A DNA stretch of 64,000 nt from an uncultured SAR86 cluster bacterium (lineage in GTDB: Bacteria > Pseudomonadota > Gammaproteobacteria > Magnimaribacterales > D2472): contig CACNRI010000001.1 of assembly GCA_902622845.1 (NCBI GenBank), positions 124,001 through 188,000 on the forward strand. The letters run 5' to 3'. The stretch's first letter is position 1; the number at the start of each line of letters is the position of its first letter. Below the pieces are notes generated by a model. That model was not told where the DNA came from. It did no database searches and saw only the letters and a program-made list of their open reading frames with translations. Positions 1 through 64,000 of this stretch are shown in pieces. The position numbers were made by a program, and so were the translations under genes.

Positions 1-1000
1 CAAGAGCTAGTAATGTTGTATGCAGTGCCTGATATCCATTTGATTTTGGAATAGCTATGTAATCTTTAAATCTTTGTTCGATTGGTTTGTAGTAATTATG
101 AATCAAGCCAAGAGACCTGTAACAATCCTCAACAGAATTAACAATAATTCTAAATCCATAAACATCTAACACCTCTGAGAATGGTTTATGTTTAGTTTTG
201 ATCTTTCTATATATGCTAAATAGATTTTTTTCTCTGCCTTTGACTGTTGACATAATTTGATTAGTCTTTAAATGACTTTTTATCTCTTTTCTTATTTTGT
301 AAACAATTTTTTTTCTTCCGCCACTGGATTTTTTCATTGCTGATCTAAGCATTTCTGCTCTGAGTGGGTGCAGACAATCAAATGCCAGGTCTTCTAGCTC
401 AGCTCGGACTTTCTGCATCCCAATTCGAAGTGCAATTGGTCCATATATTTCAAGAGTCTCCTTTGCAACTCTTATTTGTTTATTTCTTGGAAGAAAGTCA
501 ATTGTTCGCATGTTGTGCAATCTATCTGCAAGCTTGACTACAATAACGCGCACATCTTTTGCCATGGCTAGAGCCATTTTCTGGAAACTGTTTATATCTC
601 TCTCAGCTTTAGACTGAAAATCTAGTTTTCCAATTTTGCTTACACCATCGACTATGTCTGATACATCTTTACCAAAGATTTTATCTATATTTCTTTTTTC
701 AATATTACAATCCTCTAGGACGTCATGCATGAGACCTGCACAAATTGAGTCAACATCCATATTCATCTCGACTAATATCCTTGCAACCTCTAATGGGTGA
801 CTGATGTATGGTTTGCCATCCATTCTTTCTTGACCATCATGAGCATTGGAAGCAAAAGTATAAGCTTGCCTCATGAGATTAACTTGATTGCGAGAGAAGT
901 CTTTTTTTAGTTGAGTATATAAATCATTTGGGAAACGAAGAAGTTCTTTAGATTTAAAATTTGTATCTAAATGATGACCTTGGAGAACTCTTTCACTCAA
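1..1000 (-). CDS. spoT: Bifunctional (p)ppGpp synthetase/hydrolase SpoT/RelA family, N-terminal part (gene runs off the left edge)
   Basis: Reverse-strand translation gives LSERVLQGHH...HPLEVARILVEMNMDVDSICAGLMHDVLEDC (HD hydrolase domain) and VRVIVVKLADRLHNMRT; directly downstream of rpoZ; TTG start with GGAGA upstream. Confidence 0.9.
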   Translation of the reverse strand, partial: MSERVLQGHHLDTNFKSKELLRFPNDLYTQLKKDFSRNQVNLMRQAYTFASNAHDGQERMDGKPYISHPLEVARILVEMNMDVDSICAGLMHDVLEDCNIEKRNIDKIFGKDVSDIVDGVSKIGKLDFQSKAERDINSFQKMALAMAKDVRVIVVKLADRLHNMRTIDFLPRNKQIRVAKETLEIYGPIALRIGMQKVRAELEDLAFDCLHPLRAEMLRSAMKKSSGGRKKIVYKIRKEIKSHLKTNQIMSTVKGREKNLFSIYRKIKTKHKPFSEVLDVYGFRIIVNSVEDCYRSLGLIHNYYKPIEQRFKDYIAIPKSNGYQALHTTLLAL

Positions 1001-1018
1001 AATAGTTCTCCAAAAAGT

Positions 1019-1288
1019 TTACCCAATTATGTCTGACTCTTTAGGTTTTGAAGTAGAGAATTGATCTAGGAGCACATCTTCTTCAAGTGTTTTCTCCAGA
1101 GTTTCGGCATCTATTAAGCCCTCTTCAATTTCTCTAAGAGCTATTAATGTATTTTTATCATTATTTGTTTCAACCATTGGCTCTCTACTGGTAGTTGAAA
1201 GCTGTCTAGCTCTTCCAGATGCCAAAAGGATTAAATCAAACCTACTCGGTACGTGCTCTAAGCACTTTTCTACTGTTATTCTTGCCAT
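1019..1288 (-). CDS. rpoZ: RNA polymerase omega subunit
   Basis: [31 protein letters not shown] is typical of omega; rpoZ-spoT-gmk synteny. Confidence 0.95.
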
Positions 1289-1328
1289 ATATTTCTCCTA
1301 GGAGCGTATTTTAATTGCAAATTACCTT

Positions 1329-1958
1329 CTAAGACAACAAATCTTGCAATATCTTTAGTTTTTTATCACGTGAATGATCTTTATAGTCATTATTTATAAC
1401 CATTTCAAGCAATTCTTGAATAGCATGTTCGAAAACATCATTTATAACCAAATAATCATATTCCTCCGCTTCACCTAACTCTTTTAAAGCATTTTTCATC
1501 CTTTTTTCAATAACGCCTTCTGAATCAAGACCTCTTTTTTGGATTCGCTCTCTAAGCTCATTAATTGATGGAGGCAAGATAAACATTGACCTGAATTCAA
1601 CATTTTTACTTCGTAGTTTTTGAAATCCTTGAACATCTATTTCAAGAAAGACATTTATTCCTTGATTAATATTCTTATCAATAAAGTCTTTTGATGTTCC
1701 ATATTTATAGTCATGAACCTCAGCGGTCTCGATAAAGTTTCCAGCTTCATAAAGCTCATCAAATATTTCATTTGATACAAAAAAATAATCGCTACCATCT
1801 ATATCACCATCTCTTGGTAATCTTGTTGTATGAGAAATAGAAAATGTTGATTTTTTGTTCTCATCATTTAGTTTTCTTATAACATTCTTAATAATAGATG
1901 TCTTTCCAGCTCCTGAGGGAGCTGAAATAACTATAAGTTGGCCTTTTTCATTCGACAT
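1329..1958 (-). CDS. gmk: Guanylate kinase
   Basis: P-loop SAPSGAGKTSI, HTTRLPRDGDIDGSDYFFVS. Confidence 0.97.
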   Translation of the reverse strand: MSNEKGQLIVISAPSGAGKTSIIKNVIRKLNDENKKSTFSISHTTRLPRDGDIDGSDYFFVSNEIFDELYEAGNFIETAEVHDYKYGTSKDFIDKNINQGINVFLEIDVQGFQKLRSKNVEFRSMFILPPSINELRERIQKRGLDSEGVIEKRMKNALKELGEAEEYDYLVINDVFEHAIQELLEMVINNDYKDHSRDKKLKILQDLLS

Positions 1959-2796
1959 TACTTACCTGCTCTCTCATTTCTTCGATACATATCTTAATAT
2001 CCAAGGCATACTTTTTTTCCTTACTAAATGTTACTTTAGCAAGAATTGTATTCACTTCACGAAGCATTTCCAAAAGAATAAAATCTATCTTCTTTCCTTT
2101 TGCTTTTTTTGATTCTAACTCTTCTAACAAAGAGGATTTATGAAATTCTAATCTGTCAATCTCTTCTGAGATATCAGATTTGATTATTTGATTGACTACT
2201 TCATTTGAAATAGATTCATCTGATACTTCAAGATTGGATGGATTTAGCTTGTTTAAAATATTCTTTTTTCTCTTATGTTTATTCTTAATTACCTCATTAG
2301 CAAGGGATATTAGATTTTTATGAATCTTCTTTATTCTAGAGGTAAATGTTTTTTTTATTTTATGCCCTTCAATCTCTTTATTTTCATTCAGTGCTATTAA
2401 TGCTCCTTTAAAAACTTTTTTAATAATATTTTCTGGAAAGGCTGATTTCTTTTTATCTATAAAGATATCAGGAATATCTTTTATGTCTGAAAAATTAAGA
2501 TTCTTTATGTCCAAATCAGATTTATTTAATTCTTCTTTAATTTCTTTAATTAATTTCTTATTTAGGACAAATGAAGGTTGTCCAATAGTTTCAACATTAA
2601 AGTTAATTTCTAAATTACCTCTGTGAACTTTTTTTGAAACTAAGTCTCTTAGGAATAACTCAACTTCCGGCAAAATAAAGTTTGATTTGAAATTTATGTC
2701 TAAAGATTTGCCATTAACCGACTTTATATCACAAGATATTAAACACCCTTTATGGTTATAGTTAGTGGAAACATATGCAGTCATACTTCTAAGCAT
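1948..2796 (-). CDS. yicC: YicC family endoribonuclease-like protein
   Basis: MLRSMTAY N-terminus and C-terminal VNTILAKV...CIEEMREQVSNVE; next to gmk. Confidence 0.9.
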   Translation of the reverse strand: MLRSMTAYVSTNYNHKGCLISCDIKSVNGKSLDINFKSNFILPEVELFLRDLVSKKVHRGNLEINFNVETIGQPSFVLNKKLIKEIKEELNKSDLDIKNLNFSDIKDIPDIFIDKKKSAFPENIIKKVFKGALIALNENKEIEGHKIKKTFTSRIKKIHKNLISLANEVIKNKHKRKKNILNKLNPSNLEVSDESISNEVVNQIIKSDISEEIDRLEFHKSSLLEELESKKAKGKKIDFILLEMLREVNTILAKVTFSKEKKYALDIKICIEEMREQVSNVE

Positions 2797-2822
2797 ATGT
2801 ATATTGTATTTGTTTAGTTAGC

Positions 2823-4823
2823 TTAATTAAATAAGGTAACTATTAGGCCATCAACTGGTAGAAGACCAGCAATAACTAAGCTTACAATTGCCATTACATT
2901 AATTAAGATATTCATCGCAGGTCCCGAAGTATCTTTAAAAGGGTCTCCAACTGTGTCGCCTACAACTGCAGCAGCATGTGTATCTGAACCTTTTCCACCG
3001 AGATTTCCTTTCTCAATATATTTCTTAGCATTATCCCAAGCTCCTCCAGCATTAGCCATCATTAGAGCGAGAAGAACACAACCAAGTAAACCTCCAGCTA
3101 ACATTCCGCCAAGAGCTTTTGCTCCTAATAAGAAACCAACTAATGGAGGCATTGAAACTGCAATAACTCCGGGTAAAAGCATTCTCTGAAGTGCTGCTCT
3201 TGTAGCAATCTCAACACATTTATCAGTGTCTGGCTCTCCTGTGCCTTCTAATATTCCTGGAATCTCTCTAAACTGTCTTCTTATCTCATTGATCATCTCA
3301 AATGCTGCATCACCGACGGCAGTCATTGTTATCGAGGAAACTAAAAATGGGATAGAGCCTCCAATAAACATTCCAACAAGAACAATTGGATCAGATAAAA
3401 TCAACTGGAATCCATCATTGTTTACGCCAACTACTTGAACAAAAGCTGCAATTATAGCTAATGCAGCCAAGGCAGCTGCGCCTATTGCAAATCCCTTTCC
3501 AATGGCTGCAGTTGTATTTCCAAGCTCATCAAGAGAATCAGTAATTTCTCTAACATCTTCTCCCATTCCTGACATCTCAGCAATCCCACCTGCATTGTCT
3601 GCAACAGGACCATATGCATCAATTGCCATTGTTATACCAACTGTAGCAAGCATTCCAACTGCTGCAATGCCAACTCCATATAAGTCAAATAATGTTGTAG
3701 AGATAAAAATAATTGTTGCCAAAATTAAGATAGGGATAACAACGGACTGCATTCCAACCGAAAGACCAGAAATCATCACAGTTGCTGATCCTGTTTCACC
3801 TGATTTTGCTATCTTCTCTACAGGTGTGCTACCGGTATAGTATTCAGTTATTAATCCAATTAATACACCTCCAACAGCTCCTGTAAGAACACAAAACCAA
3901 ACATTTAATGAAATATCCAAATATGAAATTAATCCAAAAGCTAAAGCTATAAAAATAACTGGGGAACCTATTGTTCCAGTCCTCAATGCTGCAGCAGGTG
4001 CTTTCGCAGATTGAGCCCTTACAATTAAGATACCTAAAATTGATGATATTAGACCAATAGATGCTAATGCTAGAGGTAGACTCATTAAGGGTCCATTGTT
4101 TGCTTCTGTCATAGTGTAAGCAATTGCTATGGTAGCAATCATCGAGCCGCAATATGACTCAAAAATATCTGAGCCCATTCCTGCAACATCGCCAACATTG
4201 TCTCCAACATTATCAGCAATTACACCAGGATTTCGCGGATCATCTTCCGGTATTCCTGCTTCAACTTTTCCAACGAGGTCTGCCCCAACGTCAGCACTTT
4301 TAGTAAAGATTCCTCCACCAACCCTTGAGAATAGTGCTACAACTGAAGCTCCCATTCCAAATCCTTCAAGATAGTGACCTTCTCCTAGAAAATAAAATAA
4401 TCCTCCTAAACCAAGAAGCCCTAAAGAAGCCACACAAAGACCCATTATTGATCCACCATAAAAAGAAATAGATAAAGCTGAGGCTGCTCCACTTTCTTGG
4501 GCTGCCGCAGCTGTTCTTGTATTAGCTTTAGTAGCAGCATACATTCCAATAAATCCAGCTAATGCTGAACTTGAAGCACCAACCAAAACTGCAGTTGCTG
4601 TTTCCCAGCCTAGGGCAAAGAAAACTAAAACAGCTAAAACAAGGACGAAAACAACCAAATAGGTATACTCAGTTTTCATAAAACTCATTGCGCCTGAATG
4701 AATCATGTCACCGATTTTCTTAACTTCAGGACTTCCTTCTGAATAGCTAAGAACAACTCTAAATATTCCTAAGGCAATTAGAAGACCTATAAGACCTAAA
4801 AGTGGTGGTATGTATGCTGGCAT
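2823..4823 (-). CDS. hppA: Membrane-bound pyrophosphatase (ion-pumping)
   Basis: Multi-[48 protein letters not shown]-terminal [17 protein letters not shown]. Confidence 0.97.
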
Positions 4824-4860
4824 ATTTTACTCCGAAAAATTTAAACGAATTTTATCAAAT

Positions 4861-6117
4861 TTATGTTTTATTAAACACCATTTCATCAAAAGAATTCTCT
4901 GACTTAGCAACTACGCAAGCAATTGTTGCATCACCTGTAACGTTTACAGATGTTCTAATCATATCTAGGATTCTATCGACAGCTAATATTATTCCAATTG
5001 CCTCAAGAGGAAGACCAAACTGTTGAAGAATTATTACAAGAGTAATAGTTCCTGCAGAAGGAACTGCTGCTGTTCCTATCGATGTTACAACTGCTAATAA
5101 GACTATTTGGACGTACTGTATTAAAGTTAAATCAATCCCTGAAATCTGAGCGATAAAAACGGTTGCCATGCCCTGCATAATTGCAGTTCCATCCATGTTA
5201 ATTGTTGCACCAACAGGGACAACGAAAGAGGCTATATCTTTTTTAACACCCATATCCTGATTAACCGTCTTTAATGTCACCGGGATTGTTGCTGCACTTG
5301 AAGAAGTAGAAAAAGCGAATATTGCAGCATCTTTCATTTTATAAAAGAAATGTAATGGATTTATAAAAGCAAAAAATCTTAAAATTAGCGAATAAGTAAC
5401 AAAGGCATGAAAAAGAAGAACTGATATTAATAAAATTACATACATGAATACATCTTGGAAAATATTAAAGCCGTCTGTGATGACAAACTTTCCAATTAAA
5501 CAGAAGACTCCAGCTGGAGCAAATTTCATTACCATTAATACTAATTGAAGAAAAACCGTATTAAGTTTTTCAAATGACTCTGATAAGTTTCCCGTTAAAT
5601 GATTTGTTTTATTTAAGGCTAGACCAAAAAGAATACTAAAAAAGACAATTGCTAACATCTGGTTTTTAGCCATAGCATCTATTATGTTTGCAGGAACTAT
5701 ATTAACGATTGTTTGATATATACCCTGTCCTTCTGGTAAATCTTTAAGCGCAACAGTCTCTGCCATTAAATAACCAGAACCAGGTTGAAAAATTGATCCA
5801 ACAACAAGAGAAATTGATACTGCTATTGCTGTAGTAAACAAATATAAAGCAATGGTTTTAGAAGCAATATTTCCAAAGCTTTTTAAGCTCGATAGAGATG
5901 CAATACCCGATACTAGCGAAAAAAATACTAATGGGACGACCATTAATTTTAAGAGATTTATAAAGATTTCGCCGCCAAGTTTAAAAATATATTCAAAAAT
6001 GAAATCTTTAAGGCCATCTGAAAAAGAACTCGAATAATATAAGATAGCGCCTATTAAAGCGCCTAAAAACATGGCAATTAATACATTTCTAGTAAGATTC
6101 TTGGGTGCATCAAGCAT
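4861..6117 (-). CDS. Dicarboxylate/amino acid:cation symporter (DAACS family)
   Basis: FSTSSSAATIPVTL, PVGATINMDGTAIMQG, DRILDMIRTSVNVTGDA motifs. Confidence 0.92.
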   Translation of the reverse strand: MLDAPKNLTRNVLIAMFLGALIGAILYYSSSFSDGLKDFIFEYIFKLGGEIFINLLKLMVVPLVFFSLVSGIASLSSLKSFGNIASKTIALYLFTTAIAVSISLVVGSIFQPGSGYLMAETVALKDLPEGQGIYQTIVNIVPANIIDAMAKNQMLAIVFFSILFGLALNKTNHLTGNLSESFEKLNTVFLQLVLMVMKFAPAGVFCLIGKFVITDGFNIFQDVFMYVILLISVLLFHAFVTYSLILRFFAFINPLHFFYKMKDAAIFAFSTSSSAATIPVTLKTVNQDMGVKKDIASFVVPVGATINMDGTAIMQGMATVFIAQISGIDLTLIQYVQIVLLAVVTSIGTAAVPSAGTITLVIILQQFGLPLEAIGIILAVDRILDMIRTSVNVTGDATIACVVAKSENSFDEMVFNKT

Positions 6118-6290
6118 TATGATATCTCAACCATATCAAAATCTTCCTTTCCGACACCACAATCTGGACATATCCAATCTTCAGGCACATCTTCCCATTT
6201 AGTTCCGGGTTCAATACCATCTTCAGGCCAGCCCTCAGACTCATCATAAATTAACCCACAAACAATGCATTCCCATTTTTTATAGTCCAT
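6117..6290 (-). CDS. Rubredoxin (57 aa)
   Basis: Not in the supplied ORF track; reverse strand reads [57 protein letters not shown] with two CxxC motifs; stop overlaps the next gene's start. Confidence 0.95.
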
Positions 6291-6362
6291 ATTTCGTTTC
6301 TTAGTGTTTAAAAATTATAAAAAAGATCAGCGTATAATACCAAAATTGAGATACTTAAATAT

Positions 6363-6854
6363 ATGAAATTCAATAAATTAACTTCATGGATGGCCGAGAC
6401 TGAATCCCTTGAAGTCCAGAATAAAGAAATTCTTTCATGGTTAAATGAGCCTGGATCAATAACATCTAGGATCAAATCATTTTCAAATTTTAGATTAAAG
6501 CTTCTCAGAGATGGTCCTGGAGAAGTAGATACCGCTGAAGATGACCTCATTATTACAAACTATGATGAAAATAATATTAGAGAAGTAGTTCTATATTCTG
6601 ATGAAGAACCATTAATTTATGCTAAAAGCATCATACCGCTTGAAACAATTAGACTTGGTCTAGGTATTCTTGGGAACCTTAAAGAAAATCCATTAGGAGA
6701 TATCCTTTTTTCAAATCCTGAAATTAAAAAAAAATATATGCTATTTGCTAAGTTTGAATCAAATAAAAAAATATTCTGTGGGAGGAAAGGCATATATACA
6801 GTTAAAGGTTATCCTTTCAGCGTTTGTGAAATCTTTTTAATAAATGATAGCTGA
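6363..6854 (+). CDS. ubiC: Chorismate lyase (UbiC-like)
   Basis: Size, LREVVLYS-like and PLETIRLG region; directly upstream of ubiA. Confidence 0.8.
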   Translation: MKFNKLTSWMAETESLEVQNKEILSWLNEPGSITSRIKSFSNFRLKLLRDGPGEVDTAEDDLIITNYDENNIREVVLYSDEEPLIYAKSIIPLETIRLGLGILGNLKENPLGDILFSNPEIKKKYMLFAKFESNKKIFCGRKGIYTVKGYPFSVCEIFLINDS

Positions 6855-7701
6855 AAAAATAAGTGGATTTATTGGCATAACTCGGCTTGATAAGCCTATC
6901 GGTATTTATCTCCTCTTATGGCCTGCCCTAATTGCTCTGTTAATCTCAACTGAAGCATCCATTAATTACTCATTTGTAATCATTATTGTGGTTGGATCAA
7001 TTTTGGTGAGATCAACTGGATGCGTGATAAATGATATATTTGATGTGGAGTTTGATAAGAAAGTTGAAAGAACTAAAGACAGGCCATTAGCATCAGGTCA
7101 GCTAAGCAAGCGTGAGGCCTATTTTATATTTTTTCTACTTTCACTGTTATCTTTACTACTTGTTTACAGCTTAGAAAGACAAGCGCAGCTGGTTTGTTTA
7201 TTTTTTGCAGTTTTTATAGTTTCCTACCCCTTAACAAAAAGATTCCTAAAAATCCCACAAATTTTTTTAGGATTAACTTTTGGTTCAAGTATTCCAATTG
7301 TTTTTTCAATGAATGGGAAGCTGCTTGATACCTCAATGTGGATCTTGTACTTAGCTAATTTCTTCTGGATAGTTGCTTATGACTCATTTTATGCAATGAG
7401 TGATTACGATGATGATAAAAAATTAGGGGTGAACTCTTCTATTACTTACTGGGAACAAAAATCCCAAAACTATATTATTCTATTTCAAGGCTTCTCTCTT
7501 CTATCTTTCATTTTTCTTGGTTACTTAAATGATTTGGGGTTTATTTGGTATTTGGCTATATTTTTTGCTGTTCTTCTCTTTTATTATCAGCATTCAATAT
7601 CAAGAAGTAATGAGCACCTTAAAGCATTTAAAAATAATAATCTTATAGGTTTATTATTTTTATTAGCTTTGTTGATTGAAAAATATAATATTTTTATTTA
7701 A
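6844..7701 (+). CDS. ubiA: 4-hydroxybenzoate polyprenyltransferase
   Basis: RLDKPIGIYLLLWPALIAL, GCVINDIFDVEFDKKVERTKDRPLASG, YDSFYAMSDYDDD. Confidence 0.96.
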   Translation: MIAEKISGFIGITRLDKPIGIYLLLWPALIALLISTEASINYSFVIIIVVGSILVRSTGCVINDIFDVEFDKKVERTKDRPLASGQLSKREAYFIFFLLSLLSLLLVYSLERQAQLVCLFFAVFIVSYPLTKRFLKIPQIFLGLTFGSSIPIVFSMNGKLLDTSMWILYLANFFWIVAYDSFYAMSDYDDDKKLGVNSSITYWEQKSQNYIILFQGFSLLSFIFLGYLNDLGFIWYLAIFFAVLLFYYQHSISRSNEHLKAFKNNNLIGLLFLLALLIEKYNIFI

Positions 7702-7710
7702 TTTATAGAA

Positions 7711-8127
7711 ATGAAAACTCTTCCTAAAACTTCAACGCATTTAAATGTGTGTGGGAGTAATTTCTTTAAATTAAGAAAATTGCTCCAAGACTTTAAAGGA
7801 CCTGGGAAAAGTTTTGAGAAGTCTGTCAGTAAAAATGAAAAAGTTTTAATAAAGTTTAATTTATTATCAAAAACTAAGCACACCCTAACTTATGAGGTGA
7901 AGCATATCCATCCTGAGGATAGCCTTAATGATTTTATAATCAGATTCTGTGTTTTTATTGACGCAAAAATGGTTGAAGTAATTTCTTTTCAGGGAGAGAA
8001 GCCTTTTCCTTTTTATATAAAAAATAAATCTGTTCTTCAGTCATCTGATGAGAAACATCAACAAAACACTTTCTTTTTTGACCTTCTTGAGAATTTACTT
8101 ACTTTTGCAGAAGAAATAATTGAATAA
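7711..8127 (+). CDS. DUF1249 (YqiB-like) family protein
   Basis: Size and composition; paired with a YqiA-like esterase gene downstream. Confidence 0.65.
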   Translation: MKTLPKTSTHLNVCGSNFFKLRKLLQDFKGPGKSFEKSVSKNEKVLIKFNLLSKTKHTLTYEVKHIHPEDSLNDFIIRFCVFIDAKMVEVISFQGEKPFPFYIKNKSVLQSSDEKHQQNTFFFDLLENLLTFAEEIIE

Positions 8128-8692
8128 AAATATATTTTATTTTCACGGCTTTGCATCATCTGCTAATTCAACGAAGGCAAAAGTCTTTGATGATTTTATA
8201 AAAAAGAAGTTCCCAAATGTTGATCTGCATATCCCAAATATTGATAACTCTATAGAAAAATCTTTTATTCAACTAGAAACTTTAGTAGAAGAGAATGCAG
8301 GTGATAAATTATTTATTGGAAGCTCACTTGGCGGTTTTTATGCATCTTATTTTGCAGAAAAGTCTGATTCAAAGGCTGTTTTGATCAACCCCGCATCAAA
8401 CCCATATTTGGGAATGAAAATGTATTTAGGAAAGAACACTAACTATTCAACAAATGAAGAGTTTTACTTTTCTAAAAAAGATCTTGAAATCTTGGAGCTG
8501 AATAATGTCTCAAAAATAAAATCTCCATCGAACTATTTAGTACTTATTGAAACTGGTGATGATGTTATTCCATTTAAGTACACTCTTGATTTCTATAAGG
8601 GTTGCAATTTTTGTATCGTTAATGGGGGAAGTCATTCTTTTGATTCTTTCAAAAAAAAGCTCGAAATAATCTCGAAATTTATGCAACTTTAA
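8120..8692 (+). CDS. YqiA/YcfP-like alpha/beta-fold esterase
   Basis: YFHGFASS...GSSLGGFYASYFAEK...VLINPA. Confidence 0.85.
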   Translation: MNKNIFYFHGFASSANSTKAKVFDDFIKKKFPNVDLHIPNIDNSIEKSFIQLETLVEENAGDKLFIGSSLGGFYASYFAEKSDSKAVLINPASNPYLGMKMYLGKNTNYSTNEEFYFSKKDLEILELNNVSKIKSPSNYLVLIETGDDVIPFKYTLDFYKGCNFCIVNGGSHSFDSFKKKLEIISKFMQL

Positions 8693-8760
8693 GAATTCTT
8701 GTAACAATACTGAAAATATTGCCCTTAATATTAATATGTCTATTGCTTAGTTATTTCATT

Positions 8761-8777
8761 TAAGTAAACTTTACTTA
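8761..8777. promoter_or_regulatory. Perfect inverted repeat TAAGTAAA-C-TTTACTTA upstream of the glnA leader; candidate operator
   Basis: Direct reading of the sequence: 8-bp perfect arms, 1-nt spacer. Confidence 0.4.
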
Positions 8778-8843
8778 GCATTTTAATTTGCACCATTTCC
8801 ATGGTTAAAAAGGAACTCAATTATTTGAGTGAAGAGTTAAAAT

Positions 8844-8891
8844 CGTTCAACTTCTTAGGAAGTCGGAAGTAGGTGAAAACCGAAGGAACGC
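8844..8891 (+). promoter_or_regulatory. glnA RNA motif / glutamine riboswitch aptamer, copy 1
   Basis: CGTTCAACTTCTTAGGAAGTCGGAAGTAGGTGAAAACCGAAGGAACGC: P1 CGTTC/GAACG, P2 ACTTC/GAAGT, P3 GGT-GAAA-ACC and conserved CGGAAGTA...GAAGGAACGC; upstream of glutamine synthetase. Confidence 0.92.
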
Positions 8892-8915
8892 GCCCGTTAA
8901 CAGGATAACGTTAAT

Positions 8916-8962
8916 CGTTCAACTCTTTTAGAGTCGGAAGTAAGCGAAAGCTGAAGGAACGC
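8916..8962 (+). promoter_or_regulatory. glnA RNA motif / glutamine riboswitch aptamer, copy 2
   Basis: CGTTCAACTCTTTTAGAGTCGGAAGTAAGCGAAAGCTGAAGGAACGC: same architecture with compensatory changes in P2 (ACTC/GAGT) and P3 (AGC-GAAA-GCT). Confidence 0.92.
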
Positions 8963-9044
8963 AACCGTTAAACCCGATCGAGTTTAACTTCAAAAATCCT
9001 GCAGACTAAAAAATGCATGAAAATTTATTTTTTAGGAGATATTT

Positions 9045-10016
9045 ATGAATACTTTTGAATATATATGGCTTGATGGGTATCAGCCAGAACCAATGATGCG
9101 AAGCAAAGTTAAAGCCACTGAGGACGATACTCCTCCAGATTGGTCTTTTGATGGATCTTCAACTCAGCAAGCTGAAGGTGGAAGTTCTGACTGCTTACTG
9201 TTACCGGTGCAAACCTATGCAAATCCTAATGGACATGATTTAGTTATGACTCAAGTTCAAGCTGCTGACCACTCTGTTCATCCGTCTAATACTAGAGCCG
9301 CAGCAGCAGAAGTAACTACAGATGAGTGGTGGTTTGGCTTTGAACAAGAATTCTTTTTTACTGATCCGCAAACTGGAGAACCTCTTGGTTGGGAAGATGG
9401 AACACCAAGAGAGCAAGGCGAATATTATTGTGGAGTCGGAGCAGGAAATGTTGTTGGAAGAGAGATCTCAGATGCGCATTTAGAAGCTTGTTTAGATCTT
9501 GGTATAACTCTGACTGGAACAAATGCAGAGGTTGCTCTTGGTCAATGGGAATATCAATGTTTTGGAAAAGGCATTAAAGCTGCTGATGATCTCTGGGTAT
9601 CAAGATATCTTCTTTATAAGATTGCTGAAGAGTATGGTGTTGGTGTAAATATTCATCCAAAACCTAAAACAGGAGATTGGAACGGCTCTGGAATGCATTG
9701 TAATTTCTCAAATGAAGCAATGAGAACGGCTGGTTCCGAAGAACTTTTCTCTTCAATGTGTGACAAGTTAGGCGAAGTACATGAAGAAGGTATTGCTTCT
9801 TATGGCTCGGATAATGATATGAGACTTACGGGTCTGCATGAAACACAAAGCATCGATAAGTTCTCTTATGGTGTCAGTGATCGTGGAGCAAGTATTAGAA
9901 TTCCGGTTTACACTGTTGAGCATGACTGGAATGGATACCTTGAAGACAGAAGACCAGCTTCTAATGCTGATCCTTATAAGATTTTAGCTCATATAGTAGG
10001 AACTCTTAGTAAATAA
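9045..10016 (+). CDS. Type II (eukaryote-like) glutamine synthetase
   Basis: WSFDGSSTQQAEGGSSDCLL, WWFGFEQEFFF, GQWEYQCF, NGSGMHCNFS; AGGAG RBS upstream. Confidence 0.96.
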   Translation: MNTFEYIWLDGYQPEPMMRSKVKATEDDTPPDWSFDGSSTQQAEGGSSDCLLLPVQTYANPNGHDLVMTQVQAADHSVHPSNTRAAAAEVTTDEWWFGFEQEFFFTDPQTGEPLGWEDGTPREQGEYYCGVGAGNVVGREISDAHLEACLDLGITLTGTNAEVALGQWEYQCFGKGIKAADDLWVSRYLLYKIAEEYGVGVNIHPKPKTGDWNGSGMHCNFSNEAMRTAGSEELFSSMCDKLGEVHEEGIASYGSDNDMRLTGLHETQSIDKFSYGVSDRGASIRIPVYTVEHDWNGYLEDRRPASNADPYKILAHIVGTLSK

Positions 10017-10030
10017 ATTTATCTCTTCTG

Positions 10031-10060
10031 AATATGCGGGAATTCTTTTCCCGCATATTT
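10031..10060 (+). terminator. Rho-independent terminator-like hairpin between convergent genes
   Basis: AATATGCGGGAATTCTTTTCCCGCATATTT followed by ATTTTT; A/T-flanked on both sides so may work bidirectionally. Confidence 0.75.
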
Positions 10061-10475
10061 ATTTTTGGACAACAGGGAGATTCTCTTGTGTCCAAGTCAT
10101 CATTCCCCCATTCAATCTAAATGTTTTTTCAAATTCGGCTTTTTTGAGCTTTTCTCCAATATTTGCTGAGTTTCGTCCCATATCACATACCAAGATTATT
10201 GGACGCTCCTTAAATTTATCAAGTTTATACATATGATTATCAAATTCTTGATGAGGATAACTTAATGCGGTCATTATGTGCCCATTTTCATAATCTTCTT
10301 TTTTTCTCAGATCTATAAGAATTGCATTTTCTTTGTTTACTAAACGCGTAAGTTCATTGGGCTCAATTTTCTTACCACCTTTATTCATTTCTGAATAAGC
10401 AAATAAGAATAAAAAGAAAAACAATGGCACTGAAAAATACCAGTAATCAATTAAAAAAAGATTAAATTCCAACAT
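10059..10475 (-). CDS. Rhodanese-like domain protein with N-terminal TM segment
   Basis: [23 protein letters not shown]...VCDMGRNS; hydrophobic N-terminus. Confidence 0.85.
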
Positions 10476-10519
10476 ATGAAGTCATATTATCTATTAAAAT
10501 AAGATTTTATCTAATAAAA

Positions 10520-11134
10520 ATGAATCTAATTTTAATAAGGCATGGTCAAAGCGAGTGGAATGCCCTAAATCAATTTACTGGATGGAAAGATCCTGATCTT
10601 ACGGCCAAAGGTATTGAAGAGGCACATAATGCAGGCAGGATAATAAATAACTTAAAAATTAATTTTGACTTAGTTTTCACATCTGCATTAATAAGAGCTC
10701 AGAACACAGCTGAAATAATTCTCAAAGAAATAAATCAGCCTTTATCAACTATAAAAAATCAGGCTCTTAATGAAAGAAACTATGGAGACCTTGCAGGCCT
10801 TAATAAAGATGATGCAAGAAAAAGATGGGGTGATGAACAAGTTCATATTTGGAGAAGATCATATGATATACCTCCTCCTGGAGGAGAAAGTCTTAAAGAT
10901 ACAGGTGAAAGAGTGCTCCCATTTTTTATGAAAGAAATACTCCCATATGTTTGTGAAGGTAAGAACGTTTTAGTTGCAGCGCATGGAAACTCTCTTAGGT
11001 CATTAATAAAGTTTCTTGATAATATTTCGGACGAAGACATTGTTAAGTTAGAAATCCCAACTGGGGCGCCAATACATTATGTAATCAATGAGGATGGTTC
11101 AGTTAAGTCGAAACAAGACTTCTTCAATGAATAG
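10520..11134 (+). CDS. gpmA: 2,3-bisphosphoglycerate-dependent phosphoglycerate mutase
   Basis: [49 protein letters not shown]. Confidence 0.95.
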
Positions 11135-12119
11135 TTTTAGTGACAATATTGTCTCCTGGTACAAAGAAAATGGCAGGCATGATCTTCCTTGGAGAAAAAG
11201 TATATCTCCTTATTCCGTATGGATATCAGAAATCATGCTTCAGCAGACCCAAGTTAAGACTGTTATTCCCTACTTTAATAAATTCGTTGAAAAGTATCCT
11301 AATCTTGATGCTTTGCTTAAAGCTTCAGAGGATGAAATATTAGCTCAGTGGTCAGGACTGGGTTTCTATAGAAGAGCAAAGAATATTTATAAAGCTTGCA
11401 GAGTAATCAGTGAGGATTTTAATAGTAAGCTACCAACAAATATAAATGATTTAGAGTCCTTGCCTGGCATTGGAAGATCTACTGCAGGTGCAATTATGTC
11501 TATAGCTTTCAATGAAGGTCATCCTATCCTCGATGCAAATGTAAAAAGAGTTCTTGGAAGATATAAAAAAATATCTTTTAAAACTGAAAATGAAAAACAG
11601 AAAAAGCTTTGGCTTATTTCTGAGGAACTTACTCCAAATAAAGAATCCTTTGAATATACTCAAGGAATTATGGATTTAGGGGCTACGCATTGCTCAAAAT
11701 CAACACCAAGTTGTGATTTATGTCCAGTCAGTAATAATTGCGATAGCGCATTCAAAGAAGTTTCTAATAAAGTAAGTTTAAGAAAGGCTATTCAAAAACC
11801 TACTGTAAAGCTAAATTTTATTCTACCTCATACAAAAAATGAGATCCTTATGCATAAAAAACAGGCCTCCGAATACTGGGAAAGTTTATGGATTCCAATT
11901 GATGGGGATGAGGTAAAAATTAAAGGTAATCAAAAGTATTCAAAAATTAAAGTTAATCACCCGCTAAGTCATCTTAATCTTGATATGAAGATTAAAACTT
12001 TCAAAATTGATAAAAAATATGATCTTGACTCTAATTTAGAGTATAAATGGATTAAGAAAAGTAAAGTAGATGAATATGCAATGCCAACTCCTATTAAAAA
12101 AGTTGTGAGTACACTATGA
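11127..12119 (+). CDS. mutY: A/G-specific adenine glycosylase
   Basis: [34 protein letters not shown]-x6-C-x2-C-x5-C cluster; internal ATG (MNSFSDN) preferred over the track start at 11088. Confidence 0.95.
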
Positions 12120-12385
12120 CAAAAACAGTTTTTTGTAAGAAATATCAAGAAAATCTACCATCGTTAGAAATTCCACCAATGCCAGGAGAGCTTGGAATTG
12201 AATTACAAAAATCAGTTTCTGCTAAAGCTTGGGAAGAATGGAAATCTCATCAGGTAACACTTATCAATGAAAAGATGCTTGATATGTCTGATCAAAAGAA
12301 TAGAGAGTGGCTCATTGAGCAAATGCATCTATTTTTTGATAATGCTGACTACGCAAAAGCTGAAGGTTTTAAGTCATTAGACTGA
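12116..12385 (+). CDS. yggX: Probable Fe(2+)-trafficking protein YggX
   Basis: VFCKKYQENLPSLEIPPMPGELG...WKSHQVTLINEKMLDM; mutY-yggX pairing. Confidence 0.95.
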   Translation: MTKTVFCKKYQENLPSLEIPPMPGELGIELQKSVSAKAWEEWKSHQVTLINEKMLDMSDQKNREWLIEQMHLFFDNADYAKAEGFKSLD

Positions 12386-12388
12386 TTA

Positions 12389-12417
12389 ATGACATTATCT
12401 TCATTCTTGCATATAAT
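12389..12417 (+). promoter_or_regulatory. Sigma70-type promoter for tRNA-Phe
   Basis: ATGACA (12389-12394), 17-nt spacer, TATAAT (12412-12417), just upstream of the tRNA. Confidence 0.6.
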
Positions 12418-12432
12418 CCTTTGATCTAATTT

Positions 12433-12508
12433 GCCCAGATAGCTCAGTTGGTAGAGCAAAGGACTGAAAATCCTTGTGTCGGTGGTTCGATCCCACCTCT
12501 GGGCACCA
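12433..12508 (+). tRNA. tRNA-Phe (anticodon GAA)
   Basis: GCCCAGATAGCTCAGTTGGTAGAGCAAAGGACTGAAAATCCTTGTGTCGGTGGTTCGATCCCACCTCTGGGCACCA; full cloverleaf, CCA encoded. Confidence 0.97.
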
Positions 12509-12510
12509 CC

Positions 12511-13617
12511 TTACAACTCAAATTTATAAATTCTATCCATTTGTTTATCTATGATAGATGTTTTTGACATAAGGAAATTCCTTGTCTTTCTTAGTAATGG
12601 ATTAGATATATGATTATGAAGAGCTTGCTCTTTAGATAGTCTGGTAATCATCTTCACTCTTGGCTTCCTTATCTTCTCATAATGATTTTGAGCATCCTCT
12701 AAATTGCCAATATCACTTAAAAGCTCAGCAAAAGCGTAGCCATCCTCTATAGCCAGACATCCGCCCTGCCCTAGAAAAGGTACTATAGGATGAGCAGCAT
12801 CACCAAATAAAGTAATATTTTTAGCAAAATATTTCTTTAGCAAGGGCCTTGTATATATACCCCATCTAAAGAAATTTTTTGAAGAATGAACCGTCTCTTT
12901 ATGGTTGTCAGACATAAAACCTATATCCTGAACGAGCTCGTCTATGCTGCCCTCAGCTATCCAAGACTCATTATTTTCTTTGCTCGTTTTAATGCATCCT
13001 ACAAAACTCGATAAAGAATTTGTTATTGGATAAAGAACTAAGTGCTTGTTTGAAGAAAGTTGAAGATAAGCATCTTTATGTGGATTCTGGCCTATACATC
13101 GCCATGCAGAATAACCGCTATAAACTGGCTTTCCTGTTTCAAAAAAATCATCACGTATTTTTGATTTTATTCCGTCGCATGCTGCTAAGTGAAGAACTTT
13201 ATATGATTGACCATTCTTGAACTTTAGAATCTTATTATCTGAATCAAATGAAATATATTCATGATCAAAAATAACCCTTCCTCCAAGCTCAATATATTTC
13301 TCATGCAAAATACTCACAAGTTTTTCTCTAGAAATGCAACAAACTCTGGATTCAATAGAAGTTATAGGATAATCTTCATCCAAAAAATTTATTTTTTCTG
13401 GGAAAAAGCCTTCATTTGAAAGACTCTCTTTTAGATCAATCTTGTCAAACAAACTTATGGCATTTGGAGATATAGATATGCCAGCTCCACCCTCTCTAAT
13501 CTGAGATGATCGTTCAAAAATAATAGGTTTAATATCTTTACTTAATAAGAAACATCCAAAAGAAAGTCCTGCTATACCTCCCCCGATTATGGCAATGTGT
13601 TCAGAATAGTCATTCAT
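12511..13617 (-). CDS. FAD-dependent monooxygenase (salicylate hydroxylase/UbiH-like fold)
   Basis: IAIIGGGIAGLSFGCFL; TLFGDAAHPIVPFLGQGGCLAIEDG. Confidence 0.88.
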   Translation of the reverse strand: MNDYSEHIAIIGGGIAGLSFGCFLLSKDIKPIIFERSSQIREGGAGISISPNAISLFDKIDLKESLSNEGFFPEKINFLDEDYPITSIESRVCCISREKLVSILHEKYIELGGRVIFDHEYISFDSDNKILKFKNGQSYKVLHLAACDGIKSKIRDDFFETGKPVYSGYSAWRCIGQNPHKDAYLQLSSNKHLVLYPITNSLSSFVGCIKTSKENNESWIAEGSIDELVQDIGFMSDNHKETVHSSKNFFRWGIYTRPLLKKYFAKNITLFGDAAHPIVPFLGQGGCLAIEDGYAFAELLSDIGNLEDAQNHYEKIRKPRVKMITRLSKEQALHNHISNPLLRKTRNFLMSKTSIIDKQMDRIYKFEL

Positions 13618-13644
13618 AAATTATTTTCATTATATAATCTTTGG

Positions 13645-14433
13645 ATGCTTAAAATCTTAATAGTATTTCTTTCTCTTATATTTTCAATTTCTTCTTATTC
13701 AAATTATGCAAAAGAGGTAAGTTCAATAATGCTTATTGGAAACAGTTTTTTTTATTACAACAATAGTTTGCATAATCATCTGGGTGATCTTTACGATGCA
13801 GATCCTGAGCTAGATACCCCAAGAAGGCGTTCAATAACTATTAATGGGTCTTCGCTATCTTGGCATGATGTTAATAGCTATCTATCAAATGAAGAAATTG
13901 GAAGTTTTAAGATAGATTCAGATACAAATACCTATGAGCCTTATGAAGAGAAGGATATTGATGTTGTTATCATGATGGATTGCAGTCTATGCCCCATAAA
14001 TGACAGTAGAAAAGACAGTTTTTATAAATATGTCAAAAAACACTCTGAAACTATAAGATCAAAAGGTATAGAGCCAATCCTATTTATGACTTGGCCATAT
14101 AAAAATAAACCTGAAATGCAGCAACAACTAGAAAAAGAGTTTTTTAAAGCTTCAAAGTTAAATAAATTAAGGATGGTTCCTGCCGGACAAGCTTTTTCAT
14201 ACATAAATCAAAATTTTCCTGACATTAATCTTTATACCGAAGACTTAAGGCATCCAAGTAAAGAAGGGACCTACCTTGCTGCTTTGATGATATTTACGAC
14301 TTTGAGTAACAAATCACCGATTGGAAATACTTATAAAATGGGAATAGATTCTGAAGTGGCAGAAACGCTTCAAGAAGTTGCTTGGTTTACACATCAAAAC
14401 TTTAAAAAAAGATCCTTAAATTCTGGTTTATGA
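13645..14433 (+). CDS. Secreted SGNH/GDSL-like hydrolase domain protein (putative)
   Basis: Signal-like N-terminus; MLIGNSFFYYNN (block I-like GNS), DLRHPSKEGTYLAA (D-x-x-H block V-like); start moved to the ATG at 13645. Confidence 0.55.
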   Translation: MLKILIVFLSLIFSISSYSNYAKEVSSIMLIGNSFFYYNNSLHNHLGDLYDADPELDTPRRRSITINGSSLSWHDVNSYLSNEEIGSFKIDSDTNTYEPYEEKDIDVVIMMDCSLCPINDSRKDSFYKYVKKHSETIRSKGIEPILFMTWPYKNKPEMQQQLEKEFFKASKLNKLRMVPAGQAFSYINQNFPDINLYTEDLRHPSKEGTYLAALMIFTTLSNKSPIGNTYKMGIDSEVAETLQEVAWFTHQNFKKRSLNSGL

Positions 14434-14460
14434 TAGAAAAGTGTTGTTTAATATAAGTGT

Positions 14461-14949
14461 ATGAAATTATCAATCTTTTCTCTAATTTTCGTTTTGTTGT
14501 TTTCTTCTAGTTGCTCGTTATTTGTTGACGAGTATCAAGTAAATTCAAGAAAAGTCATTGCTTATCTCTTAGAAGATCTCCCTCTTCCAGATGATGCAGA
14601 CATTATTAAAGTACCAACGGTTTTATTAGGCACTGGTGATTCAATATCAGGTCGAATTATCTTGGAGTCTGGTTACAGTCCAGCTGAAAATCTTATTTTT
14701 TATGGCAATGAGACATTATCAACTGGTTGGCAGCTTATTTCTTCAAAAGTTGGTGAAGAAGTGACACTTATTTATCTAAAGAATGGAAGATATGCCACTT
14801 TAGAGATGAAGCCAAGAAGAACTGCAGCAGGCTTTATAGCTGGAGATGTAGGTAGTGATATTGTGATATCTGTTGTTCATCCCGATGCTATATCAAATCA
14901 AAATCCTTATGACGATCTTGATTACAATAATTTACCGGAAATCCCTTAA
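14461..14949 (+). CDS. Hypothetical lipoprotein
   Basis: Signal peptide with lipobox LLFSSSC. Confidence 0.6.
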   Translation: MKLSIFSLIFVLLFSSSCSLFVDEYQVNSRKVIAYLLEDLPLPDDADIIKVPTVLLGTGDSISGRIILESGYSPAENLIFYGNETLSTGWQLISSKVGEEVTLIYLKNGRYATLEMKPRRTAAGFIAGDVGSDIVISVVHPDAISNQNPYDDLDYNNLPEIP

Positions 14950-14959
14950 TATATTTTAA

Positions 14960-15652
14960 ATGGAATTACCTTTATCCCTCGTAGCAGGAGGTACCGGACT
15001 TGTTGGGAGCTACATAATTAAAGCTCTTTCAGAAAAAAGTGGTTCACAGATTATTTTGGCTAGGTCGTTCAGCTCTGAGATTCCACGAAATGCTAAGCTT
15101 GAAAAAATAGATTTTGAAAAATTAATTTCCAACGAGATAAAGTTAAAAGATGGCATTAGCCATGTTTACCTGTGTTTGGGTAAGAAACTCGCAACATATG
15201 AATTAGGATATATGCAAAATAGTGCTAGGGAGAATTTCAAATTAATAGATTTCGATTATCCTCTGAGAATCGCAAAACTTGCTTTTGAAAAAGGGGCTAG
15301 GTCAATTGCTTTGGTTTCTGCTGTCGGTGCTCAAGAAGGATCTGCTAATTATTACTTCCATATCAAAGGAAAGCTCGAGAATGAAATCAAAAAAATAGGA
15401 TATAAAAATATTTGCTTTGCTCGTCCGGGTCACCTACTTGGAAAAAGAAAAGACTTTAGAGGATATGAAATACCAATTTTGGAGTCAGGTTTAAGTTTTG
15501 CAGCTCCATTTATGCAAGGCCCTCTTAGAAATTTTAGGCAAATTGAGGCAAAAAAGGTTGCAGAGAGTATGGTTATGAACTTAGCCACAAAAGAAAAAGG
15601 GCAAACTTATCTGTATTATGATGATTTCTTGAAAACAGAAATCTTTGAATAG
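14960..15652 (+). CDS. NAD(P)-binding SDR-like/atypical epimerase
   Basis: LVAGGTGLVGSYIIKAL; ISHVYLCLG; YYFHIKGKLENEI. Confidence 0.8.
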   Translation: MELPLSLVAGGTGLVGSYIIKALSEKSGSQIILARSFSSEIPRNAKLEKIDFEKLISNEIKLKDGISHVYLCLGKKLATYELGYMQNSARENFKLIDFDYPLRIAKLAFEKGARSIALVSAVGAQEGSANYYFHIKGKLENEIKKIGYKNICFARPGHLLGKRKDFRGYEIPILESGLSFAAPFMQGPLRNFRQIEAKKVAESMVMNLATKEKGQTYLYYDDFLKTEIFE

Positions 15653-16128
15653 ATTTCATCAGATTGCAAGAACTTAATTTTTAAATCTTCACCTTCGCGG
15701 ACAACTAAGACACTCTCTAACCATTGCTTATTCTCCTTAAGTAATATGTCTCTCCTATAAGGATTTGGATAAATGAAAACTCCTGTGTTGAGATAACTCA
15801 CATGCGCTGAATTGCTATCAATAGAGATTGTAAAGTCAGAGAGAAACCATTCCGTTGACTCCCATCCGAGATATCCTGCAGATTCAATGAAGTCTGTGAA
15901 CTCATTAAGGGTAAATTTATCTCCCATTTCATAAATAATAAAATCAGTCGTAACTTTTTGGCTCAAAATGATTTTGTCATAGTTTTTGACATCTAGGGCA
16001 CTAAAAAAATCTTTGATGTGATCAATTACTTTTTCTTCAATTATTTGTTCCTCAACCTTTTCTTCAAATATTTGCTCTTGCGCAAAAGAAAAAAGTGGTA
16101 TTAAAAGAAAGATTATGATTTTCTTCAT
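15616..16128 (-). CDS. Hypothetical secreted protein (nuclear transport factor 2-like fold possible)
   Basis: N-terminal signal peptide; overlaps the preceding convergent gene by 37 nt. Confidence 0.5.
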   Translation of the reverse strand: MKKIIIFLLIPLFSFAQEQIFEEKVEEQIIEEKVIDHIKDFFSALDVKNYDKIILSQKVTTDFIIYEMGDKFTLNEFTDFIESAGYLGWESTEWFLSDFTISIDSNSAHVSYLNTGVFIYPNPYRRDILLKENKQWLESVLVVREGEDLKIKFLQSDEIYSKISVFKKSS

Positions 16129-16166
16129 AATGATTCAATTATATTGGAAAAAAAGGATTTAGTTAA

Positions 16167-16601
16167 TTAGCCAAAATCCTTAAGCATTTTTTTAAGTTCT
16201 AAAGAGTGCTGCTCTTCTTCTCCAATCATGCCTCTTGCATACTCCTCAAGATAAATTGATCTATCCTCAACAATAGAAAGGAGATCTTTATACAAATCGA
16301 CTGCATGCATCTCATGCTCAAGGCTTTCTTCCAATATATCTTTAATGGTATGTCTATTAGTCTCTTTTATCTTTGCAATGTTTTGCGTTGGATGCCCATC
16401 TAAGCCAGTAAGAATTTCTCCAGCTTGTTGAGCATGGAGTAAAGATTCATTCGCTTGCTCTTTTAAGAAATCAACTATTGGGATTCTATGAGGCCCACTT
16501 ACCATCATTGAAGAATGGGTATATCTCACAACACCAGCAAGCTCACATTCCATAACTTCATTGAGAATCTCGCAAACCTTTTTAACATCAATATCTTTCA
16601 T
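16167..16601 (-). CDS. Ferritin-like/bacterioferritin-type protein
   Basis: Di-iron-type residues: ECELAGVVRYTHSS, ESLLHAQQAGEIL, EHEMHAVDLYKDLL, EEEQHSLELKKML. Confidence 0.85.
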   Translation of the reverse strand: MKDIDVKKVCEILNEVMECELAGVVRYTHSSMMVSGPHRIPIVDFLKEQANESLLHAQQAGEILTGLDGHPTQNIAKIKETNRHTIKDILEESLEHEMHAVDLYKDLLSIVEDRSIYLEEYARGMIGEEEQHSLELKKMLKDFG

Positions 16602-16670
16602 CTTATCTCCTTTTAAATAAGATGGATTCTACATTAAATTTTTCTTAAATCTCTTATTGCGAAATGAAGT

Positions 16671-16689
16671 AATAATCATTCTCATTATG
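16671..16689 (-). promoter_or_regulatory. Fur-box-like site upstream of the ferritin-like gene
   Basis: Reverse strand CATAATGAGAATGATTATT matches the classical GATAATGATAATCATTATC at 15 of 19 positions; about 70 bp upstream of the start at 16601. Confidence 0.55.
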
Positions 16690-17698
16690 AATTAGTTTTT
16701 TCAAATAGGTAATGTGAAACGAAATATTCGTCTCCTTTATTCATTGCAAAGAAAACCTCACATGTAAGGAAAAATATTCTCCACCTGTTAAACCAAACAA
16801 CTGGATCATCATAATGATCTTTGAAAATATCCAATATTTCATTTCTGTTTTTATAGTGATTTTCAAGCCACCCTTTTGAGGTTTTTGAGTAATGAATACC
16901 ATTAACATCCCATTGTTTTGAAACAATTAAATCTTCTTCAAAATAGCTAAATATATCTTTGCTGGGCATAATACCTCCCAAGAAGAAATATTTTGTCATC
17001 CAATCTAAATCATGTCTCACTTCATAAAGATAAGTAATTTCTTTATTACAAAAGATATGGATAAAAAGCTTTCCATTGTCTCTAAGCAAACTACTTAAAG
17101 AAGATAATATTGATTTATAGTTTCTTAAGTGCTCGAACATTTCAATAGAAATAATCCGATCAAAATGGTTATCTAAATTAAGATTATTTACATCCATTTT
17201 GATTGCCCTAATATTTTTAAGATTTCTTTTTTCTGCCTCTTCATTAATAAAATTAATTTGATCAAACGAATTGCTTACTGAGGTAATATTAGATTTAGGG
17301 AATTTCGCCGCAGCATAGAGCGAAAAACTGCCCCATCCACACCCAAGATCCAGTATTTCTTGACCATCTAAAATATTTGCTCTCTCTATATATAAATCTA
17401 ACATCTTATCTTCAGCTTCATCTAAGGTACTTTGACCATCAAATAATGAGCAAGAATACTTCAGTCTATTACCAAGTACTTTTTTAAAGAATTGTGGAGG
17501 TACTTCATAATGTTGATCATTAGCATCAACTGTTTTTTCCGCGACAACTCCATCTGATAACAAGTTAATAACTTTTTCTTTATTCTTTTCATTATCAGAT
17601 TCTGCAAGCCTTCTATTTGATAAAAAGAGTGCTGCTTTCTTAATTAAAAAGTCTGGAATGAAGCCTCTCTCAGTGAGTTGTAGTAAAAATTTTGTCAT
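16685..17698 (-). CDS. SAM-dependent methyltransferase, CFA synthase/coclaurine N-methyltransferase-like
   Basis: LKYSCSLFDGQSTLDEAEDKMLDLYIERANI, ILDLGCGWGSFSLYAA, GIHYSKTSKGW...VWFNRWRIFFLTCEVFFAMNKGDEYFVSHYLFEK. Confidence 0.88.
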   Translation of the reverse strand: MTKFLLQLTERGFIPDFLIKKAALFLSNRRLAESDNEKNKEKVINLLSDGVVAEKTVDANDQHYEVPPQFFKKVLGNRLKYSCSLFDGQSTLDEAEDKMLDLYIERANILDGQEILDLGCGWGSFSLYAAAKFPKSNITSVSNSFDQINFINEEAEKRNLKNIRAIKMDVNNLNLDNHFDRIISIEMFEHLRNYKSILSSLSSLLRDNGKLFIHIFCNKEITYLYEVRHDLDWMTKYFFLGGIMPSKDIFSYFEEDLIVSKQWDVNGIHYSKTSKGWLENHYKNRNEILDIFKDHYDDPVVWFNRWRIFFLTCEVFFAMNKGDEYFVSHYLFEKTNS

Positions 17699-18858
17699 TT
17701 ATTCTCCAATAAATATTGTGAAACTGAAATTCTTTCATTTAAAAATCCACCACGACAATATGCGAGATACATATCCCAAGTATTTTTAAATTTTTTATCA
17801 AAACCTAATGCTTCGACTTGATCCCAGCGATCTTGAAAATTAATAAACCAAGTTTCTAAAGTCTTTGCATATGACTCTGGGAAATTTTTTTGCGAGATAG
17901 ATTTAAGCTCATTATTTTCAGCAAGCTTATGAATAATTTTATTGCTAGCAAGCATGCCTCCAGGAAAAATATATGTTTGGATAAAATCAGGATTCTTTTG
18001 ATAGCTATCAAAAAACTCGTCTCCAATAGTAATTGTCTGAATGGCAGCTTTACCATTTTCCTCGAGCAAACCCTTTATTTTTGAAAAAAATACCTCCCAA
18101 TATTCTGATCCAACTGCTTCAAACATTTCAATTGAAACAATGGCATCAAATTTTCCTGATATCTCTCTATAATCAATGAGCTGGATCTCAGGAATCTTTT
18201 CCATTTGCCCTACCCTTGTTTTAGCAAACTGAAATTGGCTTGGTGATATTGTGATTCCCTTAACGTCAAAACCCCTTCTCCCAGCATATTCTAAGAATCC
18301 TCCCCAGCCACATCCTATTTCAAGTATTCTTGCTCCCTCTTTCAGATTTAGCATATCTAATATTGACTGATATTTATTTTCTTGTGCCTCACTTAAGTTA
18401 CTTGTTTCTTTATAAAATATGCCAGAAGAATATGTCATAGACTCGTCCAGCCACAAATTATAAAAATCATTTCCTAAATCATAGTGTGCTTCAATATTTT
18501 TTTTGCTTCCCTTAAGCGTATTTTTATTAAAAAAATGATTAATTTTTGCGAAAATCTTTAGTGAAAGCATTCCGTTTGAAATCTTTGAAAAAGCCCCTAA
18601 ATTCTTTGGAAGATAGTCCATTAATTCAATTAGATCTTCTGTTTGCCAGTAATTGTTAATATAGCCTTCCGTAAGTCCCAATGCTCCGCGTCTAAATATA
18701 ATCCAAATCCCAAGCCAGGAATTAAAAGTAATTTCTAAAGAAGATTGATGATTTCCTAGTTTAATTTTTTTTCCATTTGGAAGAGTAATTAAAATGTTCT
18801 TATCTTGAAGTTCGCCAATATTCTTGTTCAAGAAGTTTTGAATAAGTTTAGTCAGCAT
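17695..18858 (-). CDS. cfa: Cyclopropane-fatty-acyl-phospholipid synthase family methyltransferase
   Basis: AHYDLGNDFYNLWLDESMTYSSGIF, ILEIGCGWGGFLEYAGRRG, SIEMFEAVG, YIFPGGMLAS. Confidence 0.94.
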   Translation of the reverse strand: MLTKLIQNFLNKNIGELQDKNILITLPNGKKIKLGNHQSSLEITFNSWLGIWIIFRRGALGLTEGYINNYWQTEDLIELMDYLPKNLGAFSKISNGMLSLKIFAKINHFFNKNTLKGSKKNIEAHYDLGNDFYNLWLDESMTYSSGIFYKETSNLSEAQENKYQSILDMLNLKEGARILEIGCGWGGFLEYAGRRGFDVKGITISPSQFQFAKTRVGQMEKIPEIQLIDYREISGKFDAIVSIEMFEAVGSEYWEVFFSKIKGLLEENGKAAIQTITIGDEFFDSYQKNPDFIQTYIFPGGMLASNKIIHKLAENNELKSISQKNFPESYAKTLETWFINFQDRWDQVEALGFDKKFKNTWDMYLAYCRGGFLNERISVSQYLLENK

Positions 18859-19588
18859 ATCCGCTATCTCCGTGAGGAAAGATTTTAAATTTTTTCATCC
18901 AAAGAAAGAATGCTTGAATATGGATCCTAACAAGAACAAGAAGAGAGCTTAAGGCTAAACCGAAATAGAATATTAACTTCTTTATTCCTGTCATTTTGAT
19001 AATTGCACCTCGTATATTTGTAACTATCTCTGCTTTTTTTTCTTTGTTAAACTGATTTATCCTTATTTTAAATGGGTTTCTAGATAAATTAAATTTATAG
19101 AAACCAGATTTCTCTGCAAAAGGAGAAACATACATATTCTTCTCAACTTCAAGCCAAATATTTTCAGAGATAGCTTCCCCATTATTTTCAACAATATAAA
19201 TTTGGTCTTCATAAAATGTATTTTTAACTTCAGCTATAAAAAATATGCAACCTTCTTTGATTTCTAAAAACCAAAAACATACTGGGTTAAAAGATTTGAT
19301 AAATCCAATATTGGGTGTTCTGAGAAGATTCACTTTACATAGATTAGCTTTAATATTTTTATCTTTAATAAAGGACTTCATTGAGTCAATTACTTTGCCC
19401 GACATGTCAGAATAATTGTCTGCAAAACTTAAAATCTTAGAGTTAATGCTTTTAAACTTTTCTAAATTGAAATCAAATACATCCTCAACGAAAGCTGATT
19501 TATATTTATATTCAAACTGATGCTTTTTGTTGCCTACTCTTCTATGAGATACAGCCCCATTAAATAAATTTAGTTTTGCTCTATCCAT
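18848..19588 (-). CDS. DUF1365 family protein
   Basis: GAVSHRRVGNKKHQFEYK; FNPVCFWF; VEVEKNMYVSPF-like region; sits between cfa and an FAD oxidoreductase. Confidence 0.88.
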   Translation of the reverse strand: MDRAKLNLFNGAVSHRRVGNKKHQFEYKYKSAFVEDVFDFNLEKFKSINSKILSFADNYSDMSGKVIDSMKSFIKDKNIKANLCKVNLLRTPNIGFIKSFNPVCFWFLEIKEGCIFFIAEVKNTFYEDQIYIVENNGEAISENIWLEVEKNMYVSPFAEKSGFYKFNLSRNPFKIRINQFNKEKKAEIVTNIRGAIIKMTGIKKLIFYFGLALSSLLVLVRIHIQAFFLWMKKFKIFPHGDSGYAD

Positions 19589-20774
19589 TGATAATCTTTA
19601 TAACTTCTGATGAAGATTTAATACCATCTTCATGAAATCCATAACCAAGATGAGCACCTGTAAAATATGTTTTCCTATTTCCCTGAATTGATCGTATTAA
19701 TTTTTGTCCCTTAATTGTTTGTTCACTATAAAGAGGATGTTCATATTTAATTCTCTTAAACACTTTTTCTTCATCAACATCAGGATAATTTCCAAGTGTT
19801 ACAAAAATGCCTGTCTCAACATCTAATTTCTGTAAATTATTCATCCAATAAGAAACATAGTCATATTTGTTGTTCTTAAAAGAGTTCCAGGAAGACCAAA
19901 GAGATTTTTCATTTGGCATCAGGTTTTGATCATGATGAAGCAAAGCATTGTTAGTTGTATACTCGAACATAGATAATATTTCTTGTTCCTCAGAGGACAT
20001 ATCATCAACTATTGCTCCAACCTGATTAGCATGACAGGCAAAAATAATTACATCATATTGATTTTCTATATCATTATTTAGAACAAATACTTTTTCTTTT
20101 TCTCTTTTTATCGATATGTTTGCATTTTTAAAAACATTATTTATTTTTGAGTGGTTAATTAGTTTTTCTATATAGGTATTACTTCCACCCAAGACTGAAA
20201 ACCACTGAGGCCTTTTAATTAGATCTAACAATCCATGATTATTAAAAAATCTAGAAAATGATTTCATTGGGAATCTACTAATTGATTCCTGGGATGAAGA
20301 CCAAATTGATGCAGACATGGGATATACATAATTTTTCTTAAAGAATTCTGAGAATCTTTTTTCTCTTAACCAATCTTCTATTGATCCATTTGAATCTACA
20401 TTTGATGCAATATTATTAAATCTAACCATTTCAAGAAAAATCCTTATTTTTTTTAAGCTATTAAAGAATCTAAATTTTTTAAATTCTTCTGAGCACCATG
20501 AAATATTTTCTGTATCGACACTAAAAGACATGGAGGTTGGATGAAGTTCAATTTCTAATTCAAGGAACAGTTTTGTTAATAAAGGATAATTTCTATCATT
20601 CATTACTATAAAGCCTGAGTCGACTCTTATTTTTTTTTCCAGCTCAAGAGTATGCGTATGAGTGTGCCCACCCAACCTAGAGTCTTTTTCAAACAAATCT
20701 ACTTCGTGCTGATCAGAGAGATAATAAGCTGCAGAGAGACCAGATATTCCTGATCCAATAATCGCTATTTTCAG
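19581..20774 (-). CDS. NAD(P)/FAD-dependent amine oxidase-like protein (COG2907-like), probable non-ATG start
   Basis: Track ORF starts at 20696 (TTG), but the frame upstream encodes (L)KIAIIGSGISGLSAAYYLSDQHEVDLFEKD, the FAD-binding motif; open only back to 20777. Confidence 0.85.
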   Translation of the reverse strand: MKIAIIGSGISGLSAAYYLSDQHEVDLFEKDSRLGGHTHTHTLELEKKIRVDSGFIVMNDRNYPLLTKLFLELEIELHPTSMSFSVDTENISWCSEEFKKFRFFNSLKKIRIFLEMVRFNNIASNVDSNGSIEDWLREKRFSEFFKKNYVYPMSASIWSSSQESISRFPMKSFSRFFNNHGLLDLIKRPQWFSVLGGSNTYIEKLINHSKINNVFKNANISIKREKEKVFVLNNDIENQYDVIIFACHANQVGAIVDDMSSEEQEILSMFEYTTNNALLHHDQNLMPNEKSLWSSWNSFKNNKYDYVSYWMNNLQKLDVETGIFVTLGNYPDVDEEKVFKRIKYEHPLYSEQTIKGQKLIRSIQGNRKTYFTGAHLGYGFHEDGIKSSSEVIKIING

Positions 20775-20995
20775 AATTTACCCCTTGTGAACCTCATTCT
20801 TATCGTATAAATCCTAATTAAAGCTACAAAGGTAATTACGCATTGAGTAAAAATTGAAATTGATAATGGATCAGACCAATGCCACCTATCTATTGTTATC
20901 CAAAGTAAAAAAGTTTGAAGTGGGAAATTAATACATAGCCCTATAAACACAATGATAATACTTTCACGAAATGCAGTTTTTTCTGTTTGATTCAT
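20771..20995 (-). CDS. Small two-TM membrane protein (DUF7220-like)
   Basis: FRESIIIVFIGLCINFPLQTFLLW...IFTQCVITFVALIRIYTIRMRF. Confidence 0.6.
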   Translation of the reverse strand: MNQTEKTAFRESIIIVFIGLCINFPLQTFLLWITIDRWHWSDPLSISIFTQCVITFVALIRIYTIRMRFTRGKF

Positions 20996-21020
20996 AACTA
21001 TCCTCTAAATTTGAAAAGGC

Positions 21021-21350
21021 TTATGAAATTTTTACAGCTGTTCCGTAGGCCATGACCTCTGAGGCACCTTGAACAATTTGAGATGTTTGGAACCTGAAAT
21101 TGATAATTCCATTCGCTCCTTTTTCTTTAGCTTCTTGGATCATTCTTTCATATGCCTGATCTCTAGCTCTTTCTAAAAGCCTTGAGTAACTAACAACCTC
21201 ACCACCAACAAGATTTTTCAGAGTAGCGAAGAAATCGCTTCCAACATTTCTTGCTCTCACTGTGCTTCCAACAACTATGCCTAAGTATTCTTCAATATTT
21301 TTGTTCTCGATTGAATTACTGGAAACAACTAAAAAATTATCACTGTCCAT
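21021..21350 (-). CDS. YbjQ/DUF74 family protein
   Basis: VVVGSTVRARNVGSDFFATLKNLVGGEVVSYSRLLERARDQAYERM...KGANGIINFRF. Confidence 0.92.
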   Translation of the reverse strand: MDSDNFLVVSSNSIENKNIEEYLGIVVGSTVRARNVGSDFFATLKNLVGGEVVSYSRLLERARDQAYERMIQEAKEKGANGIINFRFQTSQIVQGASEVMAYGTAVKIS

Positions 21351-21393
21351 TAATAAAGGATATTATAAAAAGTAATATTTTTCTATATGGTTT

Positions 21394-22602
21394 TTAGATT
21401 TCAGAGTGAGCAATTTGAGCTGATAATACAAAAATATCCATTGCGACATCAAGCTCATCAATGTCAATATAGGTTGGAGCTATCCTCAAGACTGAATCAT
21501 TTGGATCATTGCCGTAAGGATAAGTTGAGCCAGCAGGTGTTAGCATTAGTCCAGCCTCTGCACACAGTGCAACAATTCTTTTGGCAATTGGTTTTTTTGA
21601 GTAGAAGGTTACGAAATACCCACCAGTTGGATTTGTGTATTCACCTACTTCGCTGGGTAGATTTGAAAGTTTTTTATTAACAAGTTCAAACTTTGGCTTA
21701 ACAAAACTGGCATGCTTCTTCATATGTTCAAGAACATTCGATTTATTTTTAAAGAAATTAACATGTCTTCTTTGATTAATTTTATCTGGACAAATTACCA
21801 TCATGTTCCTTACTCTTTCAATTAATTTAAAATTCTTTTCGCCAGTTGTTAAAAAAGCCATGCCGCCTCCGCCAAAAGTAACTTTTGAGAAAGAAGTAAA
21901 TACAGCTACATTGTCTAAAGCACCCAAACCATCTGCTAAGAGAGGGATTGGTGTCTGAACTCGCGTTTCATCGAAATCATGAATTAAATAAGCATGATCA
22001 AATAAGTTAATAAAGCTAGAGTTATATTCTTTGGTAATCTTTAAAAGGTTTGTGATGTTTTCGTCAGAAAATACTTCGCCAGAAGGGTTGGAATGCCTTG
22101 GAACACAGATTAATCCCTTTATATTTGGATATTTGGAAAGTTTCTTATTTAGATCATCAAGATCGATACCAGATGAGCAGAGATTTACAGTATGCATTTT
22201 TAGACCAAGGCCTTCTAGAGTTGCAAAATGCCTATCAAACCCAGGCACGGCACACAGAAATGCTGACTCTTTATCATTTTTCCATGGATCATCATCTAGC
22301 CCAAAGAGAAATCTTCCTAAAAGAAGTTGAGTCATTAGAAGATAGCTTGATTGTTCTCCAGCGATTGTTAAATCTATTTTGCTATCAAGAATGTCTGCAC
22401 CAAGTTTTCTAGCCTCTATAATTCCAATTGGCTCTCCATAATTCCTTAAGTCAACACCATTTTCTCCAATGGGATCGACAGCCTGAGTCATTAAGTTATT
22501 TGATAAGTCTAGTTGGTCGGAATGTGGTTTTCCTCTAGTAAGATCAATTGATAAGTTTTTTTGCTTTAGTACTTTAAAAGTTTCAAGTAATTTTTCCATC
22601 AC
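21394..22602 (-). CDS. PLP-dependent aminotransferase (class I, AspT/alanine-glyoxylate type)
   Basis: LTRGKPHSDQLDLSN; DLRNYGEPIGIIEAR; FTSFSKVTFGGGGMAF. Confidence 0.87.
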   Translation of the reverse strand: MMEKLLETFKVLKQKNLSIDLTRGKPHSDQLDLSNNLMTQAVDPIGENGVDLRNYGEPIGIIEARKLGADILDSKIDLTIAGEQSSYLLMTQLLLGRFLFGLDDDPWKNDKESAFLCAVPGFDRHFATLEGLGLKMHTVNLCSSGIDLDDLNKKLSKYPNIKGLICVPRHSNPSGEVFSDENITNLLKITKEYNSSFINLFDHAYLIHDFDETRVQTPIPLLADGLGALDNVAVFTSFSKVTFGGGGMAFLTTGEKNFKLIERVRNMMVICPDKINQRRHVNFFKNKSNVLEHMKKHASFVKPKFELVNKKLSNLPSEVGEYTNPTGGYFVTFYSKKPIAKRIVALCAEAGLMLTPAGSTYPYGNDPNDSVLRIAPTYIDIDELDVAMDIFVLSAQIAHSEI

Positions 22603-22634
22603 ATTATGAGTGTTATCAATTTAATGAAATAATA

Positions 22635-23732
22635 ATGCATATGAATGAAAATATAAATTTAATTTTCTTAGAGCTTCTGTTAGCGATCCCTTTAGTTGGA
22701 ATTGTGCTTTGGTTTGTTTATAGGATGAGCAAAAATCATAACTCAAATATTGAGGAAATAATTTCCAAGGTAGTTCAGGAAAAGAATGAAAGCTCTTCAA
22801 AGCATAATTTAGAGAAAATCGATTTAACGCTTAAGCCCTTTAAAGAACAACTACGAAATCTAAATGAAGAAATTGTTGGCTTAAAAGAAGAACAGGCTGC
22901 ATCAAAAGAAAGTTTTAAAGATCACGTATCAAAAATAATTGAGCAAACTGATAATATCGGCAAAGAAGCAAGAGACTTAGCTTTAGCTTTGAGTGGAAAT
23001 GTCCAAACTCAAGGTGCCTGGGGAGAACAAGTTTTAGAAAAAACACTTGAGGAATCTGGATTAAGAAAAGATAAAGACTATGTGCTCCAAAAAAAATTTA
23101 CTGCTAGCGATGGATCTACTGTTCAACCGGATGCTGTTGTCTTTATGCCAGATAATAGAAGTATCATTATCGACTCAAAAGCCTCTCTTACATCATACTT
23201 AAGGTATGTTGATACTGAGGATGAGTCTGAAAAAGAAAAACATCTAAAAGAACATCTAAGCTCCCTAAAGACTCATATAAAACAACTTTCATCTAAGTCT
23301 TATAAAAGTATTGAAGAGCTTGGGTCAGCTGACTATATTTTAATGTTTATACCAATTGAATCAGCTTTGTCTCTTGCGCTTATGAATGATTGGGACCTTC
23401 AGAAAACCGCCATGCAAAGTAAAATGGGATTTGTAACACCAACTAACTTGATAGCAATCCTTAGAGTCGCTGAAAGTTTATGGAGACAAGATAGATTGAG
23501 TAAAGATGCCGAAAAAATTGCTCTAAGAGCTGGCCTAATGATTGATAAGCTTGTTGGCCTTAAAACAGACTTTGAAAAGGTAAAAAGTAGCTTCAATGCA
23601 ACTCAAGATGCGATAAATGAAGCAGAAAAGAAGTTAAGCACCGGTAAGGGAAATCTAACAAATCAAGCAAAAGAGTTACAAGAAATGGGAGCCAGATCAA
23701 AAAAAGTTCTAGCAGACTCAGATAACAAATAA
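22635..23732 (+). CDS. rmuC: DNA recombination protein RmuC
   Basis: VQTQGAWGEQVLEKTLEESGL; VQPDAVVFMPDNRSIIIDSKASLTSY; YILMFIPIESAL. Confidence 0.95.
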   Translation: MHMNENINLIFLELLLAIPLVGIVLWFVYRMSKNHNSNIEEIISKVVQEKNESSSKHNLEKIDLTLKPFKEQLRNLNEEIVGLKEEQAASKESFKDHVSKIIEQTDNIGKEARDLALALSGNVQTQGAWGEQVLEKTLEESGLRKDKDYVLQKKFTASDGSTVQPDAVVFMPDNRSIIIDSKASLTSYLRYVDTEDESEKEKHLKEHLSSLKTHIKQLSSKSYKSIEELGSADYILMFIPIESALSLALMNDWDLQKTAMQSKMGFVTPTNLIAILRVAESLWRQDRLSKDAEKIALRAGLMIDKLVGLKTDFEKVKSSFNATQDAINEAEKKLSTGKGNLTNQAKELQEMGARSKKVLADSDNK

Positions 23733-23737
23733 ATATA

Positions 23738-25240
23738 GTGCAGCATCTAAGATTATTAAAAATTCTGTCATATCCTTGGCTGATATTTATATCAATAATA
23801 TTTTTTACCTTTATTTTTTTAGGCTTCACTCAGCCACTCAATGAATATGTAACAACATCTTTGATAATTAAGATGACGTCTAACACCTTATTTTTATGCA
23901 TGCTGGTTGCAATATTCACTTCTCTGATAGCTGTTCCTTGCTCAATCTTTGTGACAATGTTCGATTTTTATGGGAGAAAGTTTTTTTCATGGGCTTTATG
24001 TTTGTCCCTAGCATTTCCTATCTATGTGTATGCTTTTATTTTTGTTGGGGCTGCTGAAGAAATCAGCTTCATTTCTAGCTCTATTAGAGAAAATATCGTG
24101 TTGTCTGCTTTAATAATGTCTCTCGGTTTATATCCTTATACGTTCCTTCTATGTAAGGCGCAGTTAAGAAAAACTGGAGTATCTATATTCAAAGCATCAA
24201 AGTCTCTAGGAAAAAATAACTTCCAAACAATTTATCTTATTCTTCTCCCGTCTCTGAAGCCTGCGATAATAGCTGGAACAGTTCTATGCATCTTTGAAAC
24301 TATCTCTGATTTTGGAGGCGTTGCAACACTTGGTATTAATACTCTAACTGTTGGCATCTTTAATATTTGGTTTGGTTATCAAGACTTAATATCTGGAGCA
24401 AAAATATCTCTTATGCTTTTCTTATTAGCAATGATTATTTTGTATATCAGTAAACTAAGCTCTGAAAGTAGGAAGTCATCAGGTGCTGGGAAAGCAAATC
24501 ATAGTTTAATTAAGCCTAGTAAAATATTTAATTTCTCAATTGCCCTATTTTGTTCATTTGTTTTTGTAATAACCTTCATCTTTCCATTTATACAACTTAT
24601 AGTTTGGTCTTCAGAAAATATCAAAAATAATATTCCATTAGAGCTAATTTTTAATTCTTTCTTCATAGGTTTTATAGTTGCATTAGCTGCTTCAGTTATT
24701 GCAATAATTCTTTCACTGGGGAGCTTCAAAAGCTCAAATAAAATTATTTTTAATCTATCGACAATAGGTTATGCAATCCCAGGCTCTGTTCTTGCAGTTT
24801 CTCTATTATTAGTCTTTAGCTTTTACTTTGATTTATCAGTAACAGTATTCGGCATATGGGGATTATTTTTATGTTTAGTAATAAGATTTATAACTCCTTT
24901 AATACGTTATTTGGATGCTGCCCTTTCGAGTATGGCCGAAGAGACCCTTTCTGCAACAAGGATCTATTCGAAAAGCTTATTGAAAACTTTTAGGAATATA
25001 TATTTTCCAGCTTTATATCCATCTCTGTTGTTAGGCTTTTTAGTTGTTTTTATAGAAGTGATTAAAGAGCAGCCTGCAACACTATTGTTGAGGCCGGTAG
25101 GTTTCGATACCTTGTCATCAAAGATTTATAATTTTACCTCAGAGGGTCAATGGGAATTAGCTGCAACTCCCAGCATAGCCATGATTCTTTTAAGTTTAAT
25201 TCTTGTATTGATATTAAATAATAGAGTTGATAATGAATAG
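23738..25240 (+). CDS. ABC transporter permease (FbpB-like, Fe(III)-type)
   Basis: Two-domain, about 12 TM segments; SLGKNNFQTIYLILLPSLKPAIIAG and IYFPALYPSLLLGFLVVFIEVIKEQPATLLLRP. Confidence 0.87.
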   Translation: MQHLRLLKILSYPWLIFISIIFFTFIFLGFTQPLNEYVTTSLIIKMTSNTLFLCMLVAIFTSLIAVPCSIFVTMFDFYGRKFFSWALCLSLAFPIYVYAFIFVGAAEEISFISSSIRENIVLSALIMSLGLYPYTFLLCKAQLRKTGVSIFKASKSLGKNNFQTIYLILLPSLKPAIIAGTVLCIFETISDFGGVATLGINTLTVGIFNIWFGYQDLISGAKISLMLFLLAMIILYISKLSSESRKSSGAGKANHSLIKPSKIFNFSIALFCSFVFVITFIFPFIQLIVWSSENIKNNIPLELIFNSFFIGFIVALAASVIAIILSLGSFKSSNKIIFNLSTIGYAIPGSVLAVSLLLVFSFYFDLSVTVFGIWGLFLCLVIRFITPLIRYLDAALSSMAEETLSATRIYSKSLLKTFRNIYFPALYPSLLLGFLVVFIEVIKEQPATLLLRPVGFDTLSSKIYNFTSEGQWELAATPSIAMILLSLILVLILNNRVDNE

Positions 25241-26294
25241 AACCTTTCTATATGAATCTCATCTGGGCTTGGGATCAAAATTTGTTAATTTCTCAGGATG
25301 GGAAATGCCCATACATTATGGCTCTCAGATTAATGAACATAATTCTGTAAGAAATAGTGCTGGTATTTTTGATGTTTCTCATATGAATATCTTTGATTTC
25401 TATGGTGTGGGAGCGAAAGAATTTATGAGACATGTGTTAGCAAATGATGTGAATAAAATTGACGATGGTTCTGCACTTTATAGTGTAATAACGAATAATG
25501 AAGGCGGGATAATAGATGATCTAATCGTTTATAAATTTAACAATGAAAAATTCAGAGTCGTATCAAACTGTTCTACTTTTGATGATGTAAATAACTTCTT
25601 TGAATCAAATATTATCAAATTTGATTGTGAGTTCCATCATAAACCAAGTTTAGGCATTCTAGCTATCCAAGGACCAGAATCTGAGATTGCTCTTAAAAAT
25701 ATCCTTAAACTAGAGCTTTCAAACTATAAAAGTTTTTCATTTACTGAAAGGAATAAACTTTTCGTTTCAAGGACTGGTTATACAGGGGAAGATGGTTTTG
25801 AGGTTATTGGTGAGCCTGAAGAATTACAAAACATTTGGGATTTATGTATTTCTAGGAGCATTCCTCCAATTGGTTTGGGTGCAAGAGATACTTTGAGAGT
25901 TGAAGCTGGGATGAATCTCAATGGCACAGACATGACCATAAAGAATAATCCCTTTGAGTCTAATTTAGGTTGGGTTGTAGATTTTAGTGATATCGAAAGA
26001 GATTTTATAGCTAAAGAAAAGCTTCTTGAAATTAAAAATACCAACAAGATTAAGCTTGTTGGTGTTTTACTTAATGAAAAAGGAATTCTGAGAAGTGGTC
26101 AAAAGATTATCAAAGATGATTTTGAGGGAGAAGTTACAAGTGGTACTTTTTCGCCGTATATGAAGAAAAGCATTGGCTTAGCTAGGATACCGATGGATAT
26201 CAGTGAAAATGCAAATGTGCTGATAAGGAATAAGCTTTTAAATGTAAAAATATTATCGCTACCTTTTATAAGAAAAGGTAAAATTATGATATGA
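25227..26294 (+). CDS. gcvT: Glycine cleavage system aminomethyltransferase (T protein)
   Basis: HLGLGSKFVNFSGWEMPIHYGS; SHMNIFDF; SRTGYTGEDGFE; GLGARDTLRVEAGM. Confidence 0.97.
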   Translation: MIMNRTFLYESHLGLGSKFVNFSGWEMPIHYGSQINEHNSVRNSAGIFDVSHMNIFDFYGVGAKEFMRHVLANDVNKIDDGSALYSVITNNEGGIIDDLIVYKFNNEKFRVVSNCSTFDDVNNFFESNIIKFDCEFHHKPSLGILAIQGPESEIALKNILKLELSNYKSFSFTERNKLFVSRTGYTGEDGFEVIGEPEELQNIWDLCISRSIPPIGLGARDTLRVEAGMNLNGTDMTIKNNPFESNLGWVVDFSDIERDFIAKEKLLEIKNTNKIKLVGVLLNEKGILRSGQKIIKDDFEGEVTSGTFSPYMKKSIGLARIPMDISENANVLIRNKLLNVKILSLPFIRKGKIMI

Positions 26295-26686
26295 ATGAAA
26301 CTCCAAGTGATCTTAAATTTCTGGATTCGCATGAATGGGTAAAAGTGGATGATAATACTGTTATAGTTGGTATCAGTGATCATGCTCAGAATGAGCTTGG
26401 AGAGGTTGTCTTTGTTGAATTACCAGCAATTGGAGATGAGTTCGTCTCAGGCGATGAAGCAGCTGTAGTAGAATCTGTAAAAGCTGCATCTGAAGTGTAT
26501 ACTCCCTTGTCTGGTGAAGTTATTGAAGTAAATGAAGCTCTTGAAGAAAGCCCTGAGCTTGTAAATACCTCTCCTTATGAGGATGGTTGGTTCTTCAAAT
26601 TAAGAGTTAGTGATGAAAATCTTGGAAGCGTAGATAGTCTTATGACTGCTGAAGAATATTCATCCATGCTTGATGGTAATAGTTAA
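26291..26686 (+). CDS. gcvH: Glycine cleavage system H protein
   Basis: SHEWVKVDDNTVIVGISDHAQNELGEVVFVELP; AVVESVKAASEVYTP lipoyl motif. Confidence 0.98.
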   Translation: MNETPSDLKFLDSHEWVKVDDNTVIVGISDHAQNELGEVVFVELPAIGDEFVSGDEAAVVESVKAASEVYTPLSGEVIEVNEALEESPELVNTSPYEDGWFFKLRVSDENLGSVDSLMTAEEYSSMLDGNS

Positions 26687-26697
26687 TTAAATCATAA

Positions 26698-29517
26698 ATG
26701 AGTCAAATTAAATCTTTCGTTGATAGGCATATTGGTATTGGTGCTGATGACCAAAAAGATATGCTAAATTTCCTTGGTTACAAGGATATGCATGCATTTA
26801 TTGAGGATGTTGTACCTAAAAGTATATTAGAAGATGATTATTTAGATCTTGGTGGGGGATTATCAGAGATGGCGGCTCTGAAAAAGCTTGATAAAATTGC
26901 TAAACAAAATTCAGTCTTTAGATCTTATATTGGGCAGGGTTACTATGGAACGGTTACTCCTAAGGTCATTAAAAGAAATGTATTTGAAAATCCTGGATGG
27001 TATACCTCATATACTCCTTATCAAGCTGAGATTTCTCAAGGAAGATTAGAGGCGCTAATAAATTACCAAACAACTATCTGTGAGTTAACCTCAATGGAAA
27101 TAGCTAATGCATCTCTTCTTGATGAAGCTACAGCCGCAGCTGAAGCTATGATGCTAGCAAAAAGAGTATCGAAAAATAAATCTAATTATTTCTTTGTCGA
27201 TAAAAACTGTTTCAGGCAGACTATCTCCGTTCTTAAAACGAGGGCTAAGCCATTTGGTATTAAGCTTGAGATCGGAGATCCTCAAGATTTTAATGAAAAA
27301 GATTTTTTTGGAATTTTAATTCAATATCCAAACAAATTTGGAGAAATTAAAGATTTTTCAAGGCTTTCAGATTACTGTAAAAAAAATAAGTCCTTGCTAG
27401 TTTGTGCCACCGACCTTCTTGCCCTGACTCTTTTGAAACCTCCAGGAGAAATTGGTGCTGATATTGTTATAGGATCATCTCAAAGGTTTGGAGTCCCAAT
27501 GGGATTTGGAGGTCCGCATGCTGCATTTATGGCTACACATGAGAGTTTCCAAAGATCGATGCCTGGAAGAATTATTGGAGCATCTAAAGATGCTAGCGGG
27601 AATCTATCCTATAGGCTTGCACTTCAAACAAGAGAACAGCACATAAGGCGAGAAAAAGCCACTAGCAATATTTGCACTTCTCAAGCGCTACTAGCTGTGA
27701 TGGCTGGTTTTTTTGCAATTTATCATGGTCCAAATGGGTTGATAGGAATTGCAAATGATGTCCACAAAAAAACTCGTCAACTTTTTAATGCTCTTAAGGC
27801 AGGTGATCACGAAATTCTTAATAATAACTTTTTTGATACTCTTTCAATTCGCTTAAAAGGAGATATTCCGGAAATAAAAACTCGTCTACTCGATGCAAAA
27901 ATAAATATTAATTGGTTTGATAACAATTTGGTTAGTATTTCAATAGATGAGGCCACAACCTCAGATGACATTATTGATCTAGTCTTTGCGCTCTCAGGTA
28001 AGTCTATATTAAATGATTCCGAAGATGGTGGAGCTAGTCTTAATAAAGAAATAGTTAGATCCTCTGATTTTATGAAACAAGAGCGTTTTAATAAATATCA
28101 TTCTGAAACAGAGATGATGAGATACATTAAAAGACTATCTGATAAGGATATCGCACTCGATAGATCAATGATCCCACTTGGCTCTTGCACAATGAAATTA
28201 AACTCAGCTTCGGAAATGGCACCAGTAAGCTGGCCAGAATTTGCAAATATGCATCCATATTGTCCGATAGATCAAACAGAAGGTTATCAAATTCTTATTA
28301 AAGACTTAAGAGAAATGTTGTCGGGTATTACGGGATATTATGATATTTCACTTCAACCGAATGCTGGTTCTCAAGGAGAGTATGCAGGTCTCCTAGCAAT
28401 TGATGCATACCATAAAAATAATGGTGATGATAATAGGTCAATCTGCCTTATTCCAAGATCAGCACATGGTACTAATCCTGCCTCAGCAATGATGGTTGGA
28501 ATGAAAGTTGTCCCTGTTGAGTGTGATTCGGAAGGGAATATTGATCTTAAGGACTTAAAAGAAAAGGCATCTCTTCACAAAAGCAATTTATCAGCAATTA
28601 TGATCACATACCCTTCCACTCATGGTGTCTTTGAAAGTAATGTTAAAGAAGTTTGTAAAATTGTTCATGACCATGGAGGGTTAGTTTATATTGATGGAGC
28701 TAACTTGAATGCTCTTGTTGGAATTGCAAAGCCTGGAGAGTTTGGTGGTGATGTTTCTCATCTCAACTTGCATAAAACATTTTGCATTCCTCATGGCGGA
28801 GGTGGGCCTGGAGTCGGCCCGATAGGAGTTGTTGAAAAACTTAAAGATTTTATGCCTTCGCATCATGAAAATATTCAAAATGTGGGTCCTGTATCCTCAA
28901 CAGATTTTGGAAGTGCCAGCATTCTTCCAATTAGTTGGATGTATATTGCAATGATGGGATCAAAGGGTTTAAAGCAAGCCACGATGACTGCCATTTTAAG
29001 CGCAAATTATGTTGCAAAGCGCCTAAGCGATTACTACCAAATACTTTATAGAGGTGAGAACAACTTAATTGCTCACGAATGCATAATAGATGCAAGACCC
29101 TTTAAAGAGTCCTCAAATATTGATGTTGATGATATAGCCAAGAGGCTTATGGATTATGGTTTTCATGCTCCTACTATGTCCTGGCCAGTTGCAGGCACTC
29201 TTATGATTGAGCCTACTGAAAGTGAATCAAGAGAAGAATTAGATATATTCTGTGATGCTATGATTTCTATTAGGAAAGAAATAGAGGAAATTGAAAAGGG
29301 TAATGAGGATTCTGAAAGTAATGTTCTAAAAAATTCACCTCATACTGTAGAAGAACTTAGCAGTGATAATTGGAAACATAATTATTCTAGAGAAAAAGCT
29401 GCATATCCACTGGATTACTTAAAAGCAAGAAAGTATTGGCCGCCTGTAAAGAGGATAGACAACGTTTATGGTGATAAAAACCTATTTTGTACCTGTCCAG
29501 ATATGGACGAGTTTTAG
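26698..29517 (+). CDS. gcvP: Glycine dehydrogenase (P protein), single chain
   Basis: GQGYYGTVTPKVIKRNVFENPGWYTSYTPYQAEISQGRLEALINYQT; NLHKTFCIPHGGGGPG. Confidence 0.98.
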   Translation: MSQIKSFVDRHIGIGADDQKDMLNFLGYKDMHAFIEDVVPKSILEDDYLDLGGGLSEMAALKKLDKIAKQNSVFRSYIGQGYYGTVTPKVIKRNVFENPGWYTSYTPYQAEISQGRLEALINYQTTICELTSMEIANASLLDEATAAAEAMMLAKRVSKNKSNYFFVDKNCFRQTISVLKTRAKPFGIKLEIGDPQDFNEKDFFGILIQYPNKFGEIKDFSRLSDYCKKNKSLLVCATDLLALTLLKPPGEIGADIVIGSSQRFGVPMGFGGPHAAFMATHESFQRSMPGRIIGASKDASGNLSYRLALQTREQHIRREKATSNICTSQALLAVMAGFFAIYHGPNGLIGIANDVHKKTRQLFNALKAGDHEILNNNFFDTLSIRLKGDIPEIKTRLLDAKININWFDNNLVSISIDEATTSDDIIDLVFALSGKSILNDSEDGGASLNKEIVRSSDFMKQERFNKYHSETEMMRYIKRLSDKDIALDRSMIPLGSCTMKLNSASEMAPVSWPEFANMHPYCPIDQTEGYQILIKDLREMLSGITGYYDISLQPNAGSQGEYAGLLAIDAYHKNNGDDNRSICLIPRSAHGTNPASAMMVGMKVVPVECDSEGNIDLKDLKEKASLHKSNLSAIMITYPSTHGVFESNVKEVCKIVHDHGGLVYIDGANLNALVGIAKPGEFGGDVSHLNLHKTFCIPHGGGGPGVGPIGVVEKLKDFMPSHHENIQNVGPVSSTDFGSASILPISWMYIAMMGSKGLKQATMTAILSANYVAKRLSDYYQILYRGENNLIAHECIIDARPFKESSNIDVDDIAKRLMDYGFHAPTMSWPVAGTLMIEPTESESREELDIFCDAMISIRKEIEEIEKGNEDSESNVLKNSPHTVEELSSDNWKHNYSREKAAYPLDYLKARKYWPPVKRIDNVYGDKNLFCTCPDMDEF

Positions 29518-30185
29518 ATAGGTAAATCTATAATTTCCCAGCCAAGGTCCTTAGACACTCTAAGCAACTCACTATCTGGGTTAACCGCCACTGGTTTTTC
29601 TACTTTCTGCAAGAGAGGCATATCTAAGATTGAGTCAGAGTAAAAGGTTGTATCATTAAAATCTGAGAACCCGTTATTCTTCATCCATGCCTGCACATTT
29701 TTTAACTTTCCCTCTCCTAGCGAGGGAGGATCTTCTATTCTTCCGGTATAAATATTGTTTTCTTTTTCACATGTTGTGCATACAACATTTTTAAATTCTA
29801 ATCTTTTGGCAATTGGGCCAGCAATTATTGAAGTTGTTCCTGAAGCAAGAAGTAGCTCTTCATTTTTTTCGTAATGCTTATGAATTAACCTTAAGGCATA
29901 AATATTAATAGAGGGTTCAATAATCTCCTTCATAAAATCTGATCTAATGTCAGAAATATAGTCATCACTATTATCTTTAAGGTATTGAATAGTAAATTCA
30001 TAATAGTCTTTATAGTTAACATTACCTTCTCTAAACTTCTTCTGAAATTCAGCATTTTGTTCAAAATATTCTTCTCTTTTTATAAATCCTTTATTTATAA
30101 GATAATCCAGCCAGGAATGATCCGAGTTGCATTTAAGAATGGTATGATCTAAATCAAAAATTGCTAATTTTTTATTAACAGTCAT
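29514..30185 (-). CDS. HAD-superfamily hydrolase, IB family (SerB-like)
   Basis: KLAIFDLDHTIL; ASGTTSIIAGPIA; FYSDSILDMPLL. Confidence 0.9.
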   Translation of the reverse strand: MTVNKKLAIFDLDHTILKCNSDHSWLDYLINKGFIKREEYFEQNAEFQKKFREGNVNYKDYYEFTIQYLKDNSDDYISDIRSDFMKEIIEPSINIYALRLIHKHYEKNEELLLASGTTSIIAGPIAKRLEFKNVVCTTCEKENNIYTGRIEDPPSLGEGKLKNVQAWMKNNGFSDFNDTTFYSDSILDMPLLQKVEKPVAVNPDSELLRVSKDLGWEIIDLPI

Positions 30186-30672
30186 GGATATTAAAGAAAA
30201 AGGTTATCGTTTAAATGTTGGTATTATTGTAGCCAATTCAGATGGGAAATTGTTGTACTGTAAAAGAAAAAATTCCACCAACTGGCAATTTCCTCAAGGC
30301 GGTATAGATAAAAATGAGGACATATTTGATGCTGCGCTAAGAGAATTATTTGAAGAAGTTGGTATTGAAAAAAATAAAGTAAAGTTAATTAAAGAGTCTG
30401 ATAATTGGTATAAGTATGATCTTCCTAAAAAATATAAAAGAAATAGTTTTCTATGGGAAAGTTTTAAAGGCCAAAAGCAAAAATGGTTTTTGTTTAAGTT
30501 GATTGAAGAAACTAAGATTGATTTAAATAATGAGAATAACCCTGAATTTGATGAATTCAATTGGGTTGATTATTGGAAGCCTCTTGATGAAATAGTAGAT
30601 TTCAAAAGGGAAATTTATGAAAAAGTCCTAACTGAACTTGAGCCAGCATATAAGTCGGAGTTTAGCAAATAA
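30184..30672 (+). CDS. rppH: RNA pyrophosphohydrolase
   Basis: GYRLNVGIIVANSDGKLLYCKRKNS.NWQFPQGGID...ALRELFEEVGI Nudix box. Confidence 0.95.
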   Translation: MDIKEKGYRLNVGIIVANSDGKLLYCKRKNSTNWQFPQGGIDKNEDIFDAALRELFEEVGIEKNKVKLIKESDNWYKYDLPKKYKRNSFLWESFKGQKQKWFLFKLIEETKIDLNNENNPEFDEFNWVDYWKPLDEIVDFKREIYEKVLTELEPAYKSEFSK

Positions 30673-31454
30673 TGGAAATACTTATCTATATTATTCTTGG
30701 TTTATTTGTAGGTGTCCTTGCTGGAGTATTTGGAATTGGTGGTGGTGTAATTATTGTTCCAGCATTGCTATTTGTTCTTACTTATCTTGGATATGAGTCT
30801 GATCTACTAATACATATTTGTGTTGCAACATCACTTGGAACTATATTCTTTACTGCATTTGCATCTGCATTTGCTCACAATAAAAAAGGTAGTGTTGATT
30901 GGAGTTTTTGGCGCAAACTTTCCATTGGTATTGCTCTTGGTTCTTATTTAGGCTCAGTATTATCAATATCTATAGAAGCCTCAACTTTAAAAGTAATTAT
31001 AGGCATCTCATACCTTCTTATTGCTCTTCAAATACTTATTAATGTTAATATGCCAGCAAGAAATCTTAAGCCTTCCTTTGGCACTATCCTGTATGGCACA
31101 GGTACTGGAGCTGCATCATCAATACTAGGAATTGGCGGTGGGAGTTTCACTGTTCCATATTTAAATTATGCTGGTTTAAAAATGGTTAATAGTATAGGAA
31201 CAGCATCGGCTTGCGGAGTAATAATTTCTTTGTTTGCATCTCTTGGTTTTATTTTAAGTGGACTTGGGGAAGATCAAGCATTGGAGAAATCTATTGGTTT
31301 AATTTACTGGCCTGCTTTACTAGGGATTTCTTTGGGTAGTCTATTTAGTGCTCAAGCTGGTGTTTATCTGGCTCACAAGATAAGTGAGAAATTATTAAAA
31401 GTTCTTTTTAGTATTTTTATTCTCTCAGTAAGCTACTATATGCTTTTTATATGA
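30672..31454 (+). CDS. TSUP-family sulfite exporter TauE/SafE-like membrane protein
   Basis: VGVLAGVFGIGGGVIIVPAL; ASSILGIGGGSFTVPYL. Confidence 0.93.
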   Translation: MEILIYIILGLFVGVLAGVFGIGGGVIIVPALLFVLTYLGYESDLLIHICVATSLGTIFFTAFASAFAHNKKGSVDWSFWRKLSIGIALGSYLGSVLSISIEASTLKVIIGISYLLIALQILINVNMPARNLKPSFGTILYGTGTGAASSILGIGGGSFTVPYLNYAGLKMVNSIGTASACGVIISLFASLGFILSGLGEDQALEKSIGLIYWPALLGISLGSLFSAQAGVYLAHKISEKLLKVLFSIFILSVSYYMLFI

Positions 31455-32260
31455 TTATTGAATTATCAGACTTCTTCAACAACCCAAGCCTGGTCTCTGT
31501 TGGGAGTATATCTATTCAGTACTATGCAATTACATGGATTCTTTCAGCAATATTTATTTATCTTCATCTTGCAAATAACTCGATCACAAAAGAAATTGGT
31601 ATTTCTAAAGAAAAGGCAAATGATCTCGTCTTTTTATATGGATTAATATTTGGAGCAATGATTGGTGGAAGAATTGGCTATATGCTTTTTTATGGATTTG
31701 ATCAGCTTATAAATAATCCTCTCAAGCTATTCTACATTTGGGAGGGTGGTCTTTCCTTCCACGGAGGGCTACTTGGTGTAATCATCTCGATGTTTATTTT
31801 TTCAAAACAAAATAGGATTAACTTTATAAGACTTCTAGACTCTGCGGCTCTAAGTATGCCTATAGGTCTATGCTTAGTTAGGATTGGTAACTTTTTAAAT
31901 GGTGAACTTTATGGAAGAGCTACAGATGGAAGTTGGGGGTTCATTTTCCCAACTGATCCATTTGGCCTTACAAGACATCCTTCACAACTCTATGAATCTT
32001 TTGGTGAAGGCCCTTTGCTATTTATCCTATTAATGATTGTAAATAAATACACAAAAAAAAGAGGGTTAGTTGCTGGATCTTTTCTGTTTTTTTATGGAAG
32101 TATAAGATTTTTTATAGAGAATTTTAGGCAGCCAGACTCACATCTAGGTTTTGTTTTTTCTGATTTTCTTACAATGGGTCAACTTTTATGTATTCCTATG
32201 ATCCTTATTGGTTTAATATTCATAGTTACTTTTAAAAATAAAAATGAAATCATATCTTAA
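31451..32260 (+). CDS. lgt: Prolipoprotein diacylglyceryl transferase
   Basis: WEGGLSFHGGLLGV; RIGNFLNGELYGR; HPSQLYESFGEG. Confidence 0.97.
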   Translation: MIIELSDFFNNPSLVSVGSISIQYYAITWILSAIFIYLHLANNSITKEIGISKEKANDLVFLYGLIFGAMIGGRIGYMLFYGFDQLINNPLKLFYIWEGGLSFHGGLLGVIISMFIFSKQNRINFIRLLDSAALSMPIGLCLVRIGNFLNGELYGRATDGSWGFIFPTDPFGLTRHPSQLYESFGEGPLLFILLMIVNKYTKKRGLVAGSFLFFYGSIRFFIENFRQPDSHLGFVFSDFLTMGQLLCIPMILIGLIFIVTFKNKNEIIS

Positions 32261-33110
32261 TCTGCTGTCTTACATTTTAGAAAATGGAGAAAAGCGTGAA
32301 GACAGAACCAATGTCGGAACTATTTCTTCATTTGGGCATCAACTTAAATTTGATTTAAGGGATGGATTCCCTGCAGTGACCACAAAAAAACTCGCATGGA
32401 AGGGTGTCGTGTCTGAGCTTATTTGGTTTCTAGAGGGTTCTGACGATGAAAGAAGACTAGCGGAGATAAGATATAACAAAAACAGAGATGAATTAACCGA
32501 TATAGATAAATACCCTACTATTTGGACAGATAATGCAGATAATCAAGGAAAAAATTTAGGATATGAAAATTCATCATTGGTAAAAAAGCTTGGTCCGGTA
32601 TATGGAGTTCAATGGAGAAAGTGGGGTGATAAAGACCAAATTCAAGAACTCTTAGACTCCCTTAAAAATAACCCGACCAGCAGAAGACATATTCTAAGTG
32701 CTTGGAATGTGGCGATGATAGATAAAATGGCTCTTCCTCCATGCCATCTATTAGCGCAATTCTATGTCTCTAGCGACCAAAGTTTAGATTGCCACATGTA
32801 TCAAAGAAGTGCTGATATGTTCCTTGGAGTACCATTTAATATTGCTAGCTATTCTTTACTTATGCATGTTCTTGGAAAGATATTGGGCCTTAAACCGAGA
32901 TACTTCATTCATTCCTTTGGTGACGCTCACATTTATCTAAACTCGGTTGATCAAGTAAAAGAGCAAATAAAAAGAGACCCAAGACCACTCCCTAAACTAA
33001 CATTCCCAGAAATAAATAGTTTAGAGGATTTAAAAAGTTTAAACCTTGATGATTTTATTCTTGATGGATATGATCCCCATCCTGCTATTAAAGCAAAAAT
33101 GGCTATCTAG
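32244..33110 (+). CDS. thyA: Thymidylate synthase
   Basis: REDRTNVGTISSFGHQLKFDLRDGFPAVTTKK; LPPCHLLAQFYV; YQRSADMFLGVPFNIASY. Confidence 0.98.
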   Translation: MKSYLNLLSYILENGEKREDRTNVGTISSFGHQLKFDLRDGFPAVTTKKLAWKGVVSELIWFLEGSDDERRLAEIRYNKNRDELTDIDKYPTIWTDNADNQGKNLGYENSSLVKKLGPVYGVQWRKWGDKDQIQELLDSLKNNPTSRRHILSAWNVAMIDKMALPPCHLLAQFYVSSDQSLDCHMYQRSADMFLGVPFNIASYSLLMHVLGKILGLKPRYFIHSFGDAHIYLNSVDQVKEQIKRDPRPLPKLTFPEINSLEDLKSLNLDDFILDGYDPHPAIKAKMAI

Positions 33111-33113
33111 GTA

Positions 33114-34529
33114 TTACCCTTGATTTTGAATATAGTCTCTTCTTAACGCTAGATTTTTGACTCGAATTTCCTCGTTTTCAGTATATTTAATCCAACTATT
33201 TGCTGTCTTTTTAATCTTCTTATCATCGTCACGAGCAGCAATCCTAAATTCTTTTTTGGCTTGATCAAAATTTTGAAGCTCAAAGTGTGCTTGTCCTAAA
33301 GTTAATCTTGCTTGTGACGCATTTTTTACTTTCCCCTTTTTAAGACCTTGCTCAATAGCATTAACAGCTTCTTCTAATTTATCTTCCGAAAGATAAAGAC
33401 TCCCCAAGATTATAAATGTTTGTCCATCCTTAGCTATTTTTGCAGCTTTCTCCATTATAGGTATTGCAAGCTCTATTTCCTGAGCCATTCTCCATGCATC
33501 TGCTAGTAGTTTCAGATTTTTTTCATTATCTTTTACGACAGGAACAATTTTCTCTTCTTTTGTTTTCTCATCAATGACTGGTACTTTTTTAACTCTTCCA
33601 GCTTCTAAAACTTTTGCAGCCCAATATGGATTATTATTTAAAAGAAGTAGTTGGGTTAAAGCGAGGTACTCCGATTCTTTATCGAGTAAATCTTTTTGGT
33701 AAGCTGCATTAAGAGTAATCATGTAATCCAGCTCTCTATTAAGTTGTCCATAAATTCCGCCAAGTTGAATAAAGTACATCTTTTTAGGATATAAATTTAC
33801 CAAAATCTCATATATATCTAACTGCTTATACAGAGATTCTTCTTTTCCAATCCTGGATTGAAGTTCGCTGTAACATGCTGCCATTAAAACATACCAATTT
33901 TCTTTTGGTTTGTACTCTTCAATCTCAGCAGTCTTGACGGCACTTAACATACTTTCAAGAGCTTTTTCATAATAATCCAGCTTTTCACTTTCAGATTTCT
34001 TATCTGATCCAAGTTGAAAATACGCTTGGCCTAAAAGAGACCAACCTTGAGCAGTGATGACTTCTACTTCTTGCATCCACTGAAGAAGAACTTTTACACC
34101 CTCTTCGTAATCTTCATTAACAAAGTTAAGTTGAGCAAGTGTATACAAAGAGGCAACTCTTAATGGGATTGTTGATTCTGGTTCAGCTAATAGGTTTCTA
34201 TATGCCCTCATTGCATCAGAGAATCTTTCTTCTGAAAAATAAACGTATCCCCAGTAATTCCACATAACAGATCTGTCATAGCTTCTTAGGCTATCCTTTT
34301 TATCTAATAGCTCATTGAGGATCTCTTTTACAGTTTCGAAATCAGGATCTTCTTTACCTTCTTCATCAACTCTTTCAAGAGCCTCTACTACTTTAACAAT
34401 CTTTTTTGCAGTTGATGTTTGAAGTGCTCTAGCTTTTTTATATGTTACTTTCTGATCTTGTGCTCCCAGATCAAAGGGCACCGTAACTAAACTAAAAACA
34501 AATAATAGAGATAAAATTCTTAAAAACAT
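33114..34529 (-). CDS. Tetratricopeptide repeat protein of the TonB cluster
   Basis: Signal peptide and TPR-like repeats; downstream of tonB/exbD/exbB. Confidence 0.85.
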   Translation of the reverse strand: MFLRILSLLFVFSLVTVPFDLGAQDQKVTYKKARALQTSTAKKIVKVVEALERVDEEGKEDPDFETVKEILNELLDKKDSLRSYDRSVMWNYWGYVYFSEERFSDAMRAYRNLLAEPESTIPLRVASLYTLAQLNFVNEDYEEGVKVLLQWMQEVEVITAQGWSLLGQAYFQLGSDKKSESEKLDYYEKALESMLSAVKTAEIEEYKPKENWYVLMAACYSELQSRIGKEESLYKQLDIYEILVNLYPKKMYFIQLGGIYGQLNRELDYMITLNAAYQKDLLDKESEYLALTQLLLLNNNPYWAAKVLEAGRVKKVPVIDEKTKEEKIVPVVKDNEKNLKLLADAWRMAQEIELAIPIMEKAAKIAKDGQTFIILGSLYLSEDKLEEAVNAIEQGLKKGKVKNASQARLTLGQAHFELQNFDQAKKEFRIAARDDDKKIKKTANSWIKYTENEEIRVKNLALRRDYIQNQG

Positions 34530-34531
34530 AT

Positions 34532-35224
34532 TTATGAGTCTTCCATTATAAATGTAAATTTGTGTTGAACTCCCTCAACCCTAACAGCCTTACCATCTAC
34601 TATTTTTGGTTTATATTTTAACTTAAGTGCTGCTCTGGAAGATGCCGAATTAAAAATTGAACATGGTCTCAATTGTGCCTCGGGATCATTTGGATTTTTC
34701 GATGTGCAATAACCCTCAACAGGAACTACATCTTCAATTGTTCCTGACTCAGTTATTGTAAAAGCAACTATCGCAAATCCCATAGTGCCTCGCTCTTGAG
34801 CTCTTCTTGGGTATTGTGGTTGAATTTTGAAAAGAGGTATATACTCTCCGTCTCTAAAAAAGCTTCCACCTGCTGTAAATTTTGCCTTGGGCTTTGGAAT
34901 ATTAACGTCAATTCCAGTAGTTGGTTGAAGATCTACTTCTGGTTGTGCGATATCTTCAGGTTGCTCCTCAGGTTCCTCGGGTTTATCTACATCATCCATA
35001 AAAGTATCTATTTCTCTTTCAGGCATTACGATATCTGCCAACTTAACAGATTTATCTTCCTTTAATCCACTGTCTCCAAGTGAAATGAGAGCAACCATTA
35101 AAACGAATAGAAATAAAGTTGTTGTTACTGATAGAACTAAAACAGCAAAGTATTTATTAATTTCAAATAGCTTAATGTAGGCAACTTTAATTGGAATGAA
35201 AATATTAGATAATAATCCACTCAT
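34532..35224 (-). CDS. tonB: TonB family energy transducer
   Basis: N-terminal TM, proline/acidic linker, PQYPRRAQERGTMGFAIVAFTITESGTIEDV; start placed at MSGLLSN (35224). Confidence 0.92.
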   Translation of the reverse strand: MSGLLSNIFIPIKVAYIKLFEINKYFAVLVLSVTTTLFLFVLMVALISLGDSGLKEDKSVKLADIVMPEREIDTFMDDVDKPEEPEEQPEDIAQPEVDLQPTTGIDVNIPKPKAKFTAGGSFFRDGEYIPLFKIQPQYPRRAQERGTMGFAIVAFTITESGTIEDVVPVEGYCTSKNPNDPEAQLRPCSIFNSASSRAALKLKYKPKIVDGKAVRVEGVQHKFTFIMEDS

Positions 35225-35231
35225 AAAAAAC

Positions 35232-35642
35232 CTACTTTGGTTCGGAAGCAAGAGATATTGCTGTAACACCGGCTTCCCTTGCACCATCCATAACTTTTAT
35301 TATGGTATCAGCAACTGCTTTTTCGTCCGCCTGAATTACTACGGAGCCCTGAGGATTATCAGCCAAAAGCTTTACAACATTAGCTTTAACTTGTCTTACA
35401 TCAATCCTTCTTCCATCCATCCAGACTTCTCCGGTTGGGCCAACCGCAATAAGAATAGCTGCATTTTCTTGAGTTTCAGCTGTGTCTGAATCAGGCCTAT
35501 TTATTTCTAAACCAGGCTCTTTAATAAAGTTTGCAGTAACAATAAAAAATATCAGCATTATAAAAACCACATCCAACATTGGGGTGATATTAATTTCGCT
35601 TTCTTCCTCTTGAACTGCTGTAGATATTGCGTTTCTTCTCAC
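35232..35642 (-). CDS. exbD: ExbD/TolR biopolymer transporter
   Basis: EEESEINITPMLDVVFIMLIFFIVTANF. Confidence 0.95.
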   Translation of the reverse strand: MRRNAISTAVQEEESEINITPMLDVVFIMLIFFIVTANFIKEPGLEINRPDSDTAETQENAAILIAVGPTGEVWMDGRRIDVRQVKANVVKLLADNPQGSVVIQADEKAVADTIIKVMDGAREAGVTAISLASEPK

Positions 35643-35653
35643 TTTAACCTCTC

Positions 35654-36181
35654 CTAAACTCTTTTAATTCTTTCTTCAAGAATTCCATTATGTCTCTCGC
35701 TCACACTTGATATATAAATCATTGCAAAAATTCCCGATAGAGATACGACCATACCTGCCATAGTTGGAAGAGTTGCCTTAGAAACTCCACCAGCCATTGC
35801 TCTCGCATCACCACCCCCACTGAAGGCCATTACCTGGAAAACCTCAATCATTCCGGTCACTGTTCCCAACAAACCAAATAATGGAGCAAGCGCAATGCAG
35901 GTTTTTATAAGTGTCGTATTCCTGTTTATAGAAGATTTTGCTTCTGCTAAAAACTTTTCTCTAATTTGTAATGCGTGCCATGAAGTTTTATCAGTTCTTG
36001 AATCCCATTTGGAAACAAGAGAATCTAAAAATACATTATGCCCATGTGAAAGATAATATATTCTCTCGAATATTAAAGCCCACATTAGAAGTACCAACAA
36101 TGCTATTAACCAAAGCACGCTTCCACCGGCTTCCATGAAGTCTCTGATGGAAATGAAAGTTTCAGTTATAGCGTAAATCAT
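35654..36181 (-). CDS. exbB: ExbB/TolQ proton channel protein
   Basis: IALAPLFGLLGTVTGMIEVFQVMA...GGVSKATLPTMAGMVVSLSG. Confidence 0.95.
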   Translation of the reverse strand: MIYAITETFISIRDFMEAGGSVLWLIALLVLLMWALIFERIYYLSHGHNVFLDSLVSKWDSRTDKTSWHALQIREKFLAEAKSSINRNTTLIKTCIALAPLFGLLGTVTGMIEVFQVMAFSGGGDARAMAGGVSKATLPTMAGMVVSLSGIFAMIYISSVSERHNGILEERIKRV

Positions 36182-37572
36182 TATTTACTTTCTGCTCTTT
36201 CAGCTAAGATTCCAGTACTTTGCTCCTCAAGAACACCTACAATCTCACGCGCAGATGAGTTTGCAAATGAATGAAGTAAAGTTGTTGGAATAGCAACAAG
36301 TAATCCAAGAACTGTGGTGACAAGGGCCTGCGATATTCCGCCAGCCATTAGTTTTGGATCGCCCGTTCCGTAAAGAGTAATTTGTTGGAAAGTAACAATC
36401 ATACCTGTAACTGTTCCAAGGAGTCCTGCTAGTGGAGCGACAACAGAAATAATCTTTACGACACCAATATATCTTTCGATATCAGGCCTTTCAGCCATGA
36501 TAGCCTCTGCGAGCTTTAACTCTAGTGTGTCTATATCTTTTGAGAAATGTTCTTCCCCGACTTTTAAGACTCTTCCAAGTGGATTGTTAGAGTTAAGAGC
36601 TTTAGATTTTGATTGTTTCCTTACTGCTCTACCAGTTACATATAAAACATATAATTTATATAAAGCTAAAAGAGTCCCTAAAAGACCAACGAAAACAATC
36701 GCGTAACCGATCTCTCTTCCTTGAGCCAATCTTTCAGTTAAGCTTGGTGTTTGAATTAAATTTGCAAGAAGACTTCCTCCTGTAGGCCCAGTGGGATCGA
36801 TACCAAAAGTTACTTGCTCGCTCGCTGCTGCTGAAGCAATATTTTTAGCTGTTCTTGTATACCTTCCTTCAGGCTGCCTTGGCAAAAATGCGTATTGTCC
36901 TTTAGAAGCTGCAAATTCTAAATATTTTCCATCGCAAACAGCATTAAAAAGTCCTACTCGGACAACATCACAATCAGAAGTTTCACCATCTACATCTATC
37001 ACACTTGCCTGAAAAGATGCAATTTCTCCACCCGCAATCATTTCTCTTTGAAGCTCATACCAAAGACCTTCAATTTCTCTAATTGTTGGCAGCTCTGTTG
37101 TCTCCGACATTTTGGCTGTCAGGTCATTTAAGAAATTAACTCTTTCAGTGCCAAATTGAGCGGATGATAATGAGCCAGTAAACTGAACTGCAGCCTCACC
37201 TGAAGCACTTTGAAGATGTCCAAATAATTCTACAAGTGAACCTAGTTCTTTTTTATAAGCTTCCTCTTTCACTCTTAAGATTTCTTCATTCTTCTTATAT
37301 TCAGCTTCGAGCTGATCTGCAATTCTTTCTTGTCTCGCAAGCTCTCTTTTTTCAGCAGCAAGGATAGATGCTTGCTGGTTCTTATTAGCTAAAAACTCAG
37401 CTTCCCTTTGGGCATTTTCTGATTGTTCTCTGACTTGGCCTTCTTTTACCAATTCAAGAAGTTGCTGAACTGTTGATGGCGCTTCACCATCAGTAGCTTC
37501 TTCTTGAGCCACTAATGTGTAGCTAGTCGAGATTAAGAGAGCAAAAATATATAATCTTAAAGATTTCATCAT
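36181..37572 (-). CDS. MotA/TolQ/ExbB family protein, TtpC-like
   Basis: Long periplasmic coiled-coil N-terminus plus VAPLAGLLGTVTGMIVTFQQITLYGTGDPKLMAGGISQALVTTVLGL. Confidence 0.92.
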   Translation of the reverse strand: MMKSLRLYIFALLISTSYTLVAQEEATDGEAPSTVQQLLELVKEGQVREQSENAQREAEFLANKNQQASILAAEKRELARQERIADQLEAEYKKNEEILRVKEEAYKKELGSLVELFGHLQSASGEAAVQFTGSLSSAQFGTERVNFLNDLTAKMSETTELPTIREIEGLWYELQREMIAGGEIASFQASVIDVDGETSDCDVVRVGLFNAVCDGKYLEFAASKGQYAFLPRQPEGRYTRTAKNIASAAASEQVTFGIDPTGPTGGSLLANLIQTPSLTERLAQGREIGYAIVFVGLLGTLLALYKLYVLYVTGRAVRKQSKSKALNSNNPLGRVLKVGEEHFSKDIDTLELKLAEAIMAERPDIERYIGVVKIISVVAPLAGLLGTVTGMIVTFQQITLYGTGDPKLMAGGISQALVTTVLGLLVAIPTTLLHSFANSSAREIVGVLEEQSTGILAERAESK

Positions 37573-38321
37573 GCACCCCCTTTAGAGACTGGTAACAAGA
37601 GCATATCAGTTGGGGCAAGTTTCTTAGCCATCCTAATACCATCTCTGATAGCAGTTCTATAGCCAGAGACCTCTTCCCAATCATTTGTTTCATTATTCCA
37701 AACCCCACTTTGTTGCTCGTCTTTAGTTTGATAGAACATTCCTATTCTTCCAACTACGAGAACATTAACTACCATCTCTTTTCCATCGATAACAATCGTA
37801 TCTTCGTATGAAGAAATCTTTCTACCATACTCTGCCTCAATATTATAAGCCTCGAGTATTTGTCTAACTTGTTCAGAGGCCGTAATTTTTGGATTTGATA
37901 GCGAGCTTCTTACAATATCAAGTCTTTCCATTCTTTCATCAATATAAAAAGGAGTATCTAAGGCAACGAATTGTTCCAAGCCTTCGAGCATTCTTTGAGC
38001 TAAAGGCGGAATTTGTCTTTGCATTACAACAACTTGGACTAGTTGCTCATCTAGCTTGTCCATTAAATCAAGTTGTGCTTGGATTTGAATTCTTTTTTGT
38101 TCGTTATAAAGCTTAAGTCCCTCAACCTGCTTTGCGACAACTTTGTATTCATTTACAATCTTATCAGTTTGTTTTTCGGTACTATCAATTTTTTCTTGTG
38201 AAACAGCGCTCTGGCTTGAATTTTCTCTACCTACTTCTAGGACAGATTCCATTTCGCTTGCGCTCAAAAATGAAGTACTTACCAGAAAAATAAACACAAA
38301 GGTAAGTTTTTTAGTCAACAT
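37569..38321 (-). CDS. DUF3450 family periplasmic coiled-coil protein
   Basis: Position first in the TonB2-type operon; IPPLAQRMLEGLEQFVALDTPFYIDERMERL...EYGRKISSYEDTI. Confidence 0.92.
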   Translation of the reverse strand: MLTKKLTFVFIFLVSTSFLSASEMESVLEVGRENSSQSAVSQEKIDSTEKQTDKIVNEYKVVAKQVEGLKLYNEQKRIQIQAQLDLMDKLDEQLVQVVVMQRQIPPLAQRMLEGLEQFVALDTPFYIDERMERLDIVRSSLSNPKITASEQVRQILEAYNIEAEYGRKISSYEDTIVIDGKEMVVNVLVVGRIGMFYQTKDEQQSGVWNNETNDWEEVSGYRTAIRDGIRMAKKLAPTDMLLLPVSKGGA

Positions 38322-38421
38322 AACACGCTCCCTCAGTTAGTGGTGTTTATATATTCTAACAAGTGATTATAAAACCTCAAAAAAAAATTTGATCTTCGTT
38401 CTCTGGTTGTTGAATAAAAAC

Positions 38422-39288
38422 CTAAAATATTTTAGGGAAAAATACGGGTGTTTTCTTAACATATTTCTGATATTCCATATTTTCTCCCCATTTCACATTA
38501 GCTCTTGCCTCAAGCATTCTTACACCGCTTACAAAATAAATCAGTACAAAAGAAAAAATTGGCGATATCAAGGTCCAATATTGCACTCCTTCAAGATATG
38601 TTAAGGACATAATTGCTACTCCCGCCCATAAGACTACTTCACCAAAATAGTTTGGATGCCTAGAAACAGACCAAAGCCCTGTTGTAATAAATTTATTTGC
38701 ATTATCTGGAATTGCTCTAAATTGCGTTTTTTGATTATCTGCAATAACTTCTATAGAAAAACCAGCAATAAAAATAAATAACCCTAAGTAAAATATTGGT
38801 CCAACTGCGACCACTCCATTTGAGACTGCAGTAAGAGCACATAATGAACAAATAACTACCCATAGCGCAGATAAATTAAATGTCATAAAGAATTGAGTTG
38901 GGCTTGTCTTTATTGTTCTAAACCTTTTGTCTTCCCCTGCATCTAAGACTCGTTTTAGTAAGAAGCTTCCTAGTCTTATAGTCCAAATCAGAACTGCAAT
39001 AGAAATAAATAAGCTTAGTGAGAATGTTGCTCCATATGTCTGATAGTAAACAAAAACAGACCCAAAAGCATAGCAAATAGATCCAGTTAAATCATAAAAC
39101 TTTTCAGTTTTAAAGATTAACGCTGGTAAAAAAGCAACCCAATGAATTATTAAAATATACCAAGCTGTTTGAATAACCAGGTCTGAGCCTGAAAGCCCAG
39201 CAAAGGCAACTGTTGCTAAAATTACGACAAATGAAATAATTAAATTAATAATCATATTTTTTGGCTTTTCTACAAAGAGTTTGTTCAT
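38422..39288 (-). CDS. DUF1295 / isoprenylcysteine methyltransferase-like membrane protein
   Basis: Multi-TM; WSVSRHPNYFGEVVLWAG. Confidence 0.92.
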   Translation of the reverse strand: MNKLFVEKPKNMIINLIISFVVILATVAFAGLSGSDLVIQTAWYILIIHWVAFLPALIFKTEKFYDLTGSICYAFGSVFVYYQTYGATFSLSLFISIAVLIWTIRLGSFLLKRVLDAGEDKRFRTIKTSPTQFFMTFNLSALWVVICSLCALTAVSNGVVAVGPIFYLGLFIFIAGFSIEVIADNQKTQFRAIPDNANKFITTGLWSVSRHPNYFGEVVLWAGVAIMSLTYLEGVQYWTLISPIFSFVLIYFVSGVRMLEARANVKWGENMEYQKYVKKTPVFFPKIF

Positions 39289-39329
39289 TTAATGACTCCC
39301 AATTAAAATGAGTAGATATATTGTAAACC

Positions 39330-39899
39330 ATGAAGATACCAACAAATCAATTTAGAACAGGAACTAAAATACTTCTGGATGGTGCGCCATGCTCAATACT
39401 TAGTCATGAATTTCATAAGCCTGGAAAAGGTCAAGCAGTTGTAAGAATTAAATATAGGAATTTATTATCAGGAAATGTTATTGAAAAAACTTTTAAATCT
39501 AATGAAAGTGTTGAGCTTGCAGATGTTACTGTGAAAGAAATGGCATTTTTGTATAAGGATGAAACAAAATGGTACTTTATGGATAACATTACCTATGAAC
39601 AAATAGAGCTAGATGAAAAGATTATGGTTGATGCAAAAAAATGGCTCATTGGTGAGGAACTTTGTGAAATAGTGCTTTGGAATAACTCAGCTATAGCAAT
39701 TAATGTTCCAAAGATTGTGAGTTTAAAGATTGAAACATCCGAGCCTGGCGTAAAAGGAGATACGGTGTCTGGCGCTCAAAAGCCTGCAGTTCTTGAAACA
39801 GGAGTTTCAATTCAAGTACCTCTTTTTGTTGAGGAAGGCGAAGTTGTTAAAGTAGATACTCGTTCATCAGAATATTTAGGAAGAGCTAATGATAGCTGA
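39330..39899 (+). CDS. efp: Elongation factor P
   Basis: FRTGTKILLDGAPCSILSHEFHKPGKGQAVVRIKYRNLLSGNVIEKTFKS. Confidence 0.97.
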   Translation: MKIPTNQFRTGTKILLDGAPCSILSHEFHKPGKGQAVVRIKYRNLLSGNVIEKTFKSNESVELADVTVKEMAFLYKDETKWYFMDNITYEQIELDEKIMVDAKKWLIGEELCEIVLWNNSAIAINVPKIVSLKIETSEPGVKGDTVSGAQKPAVLETGVSIQVPLFVEEGEVVKVDTRSSEYLGRANDS

Positions 39900-41586
39900 T
39901 GAAATAAAGAATAAGATTCTTGCCCATATTGAAGAGCGATTCTCTGAAGATGAGGTTTCAATTGCTTCTTCAAAGTTCCAAATAGAGATACCTGATAGCC
40001 CTGAGAAAGGCGATCTTACATGTAATGTTGCTCTGATATTAGGAAATATTACTAAAAATAATCCAAAAGAAATCGGTCTTGAGATTGGAAATATTTTGAA
40101 GGAGCTCAACTTAGTAAGCTCTATTGAGGTTGCTGGTCCTGGATTCATTAACATCTTTCTCAATCATTCTGGTACTCTAAAAATAATTAAAGATATCCTT
40201 GATAAAAATACTATCAAAGAGGAAGAGAATTCAAAAAAAATTCAAGTCGAATTTGTCTCAGCAAATCCAACTGGTCCTCTTCATGTTGGTCATGGAAGAG
40301 GAGCTATTTATGGAGATGTAATCTCAAAACTACTTGAAAAGAAAGGCCACAAAGTTCAAAAGGAGTACTATGTCAATGATGCGGGAAGGCAAATAGACAT
40401 TCTTACGGCTAGTGTATATTTAAGAGCCATTAACATAGAAGATAATATTTTTCCTGAAAGTGCTTACAGAGGAGAATATATAAAGGAAATTGCAAAAAAT
40501 GCTAATTTACAGGAAGTTGTTAATATTGATGATCTTTTTAAAAATCTTCCCAAGGATAAAGAAGAGAAAATAGATGAAATCATCTCGCATCTCAAATCCG
40601 CTTGCGAGAAAGACTGGCAATCAATAAAAAAAATATCGCTAGAGAGTGTTCTTTCAACAATAGAAAAAGACCTTGAAGATTTTGGTGTAACTTTTGATAA
40701 CTGGTTCTTAGAATCCTCTTTACTAGGTGCCGACTCAAAAATTGATGCAGCTGTCCAACAACTAAATACAAATAATCTAATTGATAATCGAGATGGAAAT
40801 ATCTGGTTTAAATCTTCTGATTTTGGCGATGATAAGGATAGAGTTTTAATAAGAACAGATGGAAGACAAACCTACTTCGCTTCTGATGTTGCTTATCATA
40901 AAGATAAATTAGATAGAGGTTTTGATGAAATTATAAATATTTGGGGCTCCGATCATCATGGATACATAAAGAGGGTCGAAGCATCTCTGGAAGGCTTAGG
41001 CTATGACAAAAATAAACTTTCTGTGAAGCTTGTTCAGTTTGCAAATCTAATTAAAGGTGGTTCGCCAGTTAAGATGTCTACAAGAAGTGGAGAATTTTAC
41101 TCTCTTGAGGACTTATTAAGTGATGTTGGCTCTGATGTTGCTAGATTTTATTATCTTTCAAAACAAACTGATCAGCATTTAGATTTCGATCTAGACCTGG
41201 CAGTCTCAAGCAAAAAAGAAAATATGTATTACTACATTCAATACGCACACGCCAGAATATGCTCTCTTGAAAAAAAAGCTGGCTTAAAAGATTTTCTAGC
41301 AGAAGATATTTCTGAAGACCATGTAGATATTTGCTCAAATCTTATTCATGAGATCTCAAAATATCCAAATGTACTTGAGAAAACCTGTAACAACCTCTCA
41401 CCACACTTATTAATTTTTTATTTAAAGGATTTAGCTTCAATTTTTCATAATTTTTACAACGATAACAAAATATTAGACAAGTCAGAATCTGAAAAATTAA
41501 CTATCCTTGCAGTTACTCATGCCGTCAAGGAAGTAATAGCCGATAGCCTCAATCTTTTGGGTGTAAAGGCATTAGAAGAAATGTAA
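39889..41586 (+). CDS. argS: Arginyl-tRNA synthetase
   Basis: VEFVSANPTGPLHVGHGRGAIYGD; KMSTRSGEFYSLEDLL. Confidence 0.98.
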   Translation: MIADEIKNKILAHIEERFSEDEVSIASSKFQIEIPDSPEKGDLTCNVALILGNITKNNPKEIGLEIGNILKELNLVSSIEVAGPGFINIFLNHSGTLKIIKDILDKNTIKEEENSKKIQVEFVSANPTGPLHVGHGRGAIYGDVISKLLEKKGHKVQKEYYVNDAGRQIDILTASVYLRAINIEDNIFPESAYRGEYIKEIAKNANLQEVVNIDDLFKNLPKDKEEKIDEIISHLKSACEKDWQSIKKISLESVLSTIEKDLEDFGVTFDNWFLESSLLGADSKIDAAVQQLNTNNLIDNRDGNIWFKSSDFGDDKDRVLIRTDGRQTYFASDVAYHKDKLDRGFDEIINIWGSDHHGYIKRVEASLEGLGYDKNKLSVKLVQFANLIKGGSPVKMSTRSGEFYSLEDLLSDVGSDVARFYYLSKQTDQHLDFDLDLAVSSKKENMYYYIQYAHARICSLEKKAGLKDFLAEDISEDHVDICSNLIHEISKYPNVLEKTCNNLSPHLLIFYLKDLASIFHNFYNDNKILDKSESEKLTILAVTHAVKEVIADSLNLLGVKALEEM

Positions 41587-42105
41587 ATGAAAGATTTCGC
41601 TCAACAAAAAAAAGATATAAAAAAAAATAAAAGTGTTTCAAATATAGATACTGGTAAGTCGCCAGTTCCTATAAAGTTGATTTTAGCTTTAATGGTTTTT
41701 CCAGTCGTGTTCTTAATGGGTTCTGGACTATTCTTCAATACAGAGTCTGAAATTTACACAGTAGAAAAAACAGAAAATGATATTACTTTTACATTTGAGC
41801 AAGATCTCAGAAATGAAAATATATACCTTGAATTAGAGAAGATTTATGAAGAGGCAACCTGCAAGTCCTATCTTCAAATTGAAACTTACGGTAAAAAAAT
41901 ATTTGCTGAAGAAACCTTAGATAAGATGAGAGGATTGGGTTTTGAGCCCTATTTAGAAGAGGTAACATCAAAAAACTATGATGGAATACTTTTCAGAGTA
42001 ATGATCGGACCCATGCAAAGCATATCCGATACAAACAATGCCAGAGAAACTCTTATAAGAGCTGATTTCATTCCCCTTCTAAGAACAAGGTGTATCCAAA
42101 TATGA
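41587..42105 (+). CDS. SPOR-domain-like membrane protein
   Basis: Single TM plus C-terminal SPOR-like region (YLQIETYGKKIFAEETLDKMRGLGFEPYLEE...FRVMIGPMQS); directly after argS. Confidence 0.7.
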   Translation: MKDFAQQKKDIKKNKSVSNIDTGKSPVPIKLILALMVFPVVFLMGSGLFFNTESEIYTVEKTENDITFTFEQDLRNENIYLELEKIYEEATCKSYLQIETYGKKIFAEETLDKMRGLGFEPYLEEVTSKNYDGILFRVMIGPMQSISDTNNARETLIRADFIPLLRTRCIQI

Positions 42106-42776
42106 CGAAGTCCTTTGCAAACTTCAAAGAAGATCTAGGGTTCTTTTGTAGCGAGAATGAAATTGATAATGACAAAATATCTATTGTTGGAGTTTCCAAA
42201 AAAAAGAGTTTAGAGGATATTTTGAGTCTGTATCGACTTGGTTTAAGAGATTTTGGTGAGAATTATGCGCAAGAACTAAATGAGAAATCTTTGGCTCTTG
42301 ATTCAAAAAAAATAAGATGGCATTTTATAGGCCCTATCCAAACCAATAAGCTTGGTTTAATTGTCAGAAATTCTTATCTTGTTCATTCGGTTGATAGAGA
42401 AAAAGTATTAAGGAAAATGGATTTCGAATCGAAAAAGATTAACAAAATACAAAAGATATTGGTTCAAGTAAATATAAGTGGTGAAGACTCTAAGTCTGGA
42501 ATTTTGCCTAGCGATGCTGAAGAGTTTATAAACCTTGCTGATAGCTTCGATAACTTAGAACCTACTGGATTGATGTTTATGCCAAATATAAACCAAGATA
42601 AGGTTTCACATATTAAAGAAATAAGAGATTCTGTTGCTTTATTTAATGATATGAAATCAAAAAGAAGCAATATACAAGTTTTGTCTTTAGGAACTTCGTC
42701 TGACTATAAAGAATGCATTAAGGCAGGCTCAAACTTAATAAGGGTTGGGGAAATTCTCTTTGGTCCAAGGGTTTGA
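42090..42776 (+). CDS. yggS: YggS family PLP homeostasis protein
   Basis: ISIVGVSKKKSLEDI; GENYAQELNEK; WHFIGPIQTNKLGLI; LSLGTSSDYKECIKAGSNLIRVG. Confidence 0.94.
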   Translation: MYPNMTKSFANFKEDLGFFCSENEIDNDKISIVGVSKKKSLEDILSLYRLGLRDFGENYAQELNEKSLALDSKKIRWHFIGPIQTNKLGLIVRNSYLVHSVDREKVLRKMDFESKKINKIQKILVQVNISGEDSKSGILPSDAEEFINLADSFDNLEPTGLMFMPNINQDKVSHIKEIRDSVALFNDMKSKRSNIQVLSLGTSSDYKECIKAGSNLIRVGEILFGPRV

Positions 42777-42792
42777 TTTATAATTCACTCTT

Positions 42793-43314
42793 ATGAATAG
42801 TAGTTTATTTTCTTTCCTAGAGCTTGTATCTACAGGCCTGATGTTTATTGCCGTAATTTATTCTATTTTTTCTATTTTTAAAGTTAATTATTTCAACCCC
42901 ATAGTTCAAATATTCGTAAAGATTGTAGATCCATTTACAAAAGTCTTCTTAGGAATTAATAAATCTTTATCAGGATTGATTGTCGCGGTAGTTTTTAAGT
43001 TTTTAGGGCTCTTAAGTTATGTTTCTAGTTATAACTATATTCTGCTTATTTCTATAAGTTTTTTTGAGGTTCTTATCGTATTCTTTAAGATACTTTTTTA
43101 CTTTGTTATTGCTGGTGTTGTTAAGAGTTGGGTTGCTCCATTTTCTGAAAATGATATGTGGAAGATTGTTGAGGAAGTTTCTAATAAAATTCTTGATCCA
43201 ATAAGAAAATTTATTCCATCTATCGGTGGCTTAGATTTCTCTCCTATCTTTGCATTCATTTTACTTAATTCCATAAATCTTTTCCTGGCACAGCTTGCTG
43301 TTTCTATTCTCTAA
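42793..43314 (+). CDS. yggT: YggT family membrane protein
   Basis: Hydrophobic; LDPIRKFIPSIGGLDFSPIFAFILLN. Confidence 0.93.
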   Translation: MNSSLFSFLELVSTGLMFIAVIYSIFSIFKVNYFNPIVQIFVKIVDPFTKVFLGINKSLSGLIVAVVFKFLGLLSYVSSYNYILLISISFFEVLIVFFKILFYFVIAGVVKSWVAPFSENDMWKIVEEVSNKILDPIRKFIPSIGGLDFSPIFAFILLNSINLFLAQLAVSIL

Positions 43315-44403
43315 ATGATTGTTGAGACAAAAAAAATACTTATTGATTCTAAATTAGAGTGTGCTTCGGGGGAGGCTCTTGAAAACTTTGAGCTAATGAC
43401 TGATTTTTATGGGGAGCTAAATGAGAAAAAAGATAATGCTGTCCTTGTATGTCATGCATTCTCTGGAAGCCATCATGCTGCAGGAAAAAGAGATGGTAAC
43501 ATTGGTTGGTGGGATGAGTTCATTGGTCCAGATAAAACAATAAATACAAATCGTTTCTTTGTTGTCTCCGTAAATAATCTAGGAAGTTGTTTTGGTTCTA
43601 GTGGTCCTCTCAGTAAAGATAAAAATGGGGAAAGATTTAATAATAATTTTCCTCAGTTAGAGGTTATTGATTGGGTTGAATCTCAAAAAATGCTTGCCGA
43701 TAAATTAGGGATAAAAAAGTGGCACTTAGTCATTGGAGGGAGTTTGGGAGGCATGCAATCACTTCAATGGGCTGTTAGTTATCCTAAAATGGTAAAAAAA
43801 GTTGGTATTCTTGCTGCTGCAGCTAAAACAAGCTCTCAAAATATTGCTTTGAATGAGGTTGAGAGAGAAGTTATAAGGAAAGATAGTGATTTTCATGACG
43901 GGAAGTATCTCGAATTTAATAAATCTCCAATTGAAGGCCTTAAAGCTGCAAGGATGCTTGGTCATATAACTTATTTATCAGCAAAAAATATGGATCAGCG
44001 CTTTGGAAGAAAATTGCAAAGTACTGATTCCAAAATAGCTGAAGATGTTGATTTTGAGATTGAGAACTACCTTCAGTATAAGGGAGGAAAGTTTGCAGAA
44101 TCATTTGATGCTAATTCATATATTCTTTTAACAAAAGTTATGGATAAATTTGATATTGCTCATGGGTATGAAGATAGTCTTGAGACTGCTCTTGAAAACA
44201 TTGCTGCCGAAGTTCTGGTTGTATCGTTCACCACAGACTGGATGTTCCCTACAAGCAATGGAAAAGAGATATGTTTGGCATCCATCAAGGCAAATAACAA
44301 ATGCTCATATATTGAGTTAGAAGGAGAGCATGGTCATGACAGCTTCCTTTATCCAAATGATGATTACCAAAATGCAATTAAAAACTTTATCGAATCAAAA
44401 TGA
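43315..44403 (+). CDS. metX: Homoserine O-acyltransferase
   Basis: VLVCHAFSGSHHAAG; VIGGSLGGMQSLQWAVSYP; GHDSFL. Confidence 0.95.
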   Translation: MIVETKKILIDSKLECASGEALENFELMTDFYGELNEKKDNAVLVCHAFSGSHHAAGKRDGNIGWWDEFIGPDKTINTNRFFVVSVNNLGSCFGSSGPLSKDKNGERFNNNFPQLEVIDWVESQKMLADKLGIKKWHLVIGGSLGGMQSLQWAVSYPKMVKKVGILAAAAKTSSQNIALNEVEREVIRKDSDFHDGKYLEFNKSPIEGLKAARMLGHITYLSAKNMDQRFGRKLQSTDSKIAEDVDFEIENYLQYKGGKFAESFDANSYILLTKVMDKFDIAHGYEDSLETALENIAAEVLVVSFTTDWMFPTSNGKEICLASIKANNKCSYIELEGEHGHDSFLYPNDDYQNAIKNFIESK

Positions 44404-44993
44404 AATCAGATTTTAAGAGAATAATTGAAAAATGGATTCCTCAAAACACTAAAGTGCTCGACCTGGGCTGTGGCGATGGAGACCTTTTAGAGTACCTTAA
44501 AGACTCGAAAAATGTTAATGGCTTTGGTATTGAAATAGATGTTTCTAAAGCTAATGAATGTCTTAAAAGAAATATCCCAGTTATGCAATGTGATATTGAT
44601 GAGGGTATTAAGGAGTTTGATGATTTGGATTTTGATATAACGATAATGGCAAACTCAATCCAATGCCTTAAGAATCCTAATTTGGCTCTTCAAAATATCC
44701 TCAATATCTCTAATAAATGTATTGTTACTCTTCCAAACTTTGCCCACTGGTCTTGTCGATTAGACTTATTTTTAGGAAAGATGCCTGTTACAAAGAATCT
44801 TCCAGTGCCCTGGTATGAGACTAAGAATATTCATTTGTGCACTATTAAAGATTTCGAGGAACTCTGTAGCAACTTAGATGTATCTGTAATTGAAAAATTG
44901 TATTTAAACAATAACTTCAAAGAGAGTGCTTTAACAAGACTATTGCCAAATCTTTTTGCTGCTGAGGGTGTATACTTAATTGAAAGGAAATAA
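44400..44993 (+). CDS. metW: Methionine biosynthesis protein MetW
   Basis: KVLDLGCGDGDLLEYL; VTLPNFAHWSCRLDLFLGKMPVT. Confidence 0.95.
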   Translation: MKSDFKRIIEKWIPQNTKVLDLGCGDGDLLEYLKDSKNVNGFGIEIDVSKANECLKRNIPVMQCDIDEGIKEFDDLDFDITIMANSIQCLKNPNLALQNILNISNKCIVTLPNFAHWSCRLDLFLGKMPVTKNLPVPWYETKNIHLCTIKDFEELCSNLDVSVIEKLYLNNNFKESALTRLLPNLFAAEGVYLIERK

Positions 44994-45573
44994 ATTAATC
45001 ATAGCTTCCTCAAATAAAGGGAAAATCAACGAATTCCAAAAAATTCTTCCAGATTTTGAATGCATTCCTCAATCTGTTTTCAGTATCAGCGATGTTGAAG
45101 AAACAGGAAAAGATTTTGAAGAGAATGCAATCCTAAAAGCTAAAAATGCATTTTCAAAGACAAATATCTCATCTATTGGTGATGACTCAGGCTTAATAGT
45201 CCCTACAATTGATAATGAACCCGGTCTTTACTCGGCTAGATATGCAGGAGTGAATGCAACTGATAGTGATAACAGAAATAAGCTTATATCAAAACTTAAG
45301 GATAAAAAGCTTGAATCAACTTATGCATATTTTTTTTGTTGCGTTGTTGCTGTTGGTATAAAGGGTCAAAATGAAATTATAGTTTGTGGTGGAAAAGTTG
45401 AAGGTGAGGTCAGAACTATTGAAAGAGGTGAAAAAGGTTTTGGTTATGATCCAATGTTTTATCCTAAAGGATATTCAGAGTCTTTCGCGGAGCTTAACTC
45501 TTCAGAAAAAAATAAAATAAGTCATAGAGGCCAAGCTTTAAAAAAGCTCATAGATAAATTAAATAAGACTTAA
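44980..45573 (+). CDS. rdgB: Non-canonical purine NTP pyrophosphatase
   Basis: LIIASSNKGKINEFQ; DDSGLIVPTIDNEPGLYSARYAG; GEKGFGYDPMFYP. Confidence 0.96.
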   Translation: MKGNKLIIASSNKGKINEFQKILPDFECIPQSVFSISDVEETGKDFEENAILKAKNAFSKTNISSIGDDSGLIVPTIDNEPGLYSARYAGVNATDSDNRNKLISKLKDKKLESTYAYFFCCVVAVGIKGQNEIIVCGGKVEGEVRTIERGEKGFGYDPMFYPKGYSESFAELNSSEKNKISHRGQALKKLIDKLNKT

Positions 45574-46203
45574 TTTAAAGTTATATATCTCTCGCCCTTC
45601 CTTGATTCCTTTTTTTTGAAACTTAGAGAGCTCTCTCCCAGGTATTTGCTTTATAGTTTCAATAGAAAACTTATCTTCAAAGCCTCTCAATATATCTTGA
45701 ATCTGTTCTGCATAGTTTTTCCAGTCTGTAGAAAGAAAAATAAATGAATTTGGTTTTAAACATGGTTGAATGCGCTCAAAGAAATCTTTATTTAAGAGTC
45801 TTCTTTTGTGATGTCTATCTTTTGGCCATGGATCAGGGCATATGATATAAACTTCATCAAATTTAAAACCTTTTTCCTCAAAAATAAGATCTCTTATATC
45901 TCCTTCATGAATATATATATTTTCCAGTGAATGTTCTCTAATTTTTCCTATTAAATTCCCGATCCCGGATTTATAGACTTCAGAAGCTAAAAATAATGTA
46001 TTATTTTTTTCTTTCGCAAAGGAAAAAAAGTCTTCCCCATTACCAAAACCTATTTCAAGCGCAATTTTACGGAATGATAGATCATTATTTAAGGTATTAG
46101 GATCATCCAAAGAATAATCTGCTAAGAAACTTAGGTTTTTTTCCTGAAGATTGGTAATCCTTCCTTTTCTTCTAGCAAAGCTTGGTAAAAAGTTATATCT
46201 CAA
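45559..46203 (-). CDS. trmB: tRNA (guanosine(46)-N7)-methyltransferase
   Basis: LEIGFGNGEDF; CPDPWPKDRHHKRRLLNKDF. Confidence 0.95.
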   Translation of the reverse strand: MRYNFLPSFARRKGRITNLQEKNLSFLADYSLDDPNTLNNDLSFRKIALEIGFGNGEDFFSFAKEKNNTLFLASEVYKSGIGNLIGKIREHSLENIYIHEGDIRDLIFEEKGFKFDEVYIICPDPWPKDRHHKRRLLNKDFFERIQPCLKPNSFIFLSTDWKNYAEQIQDILRGFEDKFSIETIKQIPGRELSKFQKKGIKEGREIYNFKLSLI

Positions 46204-47001
46204 CTACTTTATTACTCCATCTTCTGGAGACGATTTCGATGCGTATAGTCTTTTTTTCATTCTCCCGGCTAAGAATGCTTCTCTGCCTGACTCAATTGCT
46301 TTTTTCATGGCTGAAGCCATGAGAATAGGATTTTTTGCTTCGGCTATTGCTGTATTCATTAGTACGCCATCGCATCCTAGCTCCATTGCTATGGTTGCAT
46401 CTGAAGCTGTCCCTACTCCGGCATCAACTATGATTGGTTTATTTGAGTTCTCCAAGATTATCTCAATGTTATATGGATTTGTTATTCCTAGTCCTGAGCC
46501 AATAGGAGCTGCAAGAGGCATAATTGAAACACAGCCAATATCATCAAGCTCTTTACATAATATTGGATCATCGGTGCAATAGACCATTACTTCAAAATTA
46601 TCTTCAACTAATATTTTTGCAGCCTCAAGTGTTTGAGTCATATTTGGAAATAGAGTTTTTTCATCACCCAAAACCTCAAGTTTAACGAGATTATGACCAT
46701 CTAAAAGTTCCCTTGCTAAATTACAAGTCCGAACCGCATCATCAACACTATAGCAGCCTGCTGTATTAGGAAGGATTATAAAATCTTCAGGGTTTAGGAA
46801 ATCAAGAAGGTTTGGTTCTTCTTTATTTTGACCAATATTAGTCCTTCTTATTGCCACTGTAACCACTTCTGCTCCAGAGGCGACTATTGCGTCTTGTGTT
46901 TCTTGGAAATCTTTATATTTCCCTGTACCGACAAGGAGCCTAGATGAGAATTCTCTAGAGCCGACAACCAACTTTTCCAATTTACCCTCCGCCAACGGCA
47001 A
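46204..47001 (-). CDS. thiG: Thiazole synthase
   Basis: [66 protein letters not shown]. Confidence 0.97.
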
Positions 47002-47194
47002 TAACTATTTCAACTTCATCTTTGTCATTGAGAGTATAGTTATCAATCTGTGATTTTGGAACAATCTCTCGATTTATTTCTACGGCAAATCTGGCTTCGG
47101 AGAGATTTAAGCTATCTATTAGTTCTTTAAGGGAGTCGGATTTAAGGTGGATTTCTGAGCCGTTAAGGATAATGCCTATTGTTTTTGCATTCAC
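46982..47194 (-). CDS. thiS: Sulfur carrier protein ThiS
   Basis: Ubiquitin-like small protein ending in VIAVGGG; upstream of thiG. Confidence 0.93.
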
Positions 47195-48054
47195 AGAGCA
47201 TCAGTCATAGAGCTTCTTAATTTTTTAAGAGCACCATTTTCGATCTGTCTAATTCTTTCTGCTGAAATTTTATATTCTTCTGCTAGCTCATGAAGAGTAA
47301 CTTTAGAATCGGATAAATATCTTCTTCGTATAATATCTTTGCTTCTGTCATCAAGGCCTTTGAGAGCATCTAAAAGTTCAGCATTATTAAACGCCATTGT
47401 TTGCTCTGCCTCAACCAAGTCTTCAGGATTAAATCTTTTATCTTCTAGATATTGTGATGGCGCCATTATTTCACTATCGCCATCTCCCGTATTTACAGGA
47501 GCATCAAATGATGAATCGTTAGAAGATAGTCTGTTTTCCATATGCAAAACATCTTTGACTTCGACATTTAAATCTTCAGCAATTTTTTCTGCTTCTTCTT
47601 TAGTGAGCCATTCCAATGACTTTTTCTTGCTCCTCAGATTGAAGAATAGTTTCCTTTGAGCTTTGGTAGTGGCTATTTTTACAAGCCTCCAGTTTTTAAG
47701 AATGTACTCATGAATTTCGGCCTTTATCCAATGGACTGCAAAAGAAACAAGCTTTACACCTCTATTAGGATCAAATCTATCAACAGCTTTCATAAGACCA
47801 ACATTACCTTCTTGGATAATATCACCTATTGGTAAACCGTAGCCTTGATAAGATCTTGCAATATGAACGACAAAACGTAGATGCGAAATGACCAATTGCC
47901 TTGCAGCATCAAGATCATCGTTGTCATAAAGCTTATGAGCAAGTTCTTTCTCTTGTTCAGGCGTTAATATTGGTATTGAGTGCACGCAAGCAAGGTAAGA
48001 TTCTATATCTTTACCTGGCGTTGTTAGCTCAATTTTCTGTAAATCAGTACCCAT
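47191..48054 (-). CDS. rpoH: RNA polymerase sigma-32 factor
   Basis: YLACVHSIPILTPEQEKELA; GYGLPIGDIIQEGNVGLMKAVDRFDPNRGVKLVSFAVHWIKAEIHEYIL. Confidence 0.96.
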   Translation of the reverse strand: MGTDLQKIELTTPGKDIESYLACVHSIPILTPEQEKELAHKLYDNDDLDAARQLVISHLRFVVHIARSYQGYGLPIGDIIQEGNVGLMKAVDRFDPNRGVKLVSFAVHWIKAEIHEYILKNWRLVKIATTKAQRKLFFNLRSKKKSLEWLTKEEAEKIAEDLNVEVKDVLHMENRLSSNDSSFDAPVNTGDGDSEIMAPSQYLEDKRFNPEDLVEAEQTMAFNNAELLDALKGLDDRSKDIIRRRYLSDSKVTLHELAEEYKISAERIRQIENGALKKLRSSMTDAL

Positions 48055-48105
48055 TATAATTTCTGTTTATATTATATTATACATAAAAATTATGTAGACC
48101 TTAAA

Positions 48106-48894
48106 TTATAGCAATTTTTTTACATAATCTTCCACTTTTTGACTATAAGCTTCTCTGATAAGTTCATTTCTATAAGCTATAAAAGGCGGATTAAGTATGT
48201 TTTTCTTAGAATATTTGAGCTTTTCAAAGTCCTCTAGGCTAAATATTGAGCCTCCATATGATTTAAGAACCGCATCTGCAGCAGCAATATCCCACTCAGA
48301 AGTTGGCCCAAATCTGGGGTATATGTCTGCTTCATCATCACATAAAGCGCAGATCTTTAATGAGCTGCCCTTTTCGACGAGCTCATAATTTATATCAGAA
48401 TCCTGAAGAAATTTTAAAAACATTGTATCTGCTTCTCTCTTATGACTTCTACTCATAACAATCCTCAGTGGCGATGTTTCTTGAGGCTTTGCCTGGGAAA
48501 CTTTATCTAGACTTGTCCAGATCCTTAAATCTGTGGGTCTTTGAACAATCCCAAAAATGCTTCGCCTCTTATGAATAAAAGAGATGTTTACCGAAAAGTC
48601 TCCGTTTCTATTAATAAATTCTTTAGTTCCATCAAGAGGATCTATTAACCAATAGCTTTCTTCATAAGAAATATTGTCTTTGAAGGTCTCCTCAGAGACA
48701 GTCTGGATTTCAGGGGTTATTATCTTTAGTCCTTGGATAATTATATTGTTTGATGATTCATCTGCTAGCGTTAAAGGAGAGCCATCATCTTTATTTATAT
48801 GCGAAAAATCAGAATTATAAATTTTCATTATCGAGGAGCTAGCTTCTGAGGAAAGATCTATTAAATCTGGTAATAGTTTTTTGAAATCAAGCAT
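48106..48894 (-). CDS. cysQ: 3'(2'),5'-bisphosphate nucleotidase CysQ (inositol monophosphatase family)
   Basis: DGSPLTLADESSN; VSEET; YWLIDPLDGTKEFINRNGDFSVNIS. Confidence 0.92.
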   Translation of the reverse strand: MLDFKKLLPDLIDLSSEASSSIMKIYNSDFSHINKDDGSPLTLADESSNNIIIQGLKIITPEIQTVSEETFKDNISYEESYWLIDPLDGTKEFINRNGDFSVNISFIHKRRSIFGIVQRPTDLRIWTSLDKVSQAKPQETSPLRIVMSRSHKREADTMFLKFLQDSDINYELVEKGSSLKICALCDDEADIYPRFGPTSEWDIAAADAVLKSYGGSIFSLEDFEKLKYSKKNILNPPFIAYRNELIREAYSQKVEDYVKKLL

Positions 48895-48962
48895 TTTTTA
48901 ATTTTTTTTTTTGATTATAGGGATCATTTACTTATAATTACAGTTTTCAACTAATAGAAATA

Positions 48963-49121
48963 ATGAATCAAAAACTTTTAGATAATTTAGAATTTGTCCA
49001 TAGCAGACTTAAGTGGCTCAGCAAAGATAGAAAAATTGTATTGCCTCACCATAAAACATTCGATCTTGTGGATGAGTTAATGGATAAAGTCTCAGAATCA
49101 ATAGATATTGCAAAGAAATGA
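48963..49121 (+). CDS. Small hypothetical protein (52 aa)
   Basis: MNQKLLDNLEFVHSRLKWLSKDRKIVLPHHKTFDLVDELMDKVSESIDIAKK; ATGA overlap with the next gene's start; not in the ORF track. Confidence 0.55.
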   Translation: MNQKLLDNLEFVHSRLKWLSKDRKIVLPHHKTFDLVDELMDKVSESIDIAKK

Positions 49122-49978
49122 GTAAGTATTCCTGCTTCAATGTAAAAACAAAAGACCATATTTGCAGTCTTGTTTTAAATCGCCCAAATGAACTTAATAC
49201 AATGACTAGAGACTTTTGGGTCGAGCTAGGAGATGCATTAGATGAAATTAATAGAGATTCTGATGTAAGAGTTGTAATTCTCTCATCAACTGGAAAACAC
49301 TTTTGTGCAGGTATGGACCTTAGTGCTTTTTCTAATGGAGTTGACGATATTCCTGATGACAAAAAACCCGATCATGCAAGAGTTGGGGAAGCTGTTTATA
49401 GAACTGCAAAAGAGTTACAAGGTTATATAAGTAAACTCGAAGAAATAAGAGTCCCAGTAATTGCTGCGGTTCGTGGAGGTGTTATAGGTGGGGCCTTAGA
49501 CCTCATAACTGCATGTGATATGCGTTTTGCCTCAAATGATGCTTTCTTTTGTATCCAAGAAATCAATATTGGTATGGCTGCTGATGTTGGTACCCTTCAA
49601 AGGCTGCCAAAGATTATTCCTGATTCAAAGATGAGGGAGATGGCTTATACAGGAAGAAGAATGCTTGCTGATGAAGCAAAAGATTCTGGGCTGGTAGGAG
49701 AAATTTATGAAACACAAGATGAAATGCTTGATGCAGTTCATGAACTAGCAACTGAAATAGCCTCTAAATCGCCGGTAGCAATATATGGCCTCAAGGCAGT
49801 AATGAATTACTCAAGAGATCATAATGTGAGTGATAGCTTGGATTTTAATGCTCTTTGGAGCGGTGCAATGCTTAGTCAAGCAGATATGACTGAAGCTATG
49901 ACTGCTCAAATGGAAAAAAGGGATGCAAGCTTCGACAAAATGGTCGATGTTAAAAAGTTCAACGAATCAAAAAGTTAA
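49118..49978 (+). CDS. Enoyl-CoA hydratase/isomerase (crotonase) family protein
   Basis: ILSSTGKHFCAGMDLSAF; AAVRGGVIGGALDLITACDMRFA. Confidence 0.93.
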   Translation: MSKYSCFNVKTKDHICSLVLNRPNELNTMTRDFWVELGDALDEINRDSDVRVVILSSTGKHFCAGMDLSAFSNGVDDIPDDKKPDHARVGEAVYRTAKELQGYISKLEEIRVPVIAAVRGGVIGGALDLITACDMRFASNDAFFCIQEINIGMAADVGTLQRLPKIIPDSKMREMAYTGRRMLADEAKDSGLVGEIYETQDEMLDAVHELATEIASKSPVAIYGLKAVMNYSRDHNVSDSLDFNALWSGAMLSQADMTEAMTAQMEKRDASFDKMVDVKKFNESKS

Positions 49979-50730
49979 GACTTTCTTAGAAATACTGGGC
50001 TTTCAGCAGTTGAATCAGCTTTAGAATATTTATATCCATCAAGATCAAAATTAACTAACTCGTCAGTTTTCTTGATCCTGTTTTGAATAATAAACCTAGC
50101 CATCAAACCTCTAGCTTTTTTGGCATAAAAACTAATTATTTTGTAGTTGCCATTTTTATAGTCTTTAAATACTGGAGAAACCACATCAGCTTCGTCACTT
50201 ATGTTACCTAGAACCTTATAGTATTCATTAGAAGCTAAGTTCACGATTGTATCTGAATCTTTGAGTAGATCTTTTTTAACGGATTCACCCCAAAACTCAT
50301 ATAGGTTCTTCCAACCGTTAATTTGTAATTTTGTTCCCATCTCTAAACGATATGGGTTCATAACATCAAGGGGCTTAAGTGCGCCATATAATCCTGACAA
50401 TATTCTCAAGTGCTTTTGTGCAAAATTAAGATCGCTTTTTTTAAAGTCATCGGCTTGTAGCCCTTGGTAGACGTCACCTTTAAAAACTAGTAAAGCAGGC
50501 TTTGAATTATTTGAAATCTTTTTTTCAGCTTTCCAAGACTGGTATCTATCAAAATTTAATGATGCCAACTTGTCACTTAGGCCCATTAGCGAGGCAATTT
50601 CACTTGGCTCCTTTTGCTTTAGTTCTTTTATGAGCTCACCGGACTTTTTTAGAAAGCTCGGCACAGAGTGTGTATCATTATAATTAGCACTATAATCAAG
50701 TGTTTTTGCTGGAGATAAAACTGTAATCAT
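49975..50730 (-). CDS. yaaA: Peroxide stress protein YaaA family (DUF328)
   Basis: MITVLSPAKTLDY; LLVFKGDVYQGLQADDF; LRILSGLYGALKPLDVMNPYRLEMGTKL. Confidence 0.96.
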   Translation of the reverse strand: MITVLSPAKTLDYSANYNDTHSVPSFLKKSGELIKELKQKEPSEIASLMGLSDKLASLNFDRYQSWKAEKKISNNSKPALLVFKGDVYQGLQADDFKKSDLNFAQKHLRILSGLYGALKPLDVMNPYRLEMGTKLQINGWKNLYEFWGESVKKDLLKDSDTIVNLASNEYYKVLGNISDEADVVSPVFKDYKNGNYKIISFYAKKARGLMARFIIQNRIKKTDELVNFDLDGYKYSKADSTAESPVFLRKS

Positions 50731-50756
50731 TAGCTTATTTTAAAAATTAATATTTT

Positions 50757-51209
50757 ATGAATCAATCTATAGGCAAATTTTTTTCGTACTTTTTACCAAT
50801 AATTGTGATTCTAGTTATATATATTGTTATCAGTAGATATCTATTTGGGGTTGGTAGAGCAGATTTACAAGAGTTGGCACTGTATTTGCATGCGCTAGTT
50901 TTCTTGGGTTGTGCTGGTTGGGCTCTTGCTGAGGAAGAGCATGTTAGAGTGGATATTCTCTATAAAGACAAATCAAAATCATATAAAAAACTTATAAATA
51001 CCTTGGGTTTAGTTTTTTTCGTCCTGCCGGTAGTTTTTATAATAAGTTTTTACTCCATAGATTTTATTAAATTATCTTGGCTGTTGAAGGAATCATCAAC
51101 TGAGCCAGGCGGTTTAAAAACTGTTTATCTTCATAAGACAATTATCTTACTTTTTCCACTTGTGCTTTTTTTAGCAGCCATTAAACAATTAAAAGAGCTA
51201 TGGAAATAA
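50757..51209 (+). CDS. TRAP transporter small permease (DctQ)
   Basis: 4-TM; LGCAGWALAEEEHVRVDILY. Confidence 0.88.
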   Translation: MNQSIGKFFSYFLPIIVILVIYIVISRYLFGVGRADLQELALYLHALVFLGCAGWALAEEEHVRVDILYKDKSKSYKKLINTLGLVFFVLPVVFIISFYSIDFIKLSWLLKESSTEPGGLKTVYLHKTIILLFPLVLFLAAIKQLKELWK

Positions 51210-52531
51210 TACCGCTTTTATTAATAATCGTTGTTTGTAGTTCATTGCTGGCTGGTTATCCAGTTGCCTTTACGTTAGCTGGTGTATCAATAATATTTGC
51301 TCTGATATGTTCATTATTTGGCATCTTTGATTTAAATCTTTTTAAAAATTTGCCGATAAGAATATTTGGGATTATGAATAATCAAACCCTTCTTGCTGTG
51401 CCTTTATTTGTTTTTATGGGGGTAGTGTTAGAAAGATCGGGAATTGCAGCAAAGATGTTGCAGGATATGGCCAAAGCCTTTGCTGGCATAAAGGGCGGTC
51501 TTGGTATTTCCATTGTTATCGTGGGTGCACTATTGGCCGCAAGTACAGGTATCGTAGGGGCAACAGTTGTCACTATGGGGTTAATGTCACTTCCGGCTCT
51601 TCTTAAGGAGGGATATGATAAAAAATTCTCCTCTGGTCTAGTTGCAGCAACTGGTACTTTAGGTCAGATTATTCCTCCGTCAATTGCGTTAGTTCTTCTT
51701 GGTGATGTTATGTCCAATGCATATCAGCGAGCTCAAAATGATATGGGTATCTTTTCAGTAAAAACAGTTTCTGTAGGCGATTTGTTTATAGGAGCGCTTC
51801 TACCAGGACTTATTATTTGTATACTTTTTTTAGTCTATACAATCTTTTGGAACAGAAATTTAACCATTAGCAGTGAAAAGGAAAGCAAAGTTAGTTTTCT
51901 ATCTTTATTAAATACTCTTTTGCCACCAATCTTACTTATCTTTATGGTCTTGGGGTCTATTATTTTTGGGATTGCTACTCCAACAGAAGCAGCTGGAGTT
52001 GGAGCAATTGGTTCAATACTTATATGTTTGTACTTTAAAAAGTTCAACATAAAGCTTTTAAAGGAAGCGAGTAAAAGAACGGCTTTGGTTACCACCATGG
52101 TCTTTACTATCTTAATTGGTGCGTCCATATTTTCTCTAATCTTTAGAGGAGTCGGTGGTGATGAATTAATTAGTTTAGTTTTTGAGATGTTGCCGGGTGG
52201 AAAATATTCAGCATTGTTTTTTGTAATGCTGATGATATTTTTGCTGGGTTTTATATTAGATTTTATAGAGATTTGTTATGTATTTGTTCCGCTAATTGCG
52301 CCACCATTACTTTTGATGGGTTTTGATCCTGTTTGGCTTGGGATAATGCTGGCAATTAATCTTCAAACTTCTTTTTTAACGCCTCCCTTTGGATTTTCTC
52401 TCTTTTACCTGAGAGGAGTTGCAGATAAATCAATAAGAACAATAGAAATATATAAAGGGGTAATACCTTTTATAGCGATTCAGTTATTAGTCTTGTTAAT
52501 GGTTATACTTTTTCCAAGCATAGTCTTATGA
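51200..52531 (+). CDS. TRAP transporter large permease (DctM)
   Basis: VPLFVFMGVVLERSGIAAKML; STGIVGATVVTMGL; GTLGQIIPPSIALVLLGD; TPTEAAGVGA. Confidence 0.95.
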   Translation: MEIIPLLLIIVVCSSLLAGYPVAFTLAGVSIIFALICSLFGIFDLNLFKNLPIRIFGIMNNQTLLAVPLFVFMGVVLERSGIAAKMLQDMAKAFAGIKGGLGISIVIVGALLAASTGIVGATVVTMGLMSLPALLKEGYDKKFSSGLVAATGTLGQIIPPSIALVLLGDVMSNAYQRAQNDMGIFSVKTVSVGDLFIGALLPGLIICILFLVYTIFWNRNLTISSEKESKVSFLSLLNTLLPPILLIFMVLGSIIFGIATPTEAAGVGAIGSILICLYFKKFNIKLLKEASKRTALVTTMVFTILIGASIFSLIFRGVGGDELISLVFEMLPGGKYSALFFVMLMIFLLGFILDFIEICYVFVPLIAPPLLLMGFDPVWLGIMLAINLQTSFLTPPFGFSLFYLRGVADKSIRTIEIYKGVIPFIAIQLLVLLMVILFPSIVL

Positions 52532-53613
52532 GAATCCTACTTTTTAGCATTTTTTTTATTGTTTCATGTTCTCAAGAAAAAATAGTCAATGATAAAACCT
52601 TTACGATATTTGAAGATCAAAAAATTTTATTCGATGCAGGACTTATAGATAATGATGCGGAAATCATTAGAACGCTTGGATCAGGAAGAGTAGTCCTTAA
52701 GAAGATTGAATTGCCTGAGACTGATAATTTTCATCGTGCTAAAGCCATTATCACATTAAAATCTATAGGAGATCCATGGGATAAGTCTGGGTCGTTCTTT
52801 TTGTTACCCGAAGCTGATTTTGATAACCTAAAAGAAGTAACTTCATTAGAGTTATTGAGATTTATAACTCCTTTTGGTGTCGGTCACTTTAATAATAAAG
52901 AAAATATACAAAAGCTAAAACCTTCTTATGTACCAAGGTGGGAGGATGACATCACTTGGGAAGAGGATATATCTCATCTACTGCCAGTGTTGAGAGATGG
53001 GGTTTGGGTTGGTATTTACATTGATACTTGGTCAAATGAGGGTTGGAGTGTTGATGTAGGTGTTAAGTTTGATGAATATTACACAAAAACAAAGAAGCCA
53101 TTAAAGACTATATTTCCTTTGCTAAATACAACTCCAATGTTTCCGGGGCAAAGTGGTTACGATAAATTTGCTAGCGAGCCCATAACAAAAACATTCAAGT
53201 TAGCTAAAGATCATGAAAACGTAAGATTATATTATTTAACAACAGGCCATGGCGGTCATAGTGGTGGTGATGAGTTTGTAAAAAGGCTTAATGTGATAAG
53301 TCTTAATGACAAAGTTATAAAAGAGTTTATCCCTTGGCGAGATGACTGCGCTTCCTTTAGAAGATTTAATCCTAGCTCAGGCGTTTGGATGACAGAGGCT
53401 GAGTGGAAAGGTGAGATAATTGAAGAAAGAATTGCATCCTCAGACTATTCGAGATCTGGGTGGTGCCCTGGCAGCAAAGTAACTCCTGAAATTGTTGAAT
53501 TAGGTAAGTTAGAAAAGGGAGAGCACTCTATTACAATTTCTATTCCTGAAGCACAAGTAACAACAGATGAATTTTTCAATTTTTGGAATATATCTGCTTA
53601 TATAATTTACTGA
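52528..53613 (+). CDS. PNGase F-like (peptide-N4-glycosidase F family) lipoprotein
   Basis: Lipobox FIVSC; GDPWDKSGSFFLL, LLRFITPFGVG, VGIYIDTWSNEGWSVDVGVKF, TTGHGGHSGGDEFV, SRSGWCPGSKVTPEIVEL resemble PNGase F motifs. Confidence 0.8.
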   Translation: MRILLFSIFFIVSCSQEKIVNDKTFTIFEDQKILFDAGLIDNDAEIIRTLGSGRVVLKKIELPETDNFHRAKAIITLKSIGDPWDKSGSFFLLPEADFDNLKEVTSLELLRFITPFGVGHFNNKENIQKLKPSYVPRWEDDITWEEDISHLLPVLRDGVWVGIYIDTWSNEGWSVDVGVKFDEYYTKTKKPLKTIFPLLNTTPMFPGQSGYDKFASEPITKTFKLAKDHENVRLYYLTTGHGGHSGGDEFVKRLNVISLNDKVIKEFIPWRDDCASFRRFNPSSGVWMTEAEWKGEIIEERIASSDYSRSGWCPGSKVTPEIVELGKLEKGEHSITISIPEAQVTTDEFFNFWNISAYIIY

Positions 53614-53621
53614 ATTAATTA

Positions 53622-54608
53622 TTAAGCTGTTTTTGTTTTAAGCTCAATTCCAGCATTATTTTTTTGCAAAGCTTGTTCGGCTCTATAGCTTGACCTAACC
53701 ATTGGGCCTGAAACAACTTCCAAGAAGCCTTTGCTAAGTCCAATCTCTCTATATTTTTCAAATTCTTTAGGGGTAACCCACCTCTCTACTGGTAAGTGAT
53801 TAAGAGTTGGTCGCAGATATTGTCCAAGAGTTAAGATATCAACTTTATGATCAATAAGATCATCCATTGCTTGTTCAATCTCTTCATCTGTTTCTCCAAG
53901 GCCCAGTATTAAACTTGTTTTTGTTAATACTTCCTTATTTATTTCTTTTGATTCGTATAAAACATCCAGTGTTTGTTGATATCCTGCTCTGGGATCTCTT
54001 ACTGGATGAGTTAATCTTTTAACTGTCTCAAGATTTTGAGCAAAAACTTCGATGCCTGAATTCACAATAGTATCTATTGAAGATTTAATTCCTTTAAAGT
54101 CTGGGGTAAGCGCCTCTACAGCAGTGTTGGGATTAAGATCTTTTATAGCCTGAACTGTCTGAGCATAATGTTCAGCACCTCCATCTTCAAGATCATCTCT
54201 ATTAACTGAAGTTAGAACAACATATTTAAGGCCCATAGTTCTGACAGCTTTAGCTGTTTTCAAAGGCTCTTCCTGATCTAACCAGCCTTTTGGATTTCCA
54301 GTATCTACCGAGCAAAATTTACAAGCCCTGGTGCAAACTGAACCCATCAACATAAAAGTTGCTGTTCCGCTTGACCAACACTCCGAAATGTTTGGGCACA
54401 TTGCCTCTTCACAGACTGTATTAAGTTTTTTGGAGGCAACTTGATTTTTGACCAGCTTATATTTGGGATCAAAACTAGCTTTTACTCTAATCCAGCTTGG
54501 CTTCTTTTCGGCAGGAATAGATGCAAACTTATTAGCCTTTTGACCATTTTTAACAGCCTTAATGCCGTCTCTATTTACAATCTTTACTGTAGGTATTATT
54601 TCCATCAA
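53622..54608 (-). CDS. lipA: Lipoyl synthase
   Basis: [39 protein letters not shown]. Confidence 0.98.
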
Positions 54609-55208
54609 TTAAAAAATTTGTTGAATGTTTACTTCTACTGCTGATTTTACTTTCTCTAGGGTGATGTTGCTATATAAATCTTTAATTTGCGTAACTTCAA
54701 GCCCCTCATAACCACATGGATTAATATTTTTGAAAGGATCTAGATCCATATCAACATTGATGCTTATGCCATGATATGAATAACCTTTTGAAAAACGGAG
54801 TCCAATTGAGGCTATCTTCTTTGAATCTACATATACTCCGGGCGAACCTTCTATAGTATTACTTTGGATCTGAAAATCTAAAAGCGTCCTCTGCACTAAA
54901 TCCTCTAATTGTTTTACAAATTTTTTTGGTCCAAGACTCCTTTTTTTAATGTTTAATAAAAAATATATTACGAGCTGACCCGGTCCGTGATAGGTAACCT
55001 CTCCACCTCTATCTGCTTGAAATACATCAATATCTGTTCTTTTTAAAATATGTTTTTGGTCTGCAGCGGTCCCAAGTGTGAAGACTGGATCATGCTCAAG
55101 CATCCAAATAGACTCGTCCTCACCCTTTGCTACAAAATCTTTCATTGCAGAAAAAGTTTCTTGATATTGTTTTATGCCTAAGTCTTTAATCACTACTTGA
55201 TCTAGCAT
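54609..55208 (-). CDS. lipB: Octanoyltransferase
   Basis: DRGGEVTYHGPGQLVIYFLL; KKIASIGLRFSKGYSYHGISINV; start placed at MLDQVV rather than 55253. Confidence 0.95.
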   Translation of the reverse strand: MLDQVVIKDLGIKQYQETFSAMKDFVAKGEDESIWMLEHDPVFTLGTAADQKHILKRTDIDVFQADRGGEVTYHGPGQLVIYFLLNIKKRSLGPKKFVKQLEDLVQRTLLDFQIQSNTIEGSPGVYVDSKKIASIGLRFSKGYSYHGISINVDMDLDPFKNINPCGYEGLEVTQIKDLYSNITLEKVKSAVEVNIQQIF

Positions 55209-56307
55209 CAACAAAGGCATCTTCTGCAATTGAATGATAGTTTGAGACCTCATCTAAGAAATCTTGAAAAGAAGTGTGAACTTTTTTTATCGTCTCATCA
55301 TTAAGACTTTCCGCAATAATCTCATCAGAAATCCTTTTAAATTCCATAATTACTTCTTCTGGCAGTTTTCTTAATTCAACTCCATGGGTCTCAATAAGTT
55401 CTTTGAGAGCCTTATTGTTTGAGGCCGTGTATTCATCTAATAAATCCTGATTAACCGCTTTAGCAGCAGTTTCAATAATTGCTTGTAAGTCAGGTGGGAG
55501 TGAGTTCCAAGCATCATCATTTACTAATAACTCCAGCATAGATCCAGGTTCATGCCATCCAGGATAATAATAATATTTTGCCACTTGTTGAAAACCAAAA
55601 GCTAAATCATTGTATGGGCCAACCCACTCAACTGCATCTATAGTTCCAGTCTGCATAGCAGTATATAATTCGCCACCAGGGATATTGACTGGATTACCGC
55701 CGGCTCTTTTAAAAACCTCTCCTCCAACTCCAGGAATCCTCATTTTTAAACCCTTCAAATCATCTAATGAGTTAATTTCCTTATTGAACCAACCAAACAT
55801 CTGTGTTCCAGTATTGCCACAAGGTATCGGATAAATATTAAAGGGTTCATATAACTCCCTCCATATTTCTAACCCGCCGCCTCTATTTACCCAAGCATTC
55901 ATTTCTTTGGCATTTAGTCCAAACGGAACTCCGGCAAAAAATTGTGCTGCAGGAATCTTGCCTTTCCAATAATAAGCACCGCTATGCCCCATTTGAACTG
56001 ATCCTGAGGATACAGCATCGAAAACTCCCATTGCTGGAACAATTTCACCAGCTCCATAGACGGTTATGTTCATTCTTCCGTCACTCATCTCTTTAACTAG
56101 CTTTGCTAGCCTTTCTGGAGCCATTCCTAAACCAGGATAATTTTTGGGCCATGTCGTGACAAGAGACCAGTTATAGGTTTTTTGCTTATCTATTTTTTGT
56201 TCAGGATTAGAAGAGTCTGAGCAGCTTATTGCAAATAATAAAGCAAAGAATATGAAACTACTCTTAATTAAATTTTTTCTAATTTTGCAAACGCTAAAAC
56301 TAACCAT
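55186..56307 (-). CDS. TRAP transporter substrate-binding lipoprotein (DctP; TakP-like)
   Basis: Lipobox LLFAISC; GAGEIVPAMGVFDAVSSGSVQMGHSGAYYW; GTIDAVEWVGPYNDLAFGFQQVAKYYYYPGWHEPGS. Confidence 0.95.
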   Translation of the reverse strand: MVSFSVCKIRKNLIKSSFIFFALLFAISCSDSSNPEQKIDKQKTYNWSLVTTWPKNYPGLGMAPERLAKLVKEMSDGRMNITVYGAGEIVPAMGVFDAVSSGSVQMGHSGAYYWKGKIPAAQFFAGVPFGLNAKEMNAWVNRGGGLEIWRELYEPFNIYPIPCGNTGTQMFGWFNKEINSLDDLKGLKMRIPGVGGEVFKRAGGNPVNIPGGELYTAMQTGTIDAVEWVGPYNDLAFGFQQVAKYYYYPGWHEPGSMLELLVNDDAWNSLPPDLQAIIETAAKAVNQDLLDEYTASNNKALKELIETHGVELRKLPEEVIMEFKRISDEIIAESLNDETIKKVHTSFQDFLDEVSNYHSIAEDAFVDARSSSD

Positions 56308-58445
56308 TTTGTTCCCTCTTGTTCAAAATTTATTTGAACTCGTGCTGACTCACCAGCTCCTTCATAATTAAGTACTATACCCTCTCCAAACGTTGGATGT
56401 GAAACTTTTTCACCCAGAGAAATTCCAATGGAATCGGAAGAATCCTTTAAAAATGGGCTCATTTGGCCTTTTCTTTTATAAGGTATTGTTGTTTGTGCTC
56501 TTGGCCTTATTTCATCGATGAGCTCTGAAGGTATTTCCTTTAAAAATCTTGAGGGAGGGTTAAATATGTCAGTTCCGTGTAGCCTTCTTGATTCAGCATA
56601 GGTTAGGTAAAGTTTTCTCATTGCTCTAGTTATTCCTACATAACAAAGGCGTCTTTCCTCCTCAAGTTGAGATGCGCTTTCCATTGATCTTCCATGTGGA
56701 AACAAGCTTTCCTCCATACCGGTTAAGAAAACTAACTTAAACTCTAATCCCTTTGCTGAGTGTAGTGTCATAAGTTGAACAGCATCATCATGTTCATCTG
56801 CTTGTCTGTCTCCTGCATCTAAAGAAATAACATCTAAAAAGTTTTCAACAATCTCTTTATTATCTTTATCTTCATTAAAAGATTGTTCAAAATTTTTTGC
56901 TGCCGACACAAGCTCATCGAGGTTCTCTGTCCTTGTTTTACCTTTTTCTCCGGGCTCCTTTTTATGAAAATCATATAGACCTGACTTTACATTTATATGT
57001 TCAACTAGCTCTGAAAGGTTATGCGTTTGCAACATTTCAAAAGCATTTGCAATAAACTCTAGATATGCCCCAAGCCCCGAGGCTCCCTTACCTTTTATTG
57101 CGCCTTCATCAATTAATTTAGCAGCAGCTTTGATGTAAGAAATCCCAGATTTTTTTGCTTCATCTCGTACCTTGGATAAAGTCTTTTGGCCTACTCCTCT
57201 GGTAGGGTTCGAAATTGATCTTTCAAAAGCTGGATTATCCGAATTATTAAAGATTACTCTTAAATAACTAACTGCATTCTTAATCTCAAGCCTGTCATAA
57301 AATCGTAGTCCACCATAAATTCTGTAAGGAATACCAATTCTTAGCAAGGCCTCCTCTATGGCTCTAGATTGAGCATTAGACCTATAAAGCACAGCTGAAT
57401 CTTGATAAAGTTCGCCCTTTTCCATCCAATCCTTTACAACACCAGCTACAAATCTTGCCTCCTCTTGTTCATTGAATGCTTGATACAAAATTAGATTTTC
57501 TCCCTCAAGCTCCTCCGTCCAAAGATTCTTCCCAAGTCTATCAGCGTTGTTATCTATCAAGGCATTAGCAGCAGATAGGATTTTGCTTGTTGACCTATAG
57601 TTCTGCTCTAATTTAACAACACTTACCTTTTTAAACTCTTTTATATAAGCATCAACATTCTCAACTTTTGCTCCTCTCCATCCATATATAGATTGATCGT
57701 CATCTCCAACAGCTGTTGTAAGTGCATCCTTTGATGTTATTTCCTTCAGCCACTTGTATTGAATAGTATTGGTATCTTGAAACTCATCGATCAAAATGGA
57801 TCTAAACCTTTTGTGAAAATAACTTTTAACGGAGGTGTTTTTTCTAATCAGCTCATAAGATTTTAGTATCAACTCCGCAAAATCTACTAAACTGTCATTT
57901 CTACAAAGCTCTTCGTATTCTGTATAGACTCCTTTAATTGTTTTTCTATAAAAATCTCCTCTGTCTCTTATTGATTTGGCTCTTTTTCCAGAGTCCTTCC
58001 AACTATTTATTTGCCATTGAGTTTGACGATATGGAAACTTTGCTTCATCAATGCCTTGTTCTTTGGAGAGCCTTTTTATAATCCTTAACTGATCATCAGC
58101 ATCAAGAATTGTAAAACCTGAAGATAGCTCAGCTTCTTTGTTAAACCTTCTTAAGATTCTATGAGAGAGGCTATGAAAGGTCCCACACCAAATCTCAGGA
58201 GATGGGTGCTGAAGAAGATCTTCAATTCTTGATCTCATTTCATTGGCCGCTTTATTTGTAAAAGTCACTGCCATTATTGAGCCAGGTGAAAAGCTAAGCG
58301 CCTCCACTTGCCAAGCTACTTTATGAACAAGCACTCTAGTTTTTCCTGATCCAGCTCCTGCCAAAACCATAATATTTTGGTCTTCGGAGGTAACAGCATG
58401 CCGCTGTTGATCGTTTAGATTCTCAAGTATGTGGGATACGTCCAT
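56268..58445 (-). CDS. uvrD: UvrD/Rep/PcrA-type superfamily 1 DNA helicase
   Basis: LNDQQRHAVTSEDQNIMVLAGAGSGKTRVLVHK; LMTLHSAKGLEFKLVFLTGMEESLFPH. Confidence 0.96.
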   Translation of the reverse strand: MDVSHILENLNDQQRHAVTSEDQNIMVLAGAGSGKTRVLVHKVAWQVEALSFSPGSIMAVTFTNKAANEMRSRIEDLLQHPSPEIWCGTFHSLSHRILRRFNKEAELSSGFTILDADDQLRIIKRLSKEQGIDEAKFPYRQTQWQINSWKDSGKRAKSIRDRGDFYRKTIKGVYTEYEELCRNDSLVDFAELILKSYELIRKNTSVKSYFHKRFRSILIDEFQDTNTIQYKWLKEITSKDALTTAVGDDDQSIYGWRGAKVENVDAYIKEFKKVSVVKLEQNYRSTSKILSAANALIDNNADRLGKNLWTEELEGENLILYQAFNEQEEARFVAGVVKDWMEKGELYQDSAVLYRSNAQSRAIEEALLRIGIPYRIYGGLRFYDRLEIKNAVSYLRVIFNNSDNPAFERSISNPTRGVGQKTLSKVRDEAKKSGISYIKAAAKLIDEGAIKGKGASGLGAYLEFIANAFEMLQTHNLSELVEHINVKSGLYDFHKKEPGEKGKTRTENLDELVSAAKNFEQSFNEDKDNKEIVENFLDVISLDAGDRQADEHDDAVQLMTLHSAKGLEFKLVFLTGMEESLFPHGRSMESASQLEEERRLCYVGITRAMRKLYLTYAESRRLHGTDIFNPPSRFLKEIPSELIDEIRPRAQTTIPYKRKGQMSPFLKDSSDSIGISLGEKVSHPTFGEGIVLNYEGAGESARVQINFEQEGTKWLVLAFAKLEKI

Positions 58446-58498
58446 ATGATTCTTTTAGTATATATTGAAACTAATCATGTGGGTGTTAATATAATTTT

Positions 58499-59428
58499 AT
58501 GAACAAAGTTATTGAACATCTAGGCAGCAAGTACCCAATTATTCAAGCTCCAATGGGATGGATTGCAAGGAGTAAGCTTGCTTCTGCCGTCTCAAATGCG
58601 GGTGGGTTTGGAATAATAGAAACCTCATCTGGAGAGGTTGAAGCTTGCAAAGAAGAAATCAAAAAAATGACAGAGTTAACTGACAAACCTTTTGGGGTAA
58701 ATTTGCCTTTATTATTCTTAAGTGATTCGACAATGGTAGATTTTATTGTTGAACATGGTGTTAATTTTGTTACAACGTCTGCTGGAGATCCTGGAAAATA
58801 CATAGATGTCCTAAAATCAGCAAATATTACCGTTTACCACGCGGTTCCAAGTTTGGCTGGGGCTAAGAAAGCCTTTGAAGCTGGTGTTGATGGATTGGTT
58901 GTAGAAGGGACCGAAGGTGGTGGTTTTAAAAGTCCTGAGGAGGTTGGTTTGTTTGTTTTAATTCAAGCAATTAAGAATGAAATTGACCTGCCAATTGTAG
59001 CTGCTGGCGGAATTGTGGATGGAGTCGGGATGGCGGCTGCATTTGCAGCTGGCGCTGAAGGCATCCAAATGGGGACAAGATTTGTTTCAAGTAAAGAGAG
59101 CCCTGTTCACGATAACTTCAAAAATACAATTGTTGGATCAGAAACAAATGGAACTTTAATTCTTAATAAAAAATCAAAGCCCTGCATACGAGCACTTAAA
59201 ACAAACCTAACAAATGCAATTTATGATAAAGGTGTTATGGAAATGTCCGAAATGATGGGCATTAAGAATTTATATTTTGATGGAGACATGGAAGCAGCTC
59301 CGGCACTTGCAGGACAATCAGTGGGTTTAATTGATAAAGTAAAGTCAGTTGAAGAGATAATTAATGAAACTATTGTTGAATTCAATCAAACAGTTTCTAG
59401 GCTAAATGAGAGTAAATTTAATGAGTAA
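58499..59428 (+). CDS. Nitronate monooxygenase/FabK-like flavoprotein
   Basis: YPIIQAPMGWIARSKLASAVSNAGGFGII; VVEGTEGGGF; AAFAAGAEGIQMGTRF. Confidence 0.9.
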   Translation: MNKVIEHLGSKYPIIQAPMGWIARSKLASAVSNAGGFGIIETSSGEVEACKEEIKKMTELTDKPFGVNLPLLFLSDSTMVDFIVEHGVNFVTTSAGDPGKYIDVLKSANITVYHAVPSLAGAKKAFEAGVDGLVVEGTEGGGFKSPEEVGLFVLIQAIKNEIDLPIVAAGGIVDGVGMAAAFAAGAEGIQMGTRFVSSKESPVHDNFKNTIVGSETNGTLILNKKSKPCIRALKTNLTNAIYDKGVMEMSEMMGIKNLYFDGDMEAAPALAGQSVGLIDKVKSVEEIINETIVEFNQTVSRLNESKFNE

Positions 59429-59837
59429 TGAAATAAAAGATTTTTTTAAAACATATTCGGACTTCGTCACTAAAGTAACTAGTGACCCTAGTCTTGATCT
59501 TGATGCACTAATGGAAAGATTAAAAGAAATTGATGCTTCCTCTGATATTAAATCCGCAAGATTGTTAACTGCTGCAATGGGCCTTGGCAGTGAGACTGGA
59601 GAATTTGTTGAGATTGTGAAGAAAATGTATCTTCAAGGTAAGCCTGCTTCAGAGGAAAACATCTTTCATATGAAAAGAGAGCTAGGCGACATAATGTGGT
59701 ATTGGGCTACAGCATGTGCAGCTCTTGATTTAGATCCACATGAGGTAATTGCTGAAAATCAAAAGAAGTTAGAGGCAAGGTATGGTGAACAATTCGAAGT
59801 GCAAAGAAGTGAGGTCAGAAAAGAAGGCGATCTTTAA
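59406..59837 (+). CDS. MazG-like nucleotide pyrophosphohydrolase
   Basis: GLGSETGEFVEIVKK...KRELGDIMWYWATACAALDLDPHEVIAENQKKLEARY. Confidence 0.85.
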   Translation: MRVNLMSNEIKDFFKTYSDFVTKVTSDPSLDLDALMERLKEIDASSDIKSARLLTAAMGLGSETGEFVEIVKKMYLQGKPASEENIFHMKRELGDIMWYWATACAALDLDPHEVIAENQKKLEARYGEQFEVQRSEVRKEGDL

Positions 59838-60184
59838 TGGTTGAAAATATAGTTGCTTATATTTACTCAATTACTGGTTTAATATTTTTTATTGCATGGC
59901 AAATGAATTACAGCCTTACAAAATATTTTCTAAAAGAGAAAAATTTTACTAAGACGCTGTACTTAGAGCTCTTTTTCTTAATAATTATTATGGTTTCTTT
60001 TTACCTAAGTAGCTCAGCTTTCTTTATTTTGTTATTCGTAATCCATGCAGCTAACATCTTTACAATAATTTTCCTCAAAGATCAGATCTTAGGTTCCTCA
60101 GAGATTTTTGATTCTCAAATTATGGAGATAACAACAGTTTCTTATTACATTGTTGTTGGATTTTTGCTGATATTTTTGACTTAA
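59837..60184 (+). CDS. Hypothetical multi-TM membrane protein
   Basis: Hydrophobic throughout, about 4 TM segments. Confidence 0.5.
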   Translation: MVENIVAYIYSITGLIFFIAWQMNYSLTKYFLKEKNFTKTLYLELFFLIIIMVSFYLSSSAFFILLFVIHAANIFTIIFLKDQILGSSEIFDSQIMEITTVSYYIVVGFLLIFLT

Positions 60185-61056
60185 TTTTTATCAAGCATAT
60201 CTAATCGTTTAAGTAGGCTTGAAGTATCGAGCTTACCTGCTCCCTTTGCTTGGAGTTCTTTATAGTATGATTTAATCATCTCTGTAGTAGAAATGTTAGC
60301 TCCGATTTTTTTTGAAAATTCTGAAACTATTTCTAAATCTTTCACCATTAAATCGACCGCAAAACCAAAATTATATTCGTCATCAATCATCGAATCCCAT
60401 CTATTTTCCATTTGCCAAGACTGCGCTGCCCCTTTTGAAATAACATCTAAAACATCTTTTGAAGAGATGCCAGACTTTTTTGAAAAGCTGGCTGCCTCAG
60501 CAAGCGCTTGAAGTAGACCGGCAATGCAGATTTGATTAATCATTTTTGTTAATTGTCCGTTTCCAGATGGTCCCATATATTTATGAAAAGCTGAATAACA
60601 ATCAAGAATGGGGGATATTTCTTTATAAGCGGCACTATCTCCCCCTAACATCACTGAGAGTTTGCCATTTTGTGCTCCGGCTTCACCACCGGAAACAGGA
60701 GCATCTAAATAAATAGAACCCTTTTTTAAAAGTTCTTTACTAATTAAAATCGCTGTATCAGCAGAGGTTGTTGAATGATCAACTACTATAGTTCCCTCAT
60801 TTAAGTGCTCCAAGATTCCATCGCTACCTAAAACAACTTCTTCAATATCTCTATCTTCACTGAGGCATAGAAAAATTACCTTAGATTTTAAAGTAAGCTC
60901 TTTTACAGATTCACATATCTCCCCTTCAAATTCTGAAGTCCATTTATGTGATTTGTTTATTGTTCTATTAAATACTAGAGTTTTGTAAGACTTTGATATG
61001 TGGCCTGCAATCGGGAATCCCATAGTCCCAAGACCTATAAACCCAACTTCTAGCAT
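60181..61056 (-). CDS. 3-hydroxyisobutyrate dehydrogenase family NAD(P)-dependent oxidoreductase
   Basis: VGFIGLGTMGFPIAGHI; YLDAPVSGGEAGAQNGKLSVMLGG; GQLTKMINQICIAG. Confidence 0.93.
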   Translation of the reverse strand: MLEVGFIGLGTMGFPIAGHISKSYKTLVFNRTINKSHKWTSEFEGEICESVKELTLKSKVIFLCLSEDRDIEEVVLGSDGILEHLNEGTIVVDHSTTSADTAILISKELLKKGSIYLDAPVSGGEAGAQNGKLSVMLGGDSAAYKEISPILDCYSAFHKYMGPSGNGQLTKMINQICIAGLLQALAEAASFSKKSGISSKDVLDVISKGAAQSWQMENRWDSMIDDEYNFGFAVDLMVKDLEIVSEFSKKIGANISTTEMIKSYYKELQAKGAGKLDTSSLLKRLDMLDKN

Positions 61057-61060
61057 CTGG

Positions 61061-61708
61061 TTATCTTTCTTTAAGTCCGTTTTCTTTGAGTGTTTCCATT
61101 ATTTTATCAAACTGATCCTGACCAAAAAAATGCTTGTCTCCAATAACTGTTAGTGGGACGCCATGATGGCCTGCATTAAGTTGATCGACTTGGTTTTGTT
61201 TGATTTGTCCGATGATTTCTTCTTCATGAACGTTGACACTCTCCCTTAATTGAATAAGATCTAATCCAACTTTTTTGGCAGCTTCTGATAAATTTTCGTC
61301 GGTATTCCAATTCTCAACTCCTCCAAAGATTAAGCTTGAAACCTCAAAAGCAAACTCCATGCCAACACCTTTCATTTGTGCCATCTGTCCTAAATGACAA
61401 ATATCAAATATGTAAGGCTGATGGCTTGATATCTTCCCAGTCATAATATTTTGCCTAATAGGATCTGGTTTAAGTTTAGATGTAAAAGGAATCCCAAGCT
61501 TCTTAGCTTGTAGTCTCATATCTATCATTTTGAAAAAGAAAAATGTAAAAAAATTCTTGCCTTCAAACCACTCAGGCATTCTGATAGCTATTGGATAAAC
61601 AACCTTAAAGTTTATTTCAATATCATACTTCTCTTTGAGCTTTAGCATTCTAGGAAGTATCAAATATGAATATGGGCTTCTATATGAAAAATATAGATCT
61701 ATTTTCAT
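61061..61708 (-). CDS. DsbA-family 2-hydroxychromene-2-carboxylate isomerase-like protein
   Basis: IDLYFSYRSPYSYLILPRM; GHHGVPLTVIGDKHFFGQDQFDKIMETL. Confidence 0.83.
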   Translation of the reverse strand: MKIDLYFSYRSPYSYLILPRMLKLKEKYDIEINFKVVYPIAIRMPEWFEGKNFFTFFFFKMIDMRLQAKKLGIPFTSKLKPDPIRQNIMTGKISSHQPYIFDICHLGQMAQMKGVGMEFAFEVSSLIFGGVENWNTDENLSEAAKKVGLDLIQLRESVNVHEEEIIGQIKQNQVDQLNAGHHGVPLTVIGDKHFFGQDQFDKIMETLKENGLKER

Positions 61709-62682
61709 GAGATTTTTGCTTTATTATTAAACTCTGAAGTGGCCTCGTTAAACTCAGCTCTAATCCTTTCGACTAAAGATTCAACAGTTGGAGCATCCTC
61801 TATAAGACCAATTCCTTGACCTGATCCCCAGATATCTTTCCATGCCTTCGAATCTGTGTTTCCACCAGAACCGAAATTCATTGCGGATTTGTCTGCAGTT
61901 GGAAGATTGTCAGGATCAAGACCAGCATTTTGAATAGAGGGTTTAAGATAATTTCCTAAAACACCAGTAAATAAATTTGAGTACACAATATCGTTAGCGG
62001 AGCTTTCAATTAACATCTGTTTATATTCTGGCTCAGCATTCGCTTCATGTGTTGCAATAAACCTTGTTCCTAAATAAGCAAAATCAGCTCCAAGAGCGAG
62101 TGCAGATGCAACAGAATAACCATCTCCGATAGAACCTGACAAAATAATAGTTCCATCAAACCAAGATTTTACCTCTCGTAAAAGAGCAAAAGGAGATAAT
62201 GCTCCAGCATGACCTCCTGCTCCAGCGCAAACTAAAATTAGACCATCAACACCCATATCAGCAGCTTTTTTTGCATGCCTTACATTGATGACATCGTGGA
62301 AAACTAAACCTCCATAGCTATGAGCTGCTTCAACAACTTCTGCAGGCGGTCTCAATGAAGTAATAATTATTGGCACCTCATGTTTAACACAAATTTCCAT
62401 ATCGCCTTGCAATCTATCATTTGATCCATGACATATTTGATTAACTGCAAAAGGTGCAACCTTCTTATCTGGGTTTTGATCTTGATATTCTTTTAATTCT
62501 GTTTTGATTCTTACAATCCATTCTTCTAGCACGTGTTGTGGTCGTGCATTAAGTGCTGGAAAAGATCCAATTATTCCAGCTTTACATTGTGCTATTACTA
62601 AATCAGGGACAGAAATAAGAAATAATGGTGCTCCTATAACTGGTATAGAGATATTATCTTTTATTGAATTTGGTATAGGCAT
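61705..62682 (-). CDS. Nitronate monooxygenase family protein
   Basis: IPVIGAPLFLISVPDLVIAQCKAGIIGSFPALNAR; GAGGHAGALSPFALL; ALALGADFAYLGTRFIAT. Confidence 0.92.
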   Translation of the reverse strand: MPIPNSIKDNISIPVIGAPLFLISVPDLVIAQCKAGIIGSFPALNARPQHVLEEWIVRIKTELKEYQDQNPDKKVAPFAVNQICHGSNDRLQGDMEICVKHEVPIIITSLRPPAEVVEAAHSYGGLVFHDVINVRHAKKAADMGVDGLILVCAGAGGHAGALSPFALLREVKSWFDGTIILSGSIGDGYSVASALALGADFAYLGTRFIATHEANAEPEYKQMLIESSANDIVYSNLFTGVLGNYLKPSIQNAGLDPDNLPTADKSAMNFGSGGNTDSKAWKDIWGSGQGIGLIEDAPTVESLVERIRAEFNEATSEFNNKAKIS

Positions 62683-62727
62683 ATAAGCTCCTAAGTAATA
62701 GAATTAAAAAACTTAATATACCAGTAA

Positions 62728-63360
62728 ATGAATAACCGTTTTAATCTATTTTTAGTTTTTTTTCCCTTTGTTTTATTTTCTTGCTCGCAGGAAAGTGAAA
62801 ATCCAGCATGCTTAGCATATGAAAGCCAAGAGGAGGAATTCTCAAATGTTCAAATTGTCGGGGAAAAAAATCTCAATTTAGATTTTTCATCGTTCATAGC
62901 TACATATCAAACTAGAATAGAATTTAGTGGTCGTTTAGGAGAGCTTGCTGAACATGAAGGCTTGGATTTATTTAACATTGATAAAGAATTATCTGATGTG
63001 CCCATACATACAATAGCTGAGGGAGTTGTTGTTTATGCAAGGATTGGATGCCCTTCAAGTACACAGTTTTCTGATAATAAAATTTTACGCGAGTGTGGTG
63101 CAGGCTGGGGCAATCATTTAATAATTGACCATGGAAATAATATTTACTCAAGATATGCGCATATGAGATTTGATGGAGTTTATAAAAGAGTTGGGGATAA
63201 AGTTAATAAAGATGAAATTGTTGGACTTATGGGTAACTCTGGAAGGAGTGAAGGAAGACATCTACACTTGGAAATGGGGTATTATTCAGATGATTTTGAT
63301 AGCTGTAAACCTTCTAAGTCTTTTGAGTTTGTTCTTGATCCAGCGTCCTATGGATTTTAG
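62728..63360 (+). CDS. M23 family metallopeptidase lipoprotein
   Basis: Lipobox VLFSC; WGNHLIIDHGNNIYSRYAHM, GNSGRSEGRHLHLEM. Confidence 0.9.
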   Translation: MNNRFNLFLVFFPFVLFSCSQESENPACLAYESQEEEFSNVQIVGEKNLNLDFSSFIATYQTRIEFSGRLGELAEHEGLDLFNIDKELSDVPIHTIAEGVVVYARIGCPSSTQFSDNKILRECGAGWGNHLIIDHGNNIYSRYAHMRFDGVYKRVGDKVNKDEIVGLMGNSGRSEGRHLHLEMGYYSDDFDSCKPSKSFEFVLDPASYGF

Positions 63361-64000
63361 TTATCGCTGGATTGCTTTGATTTAATACTATCTGCTACCC
63401 AACTTATTGACCAAAGATGTCCTAATCTTTTTCCTCTATATTCATTGGGGAGCCTAATAACATTCGACTTTTCGAAATCTACTACCTGAGGATCGTAATC
63501 AAGGCTATTAAAAGCATAATCTAGTTTTTTAACTGTTCTCCATTGATAATAGGAAATATTATTATTCTTTGATGTCGGATGAACATAATTACAGTATTTC
63601 TCTAAGTCTTTACTAGATAAAGGAGCAGCAATTGCATGAACATTAGTTTCTATATTTTGTATTTCATTAAGTAATAATGATGAGAGTACGCCGCCATAGC
63701 TATGGCCCAAAATTGTAATCTTTTCAACACCTTCTATTGCTTGTATTTCTTTCATAAGGATTGGGACAGTTTGTTGGGGACATTTCGTTGTATCCCATCG
63801 AAAAAAATATGTTTTTGTATTTTCACTATCTATTGTTTGGAGAGGATAGATCCACTCAAACCCTCTACTGTCTCGACCATGAATAGCAATGATTATCGCT
63901 TTAGTTTCTTGATTTGGTTCGAGATCATGAATCCCAAAGTTAAGACTCATCAATTTTTTACCTGAATCCAAGAATTCTGTTTCATGGTCTAAATCATATA
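63357..64000 (-). CDS. Alpha/beta hydrolase (N-terminus beyond the right edge)
   Basis: AIIIAIHGRDSRG, TILGHSYGG; frame stays open (YDLDHETEFLDSGKK) to the window end. Confidence 0.75.
   Translation of the reverse strand, partial: YDLDHETEFLDSGKKLMSLNFGIHDLEPNQETKAIIIAIHGRDSRGFEWIYPLQTIDSENTKTYFFRWDTTKCPQQTVPILMKEIQAIEGVEKITILGHSYGGVLSSLLLNEIQNIETNVHAIAAPLSSKDLEKYCNYVHPTSKNNNISYYQWRTVKKLDYAFNSLDYDPQVVDFEKSNVIRLPNEYRGKRLGHLWSISWVADSIKSKQSSDN

Follow-up and report, generated by a model that had tools for sequence, protein, structure and literature searches.

The window, i.e. the whole 64,000-nucleotide stretch that was analysed, comes from an uncultured SAR86 bacterium of the D2472 family and contains a glutamine synthetase gene preceded by a leader with two glutamine riboswitch aptamers in tandem (Table 1). 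The type II assignment of the enzyme (GSII) in the sequence-only reading agrees with its Pfam domains, PF00120 (66.3 bits, cut-off 24) and PF03951 (34.8 versus 33.4 bits). NF041605 (GlnII) is by far the best NCBIfam model and is aligned over nearly its whole length, although the score of 358.7 bits lies below the cut-off of 500; the product is read as a putative divergent GlnII-like enzyme. PF00120 has a single match genome-wide, and GSII is the only glutamine synthetase found. A consensus promoter scan reported no + strand promoter around the tentative sigma-70 site, and inspection by eye found none of the sigma-54/NtrC-like promoter sequences that sister genera carry (see below) upstream of GSII.

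Table 1. Features of the GSII locus, in window coordinates.
Feature	Position	Strand	Basis and remarks
UPF0227 (YqiA-like) gene, 5' synteny anchor	8120-8692	+	PF05728; same GSII neighbour in sister genera
Possible sigma-70 promoter TTGCTT-N16-TAAACT	8743-8770	+	Read from sequence; tentative
5' pseudoknot-like motif CCAT-TTCC-ATGG-TTAAAAA-GGAA	8793-8815	+	Pattern counts; covariation in relatives
Small hairpin CTCA/TGAG, 3' of pseudoknot-like motif	8816-8829	+	Compensatory versions in relatives
Glutamine riboswitch aptamer 1 (RF01739)	8842-8894	+	Rfam cmscan, 70.7 bits, E 1e-13
Inter-aptamer hairpin CGTTA-ACAGGA-TAACG	8895-8910	+	Sequence
Glutamine riboswitch aptamer 2 (RF01739)	8914-8965	+	Rfam cmscan, 68.4 bits, E 4.6e-13
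3' hairpin GTTAAAC/GTTTAAC, directly 3' of aptamer 2	8967-8988	+	Conservation; G-U changes keep pairing
Candidate switching strand TCCTGCAG	8997-9004	+	Complementary to CTGAAGGA (8951-8958, aptamer 2); its TCCT to Shine-Dalgarno
Shine-Dalgarno AGGAG	9034-9038	+	Sequence; 6 nt 5' of GSII ATG
Type II glutamine synthetase (GSII)	9045-10016	+	PF00120, PF03951; best NCBIfam model NF041605 GlnII
Rhodanese-like gene	10059-10475	-	PF00581; marks ntrB-ntrC position of sister genera
Histidine-phosphatase family gene (gpmA-like), 3' synteny anchor	10520-11134	+	PF00300; similar gene after sister-genus ntrC

The two modules that had been reported at 8844-8962 and assigned to the glnA RNA motif are present at that place, and both score far above the RF01739 gathering score of 35 bits. 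Chance is excluded as the source of these matches. In the alignments both aptamers contain P1, P2 and P3 as well as the conserved CGGAAGTA and GAAGGAACG. Compensatory differences between the copies had also been described. The P3 stems, GGT-GAAA-ACC versus AGC-GAAA-GCT, are as given; the change in P2 is real, but the second stem (ACTCT/AGAGT, against ACTTC/GAAGT) is one pair longer than was written. Among 78 distinct aptamers taken from the retrieved loci, P2 and P3 are paired in 99% of cells, compared with 83% (P2) and 76% (P3) after shuffling strands between sequences, a contrast that is inflated by the relatedness of the sequences. The RF01739 scores together with this pairing make the aptamer identification firm. 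The Downstream-peptide motif (Glutamine-II, RF01704) shares the ligand, and its likeness is limited to the P1 part; it scores 14.6 and 14.2 bits at the two aptamers, below its cut-off of 33. The GSII leader carries conserved RF01739 aptamers in tandem, and to judge from their sequence these are expected to bind glutamine.

The aptamers are embedded in further conserved modules, which the sequence-only reading did not include. The 5' motif has the general form CCAT-(A)-YYCC-ATGG-N6-7-GGRR across leaders and is followed by the small hairpin, which is CCC/GGG, TCCT/AGGA or CCTT/AAGG in relatives. The inter-aptamer hairpin has similar counterparts in most GSII and torF leaders with two aptamers and is absent from TonB receptor leaders. 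Every leader of the genus that was found by aptamer alone has the 3' hairpin after its last aptamer; in the leader set collected by pattern scan its presence is partly by construction.

A pattern derived from the leader, run over the GTDB genomes, matched only records of the SAR86 cluster or of unnamed marine Gammaproteobacteria/Pseudomonadota, which bears out the gammaproteobacterial host proposed earlier. The D2472 ('Suzuki') family of SAR86 comprises ten genera, with TMED112 (CHAB-I-7) as sister family (PMC11582366), and this count agrees with the ten genera of the family sampled here. The sample comprised 107 genomes, 10 of them from the window's own genus (g1). RF01739 occurs in at least 50 of the 107, a lower bound because strict filters were used, including 10/10 of the window's genus, and in at least 4 of the 369 genomes sampled from the class, again a lower bound because fewer candidates were scored. 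The targets in the family are nitrogen uptake and assimilation genes, namely GSII (with one to two aptamers among relatives), a TonB receptor and torF-amtB; elsewhere they are torF-amtB, a type I glutamine synthetase (GSI), gltB and gltD. The window's genome itself has a second RF01739 pair, also missing from the earlier account, with the two copies one nucleotide apart before the TonB-dependent receptor gene. At the loci checked this receptor lies between a purine-type permease in divergent orientation and, where the retrieved stretch extends that far, a phosphoribosyltransferase, neighbours that suggest a role in purine scavenging. In other genomes of the genus torF-amtB is preceded by a third site, which has two or three aptamers, and glnK is found in that operon only in genome G008. 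Ammonium transporter genes were found in 5 of the 10 genomes of the genus and not in the window's genome. In genome G407, from another gammaproteobacterial family, glutamine aptamers precede gltB-like and gltD-like glutamate synthase genes (L125, L128), each followed by a ACCAAACT...AGTTTGGT hairpin.

Textbooks present the feedback control of glutamine synthetase as a standard example of protein signalling. That RNA-level control might replace GlnB/NtrBC had been raised in the sequence-only reading, and gene content agrees: six-frame family searches of the window's own assembly (1.19 Mb, 91% complete) found no P-II, NtrC, GlnD or sigma-54. P-II is present in 95 of the 107 family genomes, yet in only one of the ten in the window's genus, G008. 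Sigma-54 and GlnD are both missing from 10/10 genomes of this genus, whereas each of the nine other genera has them. NtrC-type matches are strong in the other genera (E about 1e-44 to 1e-75); in the window's genus there are only weak ones near 1e-6, typical of other AAA proteins. These absences rest on six-frame searches of mostly incomplete genomes. Incompleteness would account for the scattered absences in other genera, but not for ten in a row in each of three separate genes. Fifteen extra leader-bearing genomes, the complete chromosome CP097968.1 among them, likewise gave P-II in 0/15 and a strong NtrC match in 0/15; these genomes were selected by the leader and therefore show the association, not its frequency. 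The single P-II gene of the genus, in G008, lies inside a riboswitch-led torF-glnK-amtB operon (L044), possibly an intermediate stage of P-II loss.

The same exchange can be followed at the GSII locus. Fifteen loci from the nine sister genera have the order GSII-ntrB-ntrC, preceded by an esterase gene and followed by gpmA where the retrieved stretch extends far enough, and one of them (L107) has a similar rhodanese gene between ntrC and gpmA. The sister-genus order is thus esterase-GSII-ntrB-ntrC-rhodanese-gpmA, against esterase-GSII-rhodanese-gpmA in the window. Upstream of GSII the sister genera have TGGCAY-N5-TTGCW and TGCAC...GTGCA, which resemble sigma-54 and NtrC sites (read by eye, not scored). 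Target gene, locus and presumed signal, nitrogen status, are the same, and control is by a protein cascade with a sigma-54-like promoter in the sister genera and by an RNA leader in the window. The simplest reading is that ntrBC was lost and the promoter region was replaced by the riboswitch leader. Gene loss and promoter replacement are seen directly in this comparison; riboswitch gain and protein loss may be causally tied.

In the GSII tree the riboswitch-bearing genes fall into two main groups and four label changes are needed, which is compatible with a single origin of the riboswitch, although we do not claim one origin over two. The GSII of G010, a genome assigned to the window's genus, belongs to the other tree group and lies near a contig end; it could reflect transfer or contamination. 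In G152, a member of another SAR86 family, the same riboswitch leader precedes GSI, with the same genes around it; the leader has therefore outlived the gene under its control. This persistence through a swap of GSII for GSI, and the compensatory changes that preserve the stems, argue against a leader that is a relic of no regulatory role before an effectively constitutive enzyme. In favour of such a relic are the streamlined genome and the number of aptamers on GSII, which varies between one and two among relatives, but we regard this explanation as very improbable.

Since the genus lost P-II, GlnD, NtrBC and sigma-54 while a riboswitch fronts GSII, we consider it likely that the tandem glutamine riboswitch controls the sole glutamine synthetase, that RNA took over the nitrogen feedback from the lost proteins, and that glutamine represses translation. 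Our confidence applies mainly to the regulatory replacement and less to the translational step. In this model an ordinary promoter would probably drive GSII transcription. At low glutamine the aptamers would be unfolded, strands 3' of aptamer 2 could base-pair with aptamer segments, and the ribosome site would be open. At high glutamine the aptamers would fold, P1 and the downstream hairpin would form, and the released strand would cover the Shine-Dalgarno sequence, such that less enzyme is made. Two aptamers would be expected to give a steeper response.

Folding predictions bear on this model in part. In the unconstrained minimum-energy fold, TCCTGCAG is paired to CTGAAGGA of aptamer 2. Forcing P1 raised the predicted probability of the 3' hairpin in most leaders, and forced aptamer folding gave no consistent change in predicted Shine-Dalgarno accessibility across the leaders. 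Pairing between the strand 3' of the hairpin and the Shine-Dalgarno sequence is matched by lineage (e.g. GCUUCUAAA with UUUAGGAGC, CUUCUAUAG with CUAUAGGAG), with only 7 of 1000 permutations as good among 14 unique GSII leaders, a value inflated by relatedness and owed mainly to a set of mutually related lineages other than the window's. The window's own switching strand pairs with its Shine-Dalgarno over 5 bp, which is not significant (p 0.23). Taken together, the strand/Shine-Dalgarno pairing and the pairing of TCCTGCAG with the aptamer lead us to favour glutamine-dependent translational repression with moderate confidence; in this particular copy, Shine-Dalgarno sequestration may be the route.

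The increase of the 3' hairpin upon forcing P1 would also fit a switch acting on transcription, through termination or Rho access, and some torF leaders of relatives do have AAGG-TTTGAC-CCTT hairpins followed by T runs 3' of the aptamer. We consider transcriptional control unlikely here, as a scan of 8600-9100 found no intrinsic terminator or terminator-like site and the window's 3' hairpin has no T run after it. Characterised glutamine riboswitches are ON switches (PMC6316151), and repression therefore needs a different platform. Activation of GSII in the cyanobacterial style also has a parallel in other SAR86 genera, where aptamers with a GCATCT...AGGAGATG ribosome-site hairpin precede DUF4278-like and other small genes. 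However, raising glutamine synthetase and amtB at high glutamine would be positive feedback, and the GSII/amtB leaders are laid out differently from the small-gene leaders; we regard activation as distinctly unlikely, and repression at the translational step as the better model for GSII.

The 5' motif covaries at YYCC/GGRR (TTCC/GGAA, CTCC/GGAG, CCCC/GGGG). Genomes with this leader type contain 0-3 copies, the reversed control pattern never matched, and all inspected copies sit just 5' of a glutamine aptamer. CCAT/ATGG is invariant within the matched pattern, and the pseudoknot is therefore a proposal. Since leaders L035, L038, L040 and L041 lack the motif, it is not needed everywhere. A search of Rfam with E up to 5 returned no family that matches it, and it may be an undescribed structured RNA. 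We give little credence to its being a second, undescribed ligand-sensing or regulatory RNA; if this were so and the motif read a carbon/nitrogen-starvation signal (e.g. 2-oxoglutarate), the leader would constitute a two-input, all-RNA substitute for P-II/NtrBC. The motif is doubled in leaders L124, L142, L144-L148 and L159, where two copies spaced by ~51 nt precede a single aptamer and torF-amtB. An upstream leader peptide overlapping the motif (ATG-GTT-AAA-AAG-GAG) was rejected, as relatives L006, L079 and L091 read ATG-GTT-TAA. A phage origin of the leader was also set aside: blastn gave no match in the phage collection, a result with which remote similarity is still compatible.

The aptamer class and its tandem copies are already known, as is its association with glutamine synthetase and ammonium transporters in marine metagenomes (PMC2864571, PMC9481103). 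Weinberg et al. (2010) described tandem copies of the glnA motif and its association with genes for glutamine synthetase, P-II, glutamate synthase and ammonium transporters (PMC2864571), and 157 doublets and 4 triplets of RF01739 have been counted (PMC9481103). The window's aptamers resemble this motif in sequence and structure, well above cut-off, in their tandem arrangement and in their position before nitrogen genes. They differ in that the host is non-cyanobacterial, heterotrophic and lacks the Ntr proteins, and in that the leader has extra conserved 5' and 3' modules and is probably repressing. The Synechocystis gifB riboswitch belongs to the same aptamer class and also targets glutamine synthetase activity, by way of the inactivating factor IF17 (PMC6316151); there an inhibitor gene is switched on, whereas here the aptamers lie directly before the enzyme gene. 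A 2018 review called glutamine riboswitches restricted to cyanobacteria (PMC6316151), and a comparative paper on SAR86 mentions neither riboswitches nor regulation (PMC11582366). None of the openly available papers searched reported glutamine riboswitches from SAR86 or their coincidence with Ntr loss, and as far as that literature shows the genomic context is new. SAR86 ranks among the most abundant groups of bacteria in the surface ocean. Here one syntenic locus can be compared between close relatives that have the protein cascade and others that lack it, which makes the idea of a trade of regulatory proteins for riboswitches in streamlined ocean bacteria directly testable.

Several further genes carry glutamine aptamers within SAR86. 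Small DUF4278-family genes follow them in other genera (L029, L031, L051, L054; one clear Pfam match and one below cut-off), and this domain also occurs in cyanobacterial IF17. Aptamer pairs precede a gene for a ~54 aa protein (L020, L021, L023-L025, L027, L030, L034, L046, L048, L049, L053) that mostly ends in FFPYYL and has no Pfam match; in most of these loci GCATCT...AGGAGATG surrounds the ribosome site. Single aptamers precede a 71-72 aa DUF4177-like protein (Pfam score 22.8, cut-off 25) in genus g4 (L026, L028, L050, L056, L063 and similar), and a circularly permuted ATP-grasp protein at L014-L016, L018, L019, L022, L032, L033 and L045, assigned by PF14403 for the L019 copy.
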